Of a stretch of DNA of 50,353 nt, positions 1-50,353 are shown one piece after another. Position 1 is the stretch's first letter. Each line of letters begins with the position of its first letter. The DNA lies in assembly GCA_902792435.1 (NCBI GenBank), contig CADAZN010000023.1:1-50353 (forward strand), in the 5' to 3' direction. This DNA is from an uncultured Bacteroidales bacterium. Lineage in GTDB: Bacteria > Bacteroidota > Bacteroidia > Bacteroidales > Muribaculaceae. The notes beneath the pieces were generated by a model that was not told the DNA's origin, searched no databases, and saw only the letters and a program-made list of their open reading frames with translations. Made by a program: the position numbers and the translations under genes.

Positions 1-472
1 AGATTTTTCAAGGACTCGGTCGCCGAGTGAGCCTTAGAGTTCTTTAAGTGAAACCGCTATCTTTGCCGATGGCAGAAAACAGATTGAATTATGGCAAGAT
101 AATATAAATAATCTGGCGTAAGCAAGCCTTGCGACAACGATGGGTGCAACTTTGTGAGATTATTAAAGTATAATTGCGCGCGTCTCTGCAATTTTCAACC
201 TAATTTTCAATAAATTTTAAGCGAAGCGCCCATCCAGCACCTGTGAGATTTATAAATATTTGTTAGATTTCTCGCCGCAGGCGACCCACCCAGTATCCAA
301 CGTTATTGTGCATTGTGCATTGATTAAAGCCAGTTGTTCAAGTTGTTTCTAGGTTGTGTAAGTTGTTTGATCAAACTTTTTCTTTTTAATGTCGTTTTTC
401 TCACCAAAAATTACTAACTTTGCCAACTAATTTTAGTATAATAGATATTTTATATACTGTTTTGACCTATAA
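1..472. other. Leading non-coding region before parC
   Basis: No convincing complete gene. Frame 1 stays open from the window edge to a TGA at 28-30 and could be the last nine codons of a gene starting outside the window; this is too short to identify. The rest is AT-rich. Around 330-370 the words GTTGTT and AAGTTGTTT recur as short imperfect direct repeats. A TAACTTTG at 414-421 fits the Bacteroidota -7 element and lies about 50 nt before the parC start, but no clear TTTG was found 19-21 nt upstream of it. Confidence 0.5.
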
Positions 473-3397
473 ATGAACGACGATAATAACATACCCAACG
501 ACATGGAGCCCATCGAGGACGACGCTCAAAACCAAAACTCAACCTCCAACGCAGAGAGCGAGCAGAAAAAGTCCAAGAAGAGCTCCCCCTCTAAGATAGA
601 GGAAGAGCAGGACGAGTCCAAGGAGAGCTCCCCCTCTAAGATAGAGGGGGCCGGGGGGAGTATGACCGAGTCAAGTGAGTCAGGTGAGTCAGGTGAGTCA
701 GGTGAGTCAAGTGATTCCACTGATTCCAGCGATTCCACTGATTCCACTGATTCCAACCCAACAACCGATTCTCAAGCCCCAACATCCTATCCTCGCACCG
801 ATAGCACCAAGAAGGACAAGCGCCTCAAGCTCTCGGGTATGTACGAGAACTGGTTCATCGACTATGCCAGCTACGTAATCCTTGAGCGCGCCATCCCTCA
901 CATCGAGGACGGCCTCAAGCCCGTGCAGCGACGCATCCTGCATGTCATGAAGGAGAGCGATGACGGACATTATACCAAGGTGGCAGGTATCGTGGGCGAC
1001 ACCATGCACTACCATCCTCACGGCGACGCATCCATTGGCGACGCATTGGTACAGCTGGGACAAAAGGAACTGCTCATCGACACTCAAGGTAACTGGGGTA
1101 ACATCCTCACTGGCGACGGTGCTGCTGCACCTCGTTACATCGAGGCACGATTGAGTGAGTTTGCCCTCGAGGTTGCCTTCGACAACAAGGTCACCGACTG
1201 GACCATGAGCTACGACGGACGCAACCGCGAACCCATCACCCTCCCCGTCAAGTTCCCGCTATTGCTGGCTCAAGGTGCCGAGGGTATCGCCGTTGGTCTT
1301 TCGTGCAAAATCCTGCCTCACAACTTCAACGAGATTCTCGATGCTGCTGTCGCCTATCTCAAGGGCGAGGAATTCCAGCTTTACCCCGACTTCCCCACTG
1401 GCGGATATGTCGACGTTAACAACTACCGTGATGGCGAGCGAGGCGGCAACGTGAGAGTGCGCACCAAGATTGAGAAGCTTGACAATAAGACTCTGCTAGT
1501 CAAGGATCTGCCTTACGGCAAGACCACCAGCACTCTCATCGATTCTATTCTGAAAGCCGCCGAGAAAGGCAAGATTAAGATTAAGAAGGTTGAGGACAAC
1601 ACATCTTCTACCGCCGAGATTATAGTCACCCTGCAACCAGGAACATCGAGCGACAAAGCCATCGACGCACTCTACGCTTTCAGCGACTGCGAGACAAGCA
1701 TTTCGCCCAACATTTGCGTCATCAAGGACGAGAAGCCACAGTTCCTCACGGCAACCCACCTGCTTAAGTTCAGCGTTGACCACACCAAGGATATTCTCAA
1801 GCGCGAACTCGAGATTCAGCGACTGGAGACCATGGAGTCGCTCTTCTTTGCTTCGCTCGAGAAAATCTTCATCGAGGAGCGCATCTACAAGGATCGCGGC
1901 TACGAGCAAGCCAAGGACGAGGACGCCGCTGTTAAGCACATCGACAAGCGATTGGAGCCTTTTAAGCCGCAGTTCTACCGCGAAATCACGCGCGACGACA
2001 TCCTGCGCCTCATGGAAATCAAGATGAAGCGCATCGTCAAGTTCAACAGCGACAAGGCCGACAACTACATCGCTATGCTCAACGAGCGACTTGCCGACAT
2101 CGACTACAAGCTGGAGCACCTCGTGGAGCACACCATCAATTGGTATGAGAACTTGAAGAAGAAATATGGCCACCTGCATCCTCGCAAGACCACCATTCGC
2201 GACTTCGACACTATCGTCGCCAGCAAGGTGGTCGAGGCCAACGAGAAACTCTACATCAACCGTCAGGAGGGCTTCATCGGCACTTCGCTCAAGAAGGATG
2301 AGTTCATTTGCAACTGCAGCGACATCGACGATATTATCATCTTCTACAAGGACGGTAAATATAAGGTAAGTAAGGTTGCCGAGAAACTATATGTGGGCAA
2401 GAACGTGATGCACGTGGGCGTCTACAAGCGCAACGATGTGCGCACTATCTACAATGCGCTCTACATCGACGGCAAAGGTGGCACCACCTATATGAAACGT
2501 TTTGCTGTCACTGGTGTGACACGCGACAGAGAATATGACATCACGCAAGGCAAACCAGGCTCTAAGGTGCTGTGGTTCACTGTTAACCCCAACGGCGAGG
2601 CCGAGGTGCTGCGCATCACCCTCAAGCCCAAGAAGCACCTGCGCGTGCTGCAGTTTGATGTCGACTTAGCCGACATGGCAATTAAGGGACGCACAGTGCG
2701 CGGCAACATGGTGACCAAGAACGAGATTCACCGCATCACGCTCAAGGAGCATGGACGTTCCACCCTCGACGACCGCGAGGTGTTCTTCGACCAGGATATC
2801 CTTCGCATCAACTACGAGGGACATGGTGTTTCGCTGGGCAAGTTCGCTGGTGAGGACCGCATTTTGGTGATAATGCGCAATGGCGAGTTCTACACCACCA
2901 CCCACGAGGCGACCAACCACTACGAGGAAGGCATTCTGCGCATCATGAAATATGACCCAAGCACCGTGTGGACAGCAATTCTCAACGATGCCGACCAGGG
3001 ATATGTCTACCTCAAGCGTTTCACGCTCGACGACAACAGCAAGAAACAGCGCATGATAGGCGAGAATCCCGAATCGTCGCTCATCTTGCTCACCGATACA
3101 AAGTATCCACGATTTGAGGTAAAATTCGGTGGCGACGACAGTGTACGTGACAACCTCATCGTCGATGCCGACGAATTCATCGCCGTCAAGAGCTTCCATG
3201 CCAAGGGCAAGCGACTGACAACCTACAAGGTTGACACCGTAACTGAACTGGAACCACGCATTGTGGAAGAGGTTCCCGCCGAAATAGAACAAGACTCCGA
3301 GCCTCAAGATGAGATGCCAAGCGACATCGATCAGCAGGAGGTTCGCGACAAACTAACAGGACAAACGCGACTCTTCGACGATGATCAACCAGAGTAA
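473..3397 (+). CDS. parC: DNA topoisomerase IV subunit A (ParC type)
   Basis: The A subunit of type IIA topoisomerase IV, which cuts and religates DNA and decatenates chromosomes together with ParE. The core begins near residue 118 and reads NWFIDYASYVILERAIP, the ParC rather than GyrA wording. DGLKPVQRR follows at 146-154, and the catalytic tyrosine is Y222 in AAAPRYIEARLS. A beta-pinwheel-like C-terminal part follows. At 974 aa it is longer than usual because of about 115 low-complexity Ser/Glu/Asp/Thr residues at the N-terminus. These contain SSPSKIE twice (37-43 and 52-58), then GES and DST triplets encoded by 9-bp DNA repeats. The SSPSKIE segments are translated copies of a palindromic repeat also present just after the gene (3411-3449). 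Translation could instead start at ATG 662, which lies 4 nt after a G-rich run. parE is not in the window. Confidence 0.95.
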   Translation: MNDDNNIPNDMEPIEDDAQNQNSTSNAESEQKKSKKSSPSKIEEEQDESKESSPSKIEGAGGSMTESSESGESGESGESSDSTDSSDSTDSTDSNPTTDSQAPTSYPRTDSTKKDKRLKLSGMYENWFIDYASYVILERAIPHIEDGLKPVQRRILHVMKESDDGHYTKVAGIVGDTMHYHPHGDASIGDALVQLGQKELLIDTQGNWGNILTGDGAAAPRYIEARLSEFALEVAFDNKVTDWTMSYDGRNREPITLPVKFPLLLAQGAEGIAVGLSCKILPHNFNEILDAAVAYLKGEEFQLYPDFPTGGYVDVNNYRDGERGGNVRVRTKIEKLDNKTLLVKDLPYGKTTSTLIDSILKAAEKGKIKIKKVEDNTSSTAEIIVTLQPGTSSDKAIDALYAFSDCETSISPNICVIKDEKPQFLTATHLLKFSVDHTKDILKRELEIQRLETMESLFFASLEKIFIEERIYKDRGYEQAKDEDAAVKHIDKRLEPFKPQFYREITRDDILRLMEIKMKRIVKFNSDKADNYIAMLNERLADIDYKLEHLVEHTINWYENLKKKYGHLHPRKTTIRDFDTIVASKVVEANEKLYINRQEGFIGTSLKKDEFICNCSDIDDIIIFYKDGKYKVSKVAEKLYVGKNVMHVGVYKRNDVRTIYNALYIDGKGGTTYMKRFAVTGVTRDREYDITQGKPGSKVLWFTVNPNGEAEVLRITLKPKKHLRVLQFDVDLADMAIKGRTVRGNMVTKNEIHRITLKEHGRSTLDDREVFFDQDILRINYEGHGVSLGKFAGEDRILVIMRNGEFYTTTHEATNHYEEGILRIMKYDPSTVWTAILNDADQGYVYLKRFTLDDNSKKQRMIGENPESSLILLTDTKYPRFEVKFGGDDSVRDNLIVDADEFIAVKSFHAKGKRLTTYKVDTVTELEPRIVEEVPAEIEQDSEPQDEMPSDIDQQEVRDKLTGQTRLFDDDQPE
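581..665 (+). repeat. Two palindromic repeat copies inside the parC reading frame
   Basis: The word AGCTCCCCCTCTAAGATAGA starts at 581 and again at 626. The second copy is complete: CCCCCTCTA pairs with TAGAGGGGG, followed by CCGGGGGGAGTATGA up to 665. The first copy keeps the left arm and then diverges. A third copy lies outside the gene at 3411-3449. Both coding copies are read in the same frame, giving SSPSKIE. Confidence 0.85.
713..757 (+). repeat. Five 9-bp tandem repeats (GATTCCACT type) in parC
   Basis: Units at 713, 722, 731, 740 and 749 read GATTCCACT, GATTCCAGC, GATTCCACT, GATTCCACT and GATTCCAAC. They encode Asp-Ser-Thr/Ser/Asn triplets. The preceding stretch (about 672-709) also has a 9-bp period and encodes Gly-Glu-Ser. 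The same 9-mer family occurs between genes at 22032-22103. Confidence 0.85.
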
Positions 3398-3410
3398 TAT
3401 GGTAACTAGT

Positions 3411-3449
3411 AGCTCCCCCTCTAAATAGAGGGGGCCAGGGGGAGTATGA
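3411..3449 (+). repeat. Intergenic copy of the parC palindromic repeat
   Basis: The left arm AGCTCCCCCTCTA pairs with TAGAGGGGG, followed by CCAGGGGGAGTATGA. The whole unit matches the copy at 626-665 except for a 1-nt shorter loop and a few substitutions. It begins 14 nt after the parC stop and ends 36 nt before the next gene. The hairpin lacks a T-run, so it is not a typical terminator. Confidence 0.85.
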
Positions 3450-3485
3450 TTTCCCCAAAATAGCTTTTTTATAGAACTAAATTTA

Positions 3486-4364
3486 ATGAAACTAAAGGTC
3501 GAAATAAGGTTCCTCTTTCTCATGCTAATCATGGCATGCGGCACGCAATGCGCTCTAGCGCAGGACAATGAGAATGAGAAACCTTTAAGACCGGTAGCTT
3601 CGATTTTCTCGGCCCAATATGGCCACGCATCTCTGCTCGACTCTTATCTATCACCCATCAAATACGGTGGGCACGCTATTGCTCTCAACTATGAGGCACA
3701 GCAGGCAACAGGCTTCAACCCACAGCACTGGACAAGGCAGCTGAGCTTGGGAGTCGACTATGACTACACCCACAACCCCGCAGGAAACCACACTATGCAC
3801 TCCCTGATGGTCGACGCCCGATGGGCCTTGATGCACCGCTGGAACAATGTGCTGACTCAAGGGCTCAACTTCAATCTGGGAGGAGAAACGCAATTAAGGG
3901 GAGGAGTGCTCTACAATGCCAACAACAGCAACAATGTCGTCTCGGCACGCATTCACTGGAATGTGGGGGTAATGGGACAGGCAATCTACAACACCCACAT
4001 CAAGCGGCTACCCATCACACTGCGATATCAAGCATCGGTTCCAGTGGTGGGAGCTTTCTTCGCACCCGACTACGACGAAGCCTATTACGAGATTTACCTG
4101 GGCAACCGCGACAACCTAGCCCACTTCGGGTGGTGGGGAAACCGTTTTGATATCGATCACATGCTATCGGCCGACCTGCACCTAGGAAACACCATCCTGC
4201 GCATTGGTTACCGAAACCGCATCAGCACCTCCTGGATCAACAACATCAGCACGCGTGACATTGCTCACTACCTCGTGATTGGTATTGGAGGGGAGTTCCT
4301 CAACGTGAACTCTAAGCGCAGCAACAAGGTTAACAACAACATTATCTCGTCGATGTATCAATGA
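3486..4364 (+). CDS. DUF3316 family protein, probable outer-membrane protein
   Basis: A 292-aa protein. It has a lysine-containing N-terminus and a hydrophobic signal peptide with likely cleavage near ALAQ (residues 23-26), followed by alternating hydrophobic/polar stretches rich in aromatic residues (for example QLSLGVDYDYTH and ARIHWNVGVMG). These suit short beta-strands of an outer-membrane barrel. The wording matches DUF3316, a Bacteroidetes family without known function; the family name is from recognition, the barrel is inference. The stop overlaps the start of the S41 gene by 4 nt (ATGA), so the two are probably translationally coupled. Confidence 0.75.
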   Translation: MKLKVEIRFLFLMLIMACGTQCALAQDNENEKPLRPVASIFSAQYGHASLLDSYLSPIKYGGHAIALNYEAQQATGFNPQHWTRQLSLGVDYDYTHNPAGNHTMHSLMVDARWALMHRWNNVLTQGLNFNLGGETQLRGGVLYNANNSNNVVSARIHWNVGVMGQAIYNTHIKRLPITLRYQASVPVVGAFFAPDYDEAYYEIYLGNRDNLAHFGWWGNRFDIDHMLSADLHLGNTILRIGYRNRISTSWINNISTRDIAHYLVIGIGGEFLNVNSKRSNKVNNNIISSMYQ

Positions 4365-5371
4365 AACGGCTACTGAAAATATTGACCGTGATTTTAGTGC
4401 TCCTGCCATTGGGGGCATGCCACGACCAGGTGGAATGGGACAACGACCCCTACGGCAACTTCGACGCACTGTGGACAATTCTCGACGAGCATTACTGCTT
4501 CTTTGCCTACAAGGACGTTGACTGGCAAGAGGTAAGAACCAGATACCGCGCTAAACTGCATGACGACATAACCAGCCGCGAACTCTTCGACCTGTGCAGC
4601 GACATGCTCAAGGAGTTGAAGGACGGACACACCAATCTCGTCTCGAGCTACGATGTGTCGCGCTACTGGATTTGGGAGCAATATCCCGTCAACTACGACG
4701 AGAGGCTCATCAACGAGCACTACCTCAACTTCAACTATCGCAGGGCGTCAGGAATAAAATATAGTATCCTCGACAATAATTACGCCTACATGTACTATGG
4801 CGACTTCACTAGTGACATTGGCGACGGAAACCTCGACATCGTGCTCAGCACGCTTGCCACAAGCGACGGCTTGATTATCGATGTGCGAGACAACGGAGGT
4901 GGCTATCTCACCAACGTCGAAACACTGGTAGGACGGTTCATCGACGAGAGAACCTACGCCGGCTCCATTCAGCACAAAACTGGAAAGGGGCACAACGAGT
5001 TCTCCGAGCCCTATGATTACTACTTTGAGCCTGCTCATGGCAGGGTTCACTACAACAAGCCCATCGTGGTGCTTGCCAACCGCGGCTCGTTCAGCGCCAC
5101 CAACAATTTTGTCTCAATCATGAAGTCGTTGCCTAACGTCACCGTTGTGGGCGATGTCACTGGAGGTGGATGTGGGCTGCCATTCACTAGCGAACTGCCC
5201 AACGGATGGAGCGTTCGATTCTCGGCAGCTCCTATCACTGGACCCGATGGGAAGCTCACCGAGTTTGGCGTTGAGCCCGATGTCAAGGTCGACATGACGC
5301 AACAAGACATTGCCGCAGGAAAGGACACAATCCTTGAAAAAGCTTTTGACATTTTGAAACACAAACAATAA
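4361..5371 (+). CDS. S41 (tail-specific protease family) lipoprotein
   Basis: A 336-aa protein with a type II signal peptide ending LLPLGAC, so Cys20 is probably lipidated and the protein membrane-anchored. The C-terminal half has S41 core motifs: LIIDVRDNGGGYL, then NRGSFSATNNF, where the serine of SAT is the candidate nucleophile, then VVGDVTGGG. The N-terminal part (residues 35-100) resembles the helical region that precedes the protease core in Bacteroidetes S41 proteins, with LKDGHTNL. No clear PDZ domain is seen. It overlaps the upstream DUF3316 gene by 4 nt and is followed 11 nt later by trmO. The substrate is unknown. Confidence 0.85.
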   Translation: MKRLLKILTVILVLLPLGACHDQVEWDNDPYGNFDALWTILDEHYCFFAYKDVDWQEVRTRYRAKLHDDITSRELFDLCSDMLKELKDGHTNLVSSYDVSRYWIWEQYPVNYDERLINEHYLNFNYRRASGIKYSILDNNYAYMYYGDFTSDIGDGNLDIVLSTLATSDGLIIDVRDNGGGYLTNVETLVGRFIDERTYAGSIQHKTGKGHNEFSEPYDYYFEPAHGRVHYNKPIVVLANRGSFSATNNFVSIMKSLPNVTVVGDVTGGGCGLPFTSELPNGWSVRFSAAPITGPDGKLTEFGVEPDVKVDMTQQDIAAGKDTILEKAFDILKHKQ

Positions 5372-5382
5372 AGGTTGAAACT

Positions 5383-6045
5383 ATGGAAATTACCCCAATC
5401 GCCACATTCCACTCGCCGTTTAACGATAAGTTTGGCATTCCGCGTCAAAGTGGGATTGTGAGCGCGCTCGAGGGTACCATAGTTTTTGAGCCACAGTTCC
5501 GTAACCCCGACAGCCTGAGAGGTCTCGAAGAGTTTGATTTCCTTTGGCTGATTTGGGAATTCTCGGCCAACAAGCATGCTGCCACTTCACCCACTGTGCG
5601 GCCGCCACGGCTGGGAGGGAACACTCGCATCGGAGTCTACGCCACACGCTCGCCCTACCGCCACAATGCCCTCGGGCTCTCGGCGGTCAAGCTGGCAAAG
5701 GTAGAACTCGACACACCGCAAGGGCCAGTGATTCATGTCAATGGGGCCGACCTCATGGACGGAACACCAATCTACGACATCAAGCCCTACATTGCCTATG
5801 CCGACGCGCACCCCGACGCTCGATGCGGCTTTGTCGACACCAACGACTGGCAATCGCTAGAGGTCGACATCCCGCAAGATGTCGCACAACTGTTCTCGCC
5901 ACAGCAGCTTGACGCTCTGAGGCACTCTCTCGCGCTTGATCCGCGACCGCACTACCACAACGACCCAGCCAAGGTCTATGGAATGCACTTCGCCGGGCAC
6001 GATATCCACTTTACCGTTGATGGAAAAAAATTGAAAGTAAAATAA
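5383..6045 (+). CDS. trmO: tRNA N6-threonylcarbamoyladenosine methyltransferase TrmO
   Basis: A 220-aa TsaA/YaeB-family protein. The family uses S-adenosylmethionine to methylate N6 of threonylcarbamoyladenosine at position 37 of certain tRNAs. Visible signatures are IATFHSPFNDKFGIPRQSG at the start, FDFLWLIWEF near residue 50, RPPRLGG, GVYATRSPYRHNALGLS near 85-100, and DGTPIYDIKPYI near 125-136. This order is typical of TrmO, and the length suits the family. It sits 11 nt after the S41 gene and 26 nt before the nucleoside kinase, so it is probably in the same transcript. Confidence 0.92.
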   Translation: MEITPIATFHSPFNDKFGIPRQSGIVSALEGTIVFEPQFRNPDSLRGLEEFDFLWLIWEFSANKHAATSPTVRPPRLGGNTRIGVYATRSPYRHNALGLSAVKLAKVELDTPQGPVIHVNGADLMDGTPIYDIKPYIAYADAHPDARCGFVDTNDWQSLEVDIPQDVAQLFSPQQLDALRHSLALDPRPHYHNDPAKVYGMHFAGHDIHFTVDGKKLKVK

Positions 6046-6071
6046 TTAAAAACCTAATAACATTTCACCCC

Positions 6072-7772
6072 ATGCTTCAAATCCGATGTAAGAACAACAA
6101 TGAGATTAGAGAATTTCCGGAGGGAACGTCTCTTCTCGAAGTCTACAATTCTATGGCCGATGAACTGCAGTTTAAGTACCCTGTCGTCTCGGCTAAGGTG
6201 AACAATGCCTCGCAAGGACTTAAGTTTAGGCTCTTCCAAAATCGTGACGTTGAGTTCCTGGATGCCCGAAGGGGCTCGGGATACCGTGCGGTAGTAAGAT
6301 CGCTGTGCTTTGTCCTTTACAAGGCCACTAGCGACACCTGCCCTGGAAGCAAGCTCTTCATCGAGCACCCCATCTCGGGCGGATACTATTGCAACCTTAG
6401 GAAAAAGAATGGCGAACCTGTAACCGATGAAGATATCGAAAACATTCGCAACAGAATGCGTGAGATTATCGACAACGACACAGTTTTCCACCGTCATGAG
6501 GCAACTACCGATGCTGCCGTAAAGGTTTTTGCCGAACGTGGATTTGCCGACAAGGTAAAGCTGCTTGAATCAAGCGGACAAATCTACAGTGATTACTACA
6601 CTCTCGAAGACACCGCCGACTATTTCTACGGGCCGCTGGTGCCATCGGCAGGGTACATCAAGGTGTGGGACGTGATGCGCTACAAGGATGGATTGCTGCT
6701 GCGCACTCACGACTGGGAAGATCCCGAAAAGCTCTCACCCATGTACGACATGCCGCGCACATTCGAGATGTTTGCCGAGAAGGTGCACTGGGATGTCATC
6801 ATGCGTCAGTCTAACGCTGGTGATGTCAACAAGGCAATCCTTAACGGACACGCCTCTGAGCTCATACAGGTGAGCGAGGCACTCCAAGAGAAGAAAATAG
6901 TGCAAATCGCCGAGGAAATCAACCGTCGGTTCCGCGACAAGGACAACCCAATCCGCATTGTCCTCATCACTGGTCCATCCAGCTCGGGAAAGACAACATT
7001 CTGCAAGCGTCTCTCTATTCAGCTGCTGGCATGCGGCCTCAGGCCTCTGTCATTCTCTACCGACGACTACTTCGTTAACCGCGTCGACACACCACTGCTT
7101 CCCAACGGCGACTACGACTTCGACAACATCAAGGCGGTCGACTGCGATTTGCTCGAAGACCACCTCATGCGCCTGATGAACGGCGAGAGGGTCGAAATCC
7201 CCGAGTACAACTTCGTCACGGGAATGCGTGAGTTCAATGGTAAGAAGCTCAAACTCAAGAACGACACCGTGCTCATCATCGAGGGTATTCACGCCCTGAA
7301 CCCATTGCTCACCGAGAAAATACCCGACGACAAGAAGTTCAAGGTCTACATCTCAACACTAACCAGCATCTCGCTCGACGACCACAACTGGGTGCCAACA
7401 AGCGACAACCGCTTGCTACGCCGCATCATTCGCGACTACAACAAGGGAGCCTTCAGTGCCAAGGAGACAATCAGCCAGTGGAAGAACGTGTGCAATGCCG
7501 AGGAGAAATGGATTGCACCCTATCAGGAGAATGCCGACATGATGTTCAACTCAGCACTCAACATCGAGTTTGCGGTACTTAGGCCACACGCCGAGCTGAT
7601 TCTCTCGAGCGTGCCCAAGAACTGCCCCGAGTACAGCGAGGCTCACCGACTGCTCAAGTTCATCCACTATTTCATCCCCGTCGATGACAAGGAAATCCCG
7701 CCCACAAGCATCATGCGAGAGTTCCTCGGTGGCTCAAGCTTCAAGTACCCCAACCGCCAAGCCCAAGACTAG
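6072..7772 (+). CDS. Nucleoside kinase with N-terminal TGS domain (uridine kinase family)
   Basis: A 566-aa protein. Residues 1-60 resemble a TGS domain (IREFPEGTSLLEVYN), followed by a second domain like that of threonyl-tRNA synthetase. The C-terminal half is a uridine kinase/phosphoribulokinase-type P-loop NTPase with GPSSSGKTTFCKRLS (Walker A near residues 300-308), FSTDDYFVN, DFDNIKAVDCDLL, and IIEGIHALNP as Walker B. This TGS-kinase fusion is common in Bacteroidetes and Firmicutes and is usually labelled nucleoside kinase; the substrate is not settled by sequence. It is the last gene of the plus-strand run and is followed by a strong hairpin at 7804-7833. Confidence 0.85.
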   Translation: MLQIRCKNNNEIREFPEGTSLLEVYNSMADELQFKYPVVSAKVNNASQGLKFRLFQNRDVEFLDARRGSGYRAVVRSLCFVLYKATSDTCPGSKLFIEHPISGGYYCNLRKKNGEPVTDEDIENIRNRMREIIDNDTVFHRHEATTDAAVKVFAERGFADKVKLLESSGQIYSDYYTLEDTADYFYGPLVPSAGYIKVWDVMRYKDGLLLRTHDWEDPEKLSPMYDMPRTFEMFAEKVHWDVIMRQSNAGDVNKAILNGHASELIQVSEALQEKKIVQIAEEINRRFRDKDNPIRIVLITGPSSSGKTTFCKRLSIQLLACGLRPLSFSTDDYFVNRVDTPLLPNGDYDFDNIKAVDCDLLEDHLMRLMNGERVEIPEYNFVTGMREFNGKKLKLKNDTVLIIEGIHALNPLLTEKIPDDKKFKVYISTLTSISLDDHNWVPTSDNRLLRRIIRDYNKGAFSAKETISQWKNVCNAEEKWIAPYQENADMMFNSALNIEFAVLRPHAELILSSVPKNCPEYSEAHRLLKFIHYFIPVDDKEIPPTSIMREFLGGSSFKYPNRQAQD

Positions 7773-7803
7773 TAGCCAACCTAAAACTATCAACGAAAAA
7801 AAC

Positions 7804-7833
7804 AACTGCATCGAGCATTGTCTCGATGCAGTT
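7804..7833. terminator. Bidirectional terminator hairpin
   Basis: AACTGCATCGA (7804-7814) pairs perfectly with TCGATGCAGTT (7823-7833). It is preceded by A-rich and followed by T-containing sequence, between the nucleoside kinase and the convergent mscL gene. Confidence 0.75.
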
Positions 7834-7877
7834 TCTGTAACAAGGAACAGGGAAAACGTCAGCAATCAGCTCTCAGC

Positions 7878-7933
7878 AATCACTAATCACTAATCACTAA
7901 TCCCTCATCACTAATCCCTAATCCCCAATCCCC
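7878..7933 (+). repeat. Eight 7-bp tandem repeats (AATCACT/AATCCCT)
   Basis: Eight consecutive 7-bp units: AATCACT three times, then AATCCCT, CATCACT, AATCCCT, AATCCCC and AATCCCC. They lie just beyond the 3' end of mscL. There are no spacers, so this is not a CRISPR array. Confidence 0.85.
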
Positions 7934-7945
7934 GCAAAGCGTCAA

Positions 7946-8335
7946 TTAATCCTTCTTCAGCAGGTCGCGAATCTCGCCAAGGAGCTTCTCCTCGTTGCTG
8001 GGCTCGGCAGGTGCGGGCTCTTCCTCTTTCTTCTTGGTGAGCTTGTTCATACCCTTAATCATCAAGAAGATACACAGTGCAATGATGAGGAAGTCGATAA
8101 CGTTCTGAATAAACGTTCCATACTTGAGCACTGCTGCTCCTTCGCCTTCACCAATCTTGAGAGCGAGACCATTGAAGTCTACATTGCCAGTGAGCATGCC
8201 AATGGCTGGCATCAGCACGTCGTCAACGAGTGAACTAACAATTTTGCCAAAAGCGCCGCCAATGATTACACCAACAGCCATGTCCATTACGTTGCCCTTC
8301 ATGGCAAATTCTTTAAATTCTTTTACAAAACCCAT
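7946..8335 (-). CDS. mscL: Large-conductance mechanosensitive channel MscL
   Basis: A 129-aa inner-membrane channel that opens under membrane tension during hypo-osmotic shock. The start [37 protein letters not shown] is the MscL amphipathic N-terminal helix followed by TM1 (residues 14-43). TM2 lies at about 75-97 ([14 protein letters not shown]). A charged C-terminal bundle ends [15 protein letters not shown]. The length is normal for the family. It is a single-gene unit read towards the 7804-7833 terminator. Confidence 0.96.
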
Positions 8336-8592
8336 AGCGATTAATTATTTATAAGTTAATAAATTAATTGTATACAATTATCACTCATGAACTATTAAAC
8401 ATTCTTAATTGGGACCACTACTCTCAATATTTTATGCCAAATGACTACGATTTTGAAAAAAAATATATTAATTTTGCAGTCGTAAAAAGAATGCAGTAAA
8501 TGATCTACATTTGCAATCTATTGCAATAGCATGTGCAAAGATAATACTTTTTATACAATAATAATTATTTATTTTAAACAATTTACTGAATT

Positions 8593-9568
<976 letters not shown>

Positions 9569-9596
9569 TCGCACTTTCCGATTTTGAATTTTTACT

Positions 9597-9634
9597 AAAG
9601 AGCCTGACCTGCATCGCGCAAGTCGGGCTCTTTT
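9597..9634 (+). terminator. Rho-independent terminator after gapA
   Basis: AGAGCCTGAC pairs with GTCGGGCTCT (one T-G wobble), flanked by AAA on the left and TTTT on the right. It lies about 30 nt after the gapA stop. Confidence 0.8.
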
Positions 9635-9654
9635 GGTTAATCTTTAATGTAAGA

Positions 9655-9686
9655 TTTGGTGGTATGCATAATTATTATTACCTTTG
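9655..9686 (+). promoter_or_regulatory. Bacteroidota promoter for the phosphatase-like gene
   Basis: TTTG at 9655-9658, a 20-nt spacer, then TACCTTTG at 9679-9686, a full match to the Bacteroidota housekeeping consensus. The TTG inside the -7 element could be misread as a start codon. The first ATG (9702) lies 16 nt further on, so the leader is very short. Confidence 0.8.
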
Positions 9687-9701
9687 GAAACAAAAAGATT
9701 A

Positions 9702-12533
9702 ATGAATAAGCTAATAAAATATCTATGGCTGCTGCTCGTCGTGACAATGACGGCAAGCTATGCCCACGCCAGCCGCAGCAACCTGTACCTGCAAGGCAGC
9801 GAAATGCCCAATGCGCTTCTCTATCTGCCAGGGCCGCCCGACACGACGATGCTGGCCCTCAATGGCGACTATGCCCGATGGACATGGGGCAAGAGTGTGC
9901 GACCCACACCCAGGGGCGAGATGGCTAGCGATGATGAGCTGTTTGGCATGGAGCGCATGTGCGCAATCTATAGCAAGATACTGGGCATCAACATCAGCCA
10001 GGAAAGCACTCCAGCAATCTACCGGCTGATGGAACGTTCGGGAGAAACGGGCTCAATCTCCTGCTTGGCGATGCAACTTGCCAACTTCCGCAAGCGGCCT
10101 TTCGTGCTCATGAATGAGACCACATGGGGAACTTATGACGACCCTGTCGACCTGGGCAGGAAAAGCTCCTATCCATCTTCACACACTGCCTTTGGATGGG
10201 GTACCGCACTTGCCCTTGCCGAAATGGTTCCCTACCTGCAAGACATCATCTTGAGGCGAGGACTTGACTATGGCATCAGCCGAGTGATTGTGGGAGCACA
10301 CTGGCAAAGCGATGTCGATGCCGCAATACTTTGCGCCTCGGCCGCCATAGCACGGTCACACGCAACCACCAAATACCAAGCCGACCTTGCTGCCGCTCGC
10401 AACGAATACATGCAGCTCACTGCACTCAGCGAGAGCCAGATAAATGAAAGCACAACGCCCTCGGCACTCTTAATCCTTGACGCTCCCGCTATGGGTGACT
10501 CCTATTTCTACTACGGCGACGTGGCACCTTACTGGTTGGCAAAAGGTGAGCGTGACACCGAGCGTGGAGCCCAAGCCATCATTGATTCCAACCTTAACGA
10601 TCTCGTTATCATCAATGGGTTTTCCGAGTGCACAGGGACCGAAATCTCCAGCAGCACCACCCCCTGCATCAGCGCGCTCATCAAATCGGCAAAGCACTAT
10701 ATAGAACAGCAGGCCAAGGCAATGGGTGCCGACTGGTATCGCCCACACCCCTATGTGCAACTAGCCGCCCCCACCATGCTACCTGACCAAGAAGCTAGCC
10801 ACAGCAACGAGTCGAGCTACCCCTCGCTGCAAGCTGTGGTGGGATGGGGGCTAGCACTGCTACTCACCGAGGTCATGCCCGACTGCCAAGAACAAATCTT
10901 AAAACATGGCTATGACACGGGATGGAGCAGCGTTATAACAGGATACCATTATCCTACCGACGTGCAAGCAGGAAGGGTGATGGCTGCTTGCTTGGTTGCA
11001 AAGATGCACAACGAGACTAAATACTACAACATGCTCAGATCGGCCAGGCAGGAATATGCCAACCTGGCTACTAAAAACTCCCGACCCACCCCAAGAGCCC
11101 TTTCACCACAACTGCCTTCTCCTCCCGACTCGTCGAGTGTGAGTTTTGCTGCCGACTTCTACCGATGGAGTTGGGGCAAGAGCATGCGCAACACTGAGCG
11201 TGGCGAAATGGCTCGTCATGACTCGCAATGCGACATCAGCCACCTGTGCGACATCTATAGCGGGATTCTGGGAATCAACATCAACGAGAACTCGTCGCCT
11301 GCCATCTTCTACATGATTTCACAAGCTGCACAAGCTGGCAAAACCAGCATTCAGGCGATATCCACTAATCAATCCCGCAAGCAACCCTTTGAGCTAATGA
11401 ACGAGCAGCCATGGGGCATCAACGACTCCAGCAGCGCGACATCCCACCCCTCGGCCCATGCCGCAATGGTGTGGAGCACGGCACTAGCAGTTGCACAAAT
11501 GGCGCCTCAGCTCCAAGACAGCATTCTCTCTCGAGCCATGCAATGTGCCAACAGCGGCGTCATTACAGGATTCTGCTGGCAGAGCGATGTTGACAATGCC
11601 ATTCCGTGTGGCAGCATGGCAATGGCACACTTACGCAGCAACAGCAACTTCACGACTCTTGCCGATGAAGCACAAAACGAATACCTGCAACTCTCAGGAC
11701 TATCAATCAACGATTTAGACTCTCAATTTCCATCTATAAACAAGATTATTGACCCAGTAGCAGGAGTCGACGATGTGCACTTTTTCTACGACCTTGACAA
11801 ATACTGGCAAGGAAAGGCTCTACGCGACACCGAGCGAGGGATTCTGGCCAACGAGGATGCATCTATCGACAACAGCTACATCATCAACATGTTCAACGAC
11901 TGTGCAACCACAATCAATATTTCTAAAGAAAACACTCCTCACATCGTTACACTCATCGAGATGTTAAAACTATCACTTAACTCTCACACCACCAATCTAA
12001 AAAATGCCTTACCTCGATGGCGACCCTACAGGCAGTTCAACGAAACGATACCTTATGGAGGAGAGGCATGGCAACATTATTCCGAGTCGTCCTATCCGTC
12101 ACGACATGCTTTACTGGGATGGGGAATCGCTTTAGTGCTCGCCGAGATCATGCCCGACTGCCACTATGCCATAACAAAACGAGGGTTCGACTATGGCGAG
12201 AGCCGCGTCATCACAGGATTGTGCTATGCCAGTGATGCACGAGATGCTAGAACCATAGCAGCAGCAACCACCAACAGCCTGCACAAGATTCCTCTTTTCG
12301 CTACATTGATAAATGAGGCAAAGGCCGAATATAAGCAAAAGAAAATGCCTTATGGCGACGTCAATGGCGATTACGCTGTAACAAGCACTGACCTCACAGC
12401 TCTTTACAACTGGTTGCTTAACGAAGACGACAGTAATATTGTCAACGGAGACCTTGATGGTAGCGGCGACATCACTGCCAGCGACATCACCATTGTCTAC
12501 AACATTCTTCTTGGACAAAATGTAGAAAATTGA
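9702..12533 (+). CDS. Secreted protein with four class A acid phosphatase-like modules and a dockerin-like tail
   Basis: A 943-aa protein with a signal peptide (LLLVVTMTASYAHA). Four repeated modules follow, each shaped like a PhoN-type class A acid phosphatase (PAP2 superfamily). Module 1 has the full set: RKRPF, SSYPSSHTAFGWG (near 155) and SRVIVGAHWQSDVD (near 192). Module 2 has PSLQ instead of PSxH and SS instead of SR (near 370). Module 3 has PSAH but SG for SR, and C for the second His (near 580). Module 4 has PSRH and SR but C for the second His (near 795). Thus only module 1 looks catalytically complete. Residues about 884-935 hold two Ca-binding dockerin-type repeats (DVNGDYAVTSTDLTALYNWL and DLDGSGDITASDITIVYNIL). 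ATG 9702 was chosen over TTG 9684, which lies in the promoter. Function beyond phosphomonoester hydrolysis is unknown. Confidence 0.85.
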   Translation: MNKLIKYLWLLLVVTMTASYAHASRSNLYLQGSEMPNALLYLPGPPDTTMLALNGDYARWTWGKSVRPTPRGEMASDDELFGMERMCAIYSKILGINISQESTPAIYRLMERSGETGSISCLAMQLANFRKRPFVLMNETTWGTYDDPVDLGRKSSYPSSHTAFGWGTALALAEMVPYLQDIILRRGLDYGISRVIVGAHWQSDVDAAILCASAAIARSHATTKYQADLAAARNEYMQLTALSESQINESTTPSALLILDAPAMGDSYFYYGDVAPYWLAKGERDTERGAQAIIDSNLNDLVIINGFSECTGTEISSSTTPCISALIKSAKHYIEQQAKAMGADWYRPHPYVQLAAPTMLPDQEASHSNESSYPSLQAVVGWGLALLLTEVMPDCQEQILKHGYDTGWSSVITGYHYPTDVQAGRVMAACLVAKMHNETKYYNMLRSARQEYANLATKNSRPTPRALSPQLPSPPDSSSVSFAADFYRWSWGKSMRNTERGEMARHDSQCDISHLCDIYSGILGININENSSPAIFYMISQAAQAGKTSIQAISTNQSRKQPFELMNEQPWGINDSSSATSHPSAHAAMVWSTALAVAQMAPQLQDSILSRAMQCANSGVITGFCWQSDVDNAIPCGSMAMAHLRSNSNFTTLADEAQNEYLQLSGLSINDLDSQFPSINKIIDPVAGVDDVHFFYDLDKYWQGKALRDTERGILANEDASIDNSYIINMFNDCATTINISKENTPHIVTLIEMLKLSLNSHTTNLKNALPRWRPYRQFNETIPYGGEAWQHYSESSYPSRHALLGWGIALVLAEIMPDCHYAITKRGFDYGESRVITGLCYASDARDARTIAAATTNSLHKIPLFATLINEAKAEYKQKKMPYGDVNGDYAVTSTDLTALYNWLLNEDDSNIVNGDLDGSGDITASDITIVYNILLGQNVEN

Positions 12534-12541
12534 TGCTAATT

Positions 12542-12573
12542 TTTGTTACTTAGGCCATTTTTTACTAATTTTA
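12542..12573 (+). promoter_or_regulatory. Probable promoter of hppA
   Basis: TTTG at 12542-12545, a 20-nt spacer, then TAATTTTA at 12566-12573, one base off TAnnTTTG. It lies about 80 nt before the hppA start. Confidence 0.5.
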
Positions 12574-12656
12574 CACGCTCAAATCATAGGCTTACCATGA
12601 GATGACGCACTAATTATCTATAACATAGACATTTCAATTAAATCTATAATAAGTAT

Positions 12657-15050
12657 ATGAAAAAATTAATTTCTGCATTGGCAATGTTGATGCTTCCGGT
12701 TTCGCTCATGGCTAGCGAGGCCGACCTGAAAATGCCCGAGGGATTTGCTGACAATGCGAGCGTCCTGTACTGGGGATTTTTAATTGTGATTTTAGGCCTT
12801 CTGTTTGGCCTTTGGCAATTCAGCCGAGTAAAAAAACTCAAAGCTCACAGCTCAATGCTTGAGATTGGCAACGTAATTTTCAAGACATGCTCTACCTACC
12901 TCAAGCAGCAAGGTAAGTTCTTGGGAATCCTGTTCCTCTTTATTGGTGCAGCCATTGCATTGTACTTTGGCCTGCTGTCGGGAATGGGTGTAGGTTCGGT
13001 ATTCCTCATCCTTGGATGGACCATTATTGGTATTTTGGGCTCATATGCTGTGGCTTGGTTTGGCGTGAGAATGAATACCCTCGCCAACGCTCGCATGGCG
13101 TTTGCATCACTTCGCCGTCGCCCTCTCGACCTGCTGAACATCCCATTGTCGGCTGGTATGAGCATTGGCGTCGTGCTGATTTGCGTTGAGCTGCTCCTGA
13201 TGCTTGTCATCTTGATGTTTATGCCTGCCGACCTGGCTGGTAGCTGCTTCATTGGCTTCGCCATTGGCGAATCGCTTGGAGCAAGTGCTCTGCGTATCGC
13301 CGGTGGTATCTTCACCAAGATTGCCGACATTGGTAGCGACCTGATGAAGGTGGTATTCAAGATTGGCGAGGACGACCCACGCAACCCTGGTGTTATTGCC
13401 GACTGTACTGGTGACAACGCTGGTGACTCGATTGGCCCGACTGCCGATGGTTTTGAAACTTACGGCGTTACTGGTGTGGCTCTGGTATCGTTTATCCTGC
13501 TTGCCCTCACCGACCCATCTCACCAAATCCAGCTGCTCGTTTGGATTTTTGTGATGCGCATCCTTGGTGTTGTGACATCGGTACTCTCTTATTATATTAA
13601 TGGTGCTCTGTCGAAAGCTAAATACAACAATGCCGACGACCTCAACTTTGAGAAACCACTCACCAGCCTGGTTTGGATTACCTCAATCTTCTCGATTGTA
13701 GCAACCTTCCTCGCAAGCTATTTCTTGCTCAGCGATCTGGGTAACGGATGGTGGATTGGTCTTGCAACCATCATCTCTTGTGGTACTCTTGGCGCTGCTC
13801 TTATCCCCGAAATCACTAAGTGGTTCACCTCTCCTACCTCAACTCACGTGAAAGAAGTTGTAGAGACCTCACGTCAGGGTGGTGCCTCGCTCAACATCCT
13901 CTCGGGTCTTGTGGCAGGTAACTTCGGTGGCTTCTGGACTGGTTTAGTATTCTTCGTGCTCATGCTCATTGCCTATCTTGCCTCTACACAGTTTGGCATG
14001 GCCGACCTGCTTGGCGAGTATCACTCAATCTTCGCCTTCGGCCTCGTGGCATTCGGTATGCTCGGCATGGGTCCTGTGACTATCGCAGTTGACAGCTATG
14101 GCCCTGTTACCGACAACGCACAGAGTGTTTATGAGCTCTCACTCATCGAGGACGATATTGAGAAGGCTAAGACCGACATCGAGAACGACTTTGGCTTTAC
14201 CCCCGACTTTGAGAAAGCAAAATATTACCTTGAGGCCAATGATGGCGCCGGCAACACCTTCAAGGCTACAGCCAAGCCCGTGCTCATTGGTACTGCTGTG
14301 GCAGGTGCTACAACCATGATTTTCTCGTTGATTCTCATGCTCCAGCACACCTTGGGCATCGACCCAGCCAGCATCCTCAACCTCTTGAACCCCTACTCAA
14401 TCCTTGGTTTTATCCTTGGTGGTTGTGTAGTATTCTGGTTCACTGGTTCATCAATGCAGGCTGTTACCACTGGTGCCAACCGTGCTGTCGACTTCATCAA
14501 GAAGAACATCAAGCTCGACGCTAACGCTCCCAAGAAGGCCGACATCAGCAAGAGCCAAGAAGTAGTGCGCATCTGTACCGAGTATGCACAGAAGGGTATG
14601 CTCAACATCTTCATCGCAATCTTCTGCTTCGCGCTTGGCTTCGCTTGCCTGTCATCGCCAGGCAGCATTGGCGGCAATGATGCAGCTTGCCTCTTTGTAA
14701 GTTACCTCATTTCTATCGCAGTATTTGGTCTGTTCCAGGCTGTATTCATGGCTAATGCCGGTGGTGCTTGGGACAATGCCAAGAAAGTGGTTGAGGTAGA
14801 CCTCAAGGCCAAAGGCACTCCACTGCACGATGCAAGCGTGGTGGGCGACACCGTGGGCGACCCATTCAAGGACACCAGCTCGGTAGCGCTGAACCCCATC
14901 ATCAAGTTCACCACCCTCTTTGGTGTACTTGCCATGGAGATTGCCATTAGCGACAGCTTCAAGGAACTTGCCCCCTACTTCGGCATTGGTTTCGTGCTCA
15001 TCGCTATTTACTTCGTGTACCGCTCTTTCTACAAGATGAAATCATTCTAA
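12657..15050 (+). CDS. hppA: Membrane-bound pyrophosphatase (ion-pumping, HppA)
   Basis: A 797-aa integral membrane enzyme coupling pyrophosphate hydrolysis to H+ or Na+ export. Family motifs are DIGSDLMKVVFKIGEDDPRNPGVIADCTGDNAGDSIG (near 224-260), an acidic substrate site, then DSYGPVTDNAQ (near 479-488) and GDTVGDPFKDTS near the C-terminus. About 16 hydrophobic segments are visible. At GNTFKATAK (532-540) a lysine (K536) occupies the position that is alanine in K+-dependent enzymes; known mutagenesis of this position links Lys to K+ independence, so K+ independence is predicted. The motifs are divergent from textbook versions (GPTADGFET for GMAADLFET). Ion specificity cannot be read by eye. 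The first 20 residues look like a cleavable signal or an extra helix. Confidence 0.92.
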   Translation: MKKLISALAMLMLPVSLMASEADLKMPEGFADNASVLYWGFLIVILGLLFGLWQFSRVKKLKAHSSMLEIGNVIFKTCSTYLKQQGKFLGILFLFIGAAIALYFGLLSGMGVGSVFLILGWTIIGILGSYAVAWFGVRMNTLANARMAFASLRRRPLDLLNIPLSAGMSIGVVLICVELLLMLVILMFMPADLAGSCFIGFAIGESLGASALRIAGGIFTKIADIGSDLMKVVFKIGEDDPRNPGVIADCTGDNAGDSIGPTADGFETYGVTGVALVSFILLALTDPSHQIQLLVWIFVMRILGVVTSVLSYYINGALSKAKYNNADDLNFEKPLTSLVWITSIFSIVATFLASYFLLSDLGNGWWIGLATIISCGTLGAALIPEITKWFTSPTSTHVKEVVETSRQGGASLNILSGLVAGNFGGFWTGLVFFVLMLIAYLASTQFGMADLLGEYHSIFAFGLVAFGMLGMGPVTIAVDSYGPVTDNAQSVYELSLIEDDIEKAKTDIENDFGFTPDFEKAKYYLEANDGAGNTFKATAKPVLIGTAVAGATTMIFSLILMLQHTLGIDPASILNLLNPYSILGFILGGCVVFWFTGSSMQAVTTGANRAVDFIKKNIKLDANAPKKADISKSQEVVRICTEYAQKGMLNIFIAIFCFALGFACLSSPGSIGGNDAACLFVSYLISIAVFGLFQAVFMANAGGAWDNAKKVVEVDLKAKGTPLHDASVVGDTVGDPFKDTSSVALNPIIKFTTLFGVLAMEIAISDSFKELAPYFGIGFVLIAIYFVYRSFYKMKSF

Positions 15051-15082
15051 TCAAGAGAGCAACACACAAAATCTAACACGTC

Positions 15083-15113
15083 AATCCCTGCCGCCTCACC
15101 CGCGACAGGGATT
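15083..15113 (+). terminator. Terminator after hppA
   Basis: AATCCCTG (15083-15090) pairs with CAGGGATT (15106-15113), followed by ACTGTTTT. It lies 33 nt after the hppA stop. Confidence 0.6.
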
Positions 15114-15187
15114 ACTGTTTTACTGAAAAAATAATGACAACATTGTCCTTTTCTAAAAAGCGACACTTAGTATGTAGTTAGAATTTA

Positions 15188-16309
15188 CTAACTACGTTCT
15201 TTAAGCCATAATGCAAAGAATCGATCGTAGACGCGATAGTGACCATTTTCACTTGTCACAAAATCTTTATCTATAAGTGCTTTGGTTGCTGCTACGGTAG
15301 AACTGGGCGAGAGTAACCGATATTTCTTATTGAATGCACCACTTGAAATACTCTTCACATCACCTTCATGTGCTATTGCAATTAGCACAGCACGTTGTTT
15401 CTCGGGCAACTGATTCATCATCGTCTCAAAATTATCGTTGAGAAGATTGATAAGGTATGTCACAGCCTCATCAACCATATCAATGGTAGCCAGTCCACCT
15501 GTTGGAGTGTTCATGAACAAAACATTCATAACACGCTGCAAACACAATGTAACACCATCAAAGAGGTCGTAGACATGCTCAACAACTCCTTCTGCAATAC
15601 TCTTTTTGTGCTTTGCAAACATATCGTTACAAAATGCCACATATTTATCACATGCTATGGGCGCAAGACCCATAGTAATAACCGACTGGTAAAAAGGACG
15701 AGAAGGAGAAGTGAACATTTTTCCCATCAAGTGCCTTCGACTACCACTGAAGATGAAAGTTGCATTTGGACATCGCTGTATATGAGTGCGCAAAGTCGCT
15801 TCAACATCCTCTCCATTGGCATACGAGTTAATTTGCTGGAACTCATCTATTGCCACAATGCATTGACGGTCGGCATTGTTAAGATAGCCAAAAATCTCAT
15901 CAAGTGTGACACCGGGATTATCAATACTTGACAATCCCATCCCCCACACTGGATTGCCAGTGAAGTCAAACGAAACCTCTGCCTTGAGAGAGGTTAATGC
16001 TGCCAAAAACTTTTCCCATGCTTTACGGCCACGTGGCTTAAGTTCATCAAGGATGGCTTTCCCTAACATATTTACAAAGTCCCTTAATGAACTGGTAGAA
16101 TAAATGTCAATTAAGAAAGTATAGTATTCTTTCTTGAGTTCAGGTTGAGAGAAGCAGTGTCTAATTAGATCTGTCTTTCCCAATCTTCTAGGAGAAATCA
16201 ACGCAATATTATTACCATTGGTCAGTAATTTGATAATGTCTCGGGTCTCCTGCTCACGGTCGCAAAAGTACTCCGGGCCAGCATAGCCTCGAGTTATAAA
16301 CGGATTCAT
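15188..16309 (-). CDS. AAA family ATPase (archaeal ATPase-like, ATPase_2 type)
   Basis: A 373-aa protein. Walker A is SPRRLGKT (39-46), with the SPRR lead-in typical of the archaeal-type ATPase_2/DUF234 group. Walker B is IVAIDEFQQ near residue 150. FIFSGSRRHLM near 185 is a sensor-like segment. The C-terminal part, from about 300, looks like a winged helix (VLIAIAHEGDVKSISS, then LLSPSSTVAATKALIDKDFV). Such single-gene ATPases are numerous in Bacteroidales and often occur near mobile or defence genes, but no partner is seen here. Function unknown. It is a lone minus-strand gene with its own promoter. Confidence 0.85.
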   Translation of the reverse strand: MNPFITRGYAGPEYFCDREQETRDIIKLLTNGNNIALISPRRLGKTDLIRHCFSQPELKKEYYTFLIDIYSTSSLRDFVNMLGKAILDELKPRGRKAWEKFLAALTSLKAEVSFDFTGNPVWGMGLSSIDNPGVTLDEIFGYLNNADRQCIVAIDEFQQINSYANGEDVEATLRTHIQRCPNATFIFSGSRRHLMGKMFTSPSRPFYQSVITMGLAPIACDKYVAFCNDMFAKHKKSIAEGVVEHVYDLFDGVTLCLQRVMNVLFMNTPTGGLATIDMVDEAVTYLINLLNDNFETMMNQLPEKQRAVLIAIAHEGDVKSISSGAFNKKYRLLSPSSTVAATKALIDKDFVTSENGHYRVYDRFFALWLKERS

Positions 16310-16328
16310 AGTTCGATATTTTTTGCCA

Positions 16329-16360
16329 CAAAGATAATTGCAACAGTTGAAAAAAACAAG
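16329..16360 (-). promoter_or_regulatory. Promoter of the AAA ATPase gene
   Basis: On the minus strand TATCTTTG (complement of 16329-16336) is preceded, after a 20-nt spacer, by CTTG (complement of 16357-16360), close to TTTG. The -7 element ends about 20 nt before the start codon. Confidence 0.65.
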
Positions 16361-16377
16361 AAATTAGGCCTAAAAAT

Positions 16378-16422
16378 AATTATTATAAACACAATTATTA
16401 TAAATACAATTATTGTAAATAC
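16378..16422 (+). repeat. Three 15-bp tandem repeats
   Basis: AATTATTATAAACAC, AATTATTATAAATAC and AATTATTGTAAATAC follow each other without gaps in the intergenic region between the divergent AAA ATPase and namZ genes. Each unit contains the near-palindrome AATTATT/ATAA. Confidence 0.8.
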
Positions 16423-16568
16423 AACAAAAACAATAAAACCACAGGCAACGGTTAACAAAAAATTGGTATCAATCAATGTGATTTATCGGGGTTGAAAAGT
16501 TTTTTTGTTTATAAAGAAATTTGTGTGTAAATTTGTTGTTTGAAATTTAAAACAATTAGTTCGTTCTT

Positions 16569-17798
16569 ATGAAACGTTTAAAATCAATAGTTTTGGTAAT
16601 CTTTGCGATTCTGACGGTAGCTAATTGCGGCTGCGTTAACGCCAAGGTTCGCAAGGACCACAAAACCAAGCTGCCCTCACTCACCAAACCTGTGGTGGTT
16701 GGTGCCGAGAGGGTTAGTGAATACCTCCCCATTCTCCAAGGCAAGAGAATTGCTCTGTTGAGCAACCAAACGGGCGTGGTTGGCCCTCATCACAACAAGC
16801 ACACACTTGACCTGCTGCTCGAGAAGGGGCTGAACGTGACCACTATCTTCTCGCCCGAGCATGGGTTCCGGGGAAAAGCCGATGCTGGCGAGCATGTGAA
16901 AAGCAGCGTGGACGAGAAGACGGGAATCCCCATCGCCTCGCTCTACGAGGGCAAGAGCCGTATGCCATCAAAGGAGACTATGGACCGCTTTGATGTCATA
17001 GTAACCGACATACAGGACGTGGGACTGCGTTTCTACACCTACTATATCACCATGGTCAACATGATGGACGCAGCAGCTGCCTATGACAAGGAGTTTGTGG
17101 TCTTTGACCGTCCCAACCCCAATGGCATGACAGTCGACGGTCCCATCCTCGACATGAATCTCAAGAGTGGCGTGGGATGGCTGCCCATCCCCACAGTGCA
17201 CGGCATGACAATGGGCGAGATAGCACAGATGACTAACGGTGAGGGCTGGCTCAAAGATGGCAAGAAGATCAAGCTCACCGTCATCCCCTGCAAGAACTAC
17301 ACCCACCAGACCCGCTACAAGCTGCCAGTGGCCCCGTCGCCCAACCTGCCTAATATGCTCTCTATCTATCTCTACCCTTCCACTTGCTATTTTGAGGGCA
17401 CACCAGTGAGCCTGGGGCGCGGCACCAAATGGCCGTTCCAAGTATATGGTCATCCTAACATGAAAGGCTATAAGTTCTCTTTCACGCCCACTAGCTTGCC
17501 TGGCGCCAAGAATCCGCCACAACTAGGCAAACTGTGCCACGGCGTTGACCTTCACAACCTCAAGGCCGAAGACGTGATTGCCAAGGGCATGAATCTGGAA
17601 TATGTAATCGACGCTTACCGCAACCTCAACATGGGCGACAAGTTCTTCACCTCATTCTTTGACAAACTCGCAGGCCGCACTTACATTCGCGAAATGATAC
17701 AGGCTGGCAAGAGCGCCGACGAGATTCGCGAGATGTGGCAAGAGGATGTTGAGAAATTCAAAGAGCAACGCCGCCCCTACCTCCTCTACTCTGAATAA
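16569..17798 (+). CDS. namZ: Exo-beta-N-acetylmuramidase NamZ family (DUF1343)
   Basis: A 409-aa exported protein of the DUF1343 family; the Bacillus subtilis member NamZ removes terminal MurNAc from peptidoglycan fragments. Seen here: an N-terminal hydrophobic segment with a Cys pair (NCGCVNA), then LLSNQTGV (near 70), SPEHGFRGKADAGE (near 97), DIQDVGLRFYTY (near 145), FDRPNPNG (near 178) and TVHGMTMGE (near 212), the family's signature order. The length is typical. A sodium:solute symporter follows 65 nt later and could take up the released sugar, which is inference. Confidence 0.87.
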   Translation: MKRLKSIVLVIFAILTVANCGCVNAKVRKDHKTKLPSLTKPVVVGAERVSEYLPILQGKRIALLSNQTGVVGPHHNKHTLDLLLEKGLNVTTIFSPEHGFRGKADAGEHVKSSVDEKTGIPIASLYEGKSRMPSKETMDRFDVIVTDIQDVGLRFYTYYITMVNMMDAAAAYDKEFVVFDRPNPNGMTVDGPILDMNLKSGVGWLPIPTVHGMTMGEIAQMTNGEGWLKDGKKIKLTVIPCKNYTHQTRYKLPVAPSPNLPNMLSIYLYPSTCYFEGTPVSLGRGTKWPFQVYGHPNMKGYKFSFTPTSLPGAKNPPQLGKLCHGVDLHNLKAEDVIAKGMNLEYVIDAYRNLNMGDKFFTSFFDKLAGRTYIREMIQAGKSADEIREMWQEDVEKFKEQRRPYLLYSE

Positions 17799-17809
17799 CA
17801 CAAAAAAAC

Positions 17810-17857
17810 TTATTACTTTTTACTTATTACTTTTTACTTCCTACTTTTTACTTATTA
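17810..17857 (+). repeat. Low-complexity CTTATTACTTTTTA repeats
   Basis: CTTATTACTTTTTA is repeated about three times with small changes between namZ and the symporter. It is a short tandem array with no evident coding role, and is unlikely to terminate transcription because it has no stem. Confidence 0.7.
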
Positions 17858-17863
17858 ATCAAA

Positions 17864-19315
17864 ATGTCTACTCCCTGGATAGTTCTCGCCACAATAGTTG
17901 GCTACTTCATTTTACTTTTTATCATATCATGGTTGGCCTCTCGCAAGGCCGATACAAACACAGCCCTCACCGGAGGACGACAAGCACCCTGGTTCATTGT
18001 CGCCATAGCAATGATTGGAGCTCCCATCTCGGGCGTTACATTCATCTCGGTGCCAGGCTATGTAGTTGGCTCAAGCTACAGCTATATGCAGATGGTGCTG
18101 GGATTTGCCGTAGGCTATTTTGTCATTGCCTATGTGCTCATGCCGTTGTTCTTCAAGCGAAACCTTGTGTCAATATATGGTTACCTTGAGGACCGATTTG
18201 GAGGTAAAACCCACAAGACTGGAGCATGGTTCTTCTTCATCAGCAAGATGCTGGGTGCTGCAGTGCGCTTCCTTGTAGTGTGTGTAACACTGCAGATGCT
18301 AGTGTTTGAACCATTACACATCCCATTTGTGTTTAACGTTATCGCCACTATCGCTCTAATTTTCCTTTACACCCTGCAAGGTGGTGTGAAAACCGTGGTG
18401 TGGACCGACACCCTCAAGTCGTTGTGCCTCATCCTCTCGGTGGTGCTTTGCATTGTGTTTGTGGCAAAAGCGCTAGGATATTGTGCTGCCGACATGGTAA
18501 AGGCTATAGCGAGCGACGACTCATCACGCATTTTCTTCTTTGACAATCCTAAGGAAAGCACATTCTTTTGGAAGCAGTTCATTGCTGGTATCTTCATGGT
18601 AATTGCCACTACTGGACTTGACCAAGACCTCATGCAACGCACACTCGCCAGCAAAAATGTGGCAGAGTCGAAGAAAGGCTTGATTGTGAGTGGCATCACC
18701 CAAATTTTTGTCGTTGGTCTTTTCCTCGTTCTTGGAACTATGCTTGTGCTCTATACACAACATTCGGGGATCCAAATACCTGAAAAACCCGATAAACTAT
18801 TTGGGTTAGTGGCTAAAAACAGCTCGAACGTGATAATGCTCATTCTATTTGTGTTGGGGCTTATTGCTGCTGGATACTCAGCCGCTGGCTCTGCACTAAC
18901 AGCTCTAACCACTTCATTCACTGTTGACATTCTTGGCAGTAATAAACAGAAAGATGAGAAAAAATTGGCGCGTACACGTCAATTGGTTCACATCGGCATG
19001 GCAGTGGTAATGGGCATTATTATTTATGTATTCAATGAGTTGAACAACGACAGTGCTATTGATATGGTATATAAGCTTGCCAGCTACACATATGGTCCCA
19101 TCCTCGGGCTCTTTGCTTATGGTATGATGTGCAAGACAGGTGTCAAGGATAAAATGGTACCAATTGTGTGCATCATAGCACCAGCATTAAGCTGGATAAT
19201 CCGGTGGTGGCTGAAAGAGCAGTTTGAATACGTCATGAGCTTCGAGCTCCTGCTGCTCAATGCAGTGCTCACAATGATAGGCTTGTTCATTTTCAAGAAA
19301 AAGACCACTAAATAA
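17864..19315 (+). CDS. Sodium:solute symporter (SSS family)
   Basis: A 483-aa inner-membrane transporter with about 13 hydrophobic segments. Family features: GYFILLFIISWLASRK in TM1, TGGRQAPWFIVAIAMIGAPISGVTFISVPG (residues 35-66) containing the TM1/TM2 sodium-site region, and a helix with LQGGVKTVVWTDTLKS (near 168-183), the usual SSS signature. Substrate is not readable from sequence. The position behind namZ makes N-acetylmuramic acid or another peptidoglycan sugar a reasonable guess. Confidence 0.88.
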   Translation: MSTPWIVLATIVGYFILLFIISWLASRKADTNTALTGGRQAPWFIVAIAMIGAPISGVTFISVPGYVVGSSYSYMQMVLGFAVGYFVIAYVLMPLFFKRNLVSIYGYLEDRFGGKTHKTGAWFFFISKMLGAAVRFLVVCVTLQMLVFEPLHIPFVFNVIATIALIFLYTLQGGVKTVVWTDTLKSLCLILSVVLCIVFVAKALGYCAADMVKAIASDDSSRIFFFDNPKESTFFWKQFIAGIFMVIATTGLDQDLMQRTLASKNVAESKKGLIVSGITQIFVVGLFLVLGTMLVLYTQHSGIQIPEKPDKLFGLVAKNSSNVIMLILFVLGLIAAGYSAAGSALTALTTSFTVDILGSNKQKDEKKLARTRQLVHIGMAVVMGIIIYVFNELNNDSAIDMVYKLASYTYGPILGLFAYGMMCKTGVKDKMVPIVCIIAPALSWIIRWWLKEQFEYVMSFELLLLNAVLTMIGLFIFKKKTTK

Positions 19316-19366
19316 TAAGTTCAGCAGGTTGCGTTGCCAACACAACTGATAACTAAAAACTAACAA

Positions 19367-20278
19367 ATGGCTAAAAACTTAATTGCCAAATACATCTGGA
19401 TTGTCGACACCATCGAGCGCCATGGCTCTATCACCCGTGAGCGACTGAGCGAGCTATGGAAAAAGAGCGAATATAGCAACGGTGAGCCATTGCCGCGGCG
19501 ATCGTTCTATAACTACCGCAATGGCATTGCCGACACCTTAGGTATTGACATAGAGTTCAACCCATCAACCTATGAGTACTATATCGCCAATGACGGCACC
19601 GACACTGCCAACAAGCGCCAACAATGGCTTCTCGACTCAATGTCGATTAGTGGCATGGTGAGCGGCTCGGCCGACCTGTCAACGCGCATTTTGCTCGAAT
19701 ATGTGCCGTCGGCGCGCGAGTTCCTGCCTGTGATTATCGATGCCATGCGGCAAAATCACCGCATCAAGTTCAGCTACAAGAGCTACCAACGTGCCAACCC
19801 ACAAAGCGGTATAGTCATCGAACCTTACTTTGTCAAGATTTTCAACCAGTTGTGGTATGTGATTGGATATAATATATCCGACAAGAAAATCAAGACCTAT
19901 TCTCTCGATCGAATGACAAAGGTTAATATCACCGACGAGGAGTTTGTAATGCCCGAAGGTTTCGTGCCCGAAGATTTCTTTGCCGACTGCTACGGCATCA
20001 CAATCAATCAAGCTGAACCCAAGCGCATCACTATAAAAGCCGAGCCCACACAGGCCAAGTATTTAAGGGCATTGCCTTTGCATCCCTCACAGCAAGAGGA
20101 AATTCATGACAACTACTCTATTTTCCACTACATGATGCGCAACACCTACGACCTGCGCGAGCGCCTGCTCTCGCACGGAAGCAGCATCGAGGTAATAGAG
20201 CCTCCTGAACTCAAAGCGCAAATCGTGGAGGAAATGAAAAAGGCTATTAGTAACTACACTAATAAGAAAAAAACATAG
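19367..20278 (+). CDS. WYL-domain transcriptional regulator
   Basis: A 303-aa protein. An N-terminal winged-helix-like region (IWIVDTIERHGSITRERLSELW) is followed by a WYL domain from about 120 to 195: IIDAMRQNHRIKFSYKSYQ, EPYFVKIFNQLWYVIGYN, KIKTYSLDRM. A WCX-like C-terminal extension carries HDNYSIFHY. WYL proteins sense ligands, often nucleic acids or nucleotides, and control stress or defence genes. It sits 51 nt after the symporter and 82 nt before bcp; its targets are unknown. Confidence 0.85.
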   Translation: MAKNLIAKYIWIVDTIERHGSITRERLSELWKKSEYSNGEPLPRRSFYNYRNGIADTLGIDIEFNPSTYEYYIANDGTDTANKRQQWLLDSMSISGMVSGSADLSTRILLEYVPSAREFLPVIIDAMRQNHRIKFSYKSYQRANPQSGIVIEPYFVKIFNQLWYVIGYNISDKKIKTYSLDRMTKVNITDEEFVMPEGFVPEDFFADCYGITINQAEPKRITIKAEPTQAKYLRALPLHPSQQEEIHDNYSIFHYMMRNTYDLRERLLSHGSSIEVIEPPELKAQIVEEMKKAISNYTNKKKT

Positions 20279-20329
20279 ATTTAATAACTTTTTGTTGATA
20301 TGGGCAATATTTTTGCACACAAACTTTAT

Positions 20330-20337
20330 TAACTTTG
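20330..20337 (+). promoter_or_regulatory. -7 element upstream of bcp
   Basis: TAACTTTG, a full match to TAnnTTTG, 23 nt before the ATG at 20361. The -33 TTTG is not well placed (the nearest gives a 14-nt spacer). It could serve bcp and recA together. Confidence 0.5.
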
Positions 20338-20360
20338 CAACATCAAAACAAACCAACATC

Positions 20361-20816
20361 ATGAACATTGGAGACAAAATACCCGAGATTCTGGGGCAGG
20401 ACGCCCAGGGCAACGTGATTAAAGCAAGCGACTTTGCAGGCAAGAAATTGGTAATTTATTTCTATCCCAAAGATAACACTCCCGGATGCACAGCCGAGGC
20501 ATGCAGCTTGAGCGAAGGCTATGGCAAACTCATGAAAGCTGGCTTCGCACTTGTGGGCGTGAGTAAAGACAGCGCTGCTTCGCACCAAAAATTTGCAGCT
20601 AAGCACAACCTACCCTTCCCTCTCATTGCCGACGTTGACTTGACTCTCAACCAAGCGTTTGGGGTGTGGCAAGAGAAGAAAATGGCTGGTCGCACCTATA
20701 TGGGCACTGTGCGCACCACTTTTATCACCGATGAACAAGGCATTATCACTCACATCATCAACAAGGTGAACACCAAGGATAGCGCCAACCAAATCTTAGC
20801 GCTTTTCGCTGATTAA
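20361..20816 (+). CDS. bcp: Thioredoxin-dependent thiol peroxidase (peroxiredoxin Q/BCP)
   Basis: A 151-aa atypical 2-Cys peroxiredoxin that reduces H2O2 and organic hydroperoxides using thioredoxin. PGCTAEAC supplies the peroxidatic Cys43 and resolving Cys48 (CX4C). FYPKDNT and the later [18 protein letters not shown] with the conserved Arg are present. ATG 20361 was chosen because the protein then starts [11 protein letters not shown] like other BCPs. A TAACTTTG element at 20330-20337 lies just upstream, so the longer frame beginning at 20292 would start before the promoter. recA follows 40 nt later. Confidence 0.93.
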
Positions 20817-20856
20817 AGATGAATTTATTAAAATAACTAACAATAATAATAGTACA

Positions 20857-21921
20857 ATGAACGAAGAAATTTTAAACCCCGAAGCCAAGGAGGCTATGGA
20901 GCAACCACAGCGCGTGGCACCATCGCCCGAGAAGCTCAAAGCCCTTCAAGTGGCAATGGACAAAATTGACAAGACCTACGGACGTGGCTCTATCATGAAA
21001 CTCGGTGATGACAACATCGAGAACGTGGAGGTGATTCCTAGCGGCTCAATTGGCCTGAACTATGCACTTGGAGTGGGAGGATATCCCCGCGGACGCATCA
21101 TCGAGATTTATGGTCCCGAGTCAAGCGGTAAGACCACTCTCGCCATCCACGCAATTGCCGAGGCTCAGAAGGCTGGCGGAATCGCCGCTATCATCGACGC
21201 TGAGCACGCATTCGACCGTTTCTATGCCGAGTCATTAGGCGTTGACGTCAACAACTTGTGGATTGCTCAGCCCGACAATGGCGAGCAAGCCCTCGAGATT
21301 GCCGACCAGCTCATCCGTTCTTCAGCTGTCGACATCGTTGTAATCGACTCAGTAGCTGCACTTACCCCCAAGGCCGAAATCGAGGGTGAGATGGGCGAGA
21401 GCAAGATGGGACTGCAGGCACGACTCATGTCGCAAGCTCTGCGCAAACTCACCGCTACAATCTCTAAAACCAACACCACTTGCATCTTCATCAACCAGCT
21501 GCGCGAGAAACTCGGTGTGATGTTCGGCAACCCCGAAACCACAACCGGTGGCAACGCACTCAAGTTCTATGCTTCGGTGCGCATCGACATCCGCCGCATA
21601 GGCCAGCTCAAGGACGGCGACCAAGTGATTGGTAACCTCACTCGTGTCAAGGTGGTTAAGAACAAAGTGGCTCCTCCTTTCCGCAAGGCAGAGTTTGAAA
21701 TCCTCTTTGGCAAGGGCATTTCGCGCACAGGCGAGATAATCGACCTAGGCATCCAGTTCGGAATCATCAACAAGAGCGGTGCTTGGCTGTCCTACGAGGG
21801 CACTAAGTTCCAGGGACGCGACAACGCCAAGCAGCTCATCGAGGACAATCCCGAACTAGCACAAGAACTTGAAGCCAAAATCTTCGAAGCCATGAAAAAC
21901 CCACCAACCAAGAAGAAATAA
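20857..21921 (+). CDS. recA: Recombinase RecA
   Basis: A 354-aa recombination and SOS protein that forms filaments on single-stranded DNA and drives strand exchange. Walker A is GPESSGKTT (86-94). Also present are [27 protein letters not shown], the MSQALRKLT region, and [22 protein letters not shown] covering the DNA-binding loop L2. The length is normal for Bacteroidetes. No inteins or truncation. It ends before a strong terminator at 21965-22001. Confidence 0.98.
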
Positions 21922-21964
21922 CTACTAACCTTTCTTCAACACTCCAAATCAGTAATTTGGTAAA

Positions 21965-22001
21965 AATGCGGTGCGCACCATCACTGGTCACGCACCGCAT
22001 T
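21965..22001 (+). terminator. Terminator hairpin after recA
   Basis: AATGCGGTGCG (21965-21975) pairs perfectly with CGCACCGCATT (21991-22001). The stem is 11 bp; the T-run is weak. Confidence 0.75.
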
Positions 22002-22031
22002 CACAATCTAAGTCTTTGCGTGAAAAAATTT

Positions 22032-22103
22032 GATTCCAGCTGAATTCACCGATTCCAGTGATTCCACTGATTCCAGTGATTCCAGCTGAATTCACCGATT
22101 CCA
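22032..22103 (+). repeat. Intergenic GATTCCA 9-bp repeats with an exact 26-bp duplication
   Basis: The same 26-bp block occurs at 22032-22057 and 22078-22103; it starts GATTCCAGCTGAATTCACC and ends GATTCCA. Between the blocks, 9-bp units of the type GATTCCA(G/C)T continue. The unit matches the repeats translated inside parC at 713-757. Confidence 0.88.
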
Positions 22104-22179
22104 TCTATTGTGTTAGTATAAATAAAAACAGGAGGGGCAAGTGGTCTTGCCTCTCCTGTGAGATAGGGATGTTTCAAAC

Positions 22180-23118
22180 TTATTTCACCAAGATGGTGCC
22201 GGTGTTGCCCTTGAGGGCCTCGCGGGCTTTGTCGAGCGAGGTGATGAGGGCAGTTCCGCCGGTGGTGTTCTCAACGAAGCTGATGCAAGACTCCACCTTG
22301 GGAAGCATGCTACCAGGAGCGAAGTGACCTTCGGCGATGTACTGACGTGCCTCGGCGATTGTCATGCGATCGAGATCCTTCTGGTCGGGCTTGTTGAAGT
22401 TAATAGATACTTTCTCAACAGCGGTGAGGATAACAAGCATGTCGGCATTGAGGTCGAGCGCGAGCTTGGCGCTAGCGCGGTCCTTGTCGATAACTGCTGC
22501 TACTCCCTCATAGTCGCCAGCACCCTTTTCAATAACGGGAATGCCACCACCGCCCACGGTGATAACCACGCTGTGAAGGCCCACGAGTTGCTCAACAACG
22601 GGGAGCTCCACAATCTTCACGGGAATGGGCGAGGGAACTACGCGGCGATAGCCACGTCCAGCATCCTCAACAAAGGTGTAACCAGTCTCGGCCACGATGC
22701 GGTCGGCGTCTTCCTTGCTGTAGAACATGCCCACTGGCTTGGTGGGATTTTGGAAGGCGCTGTCGTTTTGGTCAACAACCACCTGGGTTACCACTGCTGC
22801 ACAGGGTTTGTTGATGCCACGGCGAGCGAGCTCGCGCTCCACTGCCTGCTGCAGATGATAACCAATGTAGCCTTGGGTCATGGCACCGCACTCGGGGAAA
22901 GGCATTGCGGGAGTGCCACCGCCATTGTTGGCACTGTACTCAAACGCGAGGTTTACCATACCCACCTGTGGACCGTTGCCATGGCCAATCACTACGTCAT
23001 AACCTTCCTCAACGAGGTCAACGATGGTCGAGGCTGTGCCTTTTACCAGTTCGAGCTGCTCTTGAGGGGTCTTGCCCAGGGCGTTGCCACCCAGAGCTAT
23101 AACTAGTCGTTTGCTCAT
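22180..23118 (-). CDS. arcC: Carbamate kinase
   Basis: A 312-aa enzyme that converts carbamoyl phosphate and ADP to ATP, CO2 and ammonia, the energy-yielding step of the arginine deiminase pathway. Signatures: LVIALGGNALGKT at the start, VIGHGNGPQVGM (near 44-55), VVTQVVVDQNDSAF, and VITVGGGGIPVIE (near 205). The length is standard. It lies downstream of arcB on the same strand across a 113-nt gap filled with a purine/pyrimidine inverted repeat, so co-transcription is likely. Confidence 0.95.
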   Translation of the reverse strand: MSKRLVIALGGNALGKTPQEQLELVKGTASTIVDLVEEGYDVVIGHGNGPQVGMVNLAFEYSANNGGGTPAMPFPECGAMTQGYIGYHLQQAVERELARRGINKPCAAVVTQVVVDQNDSAFQNPTKPVGMFYSKEDADRIVAETGYTFVEDAGRGYRRVVPSPIPVKIVELPVVEQLVGLHSVVITVGGGGIPVIEKGAGDYEGVAAVIDKDRASAKLALDLNADMLVILTAVEKVSINFNKPDQKDLDRMTIAEARQYIAEGHFAPGSMLPKVESCISFVENTTGGTALITSLDKAREALKGNTGTILVK

Positions 23119-23129
23119 AATTTTTCAGA

Positions 23130-23224
23130 AAACAAGAAAACGAGAAAGCAAGAGGACAAGAAGATAGAAAACGAGAAGAGAATAAAATCTTGTTTTCTTG
23201 TCACCTTGTTCTCTTGTCATCTCT
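23130..23224. repeat. Purine-rich/pyrimidine-rich inverted repeat between arcB and arcC
   Basis: On the plus strand a run of ACAAGAAAAC/GACAAGAAG-like words is followed by the complementary TCTTGTTTTCTTGTC and TTGTTCTCTTGTC words. The two halves can fold into a long AT-rich hairpin in the arcB-arcC transcript, perhaps affecting processing or the relative expression of arcC. Confidence 0.65.
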
Positions 23225-23231
23225 ATAAGCT

Positions 23232-24224
23232 TTACTTCAATGTTGCGTACATCACAGCCTTGATGGTGTGCATACGGTTTTCGGCCTCGTCAAATACCTT
23301 AGATTGTGGGCTGCGGAATACCTTGTCGGTAACCTCCATCTCCTTCAAGCCGAATTTCTCGTAAATCTCGCGACCAACTGAAGTCTCAAGGTCGTGGAAC
23401 GAAGGCAGGCAGTGCAGGAAGATAGCTTCGGGGTTGGCGTTGGCCATAACAGCGTCGTTAACCTGATAGGGGCTCAACAGCTTGATGCGCTTCTCCCACA
23501 ACTCGGCAGGCTCACCCATCGATACCCAAATGTCGGTGTAGATAACGTCGGCATTCTTGGTGCCCTTCTTAACGTCGTCGGTAAGAGTGATGGTGCATCC
23601 GTTCTCTTTAGCAATCTTGCGGCAGGTGGCGACGAGTTTGGCATCGGGCATGTTGTCCTTAGGACCACAAGCTACGAAGTTGATACCAAGCTTAGCCGAA
23701 ACTACCATCAGTGAGTTGGCAACATTGTTGCGAGCATCGCCCATGAAGACCATCTTCAAGCCTTTGTAACGGCCAAAGTTCTCCTCGATAGTGAGAACGT
23801 CGGCGAGCATCTGAGTTGGGTGGAACTCGGTGGTAAGACCATTCCACACGGGAATACCAGCATAGCGGCCCAGATCCTCAACGATGTCCTGGTCGAAACC
23901 ACGATACTCGATACCGTCGAACATGCGGCCAAGCACCTTAGCGGTGTCCTCGAGCGACTCCTTGTTACCCATTTGCGATGAAGCTGGGTCAAGATAAGTA
24001 ACGCCCATACCCAGGTCATTACCTGCTACCTCAAACGAGCAGCGAGTGCGGGTTGAAGTCTTCTCAAACAACAGAACGATGTTCTTACCGGTTAAGTACT
24101 TGTGAGGAGTGTTTGTTCTTTTCAGACGCTTGAAATCTTTAGCGAGTTCAAGTAAATACTGGATTTCCTCGGTGGTGAAGTCTAACAACTTCAAGAAATT
24201 TCTTCCTGATAAACTTCTTGGCAT
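23232..24224 (-). CDS. arcB: Ornithine carbamoyltransferase (catabolic type)
   Basis: A 330-aa enzyme that splits citrulline with phosphate into ornithine and carbamoyl phosphate. It has the carbamoyl-phosphate motif STRTR (57-61), [36 protein letters not shown] (the ornithine-binding SMG loop) and HCLPSFHD near residue 268. The SMG loop marks a true ornithine enzyme rather than the N-succinylornithine enzyme used by Bacteroides for arginine synthesis. The ATG at 24224 was chosen because [12 protein letters not shown] matches the family start; the frame is open 21 codons further, through the promoter area. Grouping with arcC and arcA indicates a catabolic role. Confidence 0.94.
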
Positions 24225-24274
24225 AGTTTTAAATTGTTTTATAGTTAATAAAATGTATATTGTTAATTTTGCCG

Positions 24275-24282
24275 CAAAGGTA
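24275..24282 (-). promoter_or_regulatory. -7 element of the arcBC operon
   Basis: On the minus strand TACCTTTG (complement of 24275-24282), about 50 nt before the arcB ATG. A well-spaced TTTG was not found. Confidence 0.5.
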
Positions 24283-24444
24283 AGCATTTTCGCTCAACAA
24301 AAGAATTATTTGAACGATAATTTTGTGTTTTGTTTTTCGAAGTCTATAAATGGCTATATCATTGCTGTTTTTTAATGAAAGATACCGCGCCTAGCCGTTT
24401 TTACGTATAATCATCAAAAGGATTTCATCTTTTTTAAGGTGAGA

Positions 24445-24476
24445 CTTGATTTTCAAGAATAAAACAATTATTTTTG
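24445..24476 (+). promoter_or_regulatory. Promoter of the dockerin/FGE-like gene
   Basis: CTTG at 24445-24448, a 20-nt spacer, then TATTTTTG at 24469-24476. It lies about 38 nt before the ATG at 24515. Confidence 0.65.
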
Positions 24477-24514
24477 CAAATATAATTAGAATCATTAACT
24501 AAACATTTGACATT

Positions 24515-25861
24515 ATGAAAAAGATATTACTTACTCTATTTGCCTTGTTCGCTTGCAGCGTCACGATGTTTGCGACTGTCAAGGGCGATGTTAACGGCGA
24601 CGGCTCGGTTACCAGTGCCGATATTACTGCACTTTATAACTATCTGCTCAATGGCGAAACTAGTTCTCTCCAAAATGGCGATGTGAATAGTGATGGTAAT
24701 ATCACCAGCGCTGATGTTACCTATGTCTATAACATTCTGCTCGGTAACTTGCAGCCCGAATTTGCCCACGTTTACATCCTTGGCGAGGTAAACGGCAACT
24801 ATTGGTCTCCCAGCAATGGCGTGGAGATGACAACCGAAGACGGCAAAATCTACACCGCCGCTATCACTACTGATGGCGATTACAGCTACAACTATTTTAG
24901 CTTCACTACTAAACTTGCCGATGCTGCCAGTAGCACACCGTGGGACGATATCGCCCCTTATCGATTTGGTGCTGTTAGTGCAGGCGATTACAACTTCATC
25001 GTGACCGAGGAACTCCTGGGCACCGAGATTGCTCTAACTAACGAGAATTATTTGGCTCTACAAATGGCTCATGGCTCTTTCAACTTAAGAATTGACCTGG
25101 AGAACATGAAGCTCACTGTCACTGGTGAGTTCGCTCCTCAAGGCATAAAGGAATACACTGTCAATGGCGTGAAGTTCAAGATGGTGGATGTGGAAGGCGG
25201 CACATTTACGATGGGCAACCCCAACTATCAAAGTTCTGATAACACTTCTAACGAGGGACCAGTACATCAAGTCACTTTAAGCTCTTACAGCATCGGCCAG
25301 ACCGAGGTCACTCAAGAGCTGTGGCAGGCTGTTATGGGCAGCAATCCAAGCTACTACAGCGGCACTAATCTGCCTGTTGAGCAAGTGAGCTGGAACCAGT
25401 GTCAAGCGTTTGTAGCCAAGCTCAACGAGATGCTGCCAATAGATGGCTATGAGTGGCGCTTGCCCACCGAGGCGCAGTGGGAGTATGCTGCACGTGGAGG
25501 CTCCAAAAGTCAAGGTTATCAATATTCTGGCAGCAACACCATTGGTGATGTGGCGTGGTACCAGAACAACAGTAGCTCCAAGACTCATCAGGTGGCGACT
25601 AAAGCACCCAATGAATTGAACATCTATGACATGAGTGGCAATGTGGAGGAATGGTGCCAAGACCATTACGCCAATTATTCATCTTCGCCACAAGTAGATC
25701 CTTGTGTCTCTACTGGCACTGCCAACTTCCTTGTCAACTTGCGTGGAGGTTTCTATAGTGCCACCGCCTTGCAGTGTCGAAACACACGACGCGACTGTTG
25801 GGACCCCGATCAAAGTTATATGGAAATAGGCTTGCGACTCGCATTAGTGCCAAAGGATTAA
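24515..25861 (+). CDS. Secreted protein: dockerin-like, SusE-like and FGE-sulfatase (SUMF1) domains
   Basis: A 448-aa protein. After a signal peptide (MKKILLTLFALFACSVTMFA), two dockerin-type Ca-binding repeats fill residues 24-77 (GDVNGDGSVTSADITALYNYL and GDVNSDGNITSADVTYVYNILL). Residues 85-205 resemble a SusE/SusF-like beta domain (YILGEVNGNYWSPSNGVEM). From about 215 there is an FGE/SUMF1 fold: GGTFTMG, IGQTEVTQELWQAVMG, PVEQVSWNQCQAF, WRLPTEAQWEYAARGG, NELNIYDMSGNVEEWCQD, RGGFYS, GLRLAL. Of the two Cu-binding cysteines of true formylglycine-generating enzymes only the second position is Cys, so a sulfatase-activating role is doubtful. The reading frame continues past the TAA into a second FGE domain. 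Confidence 0.85.
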   Translation: MKKILLTLFALFACSVTMFATVKGDVNGDGSVTSADITALYNYLLNGETSSLQNGDVNSDGNITSADVTYVYNILLGNLQPEFAHVYILGEVNGNYWSPSNGVEMTTEDGKIYTAAITTDGDYSYNYFSFTTKLADAASSTPWDDIAPYRFGAVSAGDYNFIVTEELLGTEIALTNENYLALQMAHGSFNLRIDLENMKLTVTGEFAPQGIKEYTVNGVKFKMVDVEGGTFTMGNPNYQSSDNTSNEGPVHQVTLSSYSIGQTEVTQELWQAVMGSNPSYYSGTNLPVEQVSWNQCQAFVAKLNEMLPIDGYEWRLPTEAQWEYAARGGSKSQGYQYSGSNTIGDVAWYQNNSSSKTHQVATKAPNELNIYDMSGNVEEWCQDHYANYSSSPQVDPCVSTGTANFLVNLRGGFYSATALQCRNTRRDCWDPDQSYMEIGLRLALVPKD

Positions 25862-25882
25862 ATAGAATTTTATGTCAACGGC

Positions 25883-26629
25883 GTGAGCTTCAAAATGATA
25901 AGGGTCACTGGTGGCACATTCATGATGGGCGCCAGTGATAGTGACAACGAAGCTTATAATAATGAACGGCCAGCACACCAAGTGACGCTGAGCAGTTACT
26001 ACATTGGCCAGACCGAGGTGACTCAGGAACTGTGGCAGGCATTGATGGGCGAGAATCCCAGTTACTTTGTTGAAAAAGAAATTTTTATTGACTGGGGCGA
26101 GCACTGGGGCGATTATATCATATATTCTGAAAACTTTCAGCGTCCAGTGGAACAGGTCACATGGGACGATTGCCAGGAGTTTGTCGATGTGCTCAGCCTA
26201 ATGACTAACAAGCATTTCCGTCTCCCTACCGAGGCTGAATGGGAGTTTGCCGCACGTGGTGGCAACAAGAGCCAGGGATATAAGTATGCTGGCAGTAACA
26301 ACATAGATGCCGTGGCTTGTTACGGAGGAAGAGAAGAAGACTGGACCCATGCTATATCGGCCACCCCACCTGACTCGGTTGCCACTAAGTTTCCTAACGA
26401 GCTCGGCCTCTATGATATGAGTGGCAACGTTGAAGAGTGGTGCCAAGATTGGTACGGAAATTATAGCGCAGAAGCACAAATCAATCCTGTTGGACCAGCT
26501 TCGGGTTCTAGCCGCGTGTGCCGTGGCGGTTCGATTTGTAACGTTGCCAGAGCCTGTCGTACGACTAAACGTTCCTCGACTCCTACTAACCATGGCTCCC
26601 AATACATAGGTTTGCGTCTCGTTATGTAG
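25883..26629 (+). CDS. Second FGE-sulfatase (SUMF1) domain, separated from the first by an in-frame stop
   Basis: A 248-aa FGE-type domain (GGTFMMG, IGQTEVTQELWQALMG, PVEQVTWDDCQEF, FRLPTEAEWEFAARGG, NELGLYDMSGNVEEWCQDW, RGGSICNVARAC, GLRLVM). It has no signal peptide, no promoter and no recognisable ribosome-binding site. The start given is a GTG. In the same frame, codons between the upstream TAA (25859-25861) and this GTG read IEFYVNG, matching EYTVNG that leads into the first FGE domain. So this is probably the second half of a former two-domain protein cut by a nonsense change, or is made only by readthrough or reinitiation. It may be a pseudogene. Confidence 0.7.
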   Translation: MSFKMIRVTGGTFMMGASDSDNEAYNNERPAHQVTLSSYYIGQTEVTQELWQALMGENPSYFVEKEIFIDWGEHWGDYIIYSENFQRPVEQVTWDDCQEFVDVLSLMTNKHFRLPTEAEWEFAARGGNKSQGYKYAGSNNIDAVACYGGREEDWTHAISATPPDSVATKFPNELGLYDMSGNVEEWCQDWYGNYSAEAQINPVGPASGSSRVCRGGSICNVARACRTTKRSSTPTNHGSQYIGLRLVM

Positions 26630-26770
26630 GATGAATAAAATATGTCATTCTTTGACTGCCTAAACGGCGAACAGAAATAAAGAATTTGGTCGCAGGTGAG
26701 CATGAAATAATGCCCCTGCGGCCAGTTTCTCTATAGTGTGAAATGTGGTGTTAGATTTGTGGCGCTTTGT

Positions 26771-26802
26771 TTTGGCATTTTGAGTAATAATTTGTAACTT
26801 TG
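26771..26802 (+). promoter_or_regulatory. Promoter of pruA
   Basis: TTTG at 26771-26774, a 20-nt spacer, then TAACTTTG at 26795-26802. A full match to the Bacteroidota consensus, 56 nt before the pruA ATG. Confidence 0.82.
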
Positions 26803-26857
26803 CACGCACAACCATTACAGGAACTTATCTATCTATAAAATAATAACAAAACTAATC

Positions 26858-28483
26858 ATGAACAATTCAATTATCAATTTTCCACTTCCAGCTAATGAGC
26901 CAGTAAAGGCTTATATGCCTGGATCACCCGAGCGTGTAGCATTAGAGAAAGAACTTGAGCGCCAGAGCAAGCTGGTGGTAGAAATTCCTATCATCATTGG
27001 TGGCAAAGAGATTCGCACCGGCGACATGGGCGAAGTTACTTGCCCACACGATCACCAGCACGTTATTGCCCGTTACCACAAGGTAGGCAAGAAAGAGGTT
27101 GAAATGGCTATTGATGCTGCCATGAAGGCTTGGAAAGAGTGGAGTTGCACCCCCTGGACAACCCGCGCCGCTATCGTGATGAAGATGGCTGAGCTGCTTG
27201 CTACCAAATACCGTCCCATCATGAACGCCGCCACAATGCTTGGCCAGAGCAAGAACTTCTTCCAGGCTGAGATTGACTCGGCTTGCGAGACTATCGACTT
27301 CTTCCGTTACAATGTGCACTATGCATCTAAGATATATGCCATGCAGCCTAAGGACGGCGTGGCACAACTCAACCACACCGAGTATCGCCCACTCGAGGGC
27401 TTTATCCTTGCTGTGACTCCATTTAACTTCACCTCTATTGCCAGCAACCTGTGCATGACTCCAGTTCTCATGGGTAACGTGGCACTGTGGAAACCATCGA
27501 CCACTGCATTGCTGAGCAACTACTACTTGATGCAGCTCTACAAAGAGGCAGGTCTGCCCGACGGCGTAGTTAACTTCCTGCCCGGTAGCGGTGCCCTCAT
27601 TGGCGAGGTGGCAACCGAGTCGAAGTACTTCTCAGGAATCCACTTCACCGGTAGCACTGCAACCTTCAAGTCGCTGTGGAAACAGGCGAGCATGAATGTT
27701 GACAAATACATCTCTTATCCACGCCTCGTGGGTGAGACTGGCGGTAAGGACTTCATCTTTGTTCACCCCAGTGCCGATCCTAAGGCTGTTGCCACTGCTG
27801 CCTTCTGCGGAGCCTATGAGTTCCAGGGCCAGAAGTGCTCGGCAGCATCGCGCATGTACATTCCCAAGAGCCTGTGGGCAGGCGTTCTCGAGGACATGAA
27901 GGCTATGGCCGCCGAGGTTAAGATGGGCGACGTGATGGATCCAAGCAACTTCATCAACGCCGTTATCGACAAGGCTTCGTTTGACAAGGCTAAATCTTAC
28001 ATCGACTTCGCTAAGGAGGCTGAGGATGCCAAGATTGTGATGGGTGGCAACTGCGACTGCAGCAAGGGCTGGTTTGTAGAGCCAACTATCATCGAGACTA
28101 GCAATCCTCACTTCAAGTCGATGGAGGAGGAAATCTTTGCTCCCGTGCTCACCGTTTATCCCTACGACGACGAGAAGTGGGAAGAGGTAGTGAAAGAGTG
28201 TGACGAGACCTCTCCTTATGGCTTGACCGGTGCCGTATTTGGACGTTGCCGCATGGCCGTTGAGAAGATTACCGACGCTCTGCGTTACACTGCTGGTAAC
28301 TTCTACATCAACGACAAGCCAACAGGTGCTGTAGTTGGTATGCAGCCCTTCGGTGGTGCACGCGCCAGCGGTACCAACGACAAGGCAGGTGGCGAGTTCA
28401 ACCTCATCCGCTGGATTATCCCACGCGTGATTAAGGAGACTCTGGTATCGCCCACCGACTACCGCTACACTTATATGAAATAA
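26858..28483 (+). CDS. pruA: L-glutamate gamma-semialdehyde (1-pyrroline-5-carboxylate) dehydrogenase
   Basis: A 541-aa NAD-dependent aldehyde dehydrogenase that oxidises glutamate semialdehyde to glutamate, the last step of proline or ornithine breakdown. Motifs: AVTPFNFTSIASNL (near 188), VALWKPS, GIHFTGSTATF, the catalytic Glu in LVGETGGKDF (near 292) and the catalytic Cys in FQGQKCSAASR (near 327), then GAVVGMQPFGGARASGTNDKAGG near the C-terminus. The length suits the single-domain eukaryote-like P5CDH group. The position directly before arcA suggests it serves arginine/ornithine breakdown rather than proline; no proline dehydrogenase is nearby. Confidence 0.93.
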   Translation: MNNSIINFPLPANEPVKAYMPGSPERVALEKELERQSKLVVEIPIIIGGKEIRTGDMGEVTCPHDHQHVIARYHKVGKKEVEMAIDAAMKAWKEWSCTPWTTRAAIVMKMAELLATKYRPIMNAATMLGQSKNFFQAEIDSACETIDFFRYNVHYASKIYAMQPKDGVAQLNHTEYRPLEGFILAVTPFNFTSIASNLCMTPVLMGNVALWKPSTTALLSNYYLMQLYKEAGLPDGVVNFLPGSGALIGEVATESKYFSGIHFTGSTATFKSLWKQASMNVDKYISYPRLVGETGGKDFIFVHPSADPKAVATAAFCGAYEFQGQKCSAASRMYIPKSLWAGVLEDMKAMAAEVKMGDVMDPSNFINAVIDKASFDKAKSYIDFAKEAEDAKIVMGGNCDCSKGWFVEPTIIETSNPHFKSMEEEIFAPVLTVYPYDDEKWEEVVKECDETSPYGLTGAVFGRCRMAVEKITDALRYTAGNFYINDKPTGAVVGMQPFGGARASGTNDKAGGEFNLIRWIIPRVIKETLVSPTDYRYTYMK

Positions 28484-28511
28484 TCACATTTCTATAAAAC
28501 GACTTATTCAA

Positions 28512-28560
28512 TCCCTGTTCCGCAACCGCTATTAATTGTGGCGGTTGCGGATGGTAGGGA
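28512..28560 (+). terminator. Hairpin between pruA and arcA
   Basis: CCGCAACCGC (28520-28529) pairs perfectly with GCGGTTGCGG (28541-28550), and outer TCCCT/AGGGA can extend it. There is no T-run, and it ends 12 nt before the arcA ATG. It could be an attenuator, an mRNA-processing or stability element, or control arcA translation. Confidence 0.55.
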
Positions 28561-28572
28561 GAGATATTATTT

Positions 28573-29820
28573 ATGGACAAAAATCAACTTAAGCCTTGTG
28601 AGGTAAATGTAAGCTCCGAGACTGGCAGGCTCAGGGCTGTGCTGCTGCATCGTCCCGGTGTGGAGATAGAGCGCATGACGCCACTAAATGCCAATGCCGC
28701 ACTCTACAGCGACATACTTAACAAGCCTATCGTCGATCAAGAATACCACAACTTCAGCGGTGTGCTGGAGCGTTGGACCCAAGTCTATTATGTGCAGGAC
28801 ATCCTCGAGGAACTGCTCAAGGATGAGGCTGTAAAGACAAAATTGCTCGCCGACAGCTTAAAGGGATGCAATCAAAAAACTGCGAGAGTTATTAACGAGA
28901 TAGCAGGCGACGACCCTAAGAAGCTTGCCCAAGTGCTCATCGAAGGCTGCGAAGACCCCAAATGGGATGGCGTGAGCGAGCATCGTTATCTGCTCAAGCC
29001 ATTGTACAACCTGTTCTTTACGCGCGATGCTTCGTCAACGGTGTATAACCGCGTTCTCATCAACTCAATGAGCTTTGAGGTGCGCGAGCGCGAGTCACTC
29101 ATCTATGAGGCAATTTTCAAGCATTTCTTCGGTGTCGACACCCTCAATGCCATGGCATGGAACCCCTATGCCCGCACCGAGGGCGGCGACGTGCAGATTG
29201 CTAGCCCCGACATGCTGTGCATTGGCCAAGGCATACGCACCAATCGCAAGGGTATTGAGTATCTTGCTCAGACCTTTGCTCGCGAGCGTGAGCACTTTAC
29301 CATCGTGGCACAGGAACTGCCCAAAGAGCCTGAATCGTTTATCCACCTCGACATGGTATTCACTTTCCTGAGCAAGCATCAGTGCATGGCATTTGAGCCT
29401 ATGCTTACCAAGAAAGGGCTCTTTGCTGGTAAGGACACAACAGTTATCACCATAGACCACGGCAAGATAAGCTACAAGAGCGCGCCCAATATTGTTGAGG
29501 CACTCAATAATCTTGGTTGGGAGATTGAGCCAGTGATTGGTGGCGGCAGCGACCCATGGACTCAACTGCGTGAGCAGTGGCACAGCGGTGCCAACTTCTT
29601 CTCATTGGGCGACGGCAAGATTCTAGGTTATCGCCGTAACACCCACACCATCGAAGCGCTTGACCGGGCAGGCTTTGCAGTGCTCAACGCCGAGGACATC
29701 GTCAGCGGCAAGGTCAACATGAACGACTACGAGAAGTTTGTGGCAGCCTTCCCAGGCAGTGAGCTCCCCCGCGCCGGTGGTGGCGCCCGTTGCATGACAA
29801 TGCCAATCTTGCGCGACTAA
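28573..29820 (+). CDS. arcA: Arginine deiminase
   Basis: A 415-aa enzyme hydrolysing arginine to citrulline and ammonia. Family motifs in order: LRAVLLHRPGVE (N-terminus), LYNLFFTRDAS (near 140), ARTEGGDVQ (near 200), HLDMVFTFL (near 258), and the C-terminal RAGGGARCMTMPILRD with catalytic Cys407. All the catalytic residues appear present. It is the second gene after the pruA promoter, 89 nt behind pruA with a hairpin between, and is closed by a strong terminator. Together with arcB and arcC it completes the arginine deiminase pathway. No arginine/ornithine antiporter (arcD) is in the window. Confidence 0.95.
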   Translation: MDKNQLKPCEVNVSSETGRLRAVLLHRPGVEIERMTPLNANAALYSDILNKPIVDQEYHNFSGVLERWTQVYYVQDILEELLKDEAVKTKLLADSLKGCNQKTARVINEIAGDDPKKLAQVLIEGCEDPKWDGVSEHRYLLKPLYNLFFTRDASSTVYNRVLINSMSFEVRERESLIYEAIFKHFFGVDTLNAMAWNPYARTEGGDVQIASPDMLCIGQGIRTNRKGIEYLAQTFAREREHFTIVAQELPKEPESFIHLDMVFTFLSKHQCMAFEPMLTKKGLFAGKDTTVITIDHGKISYKSAPNIVEALNNLGWEIEPVIGGGSDPWTQLREQWHSGANFFSLGDGKILGYRRNTHTIEALDRAGFAVLNAEDIVSGKVNMNDYEKFVAAFPGSELPRAGGGARCMTMPILRD

Positions 29821-29852
29821 CTTTTAGTCGACTATTGGGACAATTAAGGACT

Positions 29853-29893
29853 AAAAATCGCTATTCACTTATTATAAATGAATAGCGATTTTT
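29853..29893 (+). terminator. Strong terminator after arcA
   Basis: AAAAATCGCTATTCA pairs with TGAATAGCGATTTTT across a short AT loop: a 15-bp stem with A-run and T-run, so it works in both directions. The remaining 240 nt up to the NRPS gene are AT-rich, with a lone TAATTTTG at 30014-30021 as a possible -7 element and no other feature. Confidence 0.85.
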
Positions 29894-30135
29894 ATTATAG
29901 TTACACTTTGCTTGAGCCAAAAGGAATGCCAAGTGGCAAAGGAAATATAATTACATATGTGCCGTAATTGTCTTTTTTAAGAGAAAAAGCAATAAATTAT
30001 GAGGATTTATTTATAATTTTGTAGTGCTTAATTGTGGTATATTATTTACCCTATCGCAAAGTTGTTGAAACACCATGAATTCACATTCAACAACACTAAA
30101 AATACTTGTTAAAAACTTATATAAAATAAAAAGAA

Positions 30136-33100
30136 ATGAAGACCTATCCTTTGCTCCAATCTCAGTTGGGTGTTTTTTACGAGTGCTTGAAGTATCCACA
30201 AGTGATGCAATATAATGTTCCCAGCATCACTCCGTTAAGCGACGGTGTGGATTTTGATCGCGTTGAAGCTGCGTTCCAAGCGATTTTCGCCGAACGCCCA
30301 GTGTTGCGACTGCGTTTTCTCATTGATGAACAAGGAGAACCTCAACAATTTGTCGATGACAACAAGCATCTTGAGATACAGCGCCGCTCGATGACCGAAG
30401 AGGAATTCCAGCGCTATGCTCATCAAGGTTTCTGCCGCCCCTTCGACATTATGGGTGACGAGCCGCTGCTGCGTGTGGAACTCATCACAACCGAATCGGG
30501 CAGATATATGCTCATGGACATCCACCACTTGGTAACCGATGGCACGAGCTACCTAACAGTATTCCCACAACGCGACCTGCCTTTGGCTTACGATGGCAAG
30601 CCACTTCCAAAAGAGGAATACGGAATGCTGGAGGCAGCCGTTGATGAGCACGCTCGACTGGGCGACGAGGACTACCTGAAGGCTAAATCGGTGATGATGT
30701 CGCGCTATGCTGGTGTTGATCTAGCCACATTGTCGGCGCGTCCAGAGAACCCCGTTGGAGAGATGGCCCAGGAGTCGGCCTACATCAACCGTGCTCTTGT
30801 CGACAACTGGTGCAAAGAAAACGGTTTTGCCCCCTATCAGCTGTTCCAAGCTGCGTTCAGCTACACACTTGCTAGATTGCTGCGAGAGGAGAAAGTGGCT
30901 TATACCACCGTCTATCACGGTCGTCGTGACTCGCGCGTGAAACAAGCCTATGGCATGTTTGTACGCACAATTCCATTTATGATGGAAATTAAAAAAGAAC
31001 AAAGTGTTCGCGAGTATATCGCAACTGTACATAGCGAGATGAAGGCAACGCTGGCCGAGCTAGCCTATCCTTTCACGCACTTCTGCCGCGACTTGGGCGT
31101 TCAGCCTGGCATTTCGTTCAACTTCTCGGCGCTGCCTGGTTGGGAAGAGGCTTACTATTTCGGTGACAATCATTGCCCGCTTGTGGAGCAGGACCGTGGT
31201 GATGTGTTCTACGACATGCTGGCTCACATCTTCCTTGCCGGCGACGACTACGACATACGCATGGAGTCGAGTCTGGCGATGAACAGCCGCAATACCATGC
31301 GCATGATGGCCGATGCTATCAAAGCCACGATGTGCAACATGATGGCGAGCCCCGACGGCGACATCAACAGCATAGCCATCGTGAGCGACGAGCAGGCCCA
31401 GAGTCTCATCAAGATTGGTTCGGGCAAGGATATCAACGTGGATATTAGCAAGACATTCGCCAATCTGTTCACCGAGCAAGCTCAGCGCACCCCCGATGCT
31501 CCTGCCGTGGTCGACAAGGACAGCCAGCTCACTTACCGCGAGATGGACGGGTATGCCAACTTATTGGCACGGCAACTCATCGACCACAATGTGCATCGCG
31601 ACGACTTTGTGTGTGTCATGCTCGACCGCACTAAGGAGTTCCCACTGGCAGTGCTTGCCATCCACAAAGCTGGAGCCGCCTATACCCCACTCGACTTTGA
31701 GTATCCCAACGAGCGACTTAGCTATATGCTTGAGAATTCCGAATCTAAAATACTCATCACCACACACGATGTTCTCGCTGCCAAGCAGGCCGAGGGCAAC
31801 TTCGACACCGCTGCCGCTCAAGTCTTCTTCATTGATGACTTCATGGCCAGTGCCGACCTCACCACTGCAGCGCCCATCGACCGCTCTCGCCCCGATGGTC
31901 TGGCTTACATGATTTACACCTCTGGTTCGACAGGCAAGCCCAAGGGTGCGATGCTGCATCAGGCTGGCTTGCGCAATTTCATTGCAGTAGTAATCGATAT
32001 GGAGAAGCTCACGGCCGAGGACCGCATCAGTGGTCACCGCTCATTCTCGTTCGACGCTCACATCGAGGATATGTACCCAGTGCTAACACTCGGTGGCTCA
32101 TTCCATGTGATGCCAACCGAGATACGCAAGGACCTTGCCGCCATTCGTCAGTTCCTTATCGACCACCACATCACTGGTGGCGGATATTCAACTGCAATGA
32201 CGGGATTGCTGCTCAACACCTTCGACGACCTGCCCATTCGTTTTACCACAGGTGGAGGCGAAAAGATGGATGGTGTCTATAGCGACCACATCGAGATTAT
32301 TAACGTATATGGCCCAACTGAGTGTACCGACGACACTTCCTACTATAGCATCGCTCCAGGCAAGCGTGTAGAGAACATCCCCATTGGCAAGAGCGTGGCA
32401 AACAACTGGAATTTCATCGTCGACACTGCAGGCAACCTAGTGCCTCAAGGCGCTGCAGGCGAGTTGTGCTTTGCCGGCATACAGGTGGGACGCGGATACT
32501 GGCGATTGCCAGAGCGCACAGCCAAGTCGTTTGTCGATTGTCCATTTGTTAAGACCGACCGTTGGGGACGCCCTGTGAGGATGTACCACACTGGTGACTT
32601 GTGCCGCTGGAATGAAGATGGAGACATCGAATACCTGGGACGCATCGACACCCAAGTTAAGCTGCGTGGTTTCCGCATCGAGCTTGGCGAGATTGAGAGC
32701 AAGGCACTCAACATCCAGGGCATCAGGCAGGCGGCCGCCGAGGTGCGCAAGGTGGGAGGCAATGAGCATCTAGTGCTTTACTACACCGTCGACCGAGATT
32801 CTAGCATCACCGACGACGACATCAACAAGGCACTCGCTGCTTCATCACTCGCCGAGTATATGGTGCCCGACACCTATATGCGCCTCGATACCATGCCTAT
32901 GACTCCTAACGGCAAGATTAATCGCAAAGTTCTGCCTGTTCCGGAACTCAAGCGCAACACCGATTTTGTGGCACCCGAGGGCGAGACCGAACAACTCTTC
33001 TGTAACATTTTCTCCGAGATTCTACAAATCGAGCAAGTGGGTGCTCTCGACAATTTCTTTGAGATTGGCGGCACCAGCATCAACGCCATTAAGGTGATTG

Positions 33101-34440
33101 TCGAGGCGAGCAAGCACGGAGTGCAGATTGTATTCAACGACCTATTCAACCAAAAGACTCCCAGGGCTCTCGCCGAGTTTGTAGCACAAAAGCAGTCGCA
33201 AGCACCTGTCGCCACCGAAATCACCCAAAAAGAAAAACCAGCCAATAGGGTTGAGAACACACGCTATGACGCCTACACACCTATTCTCAAGGCCAATAAC
33301 CTCGATGCCTTCCGCAACGGAGAAAGACAGACAATCGGCGATGTGTTGCTCACTGGCGCCACAGGATATTTGGGCATGCACGTTCTTAACGAACTACTTT
33401 CATGTTACGACGGCAAAATCATCTGTCCTATGCGCGGTAAAACCAGCGAGGAAGCGATGAACCGTCTCAAGACACTATTCTTCTATTACTTTGGCAGATG
33501 CAAAGCGTTTGAGTTAATCGACAGCCGCGTGACAGCCATCGCCGCCGAGGTGACTCAACCCAATGCCCTCGACAGCATCAATCTCGAGGGGCTGACCGTA
33601 GTCAACTGTGTGGCCAATGTGAAACATTTCTCGGCTGGCAACGACATCGAGATGGTTAACATCGAGTCGGTGAGGAACCTCATCGCCTTCTGTCTGCGCA
33701 CCAACTCAAAACTGATTCACATCTCAACGACGAGCATCGCGGGATTGAGCATCGACAACGTGCCAGGTCCCGATGTGAAACTCACCGAGCAAGACCTGTG
33801 GCTGGGGCAGAACATCGACGAGAACAAATATGTATACTCCAAGTTCGTTGCCGAAGACCTCGTGCTCGAAGCTATAGCACACCATGGGCTCAATGCCAAA
33901 ATCATGCGAGTGGGCAACCTCTCGGCACGACAGCGCGACGGCGAGTTCCAAATCAACTTCCAAACCAACAACTTCCTGGCCCTGTTACGAGCCTATGTAG
34001 TCATCGGAATGGTGCCCTACGAAGCTTTAGGCAACGTATTTGAGTTCTCGCCTATCGACGAGGTGGCACACGCCATCATGCTGCTGGCAACCACTCCACG
34101 CGAGTGTGTGGTGTTCCATCCCTACAATGTTCACCGCCAGTATTTGGCCGACATCCTCAATGGCTTTGCCGATGCGGGCATCACAATGAAGCGCGTTGAG
34201 ACCGAAGAATTCCAGCGTGCGCTCGACCGCATGATGGAAAATCCCGAATTGGTGACACTGCTGCGTCCACTCATGGCCTACAACCTGAGCAGCAGCCACG
34301 AAATGCGATGGATTGAGGCAACAAACGACTACACCACACAAGTCCTGTACCGATTCGGTTTCCAATGGTCACCCACAGCAACGCAATACGTTCATCGCTT
34401 CGTCGACACCATCGTCGGCTTCAACTACTTCACGGTATAA
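30136..34440 (+). CDS. Single-module NRPS: condensation - adenylation - carrier - thioester reductase
   Basis: A 1434-aa protein. The condensation domain (about 1-430) has an intact HHLVTDG at 130-136. The adenylation domain (about 440-940) has MIYTSGSTGKPKGAM, NVYGPTE, YHTGDLCRW, GRIDTQVKLRGFRIELGEIE and PNGKINRKVLP. The carrier domain has DNFFEIGGTS, whose serine (near 981) would carry phosphopantetheine. The reductase domain (1065 onward) has VLLTGATGYLG and YVYSKFVAE (YxxxK). A leading C domain with a terminal reductase predicts an N-acylated amino aldehyde or alcohol released by NAD(P)H. By-eye reading of the ten A-domain specificity positions gives D-A-E-G-T-G-V-D-D-K; the acidic residues hint at a basic amino acid, which is a weak inference. 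No phosphopantetheinyl transferase, transporter or acyl donor gene is nearby. Confidence 0.93.
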   Translation: MKTYPLLQSQLGVFYECLKYPQVMQYNVPSITPLSDGVDFDRVEAAFQAIFAERPVLRLRFLIDEQGEPQQFVDDNKHLEIQRRSMTEEEFQRYAHQGFCRPFDIMGDEPLLRVELITTESGRYMLMDIHHLVTDGTSYLTVFPQRDLPLAYDGKPLPKEEYGMLEAAVDEHARLGDEDYLKAKSVMMSRYAGVDLATLSARPENPVGEMAQESAYINRALVDNWCKENGFAPYQLFQAAFSYTLARLLREEKVAYTTVYHGRRDSRVKQAYGMFVRTIPFMMEIKKEQSVREYIATVHSEMKATLAELAYPFTHFCRDLGVQPGISFNFSALPGWEEAYYFGDNHCPLVEQDRGDVFYDMLAHIFLAGDDYDIRMESSLAMNSRNTMRMMADAIKATMCNMMASPDGDINSIAIVSDEQAQSLIKIGSGKDINVDISKTFANLFTEQAQRTPDAPAVVDKDSQLTYREMDGYANLLARQLIDHNVHRDDFVCVMLDRTKEFPLAVLAIHKAGAAYTPLDFEYPNERLSYMLENSESKILITTHDVLAAKQAEGNFDTAAAQVFFIDDFMASADLTTAAPIDRSRPDGLAYMIYTSGSTGKPKGAMLHQAGLRNFIAVVIDMEKLTAEDRISGHRSFSFDAHIEDMYPVLTLGGSFHVMPTEIRKDLAAIRQFLIDHHITGGGYSTAMTGLLLNTFDDLPIRFTTGGGEKMDGVYSDHIEIINVYGPTECTDDTSYYSIAPGKRVENIPIGKSVANNWNFIVDTAGNLVPQGAAGELCFAGIQVGRGYWRLPERTAKSFVDCPFVKTDRWGRPVRMYHTGDLCRWNEDGDIEYLGRIDTQVKLRGFRIELGEIESKALNIQGIRQAAAEVRKVGGNEHLVLYYTVDRDSSITDDDINKALAASSLAEYMVPDTYMRLDTMPMTPNGKINRKVLPVPELKRNTDFVAPEGETEQLFCNIFSEILQIEQVGALDNFFEIGGTSINAIKVIVEASKHGVQIVFNDLFNQKTPRALAEFVAQKQSQAPVATEITQKEKPANRVENTRYDAYTPILKANNLDAFRNGERQTIGDVLLTGATGYLGMHVLNELLSCYDGKIICPMRGKTSEEAMNRLKTLFFYYFGRCKAFELIDSRVTAIAAEVTQPNALDSINLEGLTVVNCVANVKHFSAGNDIEMVNIESVRNLIAFCLRTNSKLIHISTTSIAGLSIDNVPGPDVKLTEQDLWLGQNIDENKYVYSKFVAEDLVLEAIAHHGLNAKIMRVGNLSARQRDGEFQINFQTNNFLALLRAYVVIGMVPYEALGNVFEFSPIDEVAHAIMLLATTPRECVVFHPYNVHRQYLADILNGFADAGITMKRVETEEFQRALDRMMENPELVTLLRPLMAYNLSSSHEMRWIEATNDYTTQVLYRFGFQWSPTATQYVHRFVDTIVGFNYFTV

Positions 34441-34490
34441 CCCAAGCAACAATATATAAGAAAGTAAATGGGATAAGATTAAATAAAAAC

Positions 34491-34524
34491 AAACCCAGCT
34501 TAGAATTAACTATGCTGGGTTTTT
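34491..34524. terminator. Bidirectional terminator between the NRPS and LRR genes
   Basis: AAACCCAGC (34491-34499) pairs with GCTGGGTTT (34514-34522), with A-run and T-run on both sides, between convergent genes. Confidence 0.8.
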
Positions 34525-34546
34525 ATTGTTGTGTAGATAGTGGTTG

Positions 34547-35074
34547 TTATGGTTGCTCTAGTACTTTTTCTGCTGAACCATCACTATATAGAATTATTTG
34601 TATTCCACCATCTTTTTCTTCAACCCTTACACCATTGATGTTATATCTTCCAATTTCTTTTTTCTCAATATCTTCATCCATTTCTACTGCTTGTATGGCT
34701 GAATCTGAGTTATATACTTCAATAGTTTTAAGATTCTCACACCCATCAAAAGCATTATCCCCTATGTAAATAACCGAAGAAGGAATCCTAATGGTCTGGA
34801 TATACTTATTGCCCTGAAAAGCACCTTTTGCTATAGTTCTTACGTTATAAGGAATTGTGTATGTGGTAACATTCTTATTTTGAGGATACTTTACTAATGT
34901 ATGGGTGAAAGGTTGATTTGTTTCATACTTATAAATAAGATATAATACTCCATCTATAGACTCGTAATAATCATTATTAGATAAATAGGCATAACCTCTA
35001 TCAGTTATTCTTGTTTGGCTATACACACTAGTTCCTATAGCCATTAGGAACAATAAAATTAAAAATTTCTTCAT
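34547..35074 (-). CDS. Small secreted BspA-like leucine-rich-repeat protein
   Basis: A 175-aa protein with a signal peptide (ILLFLMAIGTSVYSQ). It has two LRR_5/BspA-type repeats (TIPYNVRTIAKGAFQGNKYIQTIRIPSSVIYIGDNAFDGCENLKTIEVYNS). The C-terminal segment GRYNINGVRVEEKDGGIQI resembles the short tail (YdlnGrrV...kGIyI) common at the end of secreted Prevotella-type proteins. BspA-like proteins are usually surface-exposed and bind host or bacterial partners; no specific role can be assigned. It is the last of four closely spaced minus-strand genes. Confidence 0.75.
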   Translation of the reverse strand: MKKFLILLFLMAIGTSVYSQTRITDRGYAYLSNNDYYESIDGVLYLIYKYETNQPFTHTLVKYPQNKNVTTYTIPYNVRTIAKGAFQGNKYIQTIRIPSSVIYIGDNAFDGCENLKTIEVYNSDSAIQAVEMDEDIEKKEIGRYNINGVRVEEKDGGIQIILYSDGSAEKVLEQP

Positions 35075-35086
35075 AATATAAGTCTT

Positions 35087-35407
35087 TTAGTTATTGTGAT
35101 TATTATTTAATTTCCCTTCTTGATACATTTTGTAATGCTGTGTGCAATACCCTGAAGTCTTAGCAGCTCTGGAACACCTAGAACCACTTTTAGTTTTTGC
35201 TTTGCATTGCTGAACATTTGGAGATTTAGCTTGGTGAACATAGTAAAACTTACTGTTCTCTATTGCATCAAGTCTGCAACGTGTACCCTTCTTGGTTGTT
35301 GCTTCACACCGTTTCTTTGGTGGCTGATTCTGTGTCTGTGTTTGAGCTATTGCAAACTGTGTTGGTAAGCTCAACAATAAGAATAGTGAAAATATTAATG
35401 CTTTCAT
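35087..35407 (-). CDS. Small secreted Cys/His-motif protein (DUF5763-like)
   Basis: A 106-aa protein with a signal peptide (LIFSLFLLLSLPTQFAIA). The mature part has two related units: RCEATTKKGTRCRLDA...YVHQ and QCKAKTKSGSRCSRAAKTSGYCTQH. The second keeps a complete C-x10-C-x9-C-x2-H pattern; the first lacks the third Cys. This is the pattern of DUF5763-type zinc-knuckle-like proteins found in phages and bacteria; here it follows a signal peptide. Metal binding is inference. It starts 13 nt upstream of the LRR gene's start codon. Confidence 0.65.
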   Translation of the reverse strand: MKALIFSLFLLLSLPTQFAIAQTQTQNQPPKKRCEATTKKGTRCRLDAIENSKFYYVHQAKSPNVQQCKAKTKSGSRCSRAAKTSGYCTQHYKMYQEGKLNNNHNN

Positions 35408-35499
35408 ATTATTAAAATAAAATGTTATAGTTCAGATTGATCATTATTGTAGTGTGTTATTTGTGTTTATATTAGCCATCTAGGTTGTATGTATACATA

Positions 35500-35919
35500 T
35501 TATTTCCAACTTTTATTTGTATATAAATAGGTTTGGCACATTCTTATTAGGTAGGAATCCATACATTTAGGACAAAACTGTGAATGTTGCCTCCTATAGT
35601 TAGGATTTGTAAAGCCCCAATTCTCATTTATTCCATTTCTAATGTTAGGGCAAATAGAAGTGGAATGATAAAGGTAGTCTTTACCATTATTAATTGATTC
35701 AGCATACCAAATAGAGCCATTACCTTTAGGATTCTCATATTTTTGTACTGTCTCTGCAACACCTGATGAATGTCCATCACTATATCCTGATGTGTGTCCT
35801 TCTTTATATCCAGAAGAATAGCCAAATGAATATAAAGCATATCCACCACCTGCAAATAAAATTAATGCTGCAATAGCACCTATAATAATAAGTTGCTTTT
35901 TTGTTATTTCAATAGTCAT
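35500..35919 (-). CDS. Membrane-anchored hypothetical protein with a CPKC motif
   Basis: A 139-aa protein. One transmembrane helix (LIIIGAIAALILFAGGGYALY, residues 10-30) is followed by short Gly/Tyr repeats (GYSSGYKEGHTSGYSDGHSSG) and a C-terminal domain with YLYHSTSICPNI and FCPKCMDSYLI, whose two Cys-containing segments could bind zinc. It lies 21 nt behind the GIY-YIG gene on the same strand. The family is not recognised. Confidence 0.6.
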   Translation of the reverse strand: MTIEITKKQLIIIGAIAALILFAGGGYALYSFGYSSGYKEGHTSGYSDGHSSGVAETVQKYENPKGNGSIWYAESINNGKDYLYHSTSICPNIRNGINENWGFTNPNYRRQHSQFCPKCMDSYLIRMCQTYLYTNKSWK

Positions 35920-35940
35920 ATCTGAATAATTTTAATTGTT

Positions 35941-37683
35941 TTACTTCAGCGTTTCTTTGATATTTTCTACATCTTCTTCACTAAGGTTAAACCATTCTCC
36001 CCTTATTCGCTTTTCTCCATAACCTTTATGAAGAGCAGCTTCAATAGCTTCAGCAATGGTTCTTGTAGGATATTCTTTTGCTGATATAAGTTCTATAGTA
36101 GGTTTATCACTTTGCAAAGTGTGTTCCCTATATCTAGGATTATTAGATATACCAATTTTATAGAAATTGTTAGTTGTGTCTATCATCAAATAAACAAAAC
36201 AAGTTTTCTCTTTTATGGAATGATTTGATTTATCATTGTCTTGAACTAACTGAGTAGTAATATTATCTTCAACTGCTTTGTTGTACTTCATTATAAAATC
36301 TTTTAATACATCAGCAGATAAAGTCTTTTTTGTTGGATTATATTCATTATATTCACAGCAGCAAATATTGGCACCTGATGCAACTTTGATCCCATCTCCA
36401 TTGATTATTTGCCATTGAACAAGCCTATGTTGTTCAAGTGTCTTTAAATCATCTAATGATAATGAGTACTTTATAATAGAAGCAGAAGCCCAAGATTCAA
36501 CTTTGACAGGGTTACTAATAGCATTTAAAGTTACAACTGTGTCATTATCAAATAGTAAATGAAGTGAACACTTCTTATTCAAATTGATTTTTTTCCTTTC
36601 GTATCTTAATTTTAAATAATTCTTAGAACCTATATTTTCAAAGTTAATTTTAACGTCATCTCCAAACTTGAACCCTAAAGTATTACCAGCACATTTCTTT
36701 CCAAAAATCACAATGTCCTTAGTAAAATTATCATTTGTAATCTCAATCTCATTTGGATAACTACTAACCCAGGATTGATAATCGAAATAGATAGTACAGA
36801 TTAAACTACCTTTTTGCAAAGCACCACTAGATTTTTTTACTAAAAGTCCAGAAAATGGTGCTTTTATTTTTGCTGTAATATTCTTTTCGTATGAAGTATC
36901 ATCTTTCACCATAAGTATATCATCACCTTTATTAACCATAGAGTAATCATCAACAAGCCATTGTTTAATTATAACCCATTTTAAATAATCCATTTTATCT
37001 ATAAAAGCACTATCAAGCATTCCAAAATTAAATATGACATCATTAATTGGTTTTTGTTCCAATTGGGGGTTATCAGCAAGTCTTATAGTAAAAAGTAAAT
37101 CACCATCTTTTATGGTATTACCTAGGTTGCAACTACCGATAAAATCATCTTTTACACAGTATGTTAAATAACCTGAGTAATTTGAATAAAATCTAATTCC
37201 AACACAAAGCAGAGTATCAACTTGAGAAACATTATTATTAATACAATAACTAGAGAAGGAAGTTGAATCTAGCCCCAGTTCTATAATTACATCCCCTTGT
37301 GAAAGAAATTCACCATCATAAAAGGGTCTATTAGTGATGGAATGTCTGTTAATTGCTATATCTGTCATTGTAACATTCCTTTTTCGTGCTTCATTTCCAT
37401 CCCAGCTAAACTTAGTAGTGAAATTATTACTTTTTTGTTTTGCTCTTTGAAACAGACAAAAATCTAAGGCTCTTTGGTTAAAATATGCTTTAATGATACC
37501 ATCTTCATCAAAATAATTAATTACGTTATCAATAGGTGATAATTGTTTTGGCAGTTCTGGTGGTGTTGGGGGTAGAGGTGGTGGTAGTTGCCTAGATTGT
37601 TGTTCTTCTTGGACACCTGTAGAGCTTAGAGTTATTTCTTGCTCATTCTCTTTTTTGCCAAATATTTTTTTTAGAGTTTTCAT
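35941..37683 (-). CDS. GIY-YIG nuclease-like protein (T5orf172/MUG113) with barrel-sandwich-like regions
   Basis: A 580-aa protein. The last 86 residues form a GIY-YIG domain of the T5orf172/MUG113 type: CFVYLMIDTTNNFYKIGISNNPRYREHTL, then EAIEAALHKGYGEKRIRGEWFNL, with the catalytic Arg and Glu in place. The N-terminal 25-60 region is proline-rich (LPPPLPPTPPELPKQL). The middle contains segments like biotinyl/lipoyl barrel-sandwich hybrids, for example FLSQGDVIIELGL and IKAPFSGLLVKKSSGALQKGSLICTI. The pairing of a nuclease with such folds is unusual. It is the first gene of the four-gene AT-rich group, with a TATTTTTG -7 element at 37820-37827 (minus strand). Biological role unknown. Confidence 0.75.
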   Translation of the reverse strand: MKTLKKIFGKKENEQEITLSSTGVQEEQQSRQLPPPLPPTPPELPKQLSPIDNVINYFDEDGIIKAYFNQRALDFCLFQRAKQKSNNFTTKFSWDGNEARKRNVTMTDIAINRHSITNRPFYDGEFLSQGDVIIELGLDSTSFSSYCINNNVSQVDTLLCVGIRFYSNYSGYLTYCVKDDFIGSCNLGNTIKDGDLLFTIRLADNPQLEQKPINDVIFNFGMLDSAFIDKMDYLKWVIIKQWLVDDYSMVNKGDDILMVKDDTSYEKNITAKIKAPFSGLLVKKSSGALQKGSLICTIYFDYQSWVSSYPNEIEITNDNFTKDIVIFGKKCAGNTLGFKFGDDVKINFENIGSKNYLKLRYERKKINLNKKCSLHLLFDNDTVVTLNAISNPVKVESWASASIIKYSLSLDDLKTLEQHRLVQWQIINGDGIKVASGANICCCEYNEYNPTKKTLSADVLKDFIMKYNKAVEDNITTQLVQDNDKSNHSIKEKTCFVYLMIDTTNNFYKIGISNNPRYREHTLQSDKPTIELISAKEYPTRTIAEAIEAALHKGYGEKRIRGEWFNLSEEDVENIKETLK

Positions 37684-38024
37684 CCTTATATGTTTACTAT
37701 TTTAATTGGTTTCCCTTTTTCTTTGGCATAGTCTAAAGATTTGTTTTCTTTTTCATTAAAAGCTTATTTAAGTGATAATTATCAGTTCTGCTTGACATTA
37801 ATGGTTATATACTAAATTGCAAAAATACTACATTTTTCTAATTAAATATATAAGAATGAAAATAAATATTATTCTTTCTTTTGTGTGAAATGAATTAGAT
37901 TCTTTGGCATGCCTGATAAACAGAAACTTTCAACTATTGCATAAGCAACCCAGAAATAACTAGGAATTTCTAAAACAAAAATCCGACAACTACTGAAAAT
38001 CAAAATAGTTGTCGGATTAAATCG
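37684..38024. other. AT-rich intergenic region left of the attachment site
   Basis: No gene seen. It contains the -7 element TATTTTTG of the GIY-YIG gene (37820-37827, minus strand) and, at its right end, the tRNA terminator listed separately. Confidence 0.6.
37981..38017 (-). terminator. Terminator following the tRNA-Met fragment
   Basis: ATCCGACAACTA (37981-37992) pairs perfectly with TAGTTGTCGGAT (38006-38017). On the minus strand it is followed by TTTTTGTTTT and lies directly after the tRNA 3' end, as expected for the tRNA gene's own terminator. Confidence 0.85.
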
Positions 38025-38070
38025 TGGTCCCACTTGGGCTTGAACCAAGGACTCCCTGATTATGAGTCAG
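38025..38070 (-). other. 3' half of a tRNA-Met(CAT) gene: attachment site of the integrated element
   Basis: Read on the minus strand this gives the anticodon loop CTCATAA with its TCAGG 3' stem, a variable loop, the T arm CTTGG-TTCAAGC-CCAAG, the acceptor strand TGGGACC and the discriminator A. No CCA is encoded. Homology stops just 5' of the anticodon arm, so there is no D arm or 5' acceptor strand. This is the classic leftover of integration into a tRNA 3' end. Because the native terminator lies on the left, the element extends to the right, and the rebuilt intact tRNA should lie at its far end beyond this window. Confidence 0.85.
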
Positions 38071-38083
38071 TAAATATTATTGT

Positions 38084-38197
38084 TTATCTTTTCTTAAATT
38101 GCAAAATAACAACTTGTTATAAAACGTATTAGAATGATTCTTTTCTTGTCGTTTCTTATCTTTTCTTGATTTTTTGGGGTCAGTTTTGGGGTCAGTA
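38084..38197 (+). repeat. Direct repeats between the attachment site and the integrase
   Basis: TTATCTTTTCTT occurs at 38084-38095 and 38156-38167, with a partial copy near 38137. TTGGGGTCAGT occurs at 38174-38184 and 38186-38196. These are placed as arm-type integrase-binding sites would be; this role is inference. Confidence 0.6.
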
Positions 38198-38233
38198 AAT
38201 TTTTTTTGTTTAACTTTGCAAAAAAATATCGAT

Positions 38234-39487
38234 ATGAACACAACCGCAACCGTCAAATTGGTTCTTGACCCCAATGCAGCAGACAAAAGACTACTAAAAA
38301 TCCTTGTCCAATTTCGAGGTGTCAAACAACGTTTCCCATCTGGTTCAACTACAAAGTTGACAAAGGCCGAATTTCAGAATGAACGCCTCTCCATCAGGCG
38401 AAAGGCAGCAGAAGAAGCAAAGCCTCTTCTGCGAAAAGCCGAACTCATCGCAGAGGAACTCGGTTCTCAATTTACTTTCGAGGAATTTAGACTACGGTTC
38501 AAAAATCAACTCTACGGAAACGATAGGATTACACTTGAGGAGTTGCTCGAAGCGTACATCACACACAAGCAAGAGGGCGGTGTGAGAACAGAACTCTCCC
38601 GAAAGTCCAAAGAAATCTACAACACTGCCGTAAATTGGGTAAATCGTTATCGCCAAAACACATTAGTTAGTGATATAACAACAGACTTCATCATCCAACT
38701 TGAGAAGTACATTAGAAAGAACTCCAAATCACTTAGACCGGACGAATCAATCAAGGTCTATAAGAGGCATCTAAAAGCGCTGATGAGATATGCACTTGAA
38801 TGCGGCTATATAAAAAGCGTTCCAAATTTCGGTACACTTAAGGCATCAGAGCGCGTAAAGAAAGCAATGACAAAAACAGAACTCATGAAGTTTCTTAATT
38901 ACATCCCTCAAAACAGATACGAGATGTTAGCACATGATTTCTTTATGCTTTCATTTCATTGCTCTGGAATGAATCTGGTAGATTTATTAAAACTACGCAA
39001 TCAGAACATTTCAGTCTCAAAAGACAGTGACGGAAAAGAAGTGTTCAAATTAACTTTTATCCGCAACAAGACTGCGAAGAAGCAACGCCCAATAGAATTC
39101 CATCTCACAGATAAAGCAGTTACAATTTTCAACAAATATGGCAAAATCAACCCAAACCTCCTACATGTACATGTATTGCCTTTCTATGAAGGTGTCAGAG
39201 ACGAGAAAAACGAGGAAACCAGACGACAGAACCTTCTAAAGAGTATCAGGAAAGGGATGAATTCAATTTGTGATTCTATTGGCATAACGCGATACTCCTA
39301 TGAGAATGCAAGGCACACTTTTGCGACATACCTCGTATATCATGGGAAGCAGGATTTAGTAACCATCTCGAAGTTACTAGGACACTCCTCTATAGAGGTT
39401 ACACGTCATTATATAGACTCGCTCCCCAAGTCAGAACTCGATGAGGTTAAAGATATACTTGACAATATAACTGCCTCGCACGAGTAA
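38234..39487 (+). CDS. Tyrosine site-specific integrase of the mobile element
   Basis: A 418-aa protein. The N-terminal arm-binding domain is followed by a SAM-like core-binding domain (LEELLEAYITHKQEG... onward) and a catalytic domain. YENARHTFATYL holds the RxxH-type box, and LGHSSIEVTRHYIDS holds the catalytic Tyr. In the first box (FHCSGMNLVDLLKLR) the usual catalytic arginine is missing, as in IntDOT of CTnDOT, so it belongs to the Bacteroidetes conjugative/mobilisable element class. ATG 38234 was chosen over TTG 38174 because TAACTTTG at 38211-38218, a probable -7 element, lies between them. It is adjacent to the tRNA-Met attachment site. Confidence 0.93.
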   Translation: MNTTATVKLVLDPNAADKRLLKILVQFRGVKQRFPSGSTTKLTKAEFQNERLSIRRKAAEEAKPLLRKAELIAEELGSQFTFEEFRLRFKNQLYGNDRITLEELLEAYITHKQEGGVRTELSRKSKEIYNTAVNWVNRYRQNTLVSDITTDFIIQLEKYIRKNSKSLRPDESIKVYKRHLKALMRYALECGYIKSVPNFGTLKASERVKKAMTKTELMKFLNYIPQNRYEMLAHDFFMLSFHCSGMNLVDLLKLRNQNISVSKDSDGKEVFKLTFIRNKTAKKQRPIEFHLTDKAVTIFNKYGKINPNLLHVHVLPFYEGVRDEKNEETRRQNLLKSIRKGMNSICDSIGITRYSYENARHTFATYLVYHGKQDLVTISKLLGHSSIEVTRHYIDSLPKSELDEVKDILDNITASHE

Positions 39488-39948
39488 GGCTCATTGGTCA
39501 CGCTTCGAAATAGACAAGACATATTGGAGCCAGCGCGGCGTAAAGACAAGGTCGCACACAACTGTTCAACGAAGAGGAGGTTATTCGATACATCAAAACC
39601 AAACGAAGAAAGAAAGATTGCTTCGGTATGAATATGTCACGCTTGATTGGGGGGGGAGTTAAGCGGTGGTCACCAGAATGTGTCATCCAAGAGTGTGGCA
39701 GATATTGTGGCAATGTATATGCAGGATGTCTCACATTCGTTGAGTTACAAATAGTCATGCGTTGTGGAATTGGTTCGAGAATAAAACTCATAGGTTGGGT
39801 TAGAAGAAGCCAAAGAGAATAATTTGGATTATCGGGGTCTTTATTATATCTTTGCACATCGGAATTCTTAATATAGTATTAATCACCTAGTAATTTTCAA
39901 TTTTTTTAAAAAACATATTTGATTATTACTAAAATAAAGCATTTGTCT
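39488..39948 (+). other. Region after the integrase: degenerate coding remnant and a promoter
   Basis: No intact gene. A plus-strand frame is open from the integrase stop to about 39650 (ending RLLRYEYVTLDWGG). If two bases of the eight-G tract at 39649-39656 are ignored, it continues as HQNVSSKSVADIVAMYMQDV to a stop at 39752-39754. It looks protein-like but was not recognised; it may be a decayed gene. Confidence 0.35.
39823..39854 (+). promoter_or_regulatory. Promoter of the large BspA-like gene
   Basis: TTTG at 39823-39826, a 20-nt spacer, then TATCTTTG at 39847-39854. Full consensus, about 95 nt before the ATG at 39949. Confidence 0.78.
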
Positions 39949-41292
39949 ATGAAGAAATTATTTTTATCCCTTTTTGCTCTGTCTTTTGCAATAGCAATTT
40001 TCGCTCAGTCTCCACAACCAATGAGGCCTGAACCAAGGTTTATGAATCCCCCCGTTTCTAAAGATAGGCTGTATGACTTAGATGGGCTTGAATATGGAAT
40101 AAACCCTAGTGATAGGATTGCATATGTTCAAAGTGTGCCATCTAATAAGGAGAAGACAACTGTTAGGATTCCTGGTGTTATAAAAGTCAATTCAGGCAAA
40201 TTTGCTGGTCAAATATTCCGCGTTGAACTAGCCTCGGGCGCTTTTATGAACTGCCCAAATTTGACCGAAGTTGAATTTGAAAAAACATTAAATCCCGTAA
40301 CTCATAAGTATGCTGCTGTTAGTAGTATCCCAATTGCTGCATTCTACAATTGTCCCAATCTTAAAAAAATAAACTTACATTTTGTAAACGATATTGGAAT
40401 CCAGGCATTTGAATATTGCCGAAGTTTAGAAGCGTTGTATATAGGAGACAGTATCGCCAATGCACCTCATCCGATGTTTATAAGAGCATCTGCATTCGGA
40501 GATTGTATAAATCTAGAAGATGTTATTATTGCATGTAAATCTACTACACAAGACCGAATAAAAAAAGTTGAATACAATCGTTTCTTAAAAGATAATGTGT
40601 ATAAATCATTGACATCATACGGTTGGATGTTTATAGACAGAGGGGCCTTCGAGAATTGCGGTAAACTAAAAAAATTATCCGTAATAGATATAGCCAATAG
40701 GTCTGAATTATCAACATTTTGCATTGCACATGAAAATGCATTTAGTGACTCGCCATTTAAAAAATCAGCATCCTATAATAAAATTGCCTTCGTAAGTGAA
40801 GATTGCGTCTATGACCCTGATGATGTGCCAGTTACCAATTCATCAAGCACCAATTCATCAAATGGTGATGCTCATCCTGTAAAGCCCGTCTATTCGAATT
40901 CGAGAACCAATTCATCAAAAAGTGGTGCTCATACTGTAAAGTCTACTAATTCGAATTCGAGAGGACTCCCTTCAGACGCAAAAGGCTGGTATTTATTCAA
41001 TGGCGGTAACAAGATTTTCATTATATACGTAGGCAATAATAAATTAGGACAAATCTCATATGTCAATGGGCATGAAGATGTTGAAATTGGAACATTTAAT
41101 TATGATGGCGATGCACTGAATGTTTCCTTTGGTGATGGAGTTAATATGCCTCTTGCTCTTTCTTATAGAAATGGGGGTTGGCAACTAGATTTGGGAAGTG
41201 GTAATTATGCCATAAAATCATCCGAAAATATGGTAAGTATGGTATACACCAACCCAAGAACATTGAACTATATTAAAAATTATTGTCGTTAA
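39949..41292 (+). CDS. Secreted BspA-like leucine-rich-repeat protein carried on the element
   Basis: A 447-aa protein with a signal peptide (LFLSLFALSFAIAIFAQ). LRR_5/BspA-type repeats span about residues 75-290: ASGAFMNCPNLTEVEF, IPIAAFYNCPNLKKINL, GIQAFEYCRSLEALYIG, ASAFGDCINLEDVII, DRGAFENCGKLKKLSV. A Ser/Asn-rich linker with two similar units (TNSSNGDAHPVKPVYSNSR and TNSSKSGAHTVKSTNSNSR) leads into a C-terminal beta-rich domain (GWYLFNGGNKIFIIYVGNN) of unknown kind. ATG 39949 is chosen for the clean signal peptide; an upstream start at 39919 is possible. Its role on a mobile element is unknown, perhaps surface adhesion. Confidence 0.8.
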   Translation: MKKLFLSLFALSFAIAIFAQSPQPMRPEPRFMNPPVSKDRLYDLDGLEYGINPSDRIAYVQSVPSNKEKTTVRIPGVIKVNSGKFAGQIFRVELASGAFMNCPNLTEVEFEKTLNPVTHKYAAVSSIPIAAFYNCPNLKKINLHFVNDIGIQAFEYCRSLEALYIGDSIANAPHPMFIRASAFGDCINLEDVIIACKSTTQDRIKKVEYNRFLKDNVYKSLTSYGWMFIDRGAFENCGKLKKLSVIDIANRSELSTFCIAHENAFSDSPFKKSASYNKIAFVSEDCVYDPDDVPVTNSSSTNSSNGDAHPVKPVYSNSRTNSSKSGAHTVKSTNSNSRGLPSDAKGWYLFNGGNKIFIIYVGNNKLGQISYVNGHEDVEIGTFNYDGDALNVSFGDGVNMPLALSYRNGGWQLDLGSGNYAIKSSENMVSMVYTNPRTLNYIKNYCR

Positions 41293-41397
41293 TTGATTTT
41301 GTCTTACGACAAATACAAACTGGAAAATATACCAATTTAGACCAGTTTTTGATTTGGTGATTATGTGAATTTGAAAATTTCCTATTGATAATACAGA

Positions 41398-41427
41398 GAG
41401 GGTGTGTCAAAATTCTGGCACACCCTC
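41398..41427. terminator. Terminator between convergent genes
   Basis: GAGGGTGTG (41398-41406) pairs with CACACCCTC (41419-41427), followed by ATTTGACTTTTT. It lies between the BspA-like gene and the convergent primase-like gene. Confidence 0.75.
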
Positions 41428-41506
41428 ATTTGACTTTTTAGGTTATTTTACAATGTCAAATTCAAGTTTAGTTACCCTTGACTTAATGGATGACCAGCCC
41501 CCCTAA

Positions 41507-43213
41507 TTACGCACCGAAACGCTCCTCAAACAACTTTTGGCACATTTCCAAAGGAAAATCATGGTGGATGAACCTTCGGCATCGCTTTGCAAATAGACGG
41601 TAGATGTGGTATCTTTCCGTTTGGGTAAGGTTGTTTGGGTTTTCTGGCTCGTTGTCGTCCAAAGACATGTCGAGTATGCGTACAGCCTCATCTATCTGCC
41701 ACGGCCACACTGTTATATTGCAACCTGATGACTCTTCCACTTCTTGGCTTCCATCTGGGGCTGTTGAGCCCACTTCCTGTCCATCTGTTATTGGTGCATC
41801 TGGTGGACTCTGAGTGTCATTCCCTTGTTCATCAACAATAGGAGTTTCACTTGTTTTTTTCCTCTTATTGTTTTTCGTATAGCCATGTTCCTTTCGGAAG
41901 CGCTTCAGAGTCATAAGAGAAATCTCAATCCCGTGCTTGCGCAAAACTGCCAAGTTTTCTTTGTCTTTAAGTGACGGATTGAAGTAATCGGCTATGCGCT
42001 GATGATTGATGAGTTTCACTGCTCTATTCCGTGCGACATAGGCATTGCAATGGTGAGCAACGCAATATGACTTGTTTACTATGAATTTCTTTGTCGTGAC
42101 ATACCGGTTCATTAGTGAAGGGTATATCTCCGATTTATAGGCATAGACGGTCGTTTGTAGTAGGTCTTTCTTTGTAATGACAGCCTCAGTGTTATTAATG
42201 TGATGGAACAACTCGTATGCCATATTGTAAAGTAATCTCTCAAAGGAAACATCTGGAATCATTACACGACGCAGCAATGCACCTATGTATAATTTTTTCC
42301 TTCGGTTCTCCCCGTAAGGAATTCGCCTAATCATCTGGTATGTCGCAATCTGGTTGCCTTTCTCATCGAAGATAGGTTCGTTCCAGTAGTATCTTCTTAT
42401 TTCAACATAGTTTGGCGGCAACAATATATAGGGTGTGTTGTCATCTACTTTTGGCAGTGGTGTGTGGTCAAAGTAACAATACACCTCTCGATATTTTAAC
42501 AATAATTCCCCAAAATCCATATTAAAATAATCATTCTGAAATTCTTTGTCGGAAAAGTATCTTTCAAAATCTATATTATTTGTGCCTCTTTTCTTTTTTA
42601 TAGAATCTGAATGATACTTTTTGTCGGAAACATCCATAGTCGTTAAAGAGAAGTCCGATGTTCTATACAGTTTGCCGGTGTTAGTCAGTTCACAATCAAA
42701 ATGACTCCCGAAAGCCGCCTGCACACAAACCTTCCCACAGTTATCATTCAAGTGGAAATTGTTATCAAAACAGATACCGTCATAGATTCGTCGGTATTCA
42801 TCGATACTATTTATACCATCGACAAAGAAGTACAATAGTCGATAACGATTTCCTTTACCTGGTTGTTGATGCGAGAATGTGGTGTACGCCAAAGTTGGAA
42901 TCAGCGTCAGGCTGTCCACGAGTTCTTCCAAGGTGAACGTGCAATCGTCATCCATGTCAAATGCAACGAAACACGTGCTCTCAAAGTTGTCGTATGTGCG
43001 TTGCGTCTGCCCAATCTCTGTGGCTCCGTCCATACAGAAGTTAGCCGATAGGGTATATCCCTGCCGTATTAATTCTGAAATCTGCTCTAATGTTAGTTCT
43101 TGCCTCCGGTAATTTGCTATCGACATTTGTGCGTCCGTTGGCTTGTGCTGATACCCCTTAGTTGAGGTGGTAATAATAAACACGATTCTATGTGTTACAT
43201 GGTCAATGTGCAT
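41507..43213 (-). CDS. Primase-like (archaeo-eukaryotic primase superfamily) protein of the mobile element
   Basis: A 568-aa protein from the ATG at 43213 (an upstream GTG at 43231 is also possible). Residues 80-140 read FVAFDMDDDCTFTLEELVDSL and then TLAYTTFSHQQPGKGNRYRLLYFF, matching the AEP/prim-pol pattern: hhhDxD metal site, sxH (FSH) and an Arg-rich strand. Many Bacteroidetes mobile elements encode such proteins for replication initiation or priming. The middle part is unassigned; residues near 395-440 (NLAVLRKHGIEISLMTLKRFRKEHG) look like a helix-turn-helix. A hydrophilic linker rich in Pro/Asp/Gln precedes the C-terminus. The function is inferred from motifs only. Confidence 0.55.
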   Translation of the reverse strand: MHIDHVTHRIVFIITTSTKGYQHKPTDAQMSIANYRRQELTLEQISELIRQGYTLSANFCMDGATEIGQTQRTYDNFESTCFVAFDMDDDCTFTLEELVDSLTLIPTLAYTTFSHQQPGKGNRYRLLYFFVDGINSIDEYRRIYDGICFDNNFHLNDNCGKVCVQAAFGSHFDCELTNTGKLYRTSDFSLTTMDVSDKKYHSDSIKKKRGTNNIDFERYFSDKEFQNDYFNMDFGELLLKYREVYCYFDHTPLPKVDDNTPYILLPPNYVEIRRYYWNEPIFDEKGNQIATYQMIRRIPYGENRRKKLYIGALLRRVMIPDVSFERLLYNMAYELFHHINNTEAVITKKDLLQTTVYAYKSEIYPSLMNRYVTTKKFIVNKSYCVAHHCNAYVARNRAVKLINHQRIADYFNPSLKDKENLAVLRKHGIEISLMTLKRFRKEHGYTKNNKRKKTSETPIVDEQGNDTQSPPDAPITDGQEVGSTAPDGSQEVEESSGCNITVWPWQIDEAVRILDMSLDDNEPENPNNLTQTERYHIYRLFAKRCRRFIHHDFPLEMCQKLFEERFGA

Positions 43214-43454
43214 TGACCTTATTGTGCGCACCTATGGGCTACCTCGAATGACTGAAAGTGCGCGCCGTTGCAAAGCATAAATTACAACTCATTCGGTATC
43301 ACTTTGCAAAATTACATCTAATATTTCGAATAGGACAAACTATAATCCCGCATTAACTATTTTAACGAAAATTAAGTTAATTTTATCGCCATTTATTTGA
43401 GTTTTGATTTCTTCGATATATTTATATATAAATAGAAGTAACACCATATAAGAA

Positions 43455-43559
43455 ATGATTGAAAATAAAAAAATAGACAAGACCGACACGCAAGTGAATG
43501 ATGATTCATTGCTGTCAATTAACGATAACCATAATGGGAGTGATGTTGTTGATGAGTAA
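43455..43559 (+). CDS. Tiny 34-residue ORF overlapping the NUMOD3-like ORF
   Basis: ATG 43455 to TAA 43557-43559 encodes a very hydrophilic, Asp/Asn-rich peptide. Its last codons overlap the ATG of the next ORF by 8 nt, the arrangement of a translationally coupled leader. No homology is recognised; it may be a leader or not translated at all. Confidence 0.35.
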   Translation: MIENKKIDKTDTQVNDDSLLSINDNHNGSDVVDE

Positions 43560-43749
43560 TAGTAAAACAAAGGCAATCAGAGATTTCAGAGGCGTGAAAA
43601 ACCCGTTCTATGGCCATCGCCACAGTACTACGAGCCGAGGCAAAATCGCAGAGTCGCAACGTTCTAGATACAAGAAAGCAATGGAGTTACTCCATCTTAA
43701 ATCATTGAGCACAAAGTCGTTGGACAAAATGCGAGACACGCCTGGGTAG
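43552..43749 (+). CDS. Small NUMOD3-like DNA-binding protein
   Basis: A 65-aa ORF from ATG 43552. GVKNPFYGHRHSTTSRGKIAESQRSRYKKA closely follows the NUMOD3 motif (NPfyGkxHsxetkxKiSesxxgr), a DNA-binding element normally found repeated in HNH or GIY-YIG homing endonucleases. Here there is only one copy and no nuclease domain, so it is either a remnant or a small DNA-binding protein. A start at 43498 is possible, but 43552 fits the overlap with the upstream tiny ORF. Confidence 0.5.
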   Translation: MSNSKTKAIRDFRGVKNPFYGHRHSTTSRGKIAESQRSRYKKAMELLHLKSLSTKSLDKMRDTPG

Positions 43750-43894
43750 CATTTATCAAGAGAGAGGAAACGTTGTAATCGGCTGATTGTCAATTTGCTG
43801 CGATATTTTCTTTACAAACCAAATGGATATAAAAAACTGTCTAACAGCAGGCGTAATTGTTTTTTTATTTCGTTGGCGTGATTGCGAGATGCAG

Positions 43895-44137
43895 TCACGC
43901 TTCTTTCTTTCGTCTAGTCTGGGTCTTCACTATTAGGCATTTCTCGTTCTCATAAAACTTTGTGTTGTGGCGAAATATATGTAGATTGAATTTCTCTCGC
44001 GTGATGCCGAGGTCATCCTGATGGTGTGAAAACAGTGCTGCGGGGCTACCGTATGCCTCGACTAATTCTGCTTGGACTTTCCCCTTCTCATTCTTGGGGA
44101 AGAGCAGAACCACATTCATATCTGCGTTTTTAGCCAT
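43895..44137 (-). CDS. Small hypothetical protein
   Basis: An 80-aa protein, basic at the C-terminus (KTQTRRKKEA), with a central region SPAALFSHHQDDLGITREKFNLHIFRHN that could be a small alpha/beta or helix-turn-helix fold. No family is recognised. It has its own -7 element TATCTTTG (complement of 44159-44166) about 22 nt before the start, which supports it being real. Divergent from the serine recombinase. Confidence 0.55.
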   Translation of the reverse strand: MAKNADMNVVLLFPKNEKGKVQAELVEAYGSPAALFSHHQDDLGITREKFNLHIFRHNTKFYENEKCLIVKTQTRRKKEA

Positions 44138-44185
44138 AATTTATTAGTTTAATGTCCGCAAAGATAGTCAAAATCTTTCATTTGA

Positions 44186-44236
44186 TGAAATTATTTTGGG
44201 GATTTAGTTATTATTAACTGAAATTATTTGGGGGAT
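44186..44236 (+). promoter_or_regulatory. Two 18-bp direct repeats over the recombinase promoter (possible operator)
   Basis: TGAAATTATTTTGGGGAT (44186-44203) and TGAAATTATTTGGGGGAT (44219-44236) differ at one base and start 33 bp apart, about three helical turns. The second overlaps the -33 TTTG. Resolvases often repress themselves from such sites, so an operator or res-like subsite is plausible. Confidence 0.6.
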
Positions 44237-44258
44237 ATAATTTCTTTATCTACCTTTG
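44227..44258 (+). promoter_or_regulatory. Promoter of the serine recombinase gene
   Basis: TTTG at 44227-44230, a 20-nt spacer, then TACCTTTG at 44251-44258; the ATG is at 44286. Confidence 0.8.
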
Positions 44259-44285
44259 TGAAGTCATTATTAATAAACATAAATT

Positions 44286-44927
44286 ATGGAAACAAGGGTA
44301 GTTATATATGCTAGAGTCTCAACAAAGGGACAAGATTTTGAAAGGCAATTATTGGAACTTCACGAATACGCTAATAAGATGGGTTATGTTATAATCAAGG
44401 AATATACCGAAAAAATCAGTGGAGCAAAAAAGGTGGCGGAACGTCAAGCATTGTCTGAGTTATTAGACTTTGTGGATAGCAGTAAGGTGGACAAGGTGCT
44501 CATATATGAATGTTCACGTTTGTCAAGACGTGCCATTGACTTTTTGTCAGTGATAGAATATCTCAATGATAGACGGGTGTCGCTATACATTCTTCAAAAT
44601 GGATTAGAAACCCTCCTCGCAGATGGAACAATCAATCCAATAGCCCAGTTGGTGCTTGGTATTATAGGTCAGTTTAACACTATGGAACGTAGTCTGATAA
44701 GGGCAAGGATGGAGTCTGGCTATCGTACCTATCGGCTCAATGGAGGACAAGTAGGACGTAAGGTTGGATATCGCAAGACAAACGAGGCAATGCGAGACCA
44801 GTATGCCCAAGAAATAAAACTGCTAAAGAAAGGGCTGAGCATGCGACAGGTCAGAGCCATTACACATACGAGTATGAATACGCTACAGAAATTGAAAAAG
44901 ATATTCATTGACAACAACGCTGCATAA
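44286..44927 (+). CDS. Serine recombinase (resolvase/invertase family)
   Basis: A 213-aa protein. The catalytic domain begins with VVIYARVSTKGQDFERQ (Arg10 and nucleophile Ser12), then LIYECSRLSRRAIDFL with the conserved RLSR, and LGIIGQFNTMERSLIRARMESG as the long E helix. A helix-turn-helix at the C-terminus (GLSMRQVRAITHTSMNTLQKL) binds DNA. The size is that of small resolvases/invertases rather than large integrases. It may resolve element dimers or invert DNA; no inverted repeats flanking the gene were seen. A terminator follows immediately. Confidence 0.92.
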   Translation: METRVVIYARVSTKGQDFERQLLELHEYANKMGYVIIKEYTEKISGAKKVAERQALSELLDFVDSSKVDKVLIYECSRLSRRAIDFLSVIEYLNDRRVSLYILQNGLETLLADGTINPIAQLVLGIIGQFNTMERSLIRARMESGYRTYRLNGGQVGRKVGYRKTNEAMRDQYAQEIKLLKKGLSMRQVRAITHTSMNTLQKLKKIFIDNNAA

Positions 44928-44932
44928 CACAG

Positions 44933-44966
44933 AATGGCTGACGATATTGGTTCGTCAGCCATTTTT
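44933..44966 (+). terminator. Terminator after the serine recombinase
   Basis: AATGGCTGACG (44933-44943) pairs with CGTCAGCCATT (44953-44963), followed by TTT. It separates the recombinase from the defence operon. Confidence 0.85.
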
Positions 44967-45090
44967 GTTCTAATTTAATTATGTCACTTTTTAATCTTGA
45001 CAAATGACAAAATAAAGTGTCAATAATGTTCCCATTTAACTTTTTAGATTATTCTGATAACTTCAACAAGGAAAACAACGAAAAAAGTAT

Positions 45091-45098
45091 TATCTTTG
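45091..45098 (+). promoter_or_regulatory. -7 element of the hsdM operon
   Basis: TATCTTTG, 25 nt before the hsdM ATG. No TTTG at the usual distance was found. Confidence 0.5.
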
Positions 45099-45123
45099 CA
45101 TTTTTGATAACAGCAAGAACAGT

Positions 45124-46635
45124 ATGGCAAAAAAGCAAAGTACAACTGAACTGGGATTTGAAGCGCAGATGTGGAAGGCGGCCGATGTGTTGCGTGGCAA
45201 CATTGATGCCAGCGAGTACAAGAATGTGGTGCTGGGGCTCATCTTCCTCAAATATATCAGCGACCGCTTCGAAGAGAAATACACAGAACTGCTTGACGAA
45301 GGCGACGGCTTTGAAGAGGACAAAGATGAATACACTGCCGACAACATATTTTTCGTGCCACGTGAGGCACGATGGAGCCGCATTGCTGGCGATGCTCACA
45401 ACCCCACCATTGGCGTTACCATCGACGATGCCATGCGTCTCATCGAGCAGGAGAACCCACGTCTCAAGGGTGTGCTCCCCAAGAATTTCGCCCGCCCCGA
45501 ACTCGACAAGCGCCGTCTGGGCGATGTGGTTGACTTGTTCACGAACAGCATCAGCCTCTCCAGTGGCGACGACAGCCGTGACTTGCTGGGCCGCACCTAT
45601 GAGTATTGCTTGCGTATGTTTGCGGAGAAGGAGGGAAAGAACGCTGGTGAGTTCTACACACCAGGTTGTATTGTACGTACCATTGTCGAGGTGCTCCAGC
45701 CCTACAAAGGCCGTGTCTATGACCCCGCTTGCGGTAGTGGCGGCATGTTTGTGCAGAGTGCCAAGTTCATCAAGCGTCATCAAGGCAACCTCCAAAAAAT
45801 CAGCATCTACGGTCAGGATGCCAATGCCACCACCCGCAAGATGGCAATTATGAACCTCGCCATCCGTGGCATTGAGGCCAACCTGGGCGACCACGCTGCC
45901 GACACGTTCTTTGATGACCAGCACCCCACCCTCAAGGCAGACTACGTAATGGCAAATCCACCATTTAACCTCAGTGACTGGGGAGCCGAGAAGTTGCAGG
46001 AAGACGTGCGCTGGCGATATGGCATACCACCGGCTGGCAACGCCAACTTCGCCTGGCTCCAGCATATGATACATCACTTGTCACCAGTGGGCAAAATAGG
46101 TATGGTGCTCGCCAACGGTGCGTTGAGCAGTCAGAGTGGTGGCGAGGGCACCATTCGTGAGAACATCCTCAAGGCCGACCTTGTGGAAGGCATCGTGGCA
46201 CTGCCCAGCCAGTTGTTCTACACCACTGGCATCCCCGTGAGTCTGTGGTTCCTTAACCGTGACAAGAAACAGAAAGGCAAGGTGCTGTTCATTGACGCAC
46301 GCAACATGGGCGAGATGGTGAACCGTCGCTTGCGTGAACTCACCGAGGCTGACATCATAAAGATTGCCAACACCTTCAGCAAATTTGACGAGGGCACTCT
46401 CGAAGACGAGAAAGGCTACTGCGCCGTCAAAACCCTCGATGAGGTAGCAAAGCAGGACTACATACTCACCCCAGGTCGCTATGTGGGCATTGCCGAGCAA
46501 GAAGACGATGGCGAACCCTTTGCCGAGAAAATGTTACGACTCACCACCGAGTTAGGCGACCTCTTCACCGAGAGTCACCGCCTTGAAGAAGAAATACGCA
46601 AACAACTCGCCTCTATCGGCTATAATATCAAATGA
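45124..46635 (+). CDS. hsdM: Type I restriction-modification system, DNA methyltransferase subunit (HsdM)
   Basis: A 503-aa N6-adenine methyltransferase that works with HsdS to methylate, and with HsdR to cut, DNA. An N-terminal helical HsdM domain (MWKAADVLRGNIDASEYKNVVLGLIFLKYISD) precedes the catalytic core: GEFYTPGCIVRTIVEVL, motif I DPACGSGGMF near residue 200, and motif IV NPPFNLSDW near 278. The length is typical. The stop overlaps the hsdS start by 4 nt. The gene is clearly more GC-rich than its neighbours hsdS and the DUF262 gene, suggesting a mosaic origin of the operon. Confidence 0.97.
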   Translation: MAKKQSTTELGFEAQMWKAADVLRGNIDASEYKNVVLGLIFLKYISDRFEEKYTELLDEGDGFEEDKDEYTADNIFFVPREARWSRIAGDAHNPTIGVTIDDAMRLIEQENPRLKGVLPKNFARPELDKRRLGDVVDLFTNSISLSSGDDSRDLLGRTYEYCLRMFAEKEGKNAGEFYTPGCIVRTIVEVLQPYKGRVYDPACGSGGMFVQSAKFIKRHQGNLQKISIYGQDANATTRKMAIMNLAIRGIEANLGDHAADTFFDDQHPTLKADYVMANPPFNLSDWGAEKLQEDVRWRYGIPPAGNANFAWLQHMIHHLSPVGKIGMVLANGALSSQSGGEGTIRENILKADLVEGIVALPSQLFYTTGIPVSLWFLNRDKKQKGKVLFIDARNMGEMVNRRLRELTEADIIKIANTFSKFDEGTLEDEKGYCAVKTLDEVAKQDYILTPGRYVGIAEQEDDGEPFAEKMLRLTTELGDLFTESHRLEEEIRKQLASIGYNIK

Positions 46636-47765
46636 CCATGAGCGAGTGGAAAGAATATAAACTGGGTGATATTGCCATAATGAAAAATGGGAAGAAACGT
46701 CCAAATAACAAGGGAATCTATCCCGTTTATGGTGGTAATGGAATTATGGATTATTGTAATGATTATAATTCTGAAGCCACTATTATTGTTGGACGAGTAG
46801 GGGCATATTGCGGCTGCGTTTATTTATGTAAAAGTAAATGTTGGGTCACCGATAATGCCATATCAGTATCAGCCAAAGATTCCGTTGATTTAGAATATCT
46901 TTTTTATGCGATGAAAACACTTGATTTTCATCGTATGAGAATTGGTGGAGCACAACCACTGATGACACAAGATATTATAGGAGGTTTTGATATTCGGTTG
47001 CCAAATATTCCTGAACAACGTGAAATTGTTTCCATTATCAAATCTCTTGATGATAAAATCGAGAACAATCGAAAGATAAACGAGAATTTGGAGCAGCAGG
47101 CACAAGCCTTATTCAAAAGTTGGTTTATCGACTTCGAGCCCTTCAAAGACGGCAAGTTCATTGATTCAGAATTAGGCCCCATTCCCCAAGGTTGGCGAGT
47201 AGGAACTTTGGATGAAATATGTTGTTTCATATCTCGCGGTATCTCACCAAAATATGATGAAACAACAGAAGAATTTGTTTTAGGTCAAACATGTGTAAGG
47301 AATAACATTGTTACTTTAAATAACGCTAGGAAGCATAGGCCAAAGGTCAAAAATGAAAAATGGACGAAGCAATGGGATGTTCTTATCAATTCTACTGGTG
47401 TTGGCTCTTTAGGACGTGTAGGCATCGTGTATTTTGATAAAGCCAATGTGGCATTTGATTCTCACCTTACTGTTGTTAGAACCAAAGATGATATAACAAG
47501 ACTCTATGTAGGTCGCAACCTTCTAAATAGACAATTAGAGATAGAGAATATGGCAGTAGGCAGCACAGGTCAAACAGAACTTCCCAGAGACAGTGTCAAG
47601 TCAATGCCTATAATAATTCCCACTCATTTTGTCATTAAGAAATTCAATGAACTTATTAAACCGATGGCATTGCAGATGTATCATCTCATAAATGAGAATA
47701 TCAGTTTGTCTCAAACGCGTGACACTGTGTTGCCTAAGTTAATGAGTGGTGAAATTAAAGTTTGA
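46632..47765 (+). CDS. hsdS: Type I restriction-modification system, specificity subunit (HsdS)
   Basis: A 377-aa protein with two target-recognition domains. TRD1 (about 1-115) starts WKEYKLGDIAIMKNGK. The central conserved helix (LPNIPEQREIVSIIKSLDDKIENNRKINENLEQQAQALFKSWFIDFEPF) runs from about 125 to 175. TRD2 starts PIPQGWRVGTLDEICCFISRG, and the C-terminal helix ends DTVLPKLMSGEIKV. Each TRD would recognise one half of a bipartite target. AT-rich compared with hsdM, as is usual for recombining specificity genes. The DUF262 gene follows after 21 nt, where hsdR would often be. Confidence 0.95.
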   Translation: MTMSEWKEYKLGDIAIMKNGKKRPNNKGIYPVYGGNGIMDYCNDYNSEATIIVGRVGAYCGCVYLCKSKCWVTDNAISVSAKDSVDLEYLFYAMKTLDFHRMRIGGAQPLMTQDIIGGFDIRLPNIPEQREIVSIIKSLDDKIENNRKINENLEQQAQALFKSWFIDFEPFKDGKFIDSELGPIPQGWRVGTLDEICCFISRGISPKYDETTEEFVLGQTCVRNNIVTLNNARKHRPKVKNEKWTKQWDVLINSTGVGSLGRVGIVYFDKANVAFDSHLTVVRTKDDITRLYVGRNLLNRQLEIENMAVGSTGQTELPRDSVKSMPIIIPTHFVIKKFNELIKPMALQMYHLINENISLSQTRDTVLPKLMSGEIKV

Positions 47766-47786
47766 ATCTAATTAATAAACACTTTT

Positions 47787-49871
47787 ATGGATATAGATAA
47801 AGGTAGTATATATAAGTTGTTAAACGGACAGTCACAATATGTGATTCCTGTCTATCAGCGCAAGTACAGTTGGCTTGCTGAAGTACAATGTGCCAGATTG
47901 TGGAAAGACATCGTGAATATGGTAAAGCAGAAGAAGCAGCACCATTTCGTAGGCTCCATTGTTAACGTTGCCGAGAAGAATTCCCCAATGGGATTGAACA
48001 AATATCTTATCATTGATGGACAGCAACGTATGACAACTCTGTCACTGTTAATGATTGCATTACGGGACCACTTGATTGCTAGTGGCGATGATACGGATGC
48101 TGACACTAGTATCACGGATATGATATTGAAGAATCCAAATCGCAAAGGCGATGATGCATATAAGATGATGCTAACTGACACCGATAGGGATATAATGGTC
48201 AGATTGATAGACAAGTTGCCAGTTAACGACAACGAGGAATCTAAGATATATCAGAATTACCTTTATTTTCGTCAGAAGGTGGCCGAGGAGGTATTAACCC
48301 CACAAGAGATTTACGAATCTATAGCAAAACTGGATATTGTCAGTATAACACTTGACAAGAGCCAGGGGGATGAACCACAGTTGATTTTTGAAAGTCTCAA
48401 CTCTACTGGCATGGATTTGTCTAAATCGGATTTAATACGAAATTTCATCTTGATGGGACTGGACAACGATGAACAGATATCACTATATAAGAGTTACTGG
48501 AAACCTCTTGAGGATTTCTTCCCACCGGAGGAGCGCTCAGACAAGATGGACAGATTCTTCCGAGACTATCTTGTGATGAAGAAGTCAACCAAGGACATCA
48601 AGTTCGGACTGATTTATGAGGAAATAAAAGAATATGCTGCGAACTCAGAATTTGCCACATCTCAAGAACTAGCAGAAGACCTTTACAATTATGGTGACTT
48701 ATATACCAATATTATTAATGGTAACAAGAAACTTCCAATCGTTGAGACTTCGCTGAAACCTGTCTTTGACGAGATGAGGGGACTCAGGATGGAACTGACA
48801 TATCCATTTTTAATGCGTGTTTATATGGATGTAAGGAAGGGGCTTCTTTCGGTAGACGAGTTTATCGAGATACTGAGAATGGCAATTTCCTATGTTGTGA
48901 GGCGTTCTGTTTGTGAGATTCCAGCAAACTCATTCAACAAGACATTCGCCACGATGGGCAATGACATCAAGCCTGATGACTATCTAAATTCAGTCAAAGC
49001 GGCATTCTTATTACTTGACTCATATAAACGTTTCCCCAGAAATGACGAGTTTATCGCTGCATTGAAAGAGAGGAATATGTATAAGATACGCATTAGTAAG
49101 TATGTTTATGTTCAATTGGAAAACTTTGGTAACAAAGAGCCAATTACGTCCACTGGATATACGATTGAGCACATTCTCCCACAAAATGAGGATATGCGTG
49201 AGGAATGGAAGACTGCGTTAGGAGATGATTATAAGGAAGTGCAAGCGAGATACCTCAACAGCCTGGGTAATCTAACGCTGACAGGATGGAATTCCGAAAT
49301 GGGAGACAAACCGTTTGAGGAAAAAATAGAGGTATACAAGGAAAGTGCAATGCACAACCTCAACAAGTACGTGGTTCAGCAGAGTACTTGGAATAAGGAC
49401 ACAATTGAGGAACGCACCCGTCAACTTGCTGAATGTGCATGCAAAGTGTGGGGTATGCCAACACTGAGTGAGGACGTTTTCAATGCATATAAACCTAAAG
49501 AAGAACAACCTAAGCAGCAGTTTGATATCACCCACTACAATTTTGACAATGCGTTTGTTAAGATGCTTTATGACAAATTGGATGCTGCCATCATGGAGGT
49601 CGCACCGACCTGCAAGGTCGAATACAAAAAATTATACATCGCCTATAAACTAAAAACAAATTTCGTAGATGTTGTGGTTCAGAAGTCGAGGTTGAGACTT
49701 ACTGTTAACCTTGCTTTTGATGAAGCATATGACCCACATGGAATATGCAAGGATGTAACCGATTTAGGGCGATGGGGCAATGGAGACGTGGAAATCGGAT
49801 TCGATTCGTTGGACATGCTGGATAAGATTATGGAAATCATTGAACAAGCAATTGAGAAACAAGGCGTTTAA
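47787..49871 (+). CDS. DUF262-DUF1524-DUF5655 protein (GmrSD-like type IV restriction family)
   Basis: A 694-aa protein. The N-terminal DUF262 (GmrS-like) has IPVYQRKYSW at residues 20-29 and IDGQQRMTTL near 75-84, the ParB/Srx-like nucleotide-binding signatures. The C-terminal DUF1524 (GmrD-like HNH nuclease) has TIEHILPQNED near 458 and LGNLTLTGWNSEMGDKPF near 491-508. Residues about 585-690 match DUF5655 (KVEYKKLYIAYKLKTNFVDVVVQKSRLRLTVNL). The family includes GmrSD, which cuts phage DNA with modified cytosines. The last base of its stop is shared with the ATG of a PIN-like gene. It lies between hsdS and an hsdR not seen in the window, so it is either cargo of the type I locus or part of it. 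Confidence 0.9.
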   Translation: MDIDKGSIYKLLNGQSQYVIPVYQRKYSWLAEVQCARLWKDIVNMVKQKKQHHFVGSIVNVAEKNSPMGLNKYLIIDGQQRMTTLSLLMIALRDHLIASGDDTDADTSITDMILKNPNRKGDDAYKMMLTDTDRDIMVRLIDKLPVNDNEESKIYQNYLYFRQKVAEEVLTPQEIYESIAKLDIVSITLDKSQGDEPQLIFESLNSTGMDLSKSDLIRNFILMGLDNDEQISLYKSYWKPLEDFFPPEERSDKMDRFFRDYLVMKKSTKDIKFGLIYEEIKEYAANSEFATSQELAEDLYNYGDLYTNIINGNKKLPIVETSLKPVFDEMRGLRMELTYPFLMRVYMDVRKGLLSVDEFIEILRMAISYVVRRSVCEIPANSFNKTFATMGNDIKPDDYLNSVKAAFLLLDSYKRFPRNDEFIAALKERNMYKIRISKYVYVQLENFGNKEPITSTGYTIEHILPQNEDMREEWKTALGDDYKEVQARYLNSLGNLTLTGWNSEMGDKPFEEKIEVYKESAMHNLNKYVVQQSTWNKDTIEERTRQLAECACKVWGMPTLSEDVFNAYKPKEEQPKQQFDITHYNFDNAFVKMLYDKLDAAIMEVAPTCKVEYKKLYIAYKLKTNFVDVVVQKSRLRLTVNLAFDEAYDPHGICKDVTDLGRWGNGDVEIGFDSLDMLDKIMEIIEQAIEKQGV

Positions 49872-50353
49872 TGCAAAGAATCTATCTGGACACAAACATT
49901 ATCACTCGTCTGAAGGATGATGATATATTGCTAGACTTTCTTAACAAGTACGGCAGATTCTTCATCTTTCCATATTCACCCGCTCATTTTGATGACTTAA
50001 CACATGGTAGTTTGGATGAAGATGCAGAAATGCATCTCCAACAAGATATTAAAACAATGGATTTGCTATGTGGAGACAATCTAGTCGATTTCGATAAAGA
50101 AAAAGATATGCTGATACCTTATAAATGTCTTCCAAGTGAATATGTGAAAAATAATCGCAGATACCATACTGACTACAATACTATATGTAATGCTTTTGTT
50201 GGAAATCAAGAGTCCAACGAAACGATATTCAATAACATCCCAAGGCTATTTGATGTGACTGAAGGAGAATCACCATTGGTTGATTTGTCAATGGAAATGT
50301 TAAAAGACGCTTTAGGACTTTTTTCCAAACAAATATCTGGATTATTAAATTCA
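49871..50353 (+). CDS. PIN-like domain protein, partial (runs off the window)
   Basis: 161 codons are visible, with no stop before the window edge. The start MQRIYLDTNIITRLKDDDIL matches the first strand of PIN-like nucleases, where the Asp of DTN binds the metal. FPYSPAHFDDL follows near residues 38-48, with further acidic residues. The ATG overlaps the stop of the DUF262 gene (TAATG), so the two are almost certainly co-translated. PIN-domain RNases act in toxin-antitoxin and abortive-infection systems. No gene homologous to an antitoxin is visible. The assignment rests on the N-terminal motif only. Confidence 0.6.
   Translation, partial: MQRIYLDTNIITRLKDDDILLDFLNKYGRFFIFPYSPAHFDDLTHGSLDEDAEMHLQQDIKTMDLLCGDNLVDFDKEKDMLIPYKCLPSEYVKNNRRYHTDYNTICNAFVGNQESNETIFNNIPRLFDVTEGESPLVDLSMEMLKDALGLFSKQISGLLNS

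Follow-up and report, generated by a model that had tools for sequence, protein, structure and literature searches.

The type I restriction-modification (RM) locus analysed here is probably an hsdM-hsdS-[gmrSD]-[pin]-hsdR operon with two independent accessory defence genes, one for a GmrSD type IV-like nuclease and the other for a putative PIN-like back-up RNase. The two genes are best read as independent, layered cargo and not as obligate partners, and the product of pin is, as supported by its motifs, a member of an uncharacterised family of PIN-like metal-dependent nucleases. The window, meaning the whole stretch of 50,353 nucleotides that was analysed, corresponds to contig C23 in full, one of the 56 contigs of the genome G000, and its end at position 50353 falls inside pin.

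On the forward strand, hsdM-hsdS-gmrSD-pin form one tight operon. The type I methyltransferase subunit gene hsdM (45124..46635; Pfam N6_Mtase 1.3e-109, HsdM_N 1.3e-28) overlaps by 4 nt the specificity subunit gene hsdS (46632..47765; Pfam Methylase_S 6e-29), and 21 nt separate hsdS from the start of the gmrSD-like gene (47787..49871, 694 aa), identified by the Pfam families GmrSD_N, GmrSD_C and DUF5655 and by motifs. It is followed by the 5' part of pin (49871..50353, 161 aa), an open reading frame cut by the contig end that scored 6e-37 with a family HMM built with the homologue from G135, a genome of the same genus, and without the window piece itself. An earlier reading made from the sequence only had described gmrSD and pin as fused; the gmrSD stop TAA (49869-49871) and the pin ATG (49871-49873) do have one A in common, but this 1-nt junction is an overlap and not a fusion. 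The 16 nt AACAAGGCGTTTAATG at 49858..49873 on the forward strand encode the GmrSD C-terminus and stop, and they recur as part of the pin leader in G135.

The last 99 bp of the window exist in two genomic copies, which are the ends of contigs C23 and C28 of G000, and C28 carries the rest of pin (DAKHCYYATCCDVLVTNDFK). There the pin frame is open for 319 aa up to its stop, with about 33 aa of these within the 99-bp overlap, and hsdR starts 15 nt past the stop. The two contigs were linked by the shared 99 bp while their sequences were kept separate and not joined; gene order across C23 and C28 runs collinear with that of the homologous locus in G135, which is intact, and judged by these comparisons the link is sound. 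Because C28 shares the terminal 99 bp and carries both the pin 3' part and hsdR, the locus amounts to a type I RM operon in which hsdS and hsdR flank two cargo genes, in agreement with the type I RM location proposed earlier. The gmrSD-like gene accordingly occupies, with hsdR placed through the C28 overlap, an RloF-type R-linked slot.

The DUF262-DUF1524-DUF5655 architecture previously proposed for the GmrSD-like protein was borne out by three Pfam matches, all above the Pfam cut-offs: DUF262/GmrSD_N (aa 8-221, 47808..48449, 3e-35), the DUF1524/GmrSD_C His-Me finger nuclease domain (aa 416-549, 49032..49433, 2.4e-24) and DUF5655 (aa 587-690, 49545..49856, 6.2e-14), each on the forward strand. 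The DUF262 motifs QR (24), DGQQR (77) and FESLN (201) are present, as are the His-Me finger (H, N, N) motifs EHILPQ (461) and LGN (493; LGNLTLTGWN), and the best PADLOC match was 'Orf5' (1.9e-159). All three domains were found in each of the four full-length homologues scanned (three from plasmids, one from a phage record), and DUF5655 was found in none of seven GmrSD homologues from the same family of bacteria, taken at E <= 1e-60 among 297 genomes of that family with the window's own protein excluded. Eleven of the 106 matching plasmid and phage records, mostly from the top of the list, were inspected, and type I RM genes lay within ~4.1 kb of GmrSD in four of the ten that were annotated (E. 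coli, Picosynechococcus, Sulfitobacter and Ruegeria). The E. coli copy contains in-frame stop codons, and in Ruegeria the order is hsdM-hsdS-hypothetical-GmrSD-helicase, where a helicase-type gene occupies the hsdR position.

This arrangement is in line with published systems. In the survey of Machnicka et al. 2015 (PMC4619093), type I RM systems are the commonest defence neighbour of GmrSD and RloF is located between HsdS and HsdR. The RloF/GmrSD homologues described there share with the window protein the placement of a DUF262 protein between hsdS and hsdR, the single-chain GmrS-GmrD form and the same motifs; unlike them, the window protein adds DUF5655, which is also found in other homologues, and has a PIN-like gene directly downstream. 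In Vibrio cholerae VPI-2, TgvAB (PMC11411939) likewise comprises two extra genes inside a type I RM cluster, one of them DUF262-DUF1524, with the difference that TgvA is itself a DUF262 protein, the second of the pair, and that function requires both genes. In the window the partner is PIN-like, has no DUF262 match and occurs without gmrSD in G135. GmrSD relatives recognise differing marks, for example phosphorothioate in the case of SspE (PMC11411939). Thus, the gmrSD part of the operon is ordinary, and its RloF slot is already published.

The intact PIN-like protein of G135 comprises 452 aa and gave nothing convincing in Pfam, NCBIfam or PADLOC. Across 11 PIN-like members, a Pfam scan returned ten families, none of them PIN, with E of 0.00022 at best and every family confined to a single member, and a PADLOC scan returned none; an NCBIfam scan of two PIN-like proteins yielded no convincing match. 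No PIN chain was matched in a PDB sequence search with PIN-like proteins. A match to HSP90 in that database (E 0.0045) was set aside since it spans a variable insert.

Assignment to the PIN type comes from conserved residues. An alignment of 19 members, from which the window's pieces, the incomplete G343 and G439 proteins and the near-duplicates G1100 and G1170 were omitted, keeps the PIN acids D7, D/E44, D253 and D270 (numbering of member L020) in 19 of 19; Y5, D7, H41, D253, H256, C263 and D270 do not vary, and position 44 holds either D or E throughout. The resulting family signature is Y-x-D-x-N, S-x-x-H-x-x-[DE], D-x-x-H-x6-C-x6-D, in which H41, H256 and C263 are not part of the PIN signature as usually defined. 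PIN-type active-site residues had already been suspected in the second gene of the window, and with the 3' part supplied by C28 all four acids are present in the two G000 pin pieces taken together; since C28 continues the gene, collinear with G135, the concern that the completed gene might lack the remaining PIN acids falls away.

Profile-profile comparison of the family with 23 proteins from a PF01850 search gave collinear matches for the N-terminal half (P 0.0016) and the C-terminal half (P 0.0006), for which 30 column shuffles each reached a best E of 0.17 and 0.25, respectively, and the four acids fall in the same register as the four PIN acids of the PF01850-search proteins. The corresponding probabilities are low (15.9% and 29.1% for the halves, 10.3% and 15.1% for the whole alignment), so that the PIN assignment rests on the motifs and their register. 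A single-sequence AlphaFold2 model was uninformative (mean pLDDT 33.5), and given this and the low probabilities the PIN fold is supported by motifs and not proven. The PIN toxins of PF01850 (VapC) share with the family the order of four acidic positions and a weak collinear profile match; they differ in that the PIN-like protein is ~450 aa long, with a large insert, a C-terminal region and the additional invariant H41, H256 and C263, and in that its gene has neither an adjoining antitoxin gene nor a Pfam match. A type II toxin-antitoxin pair of the VapBC kind was rejected, as no small antitoxin gene lies beside pin and there is no room for a VapB-type gene between pin and gmrSD (1-nt overlap) or hsdS (21 nt) on one side and hsdR (15 nt) on the other.

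The family set comprises 24 PIN-like loci, including the window, drawn from overlapping samples. Matches were found in 2 of 297 genomes of the window's family (with the window 5' part as query), 4 of 101 of its genus, 6 of 393 of its order (two of them discarded), 8 of 395 of its phylum, and 10 of 249 of the family of genome G801. Two candidates were dropped as spurious, one in G345 with in-frame stops (E 4.7e-4) and one in G588 that overlaps a 381-aa ORF on the opposite strand (E 7e-4); a candidate in G343 was retained despite E 9.1e-4, given that its 152-aa piece covers the N-terminal motifs in the alignment. Plasmid searches gave one weak Alteromonas match with the G312 PIN-like protein, a locus counted among the 24, and no match with the window pin part or the G135 and G989 proteins, and a phage search with the G312 query gave no match. 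Viral contigs scanned with three PIN proteins, one GmrSD protein and one PIN alignment contained no relative, and a scan of genome contigs for PIN-like relatives returned the G135 record alone.

The separability of the two cargo genes is particularly evident from G135, where an intact hsdM-hsdS-pin-hsdR operon is found and gmrSD is absent. Here pin follows hsdS after a gap of 21 nt (sequence from the hsdS stop: TGAATATAATTAACAAGGCGTTTAATG), and the 16 nt AACAAGGCGTTTAATG of this leader, directly after hsdS, match exactly the last bases of gmrSD together with the pin start in the window. As this leader is identical in a genome without gmrSD, the 1-nt overlap between the genes is not a sign of their co-evolution. 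The hsdS products of the two genomes share 47% aa identity over 333 aligned codons, and dS between G000 and G135 reaches 0.31 in hsdM, 0.43 in one hsdR part and 0.36 in the other, whereas the pin parts have values of 0.03 and 0.06. The tract of low divergence extends from the leader through pin to about 120 bp into hsdR; to judge from these values, the pin tract is a segment that was exchanged on its own between two lineages, without gmrSD.

Co-occurrence in other genomes points the same way. The sequence-only reading had proposed a two-component unit with a DUF262 sensor and had named rare adjacency of homologues as evidence against it, and rare adjacency is what was found: none of 18 inspected GmrSD loci contained a PIN-like gene (tblastn and HMM), and a DUF262 gene adjoins the PIN-like gene in 2 of 24 loci, the window and G993. 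In G993 it is the downstream neighbour, at a distance of 172 bp and inside a repeat-bounded gene array, and its product has no DUF1524 match.

The neighbours of the PIN-like family are diverse. Type I hsd genes adjoin it in the window, in G135 and in G439, where the PIN-like gene is convergent with hsdR and its product lacks the N-terminus. A type IIG-like enzyme lies 11 nt from the PIN-like gene in G312 and overlaps it by 4 nt in G343 (PIN copy truncated). Examples of ATPase neighbours include an AAA_13 protein at 2 nt in G825, an AAA_15 protein in G1101 and, in G1200, an ATPase that shares 53% identity with a protein annotated as TrlF-family. Against a set of 28 defence references and with the window excluded, a defence match within 1.5 kb was observed for 8 of 23 PIN-like loci and 0 of 33 PF01850-search loci (Fisher p 0.0003); when loci matching only self-derived references were disregarded, the counts were 5 of 23 and 0 of 33 (Fisher p 0.009). 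These control loci come mostly from genomes other than those of the PIN-like loci, and contig ends cut some of their flanks. At 15 of all 24 loci none of the 28 references was matched within 1.5 kb, and G993, G1100 and G1170 hold a near-identical pin unit of 1.58-1.60 kb (98.9-99.7%) between unrelated flanks. Defence-linked and stand-alone members are intermixed on the family tree, whose deep forks are weak, and this mixture points to repeated recruitment. The best reading is that the PIN-like gene is a portable cargo module: its settings include type I hsd loci, type IIG-like enzymes and ATPases, and it also stands alone.

In the preferred reading of two independent cargo genes, the GmrSD protein would, like its family, be a type IV-like NTP-dependent nuclease cutting modified phage DNA that escapes or blocks the HsdR layer. 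The PIN-like protein would most likely be an RNase that, by halting translation, provides a layer of back-up, dormancy or suicide, its RNA target and trigger being what we infer; an RNase effector role, as suggested before from the sequence, thus remains plausible. The BREX and OLD-ABC PIN endoRNases offer a parallel, compared here by description only, in that a PIN RNase is proposed as a back-up beside a restriction-like system or ABC ATPase; PIN endoRNases are less common back-up effectors in the BREX survey (PMC12839542), and a role of the present protein as back-up effector fits the kind described there. It may be controlled by a trigger of its own, which the large insert or the C-terminal region could contain, and such a trigger is argued for by the many members without an RM neighbour.

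The foremost alternative, possible although we favour it less, is that the HsdMSR complex keeps the PIN-like protein inactive until a phage anti-restriction protein releases it. The prrC gene sits inside a type I hsd operon, and PrrC is of the HEPN class. Silencing by the Hsd complex is attractive because pin, a candidate RNase gene set within a type I hsd operon as in PrrC/EcoprrI, occupies the slot between hsdS and hsdR in two genomes; moreover, a nucleotidyltransferase/DUF86 pair, likewise a probable RNase module, lies in an hsd operon of Picosynechococcus. The type I enzyme linked to PrrC keeps it silent, and a phage anti-restriction factor switches it on (PMC2610378). However, PrrC is an anticodon nuclease linked to an ABC-type ATPase (PMC2610378), whereas the PIN-like protein has no ATPase match, and most family members have no adjoining RM gene and must be controlled otherwise. 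A broader version appears somewhat doubtful: here the undescribed family would be a portable abortive-infection effector of type I and type IIG-like loci and ATPase modules, and also a lone integron-like cassette, gated by the restriction complex in hsd operons as a PIN-fold counterpart of PrrC.

It is unlikely that the locus is simply decaying, with the type I restriction layer of G000 broken and its cargo kept or drifting. On C28, a 47-bp deletion relative to the G135 sequence splits hsdR into two frames, and dN/dS of the pin 5' part between G000 and G135 is 1.23, a value on few changes that does not clearly show purifying selection and also weighs against the preferred reading. However, the frame split may be an assembly error, gmrSD and the pin pieces are open frames, and dN/dS is ~0.05 for hsdM and both hsdR parts. 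Similarly improbable is a role of the PIN-like protein as a DNA nuclease assisting restriction: several of its neighbours are DNA-targeting enzymes, but the weak similarity that was found, in the comparison with PF01850-search proteins, is to VapC-type PIN proteins, the known members of which are RNases, and Pfam as a whole gave the protein no match. Finally, a dedicated GmrSD-PIN system in which the DUF262 sensor gates a PIN toxin is very improbable, because the possible translational coupling at the 1-nt overlap, the DUF262 neighbour in G993 and the precedent of TgvAB as a two-protein GmrSD system in a type I RM locus (PMC11411939) are set against an unchanged leader and operon in G135 without gmrSD, the near absence of shared loci and the repeat-bounded setting of the G993 gene.

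Among the matches listed in the open-licence literature, no title or opening of an abstract described a type I RM locus with this family of PIN-like proteins; R-linked cargo is a known architecture, and the PIN-like nuclease family appears undescribed. Once the proposed two-gene unit is taken apart, the lead that is left is a sharper one: a family of nuclease-like proteins, with no convincing match in the libraries searched, that recurs beside restriction systems in the phylum of the window and moves as a module of its own. Should the PIN-like protein prove to be an RNase under the control of restriction complexes, it would represent a second fold for the PrrC strategy.

Comparison of the restriction operon of G000, the genome that carries the window, with its intact counterpart, which has no gmrSD, in a same-genus genome (G135) revealed different substitution patterns in the two parts of the putative PIN-type nuclease gene. 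The 5' part (window 49871-50353) gave a dN of 0.040 and a dS of 0.032, in contrast to 0.016 and 0.063, respectively, for the 3' part; the N-terminal part of the PIN-like protein has changed fast between the two genomes, an observation based on few substitutions. Furthermore, a 47-bp deletion relative to G135 places hsdR of G000 in two frames (L006:7571-10644, contig C28). Type I restriction may be switched off in G000, or the frame split may be an assembly error.

A small serine recombinase (Resolvase domain) is encoded upstream of hsdM (window 44286-44927), and Sulfitobacter also has a recombinase gene, which there separates the RM genes from the GmrSD homologue. Elsewhere, at L036:1-19001, L058 and L059, the PIN-like gene forms a repeat-bounded unit of approximately 1.6 kb, which shows about 99% identity across genera. 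Several genes at these loci are preceded by 110-150-nt repeats able to form hairpins, resembling an integron attC array.

A gene at L017:13007-13924 immediately precedes those for a type IIG-like enzyme and a truncated PIN-like protein; its product carries a C-terminal DUF5655 and has an N-terminus that is nuclease-like by eye. In the Picosynechococcus type I hsd operon (L118:1-6621), a nucleotidyltransferase/DUF86 pair sits between hsdM and hsdS, and another small gene separates hsdS and hsdR.

Finally, a run of genes encoding NadA, glutathione peroxidase, PhzF and an EamA-type permease was identified by eye at both L083:7981-13750 and L007:1047-13005. It adjoins the hsd-pin operon in G135 and a short PIN-like gene with an ATPase in another genome, G1329, and possibly marks a defence hotspot shared by the two.
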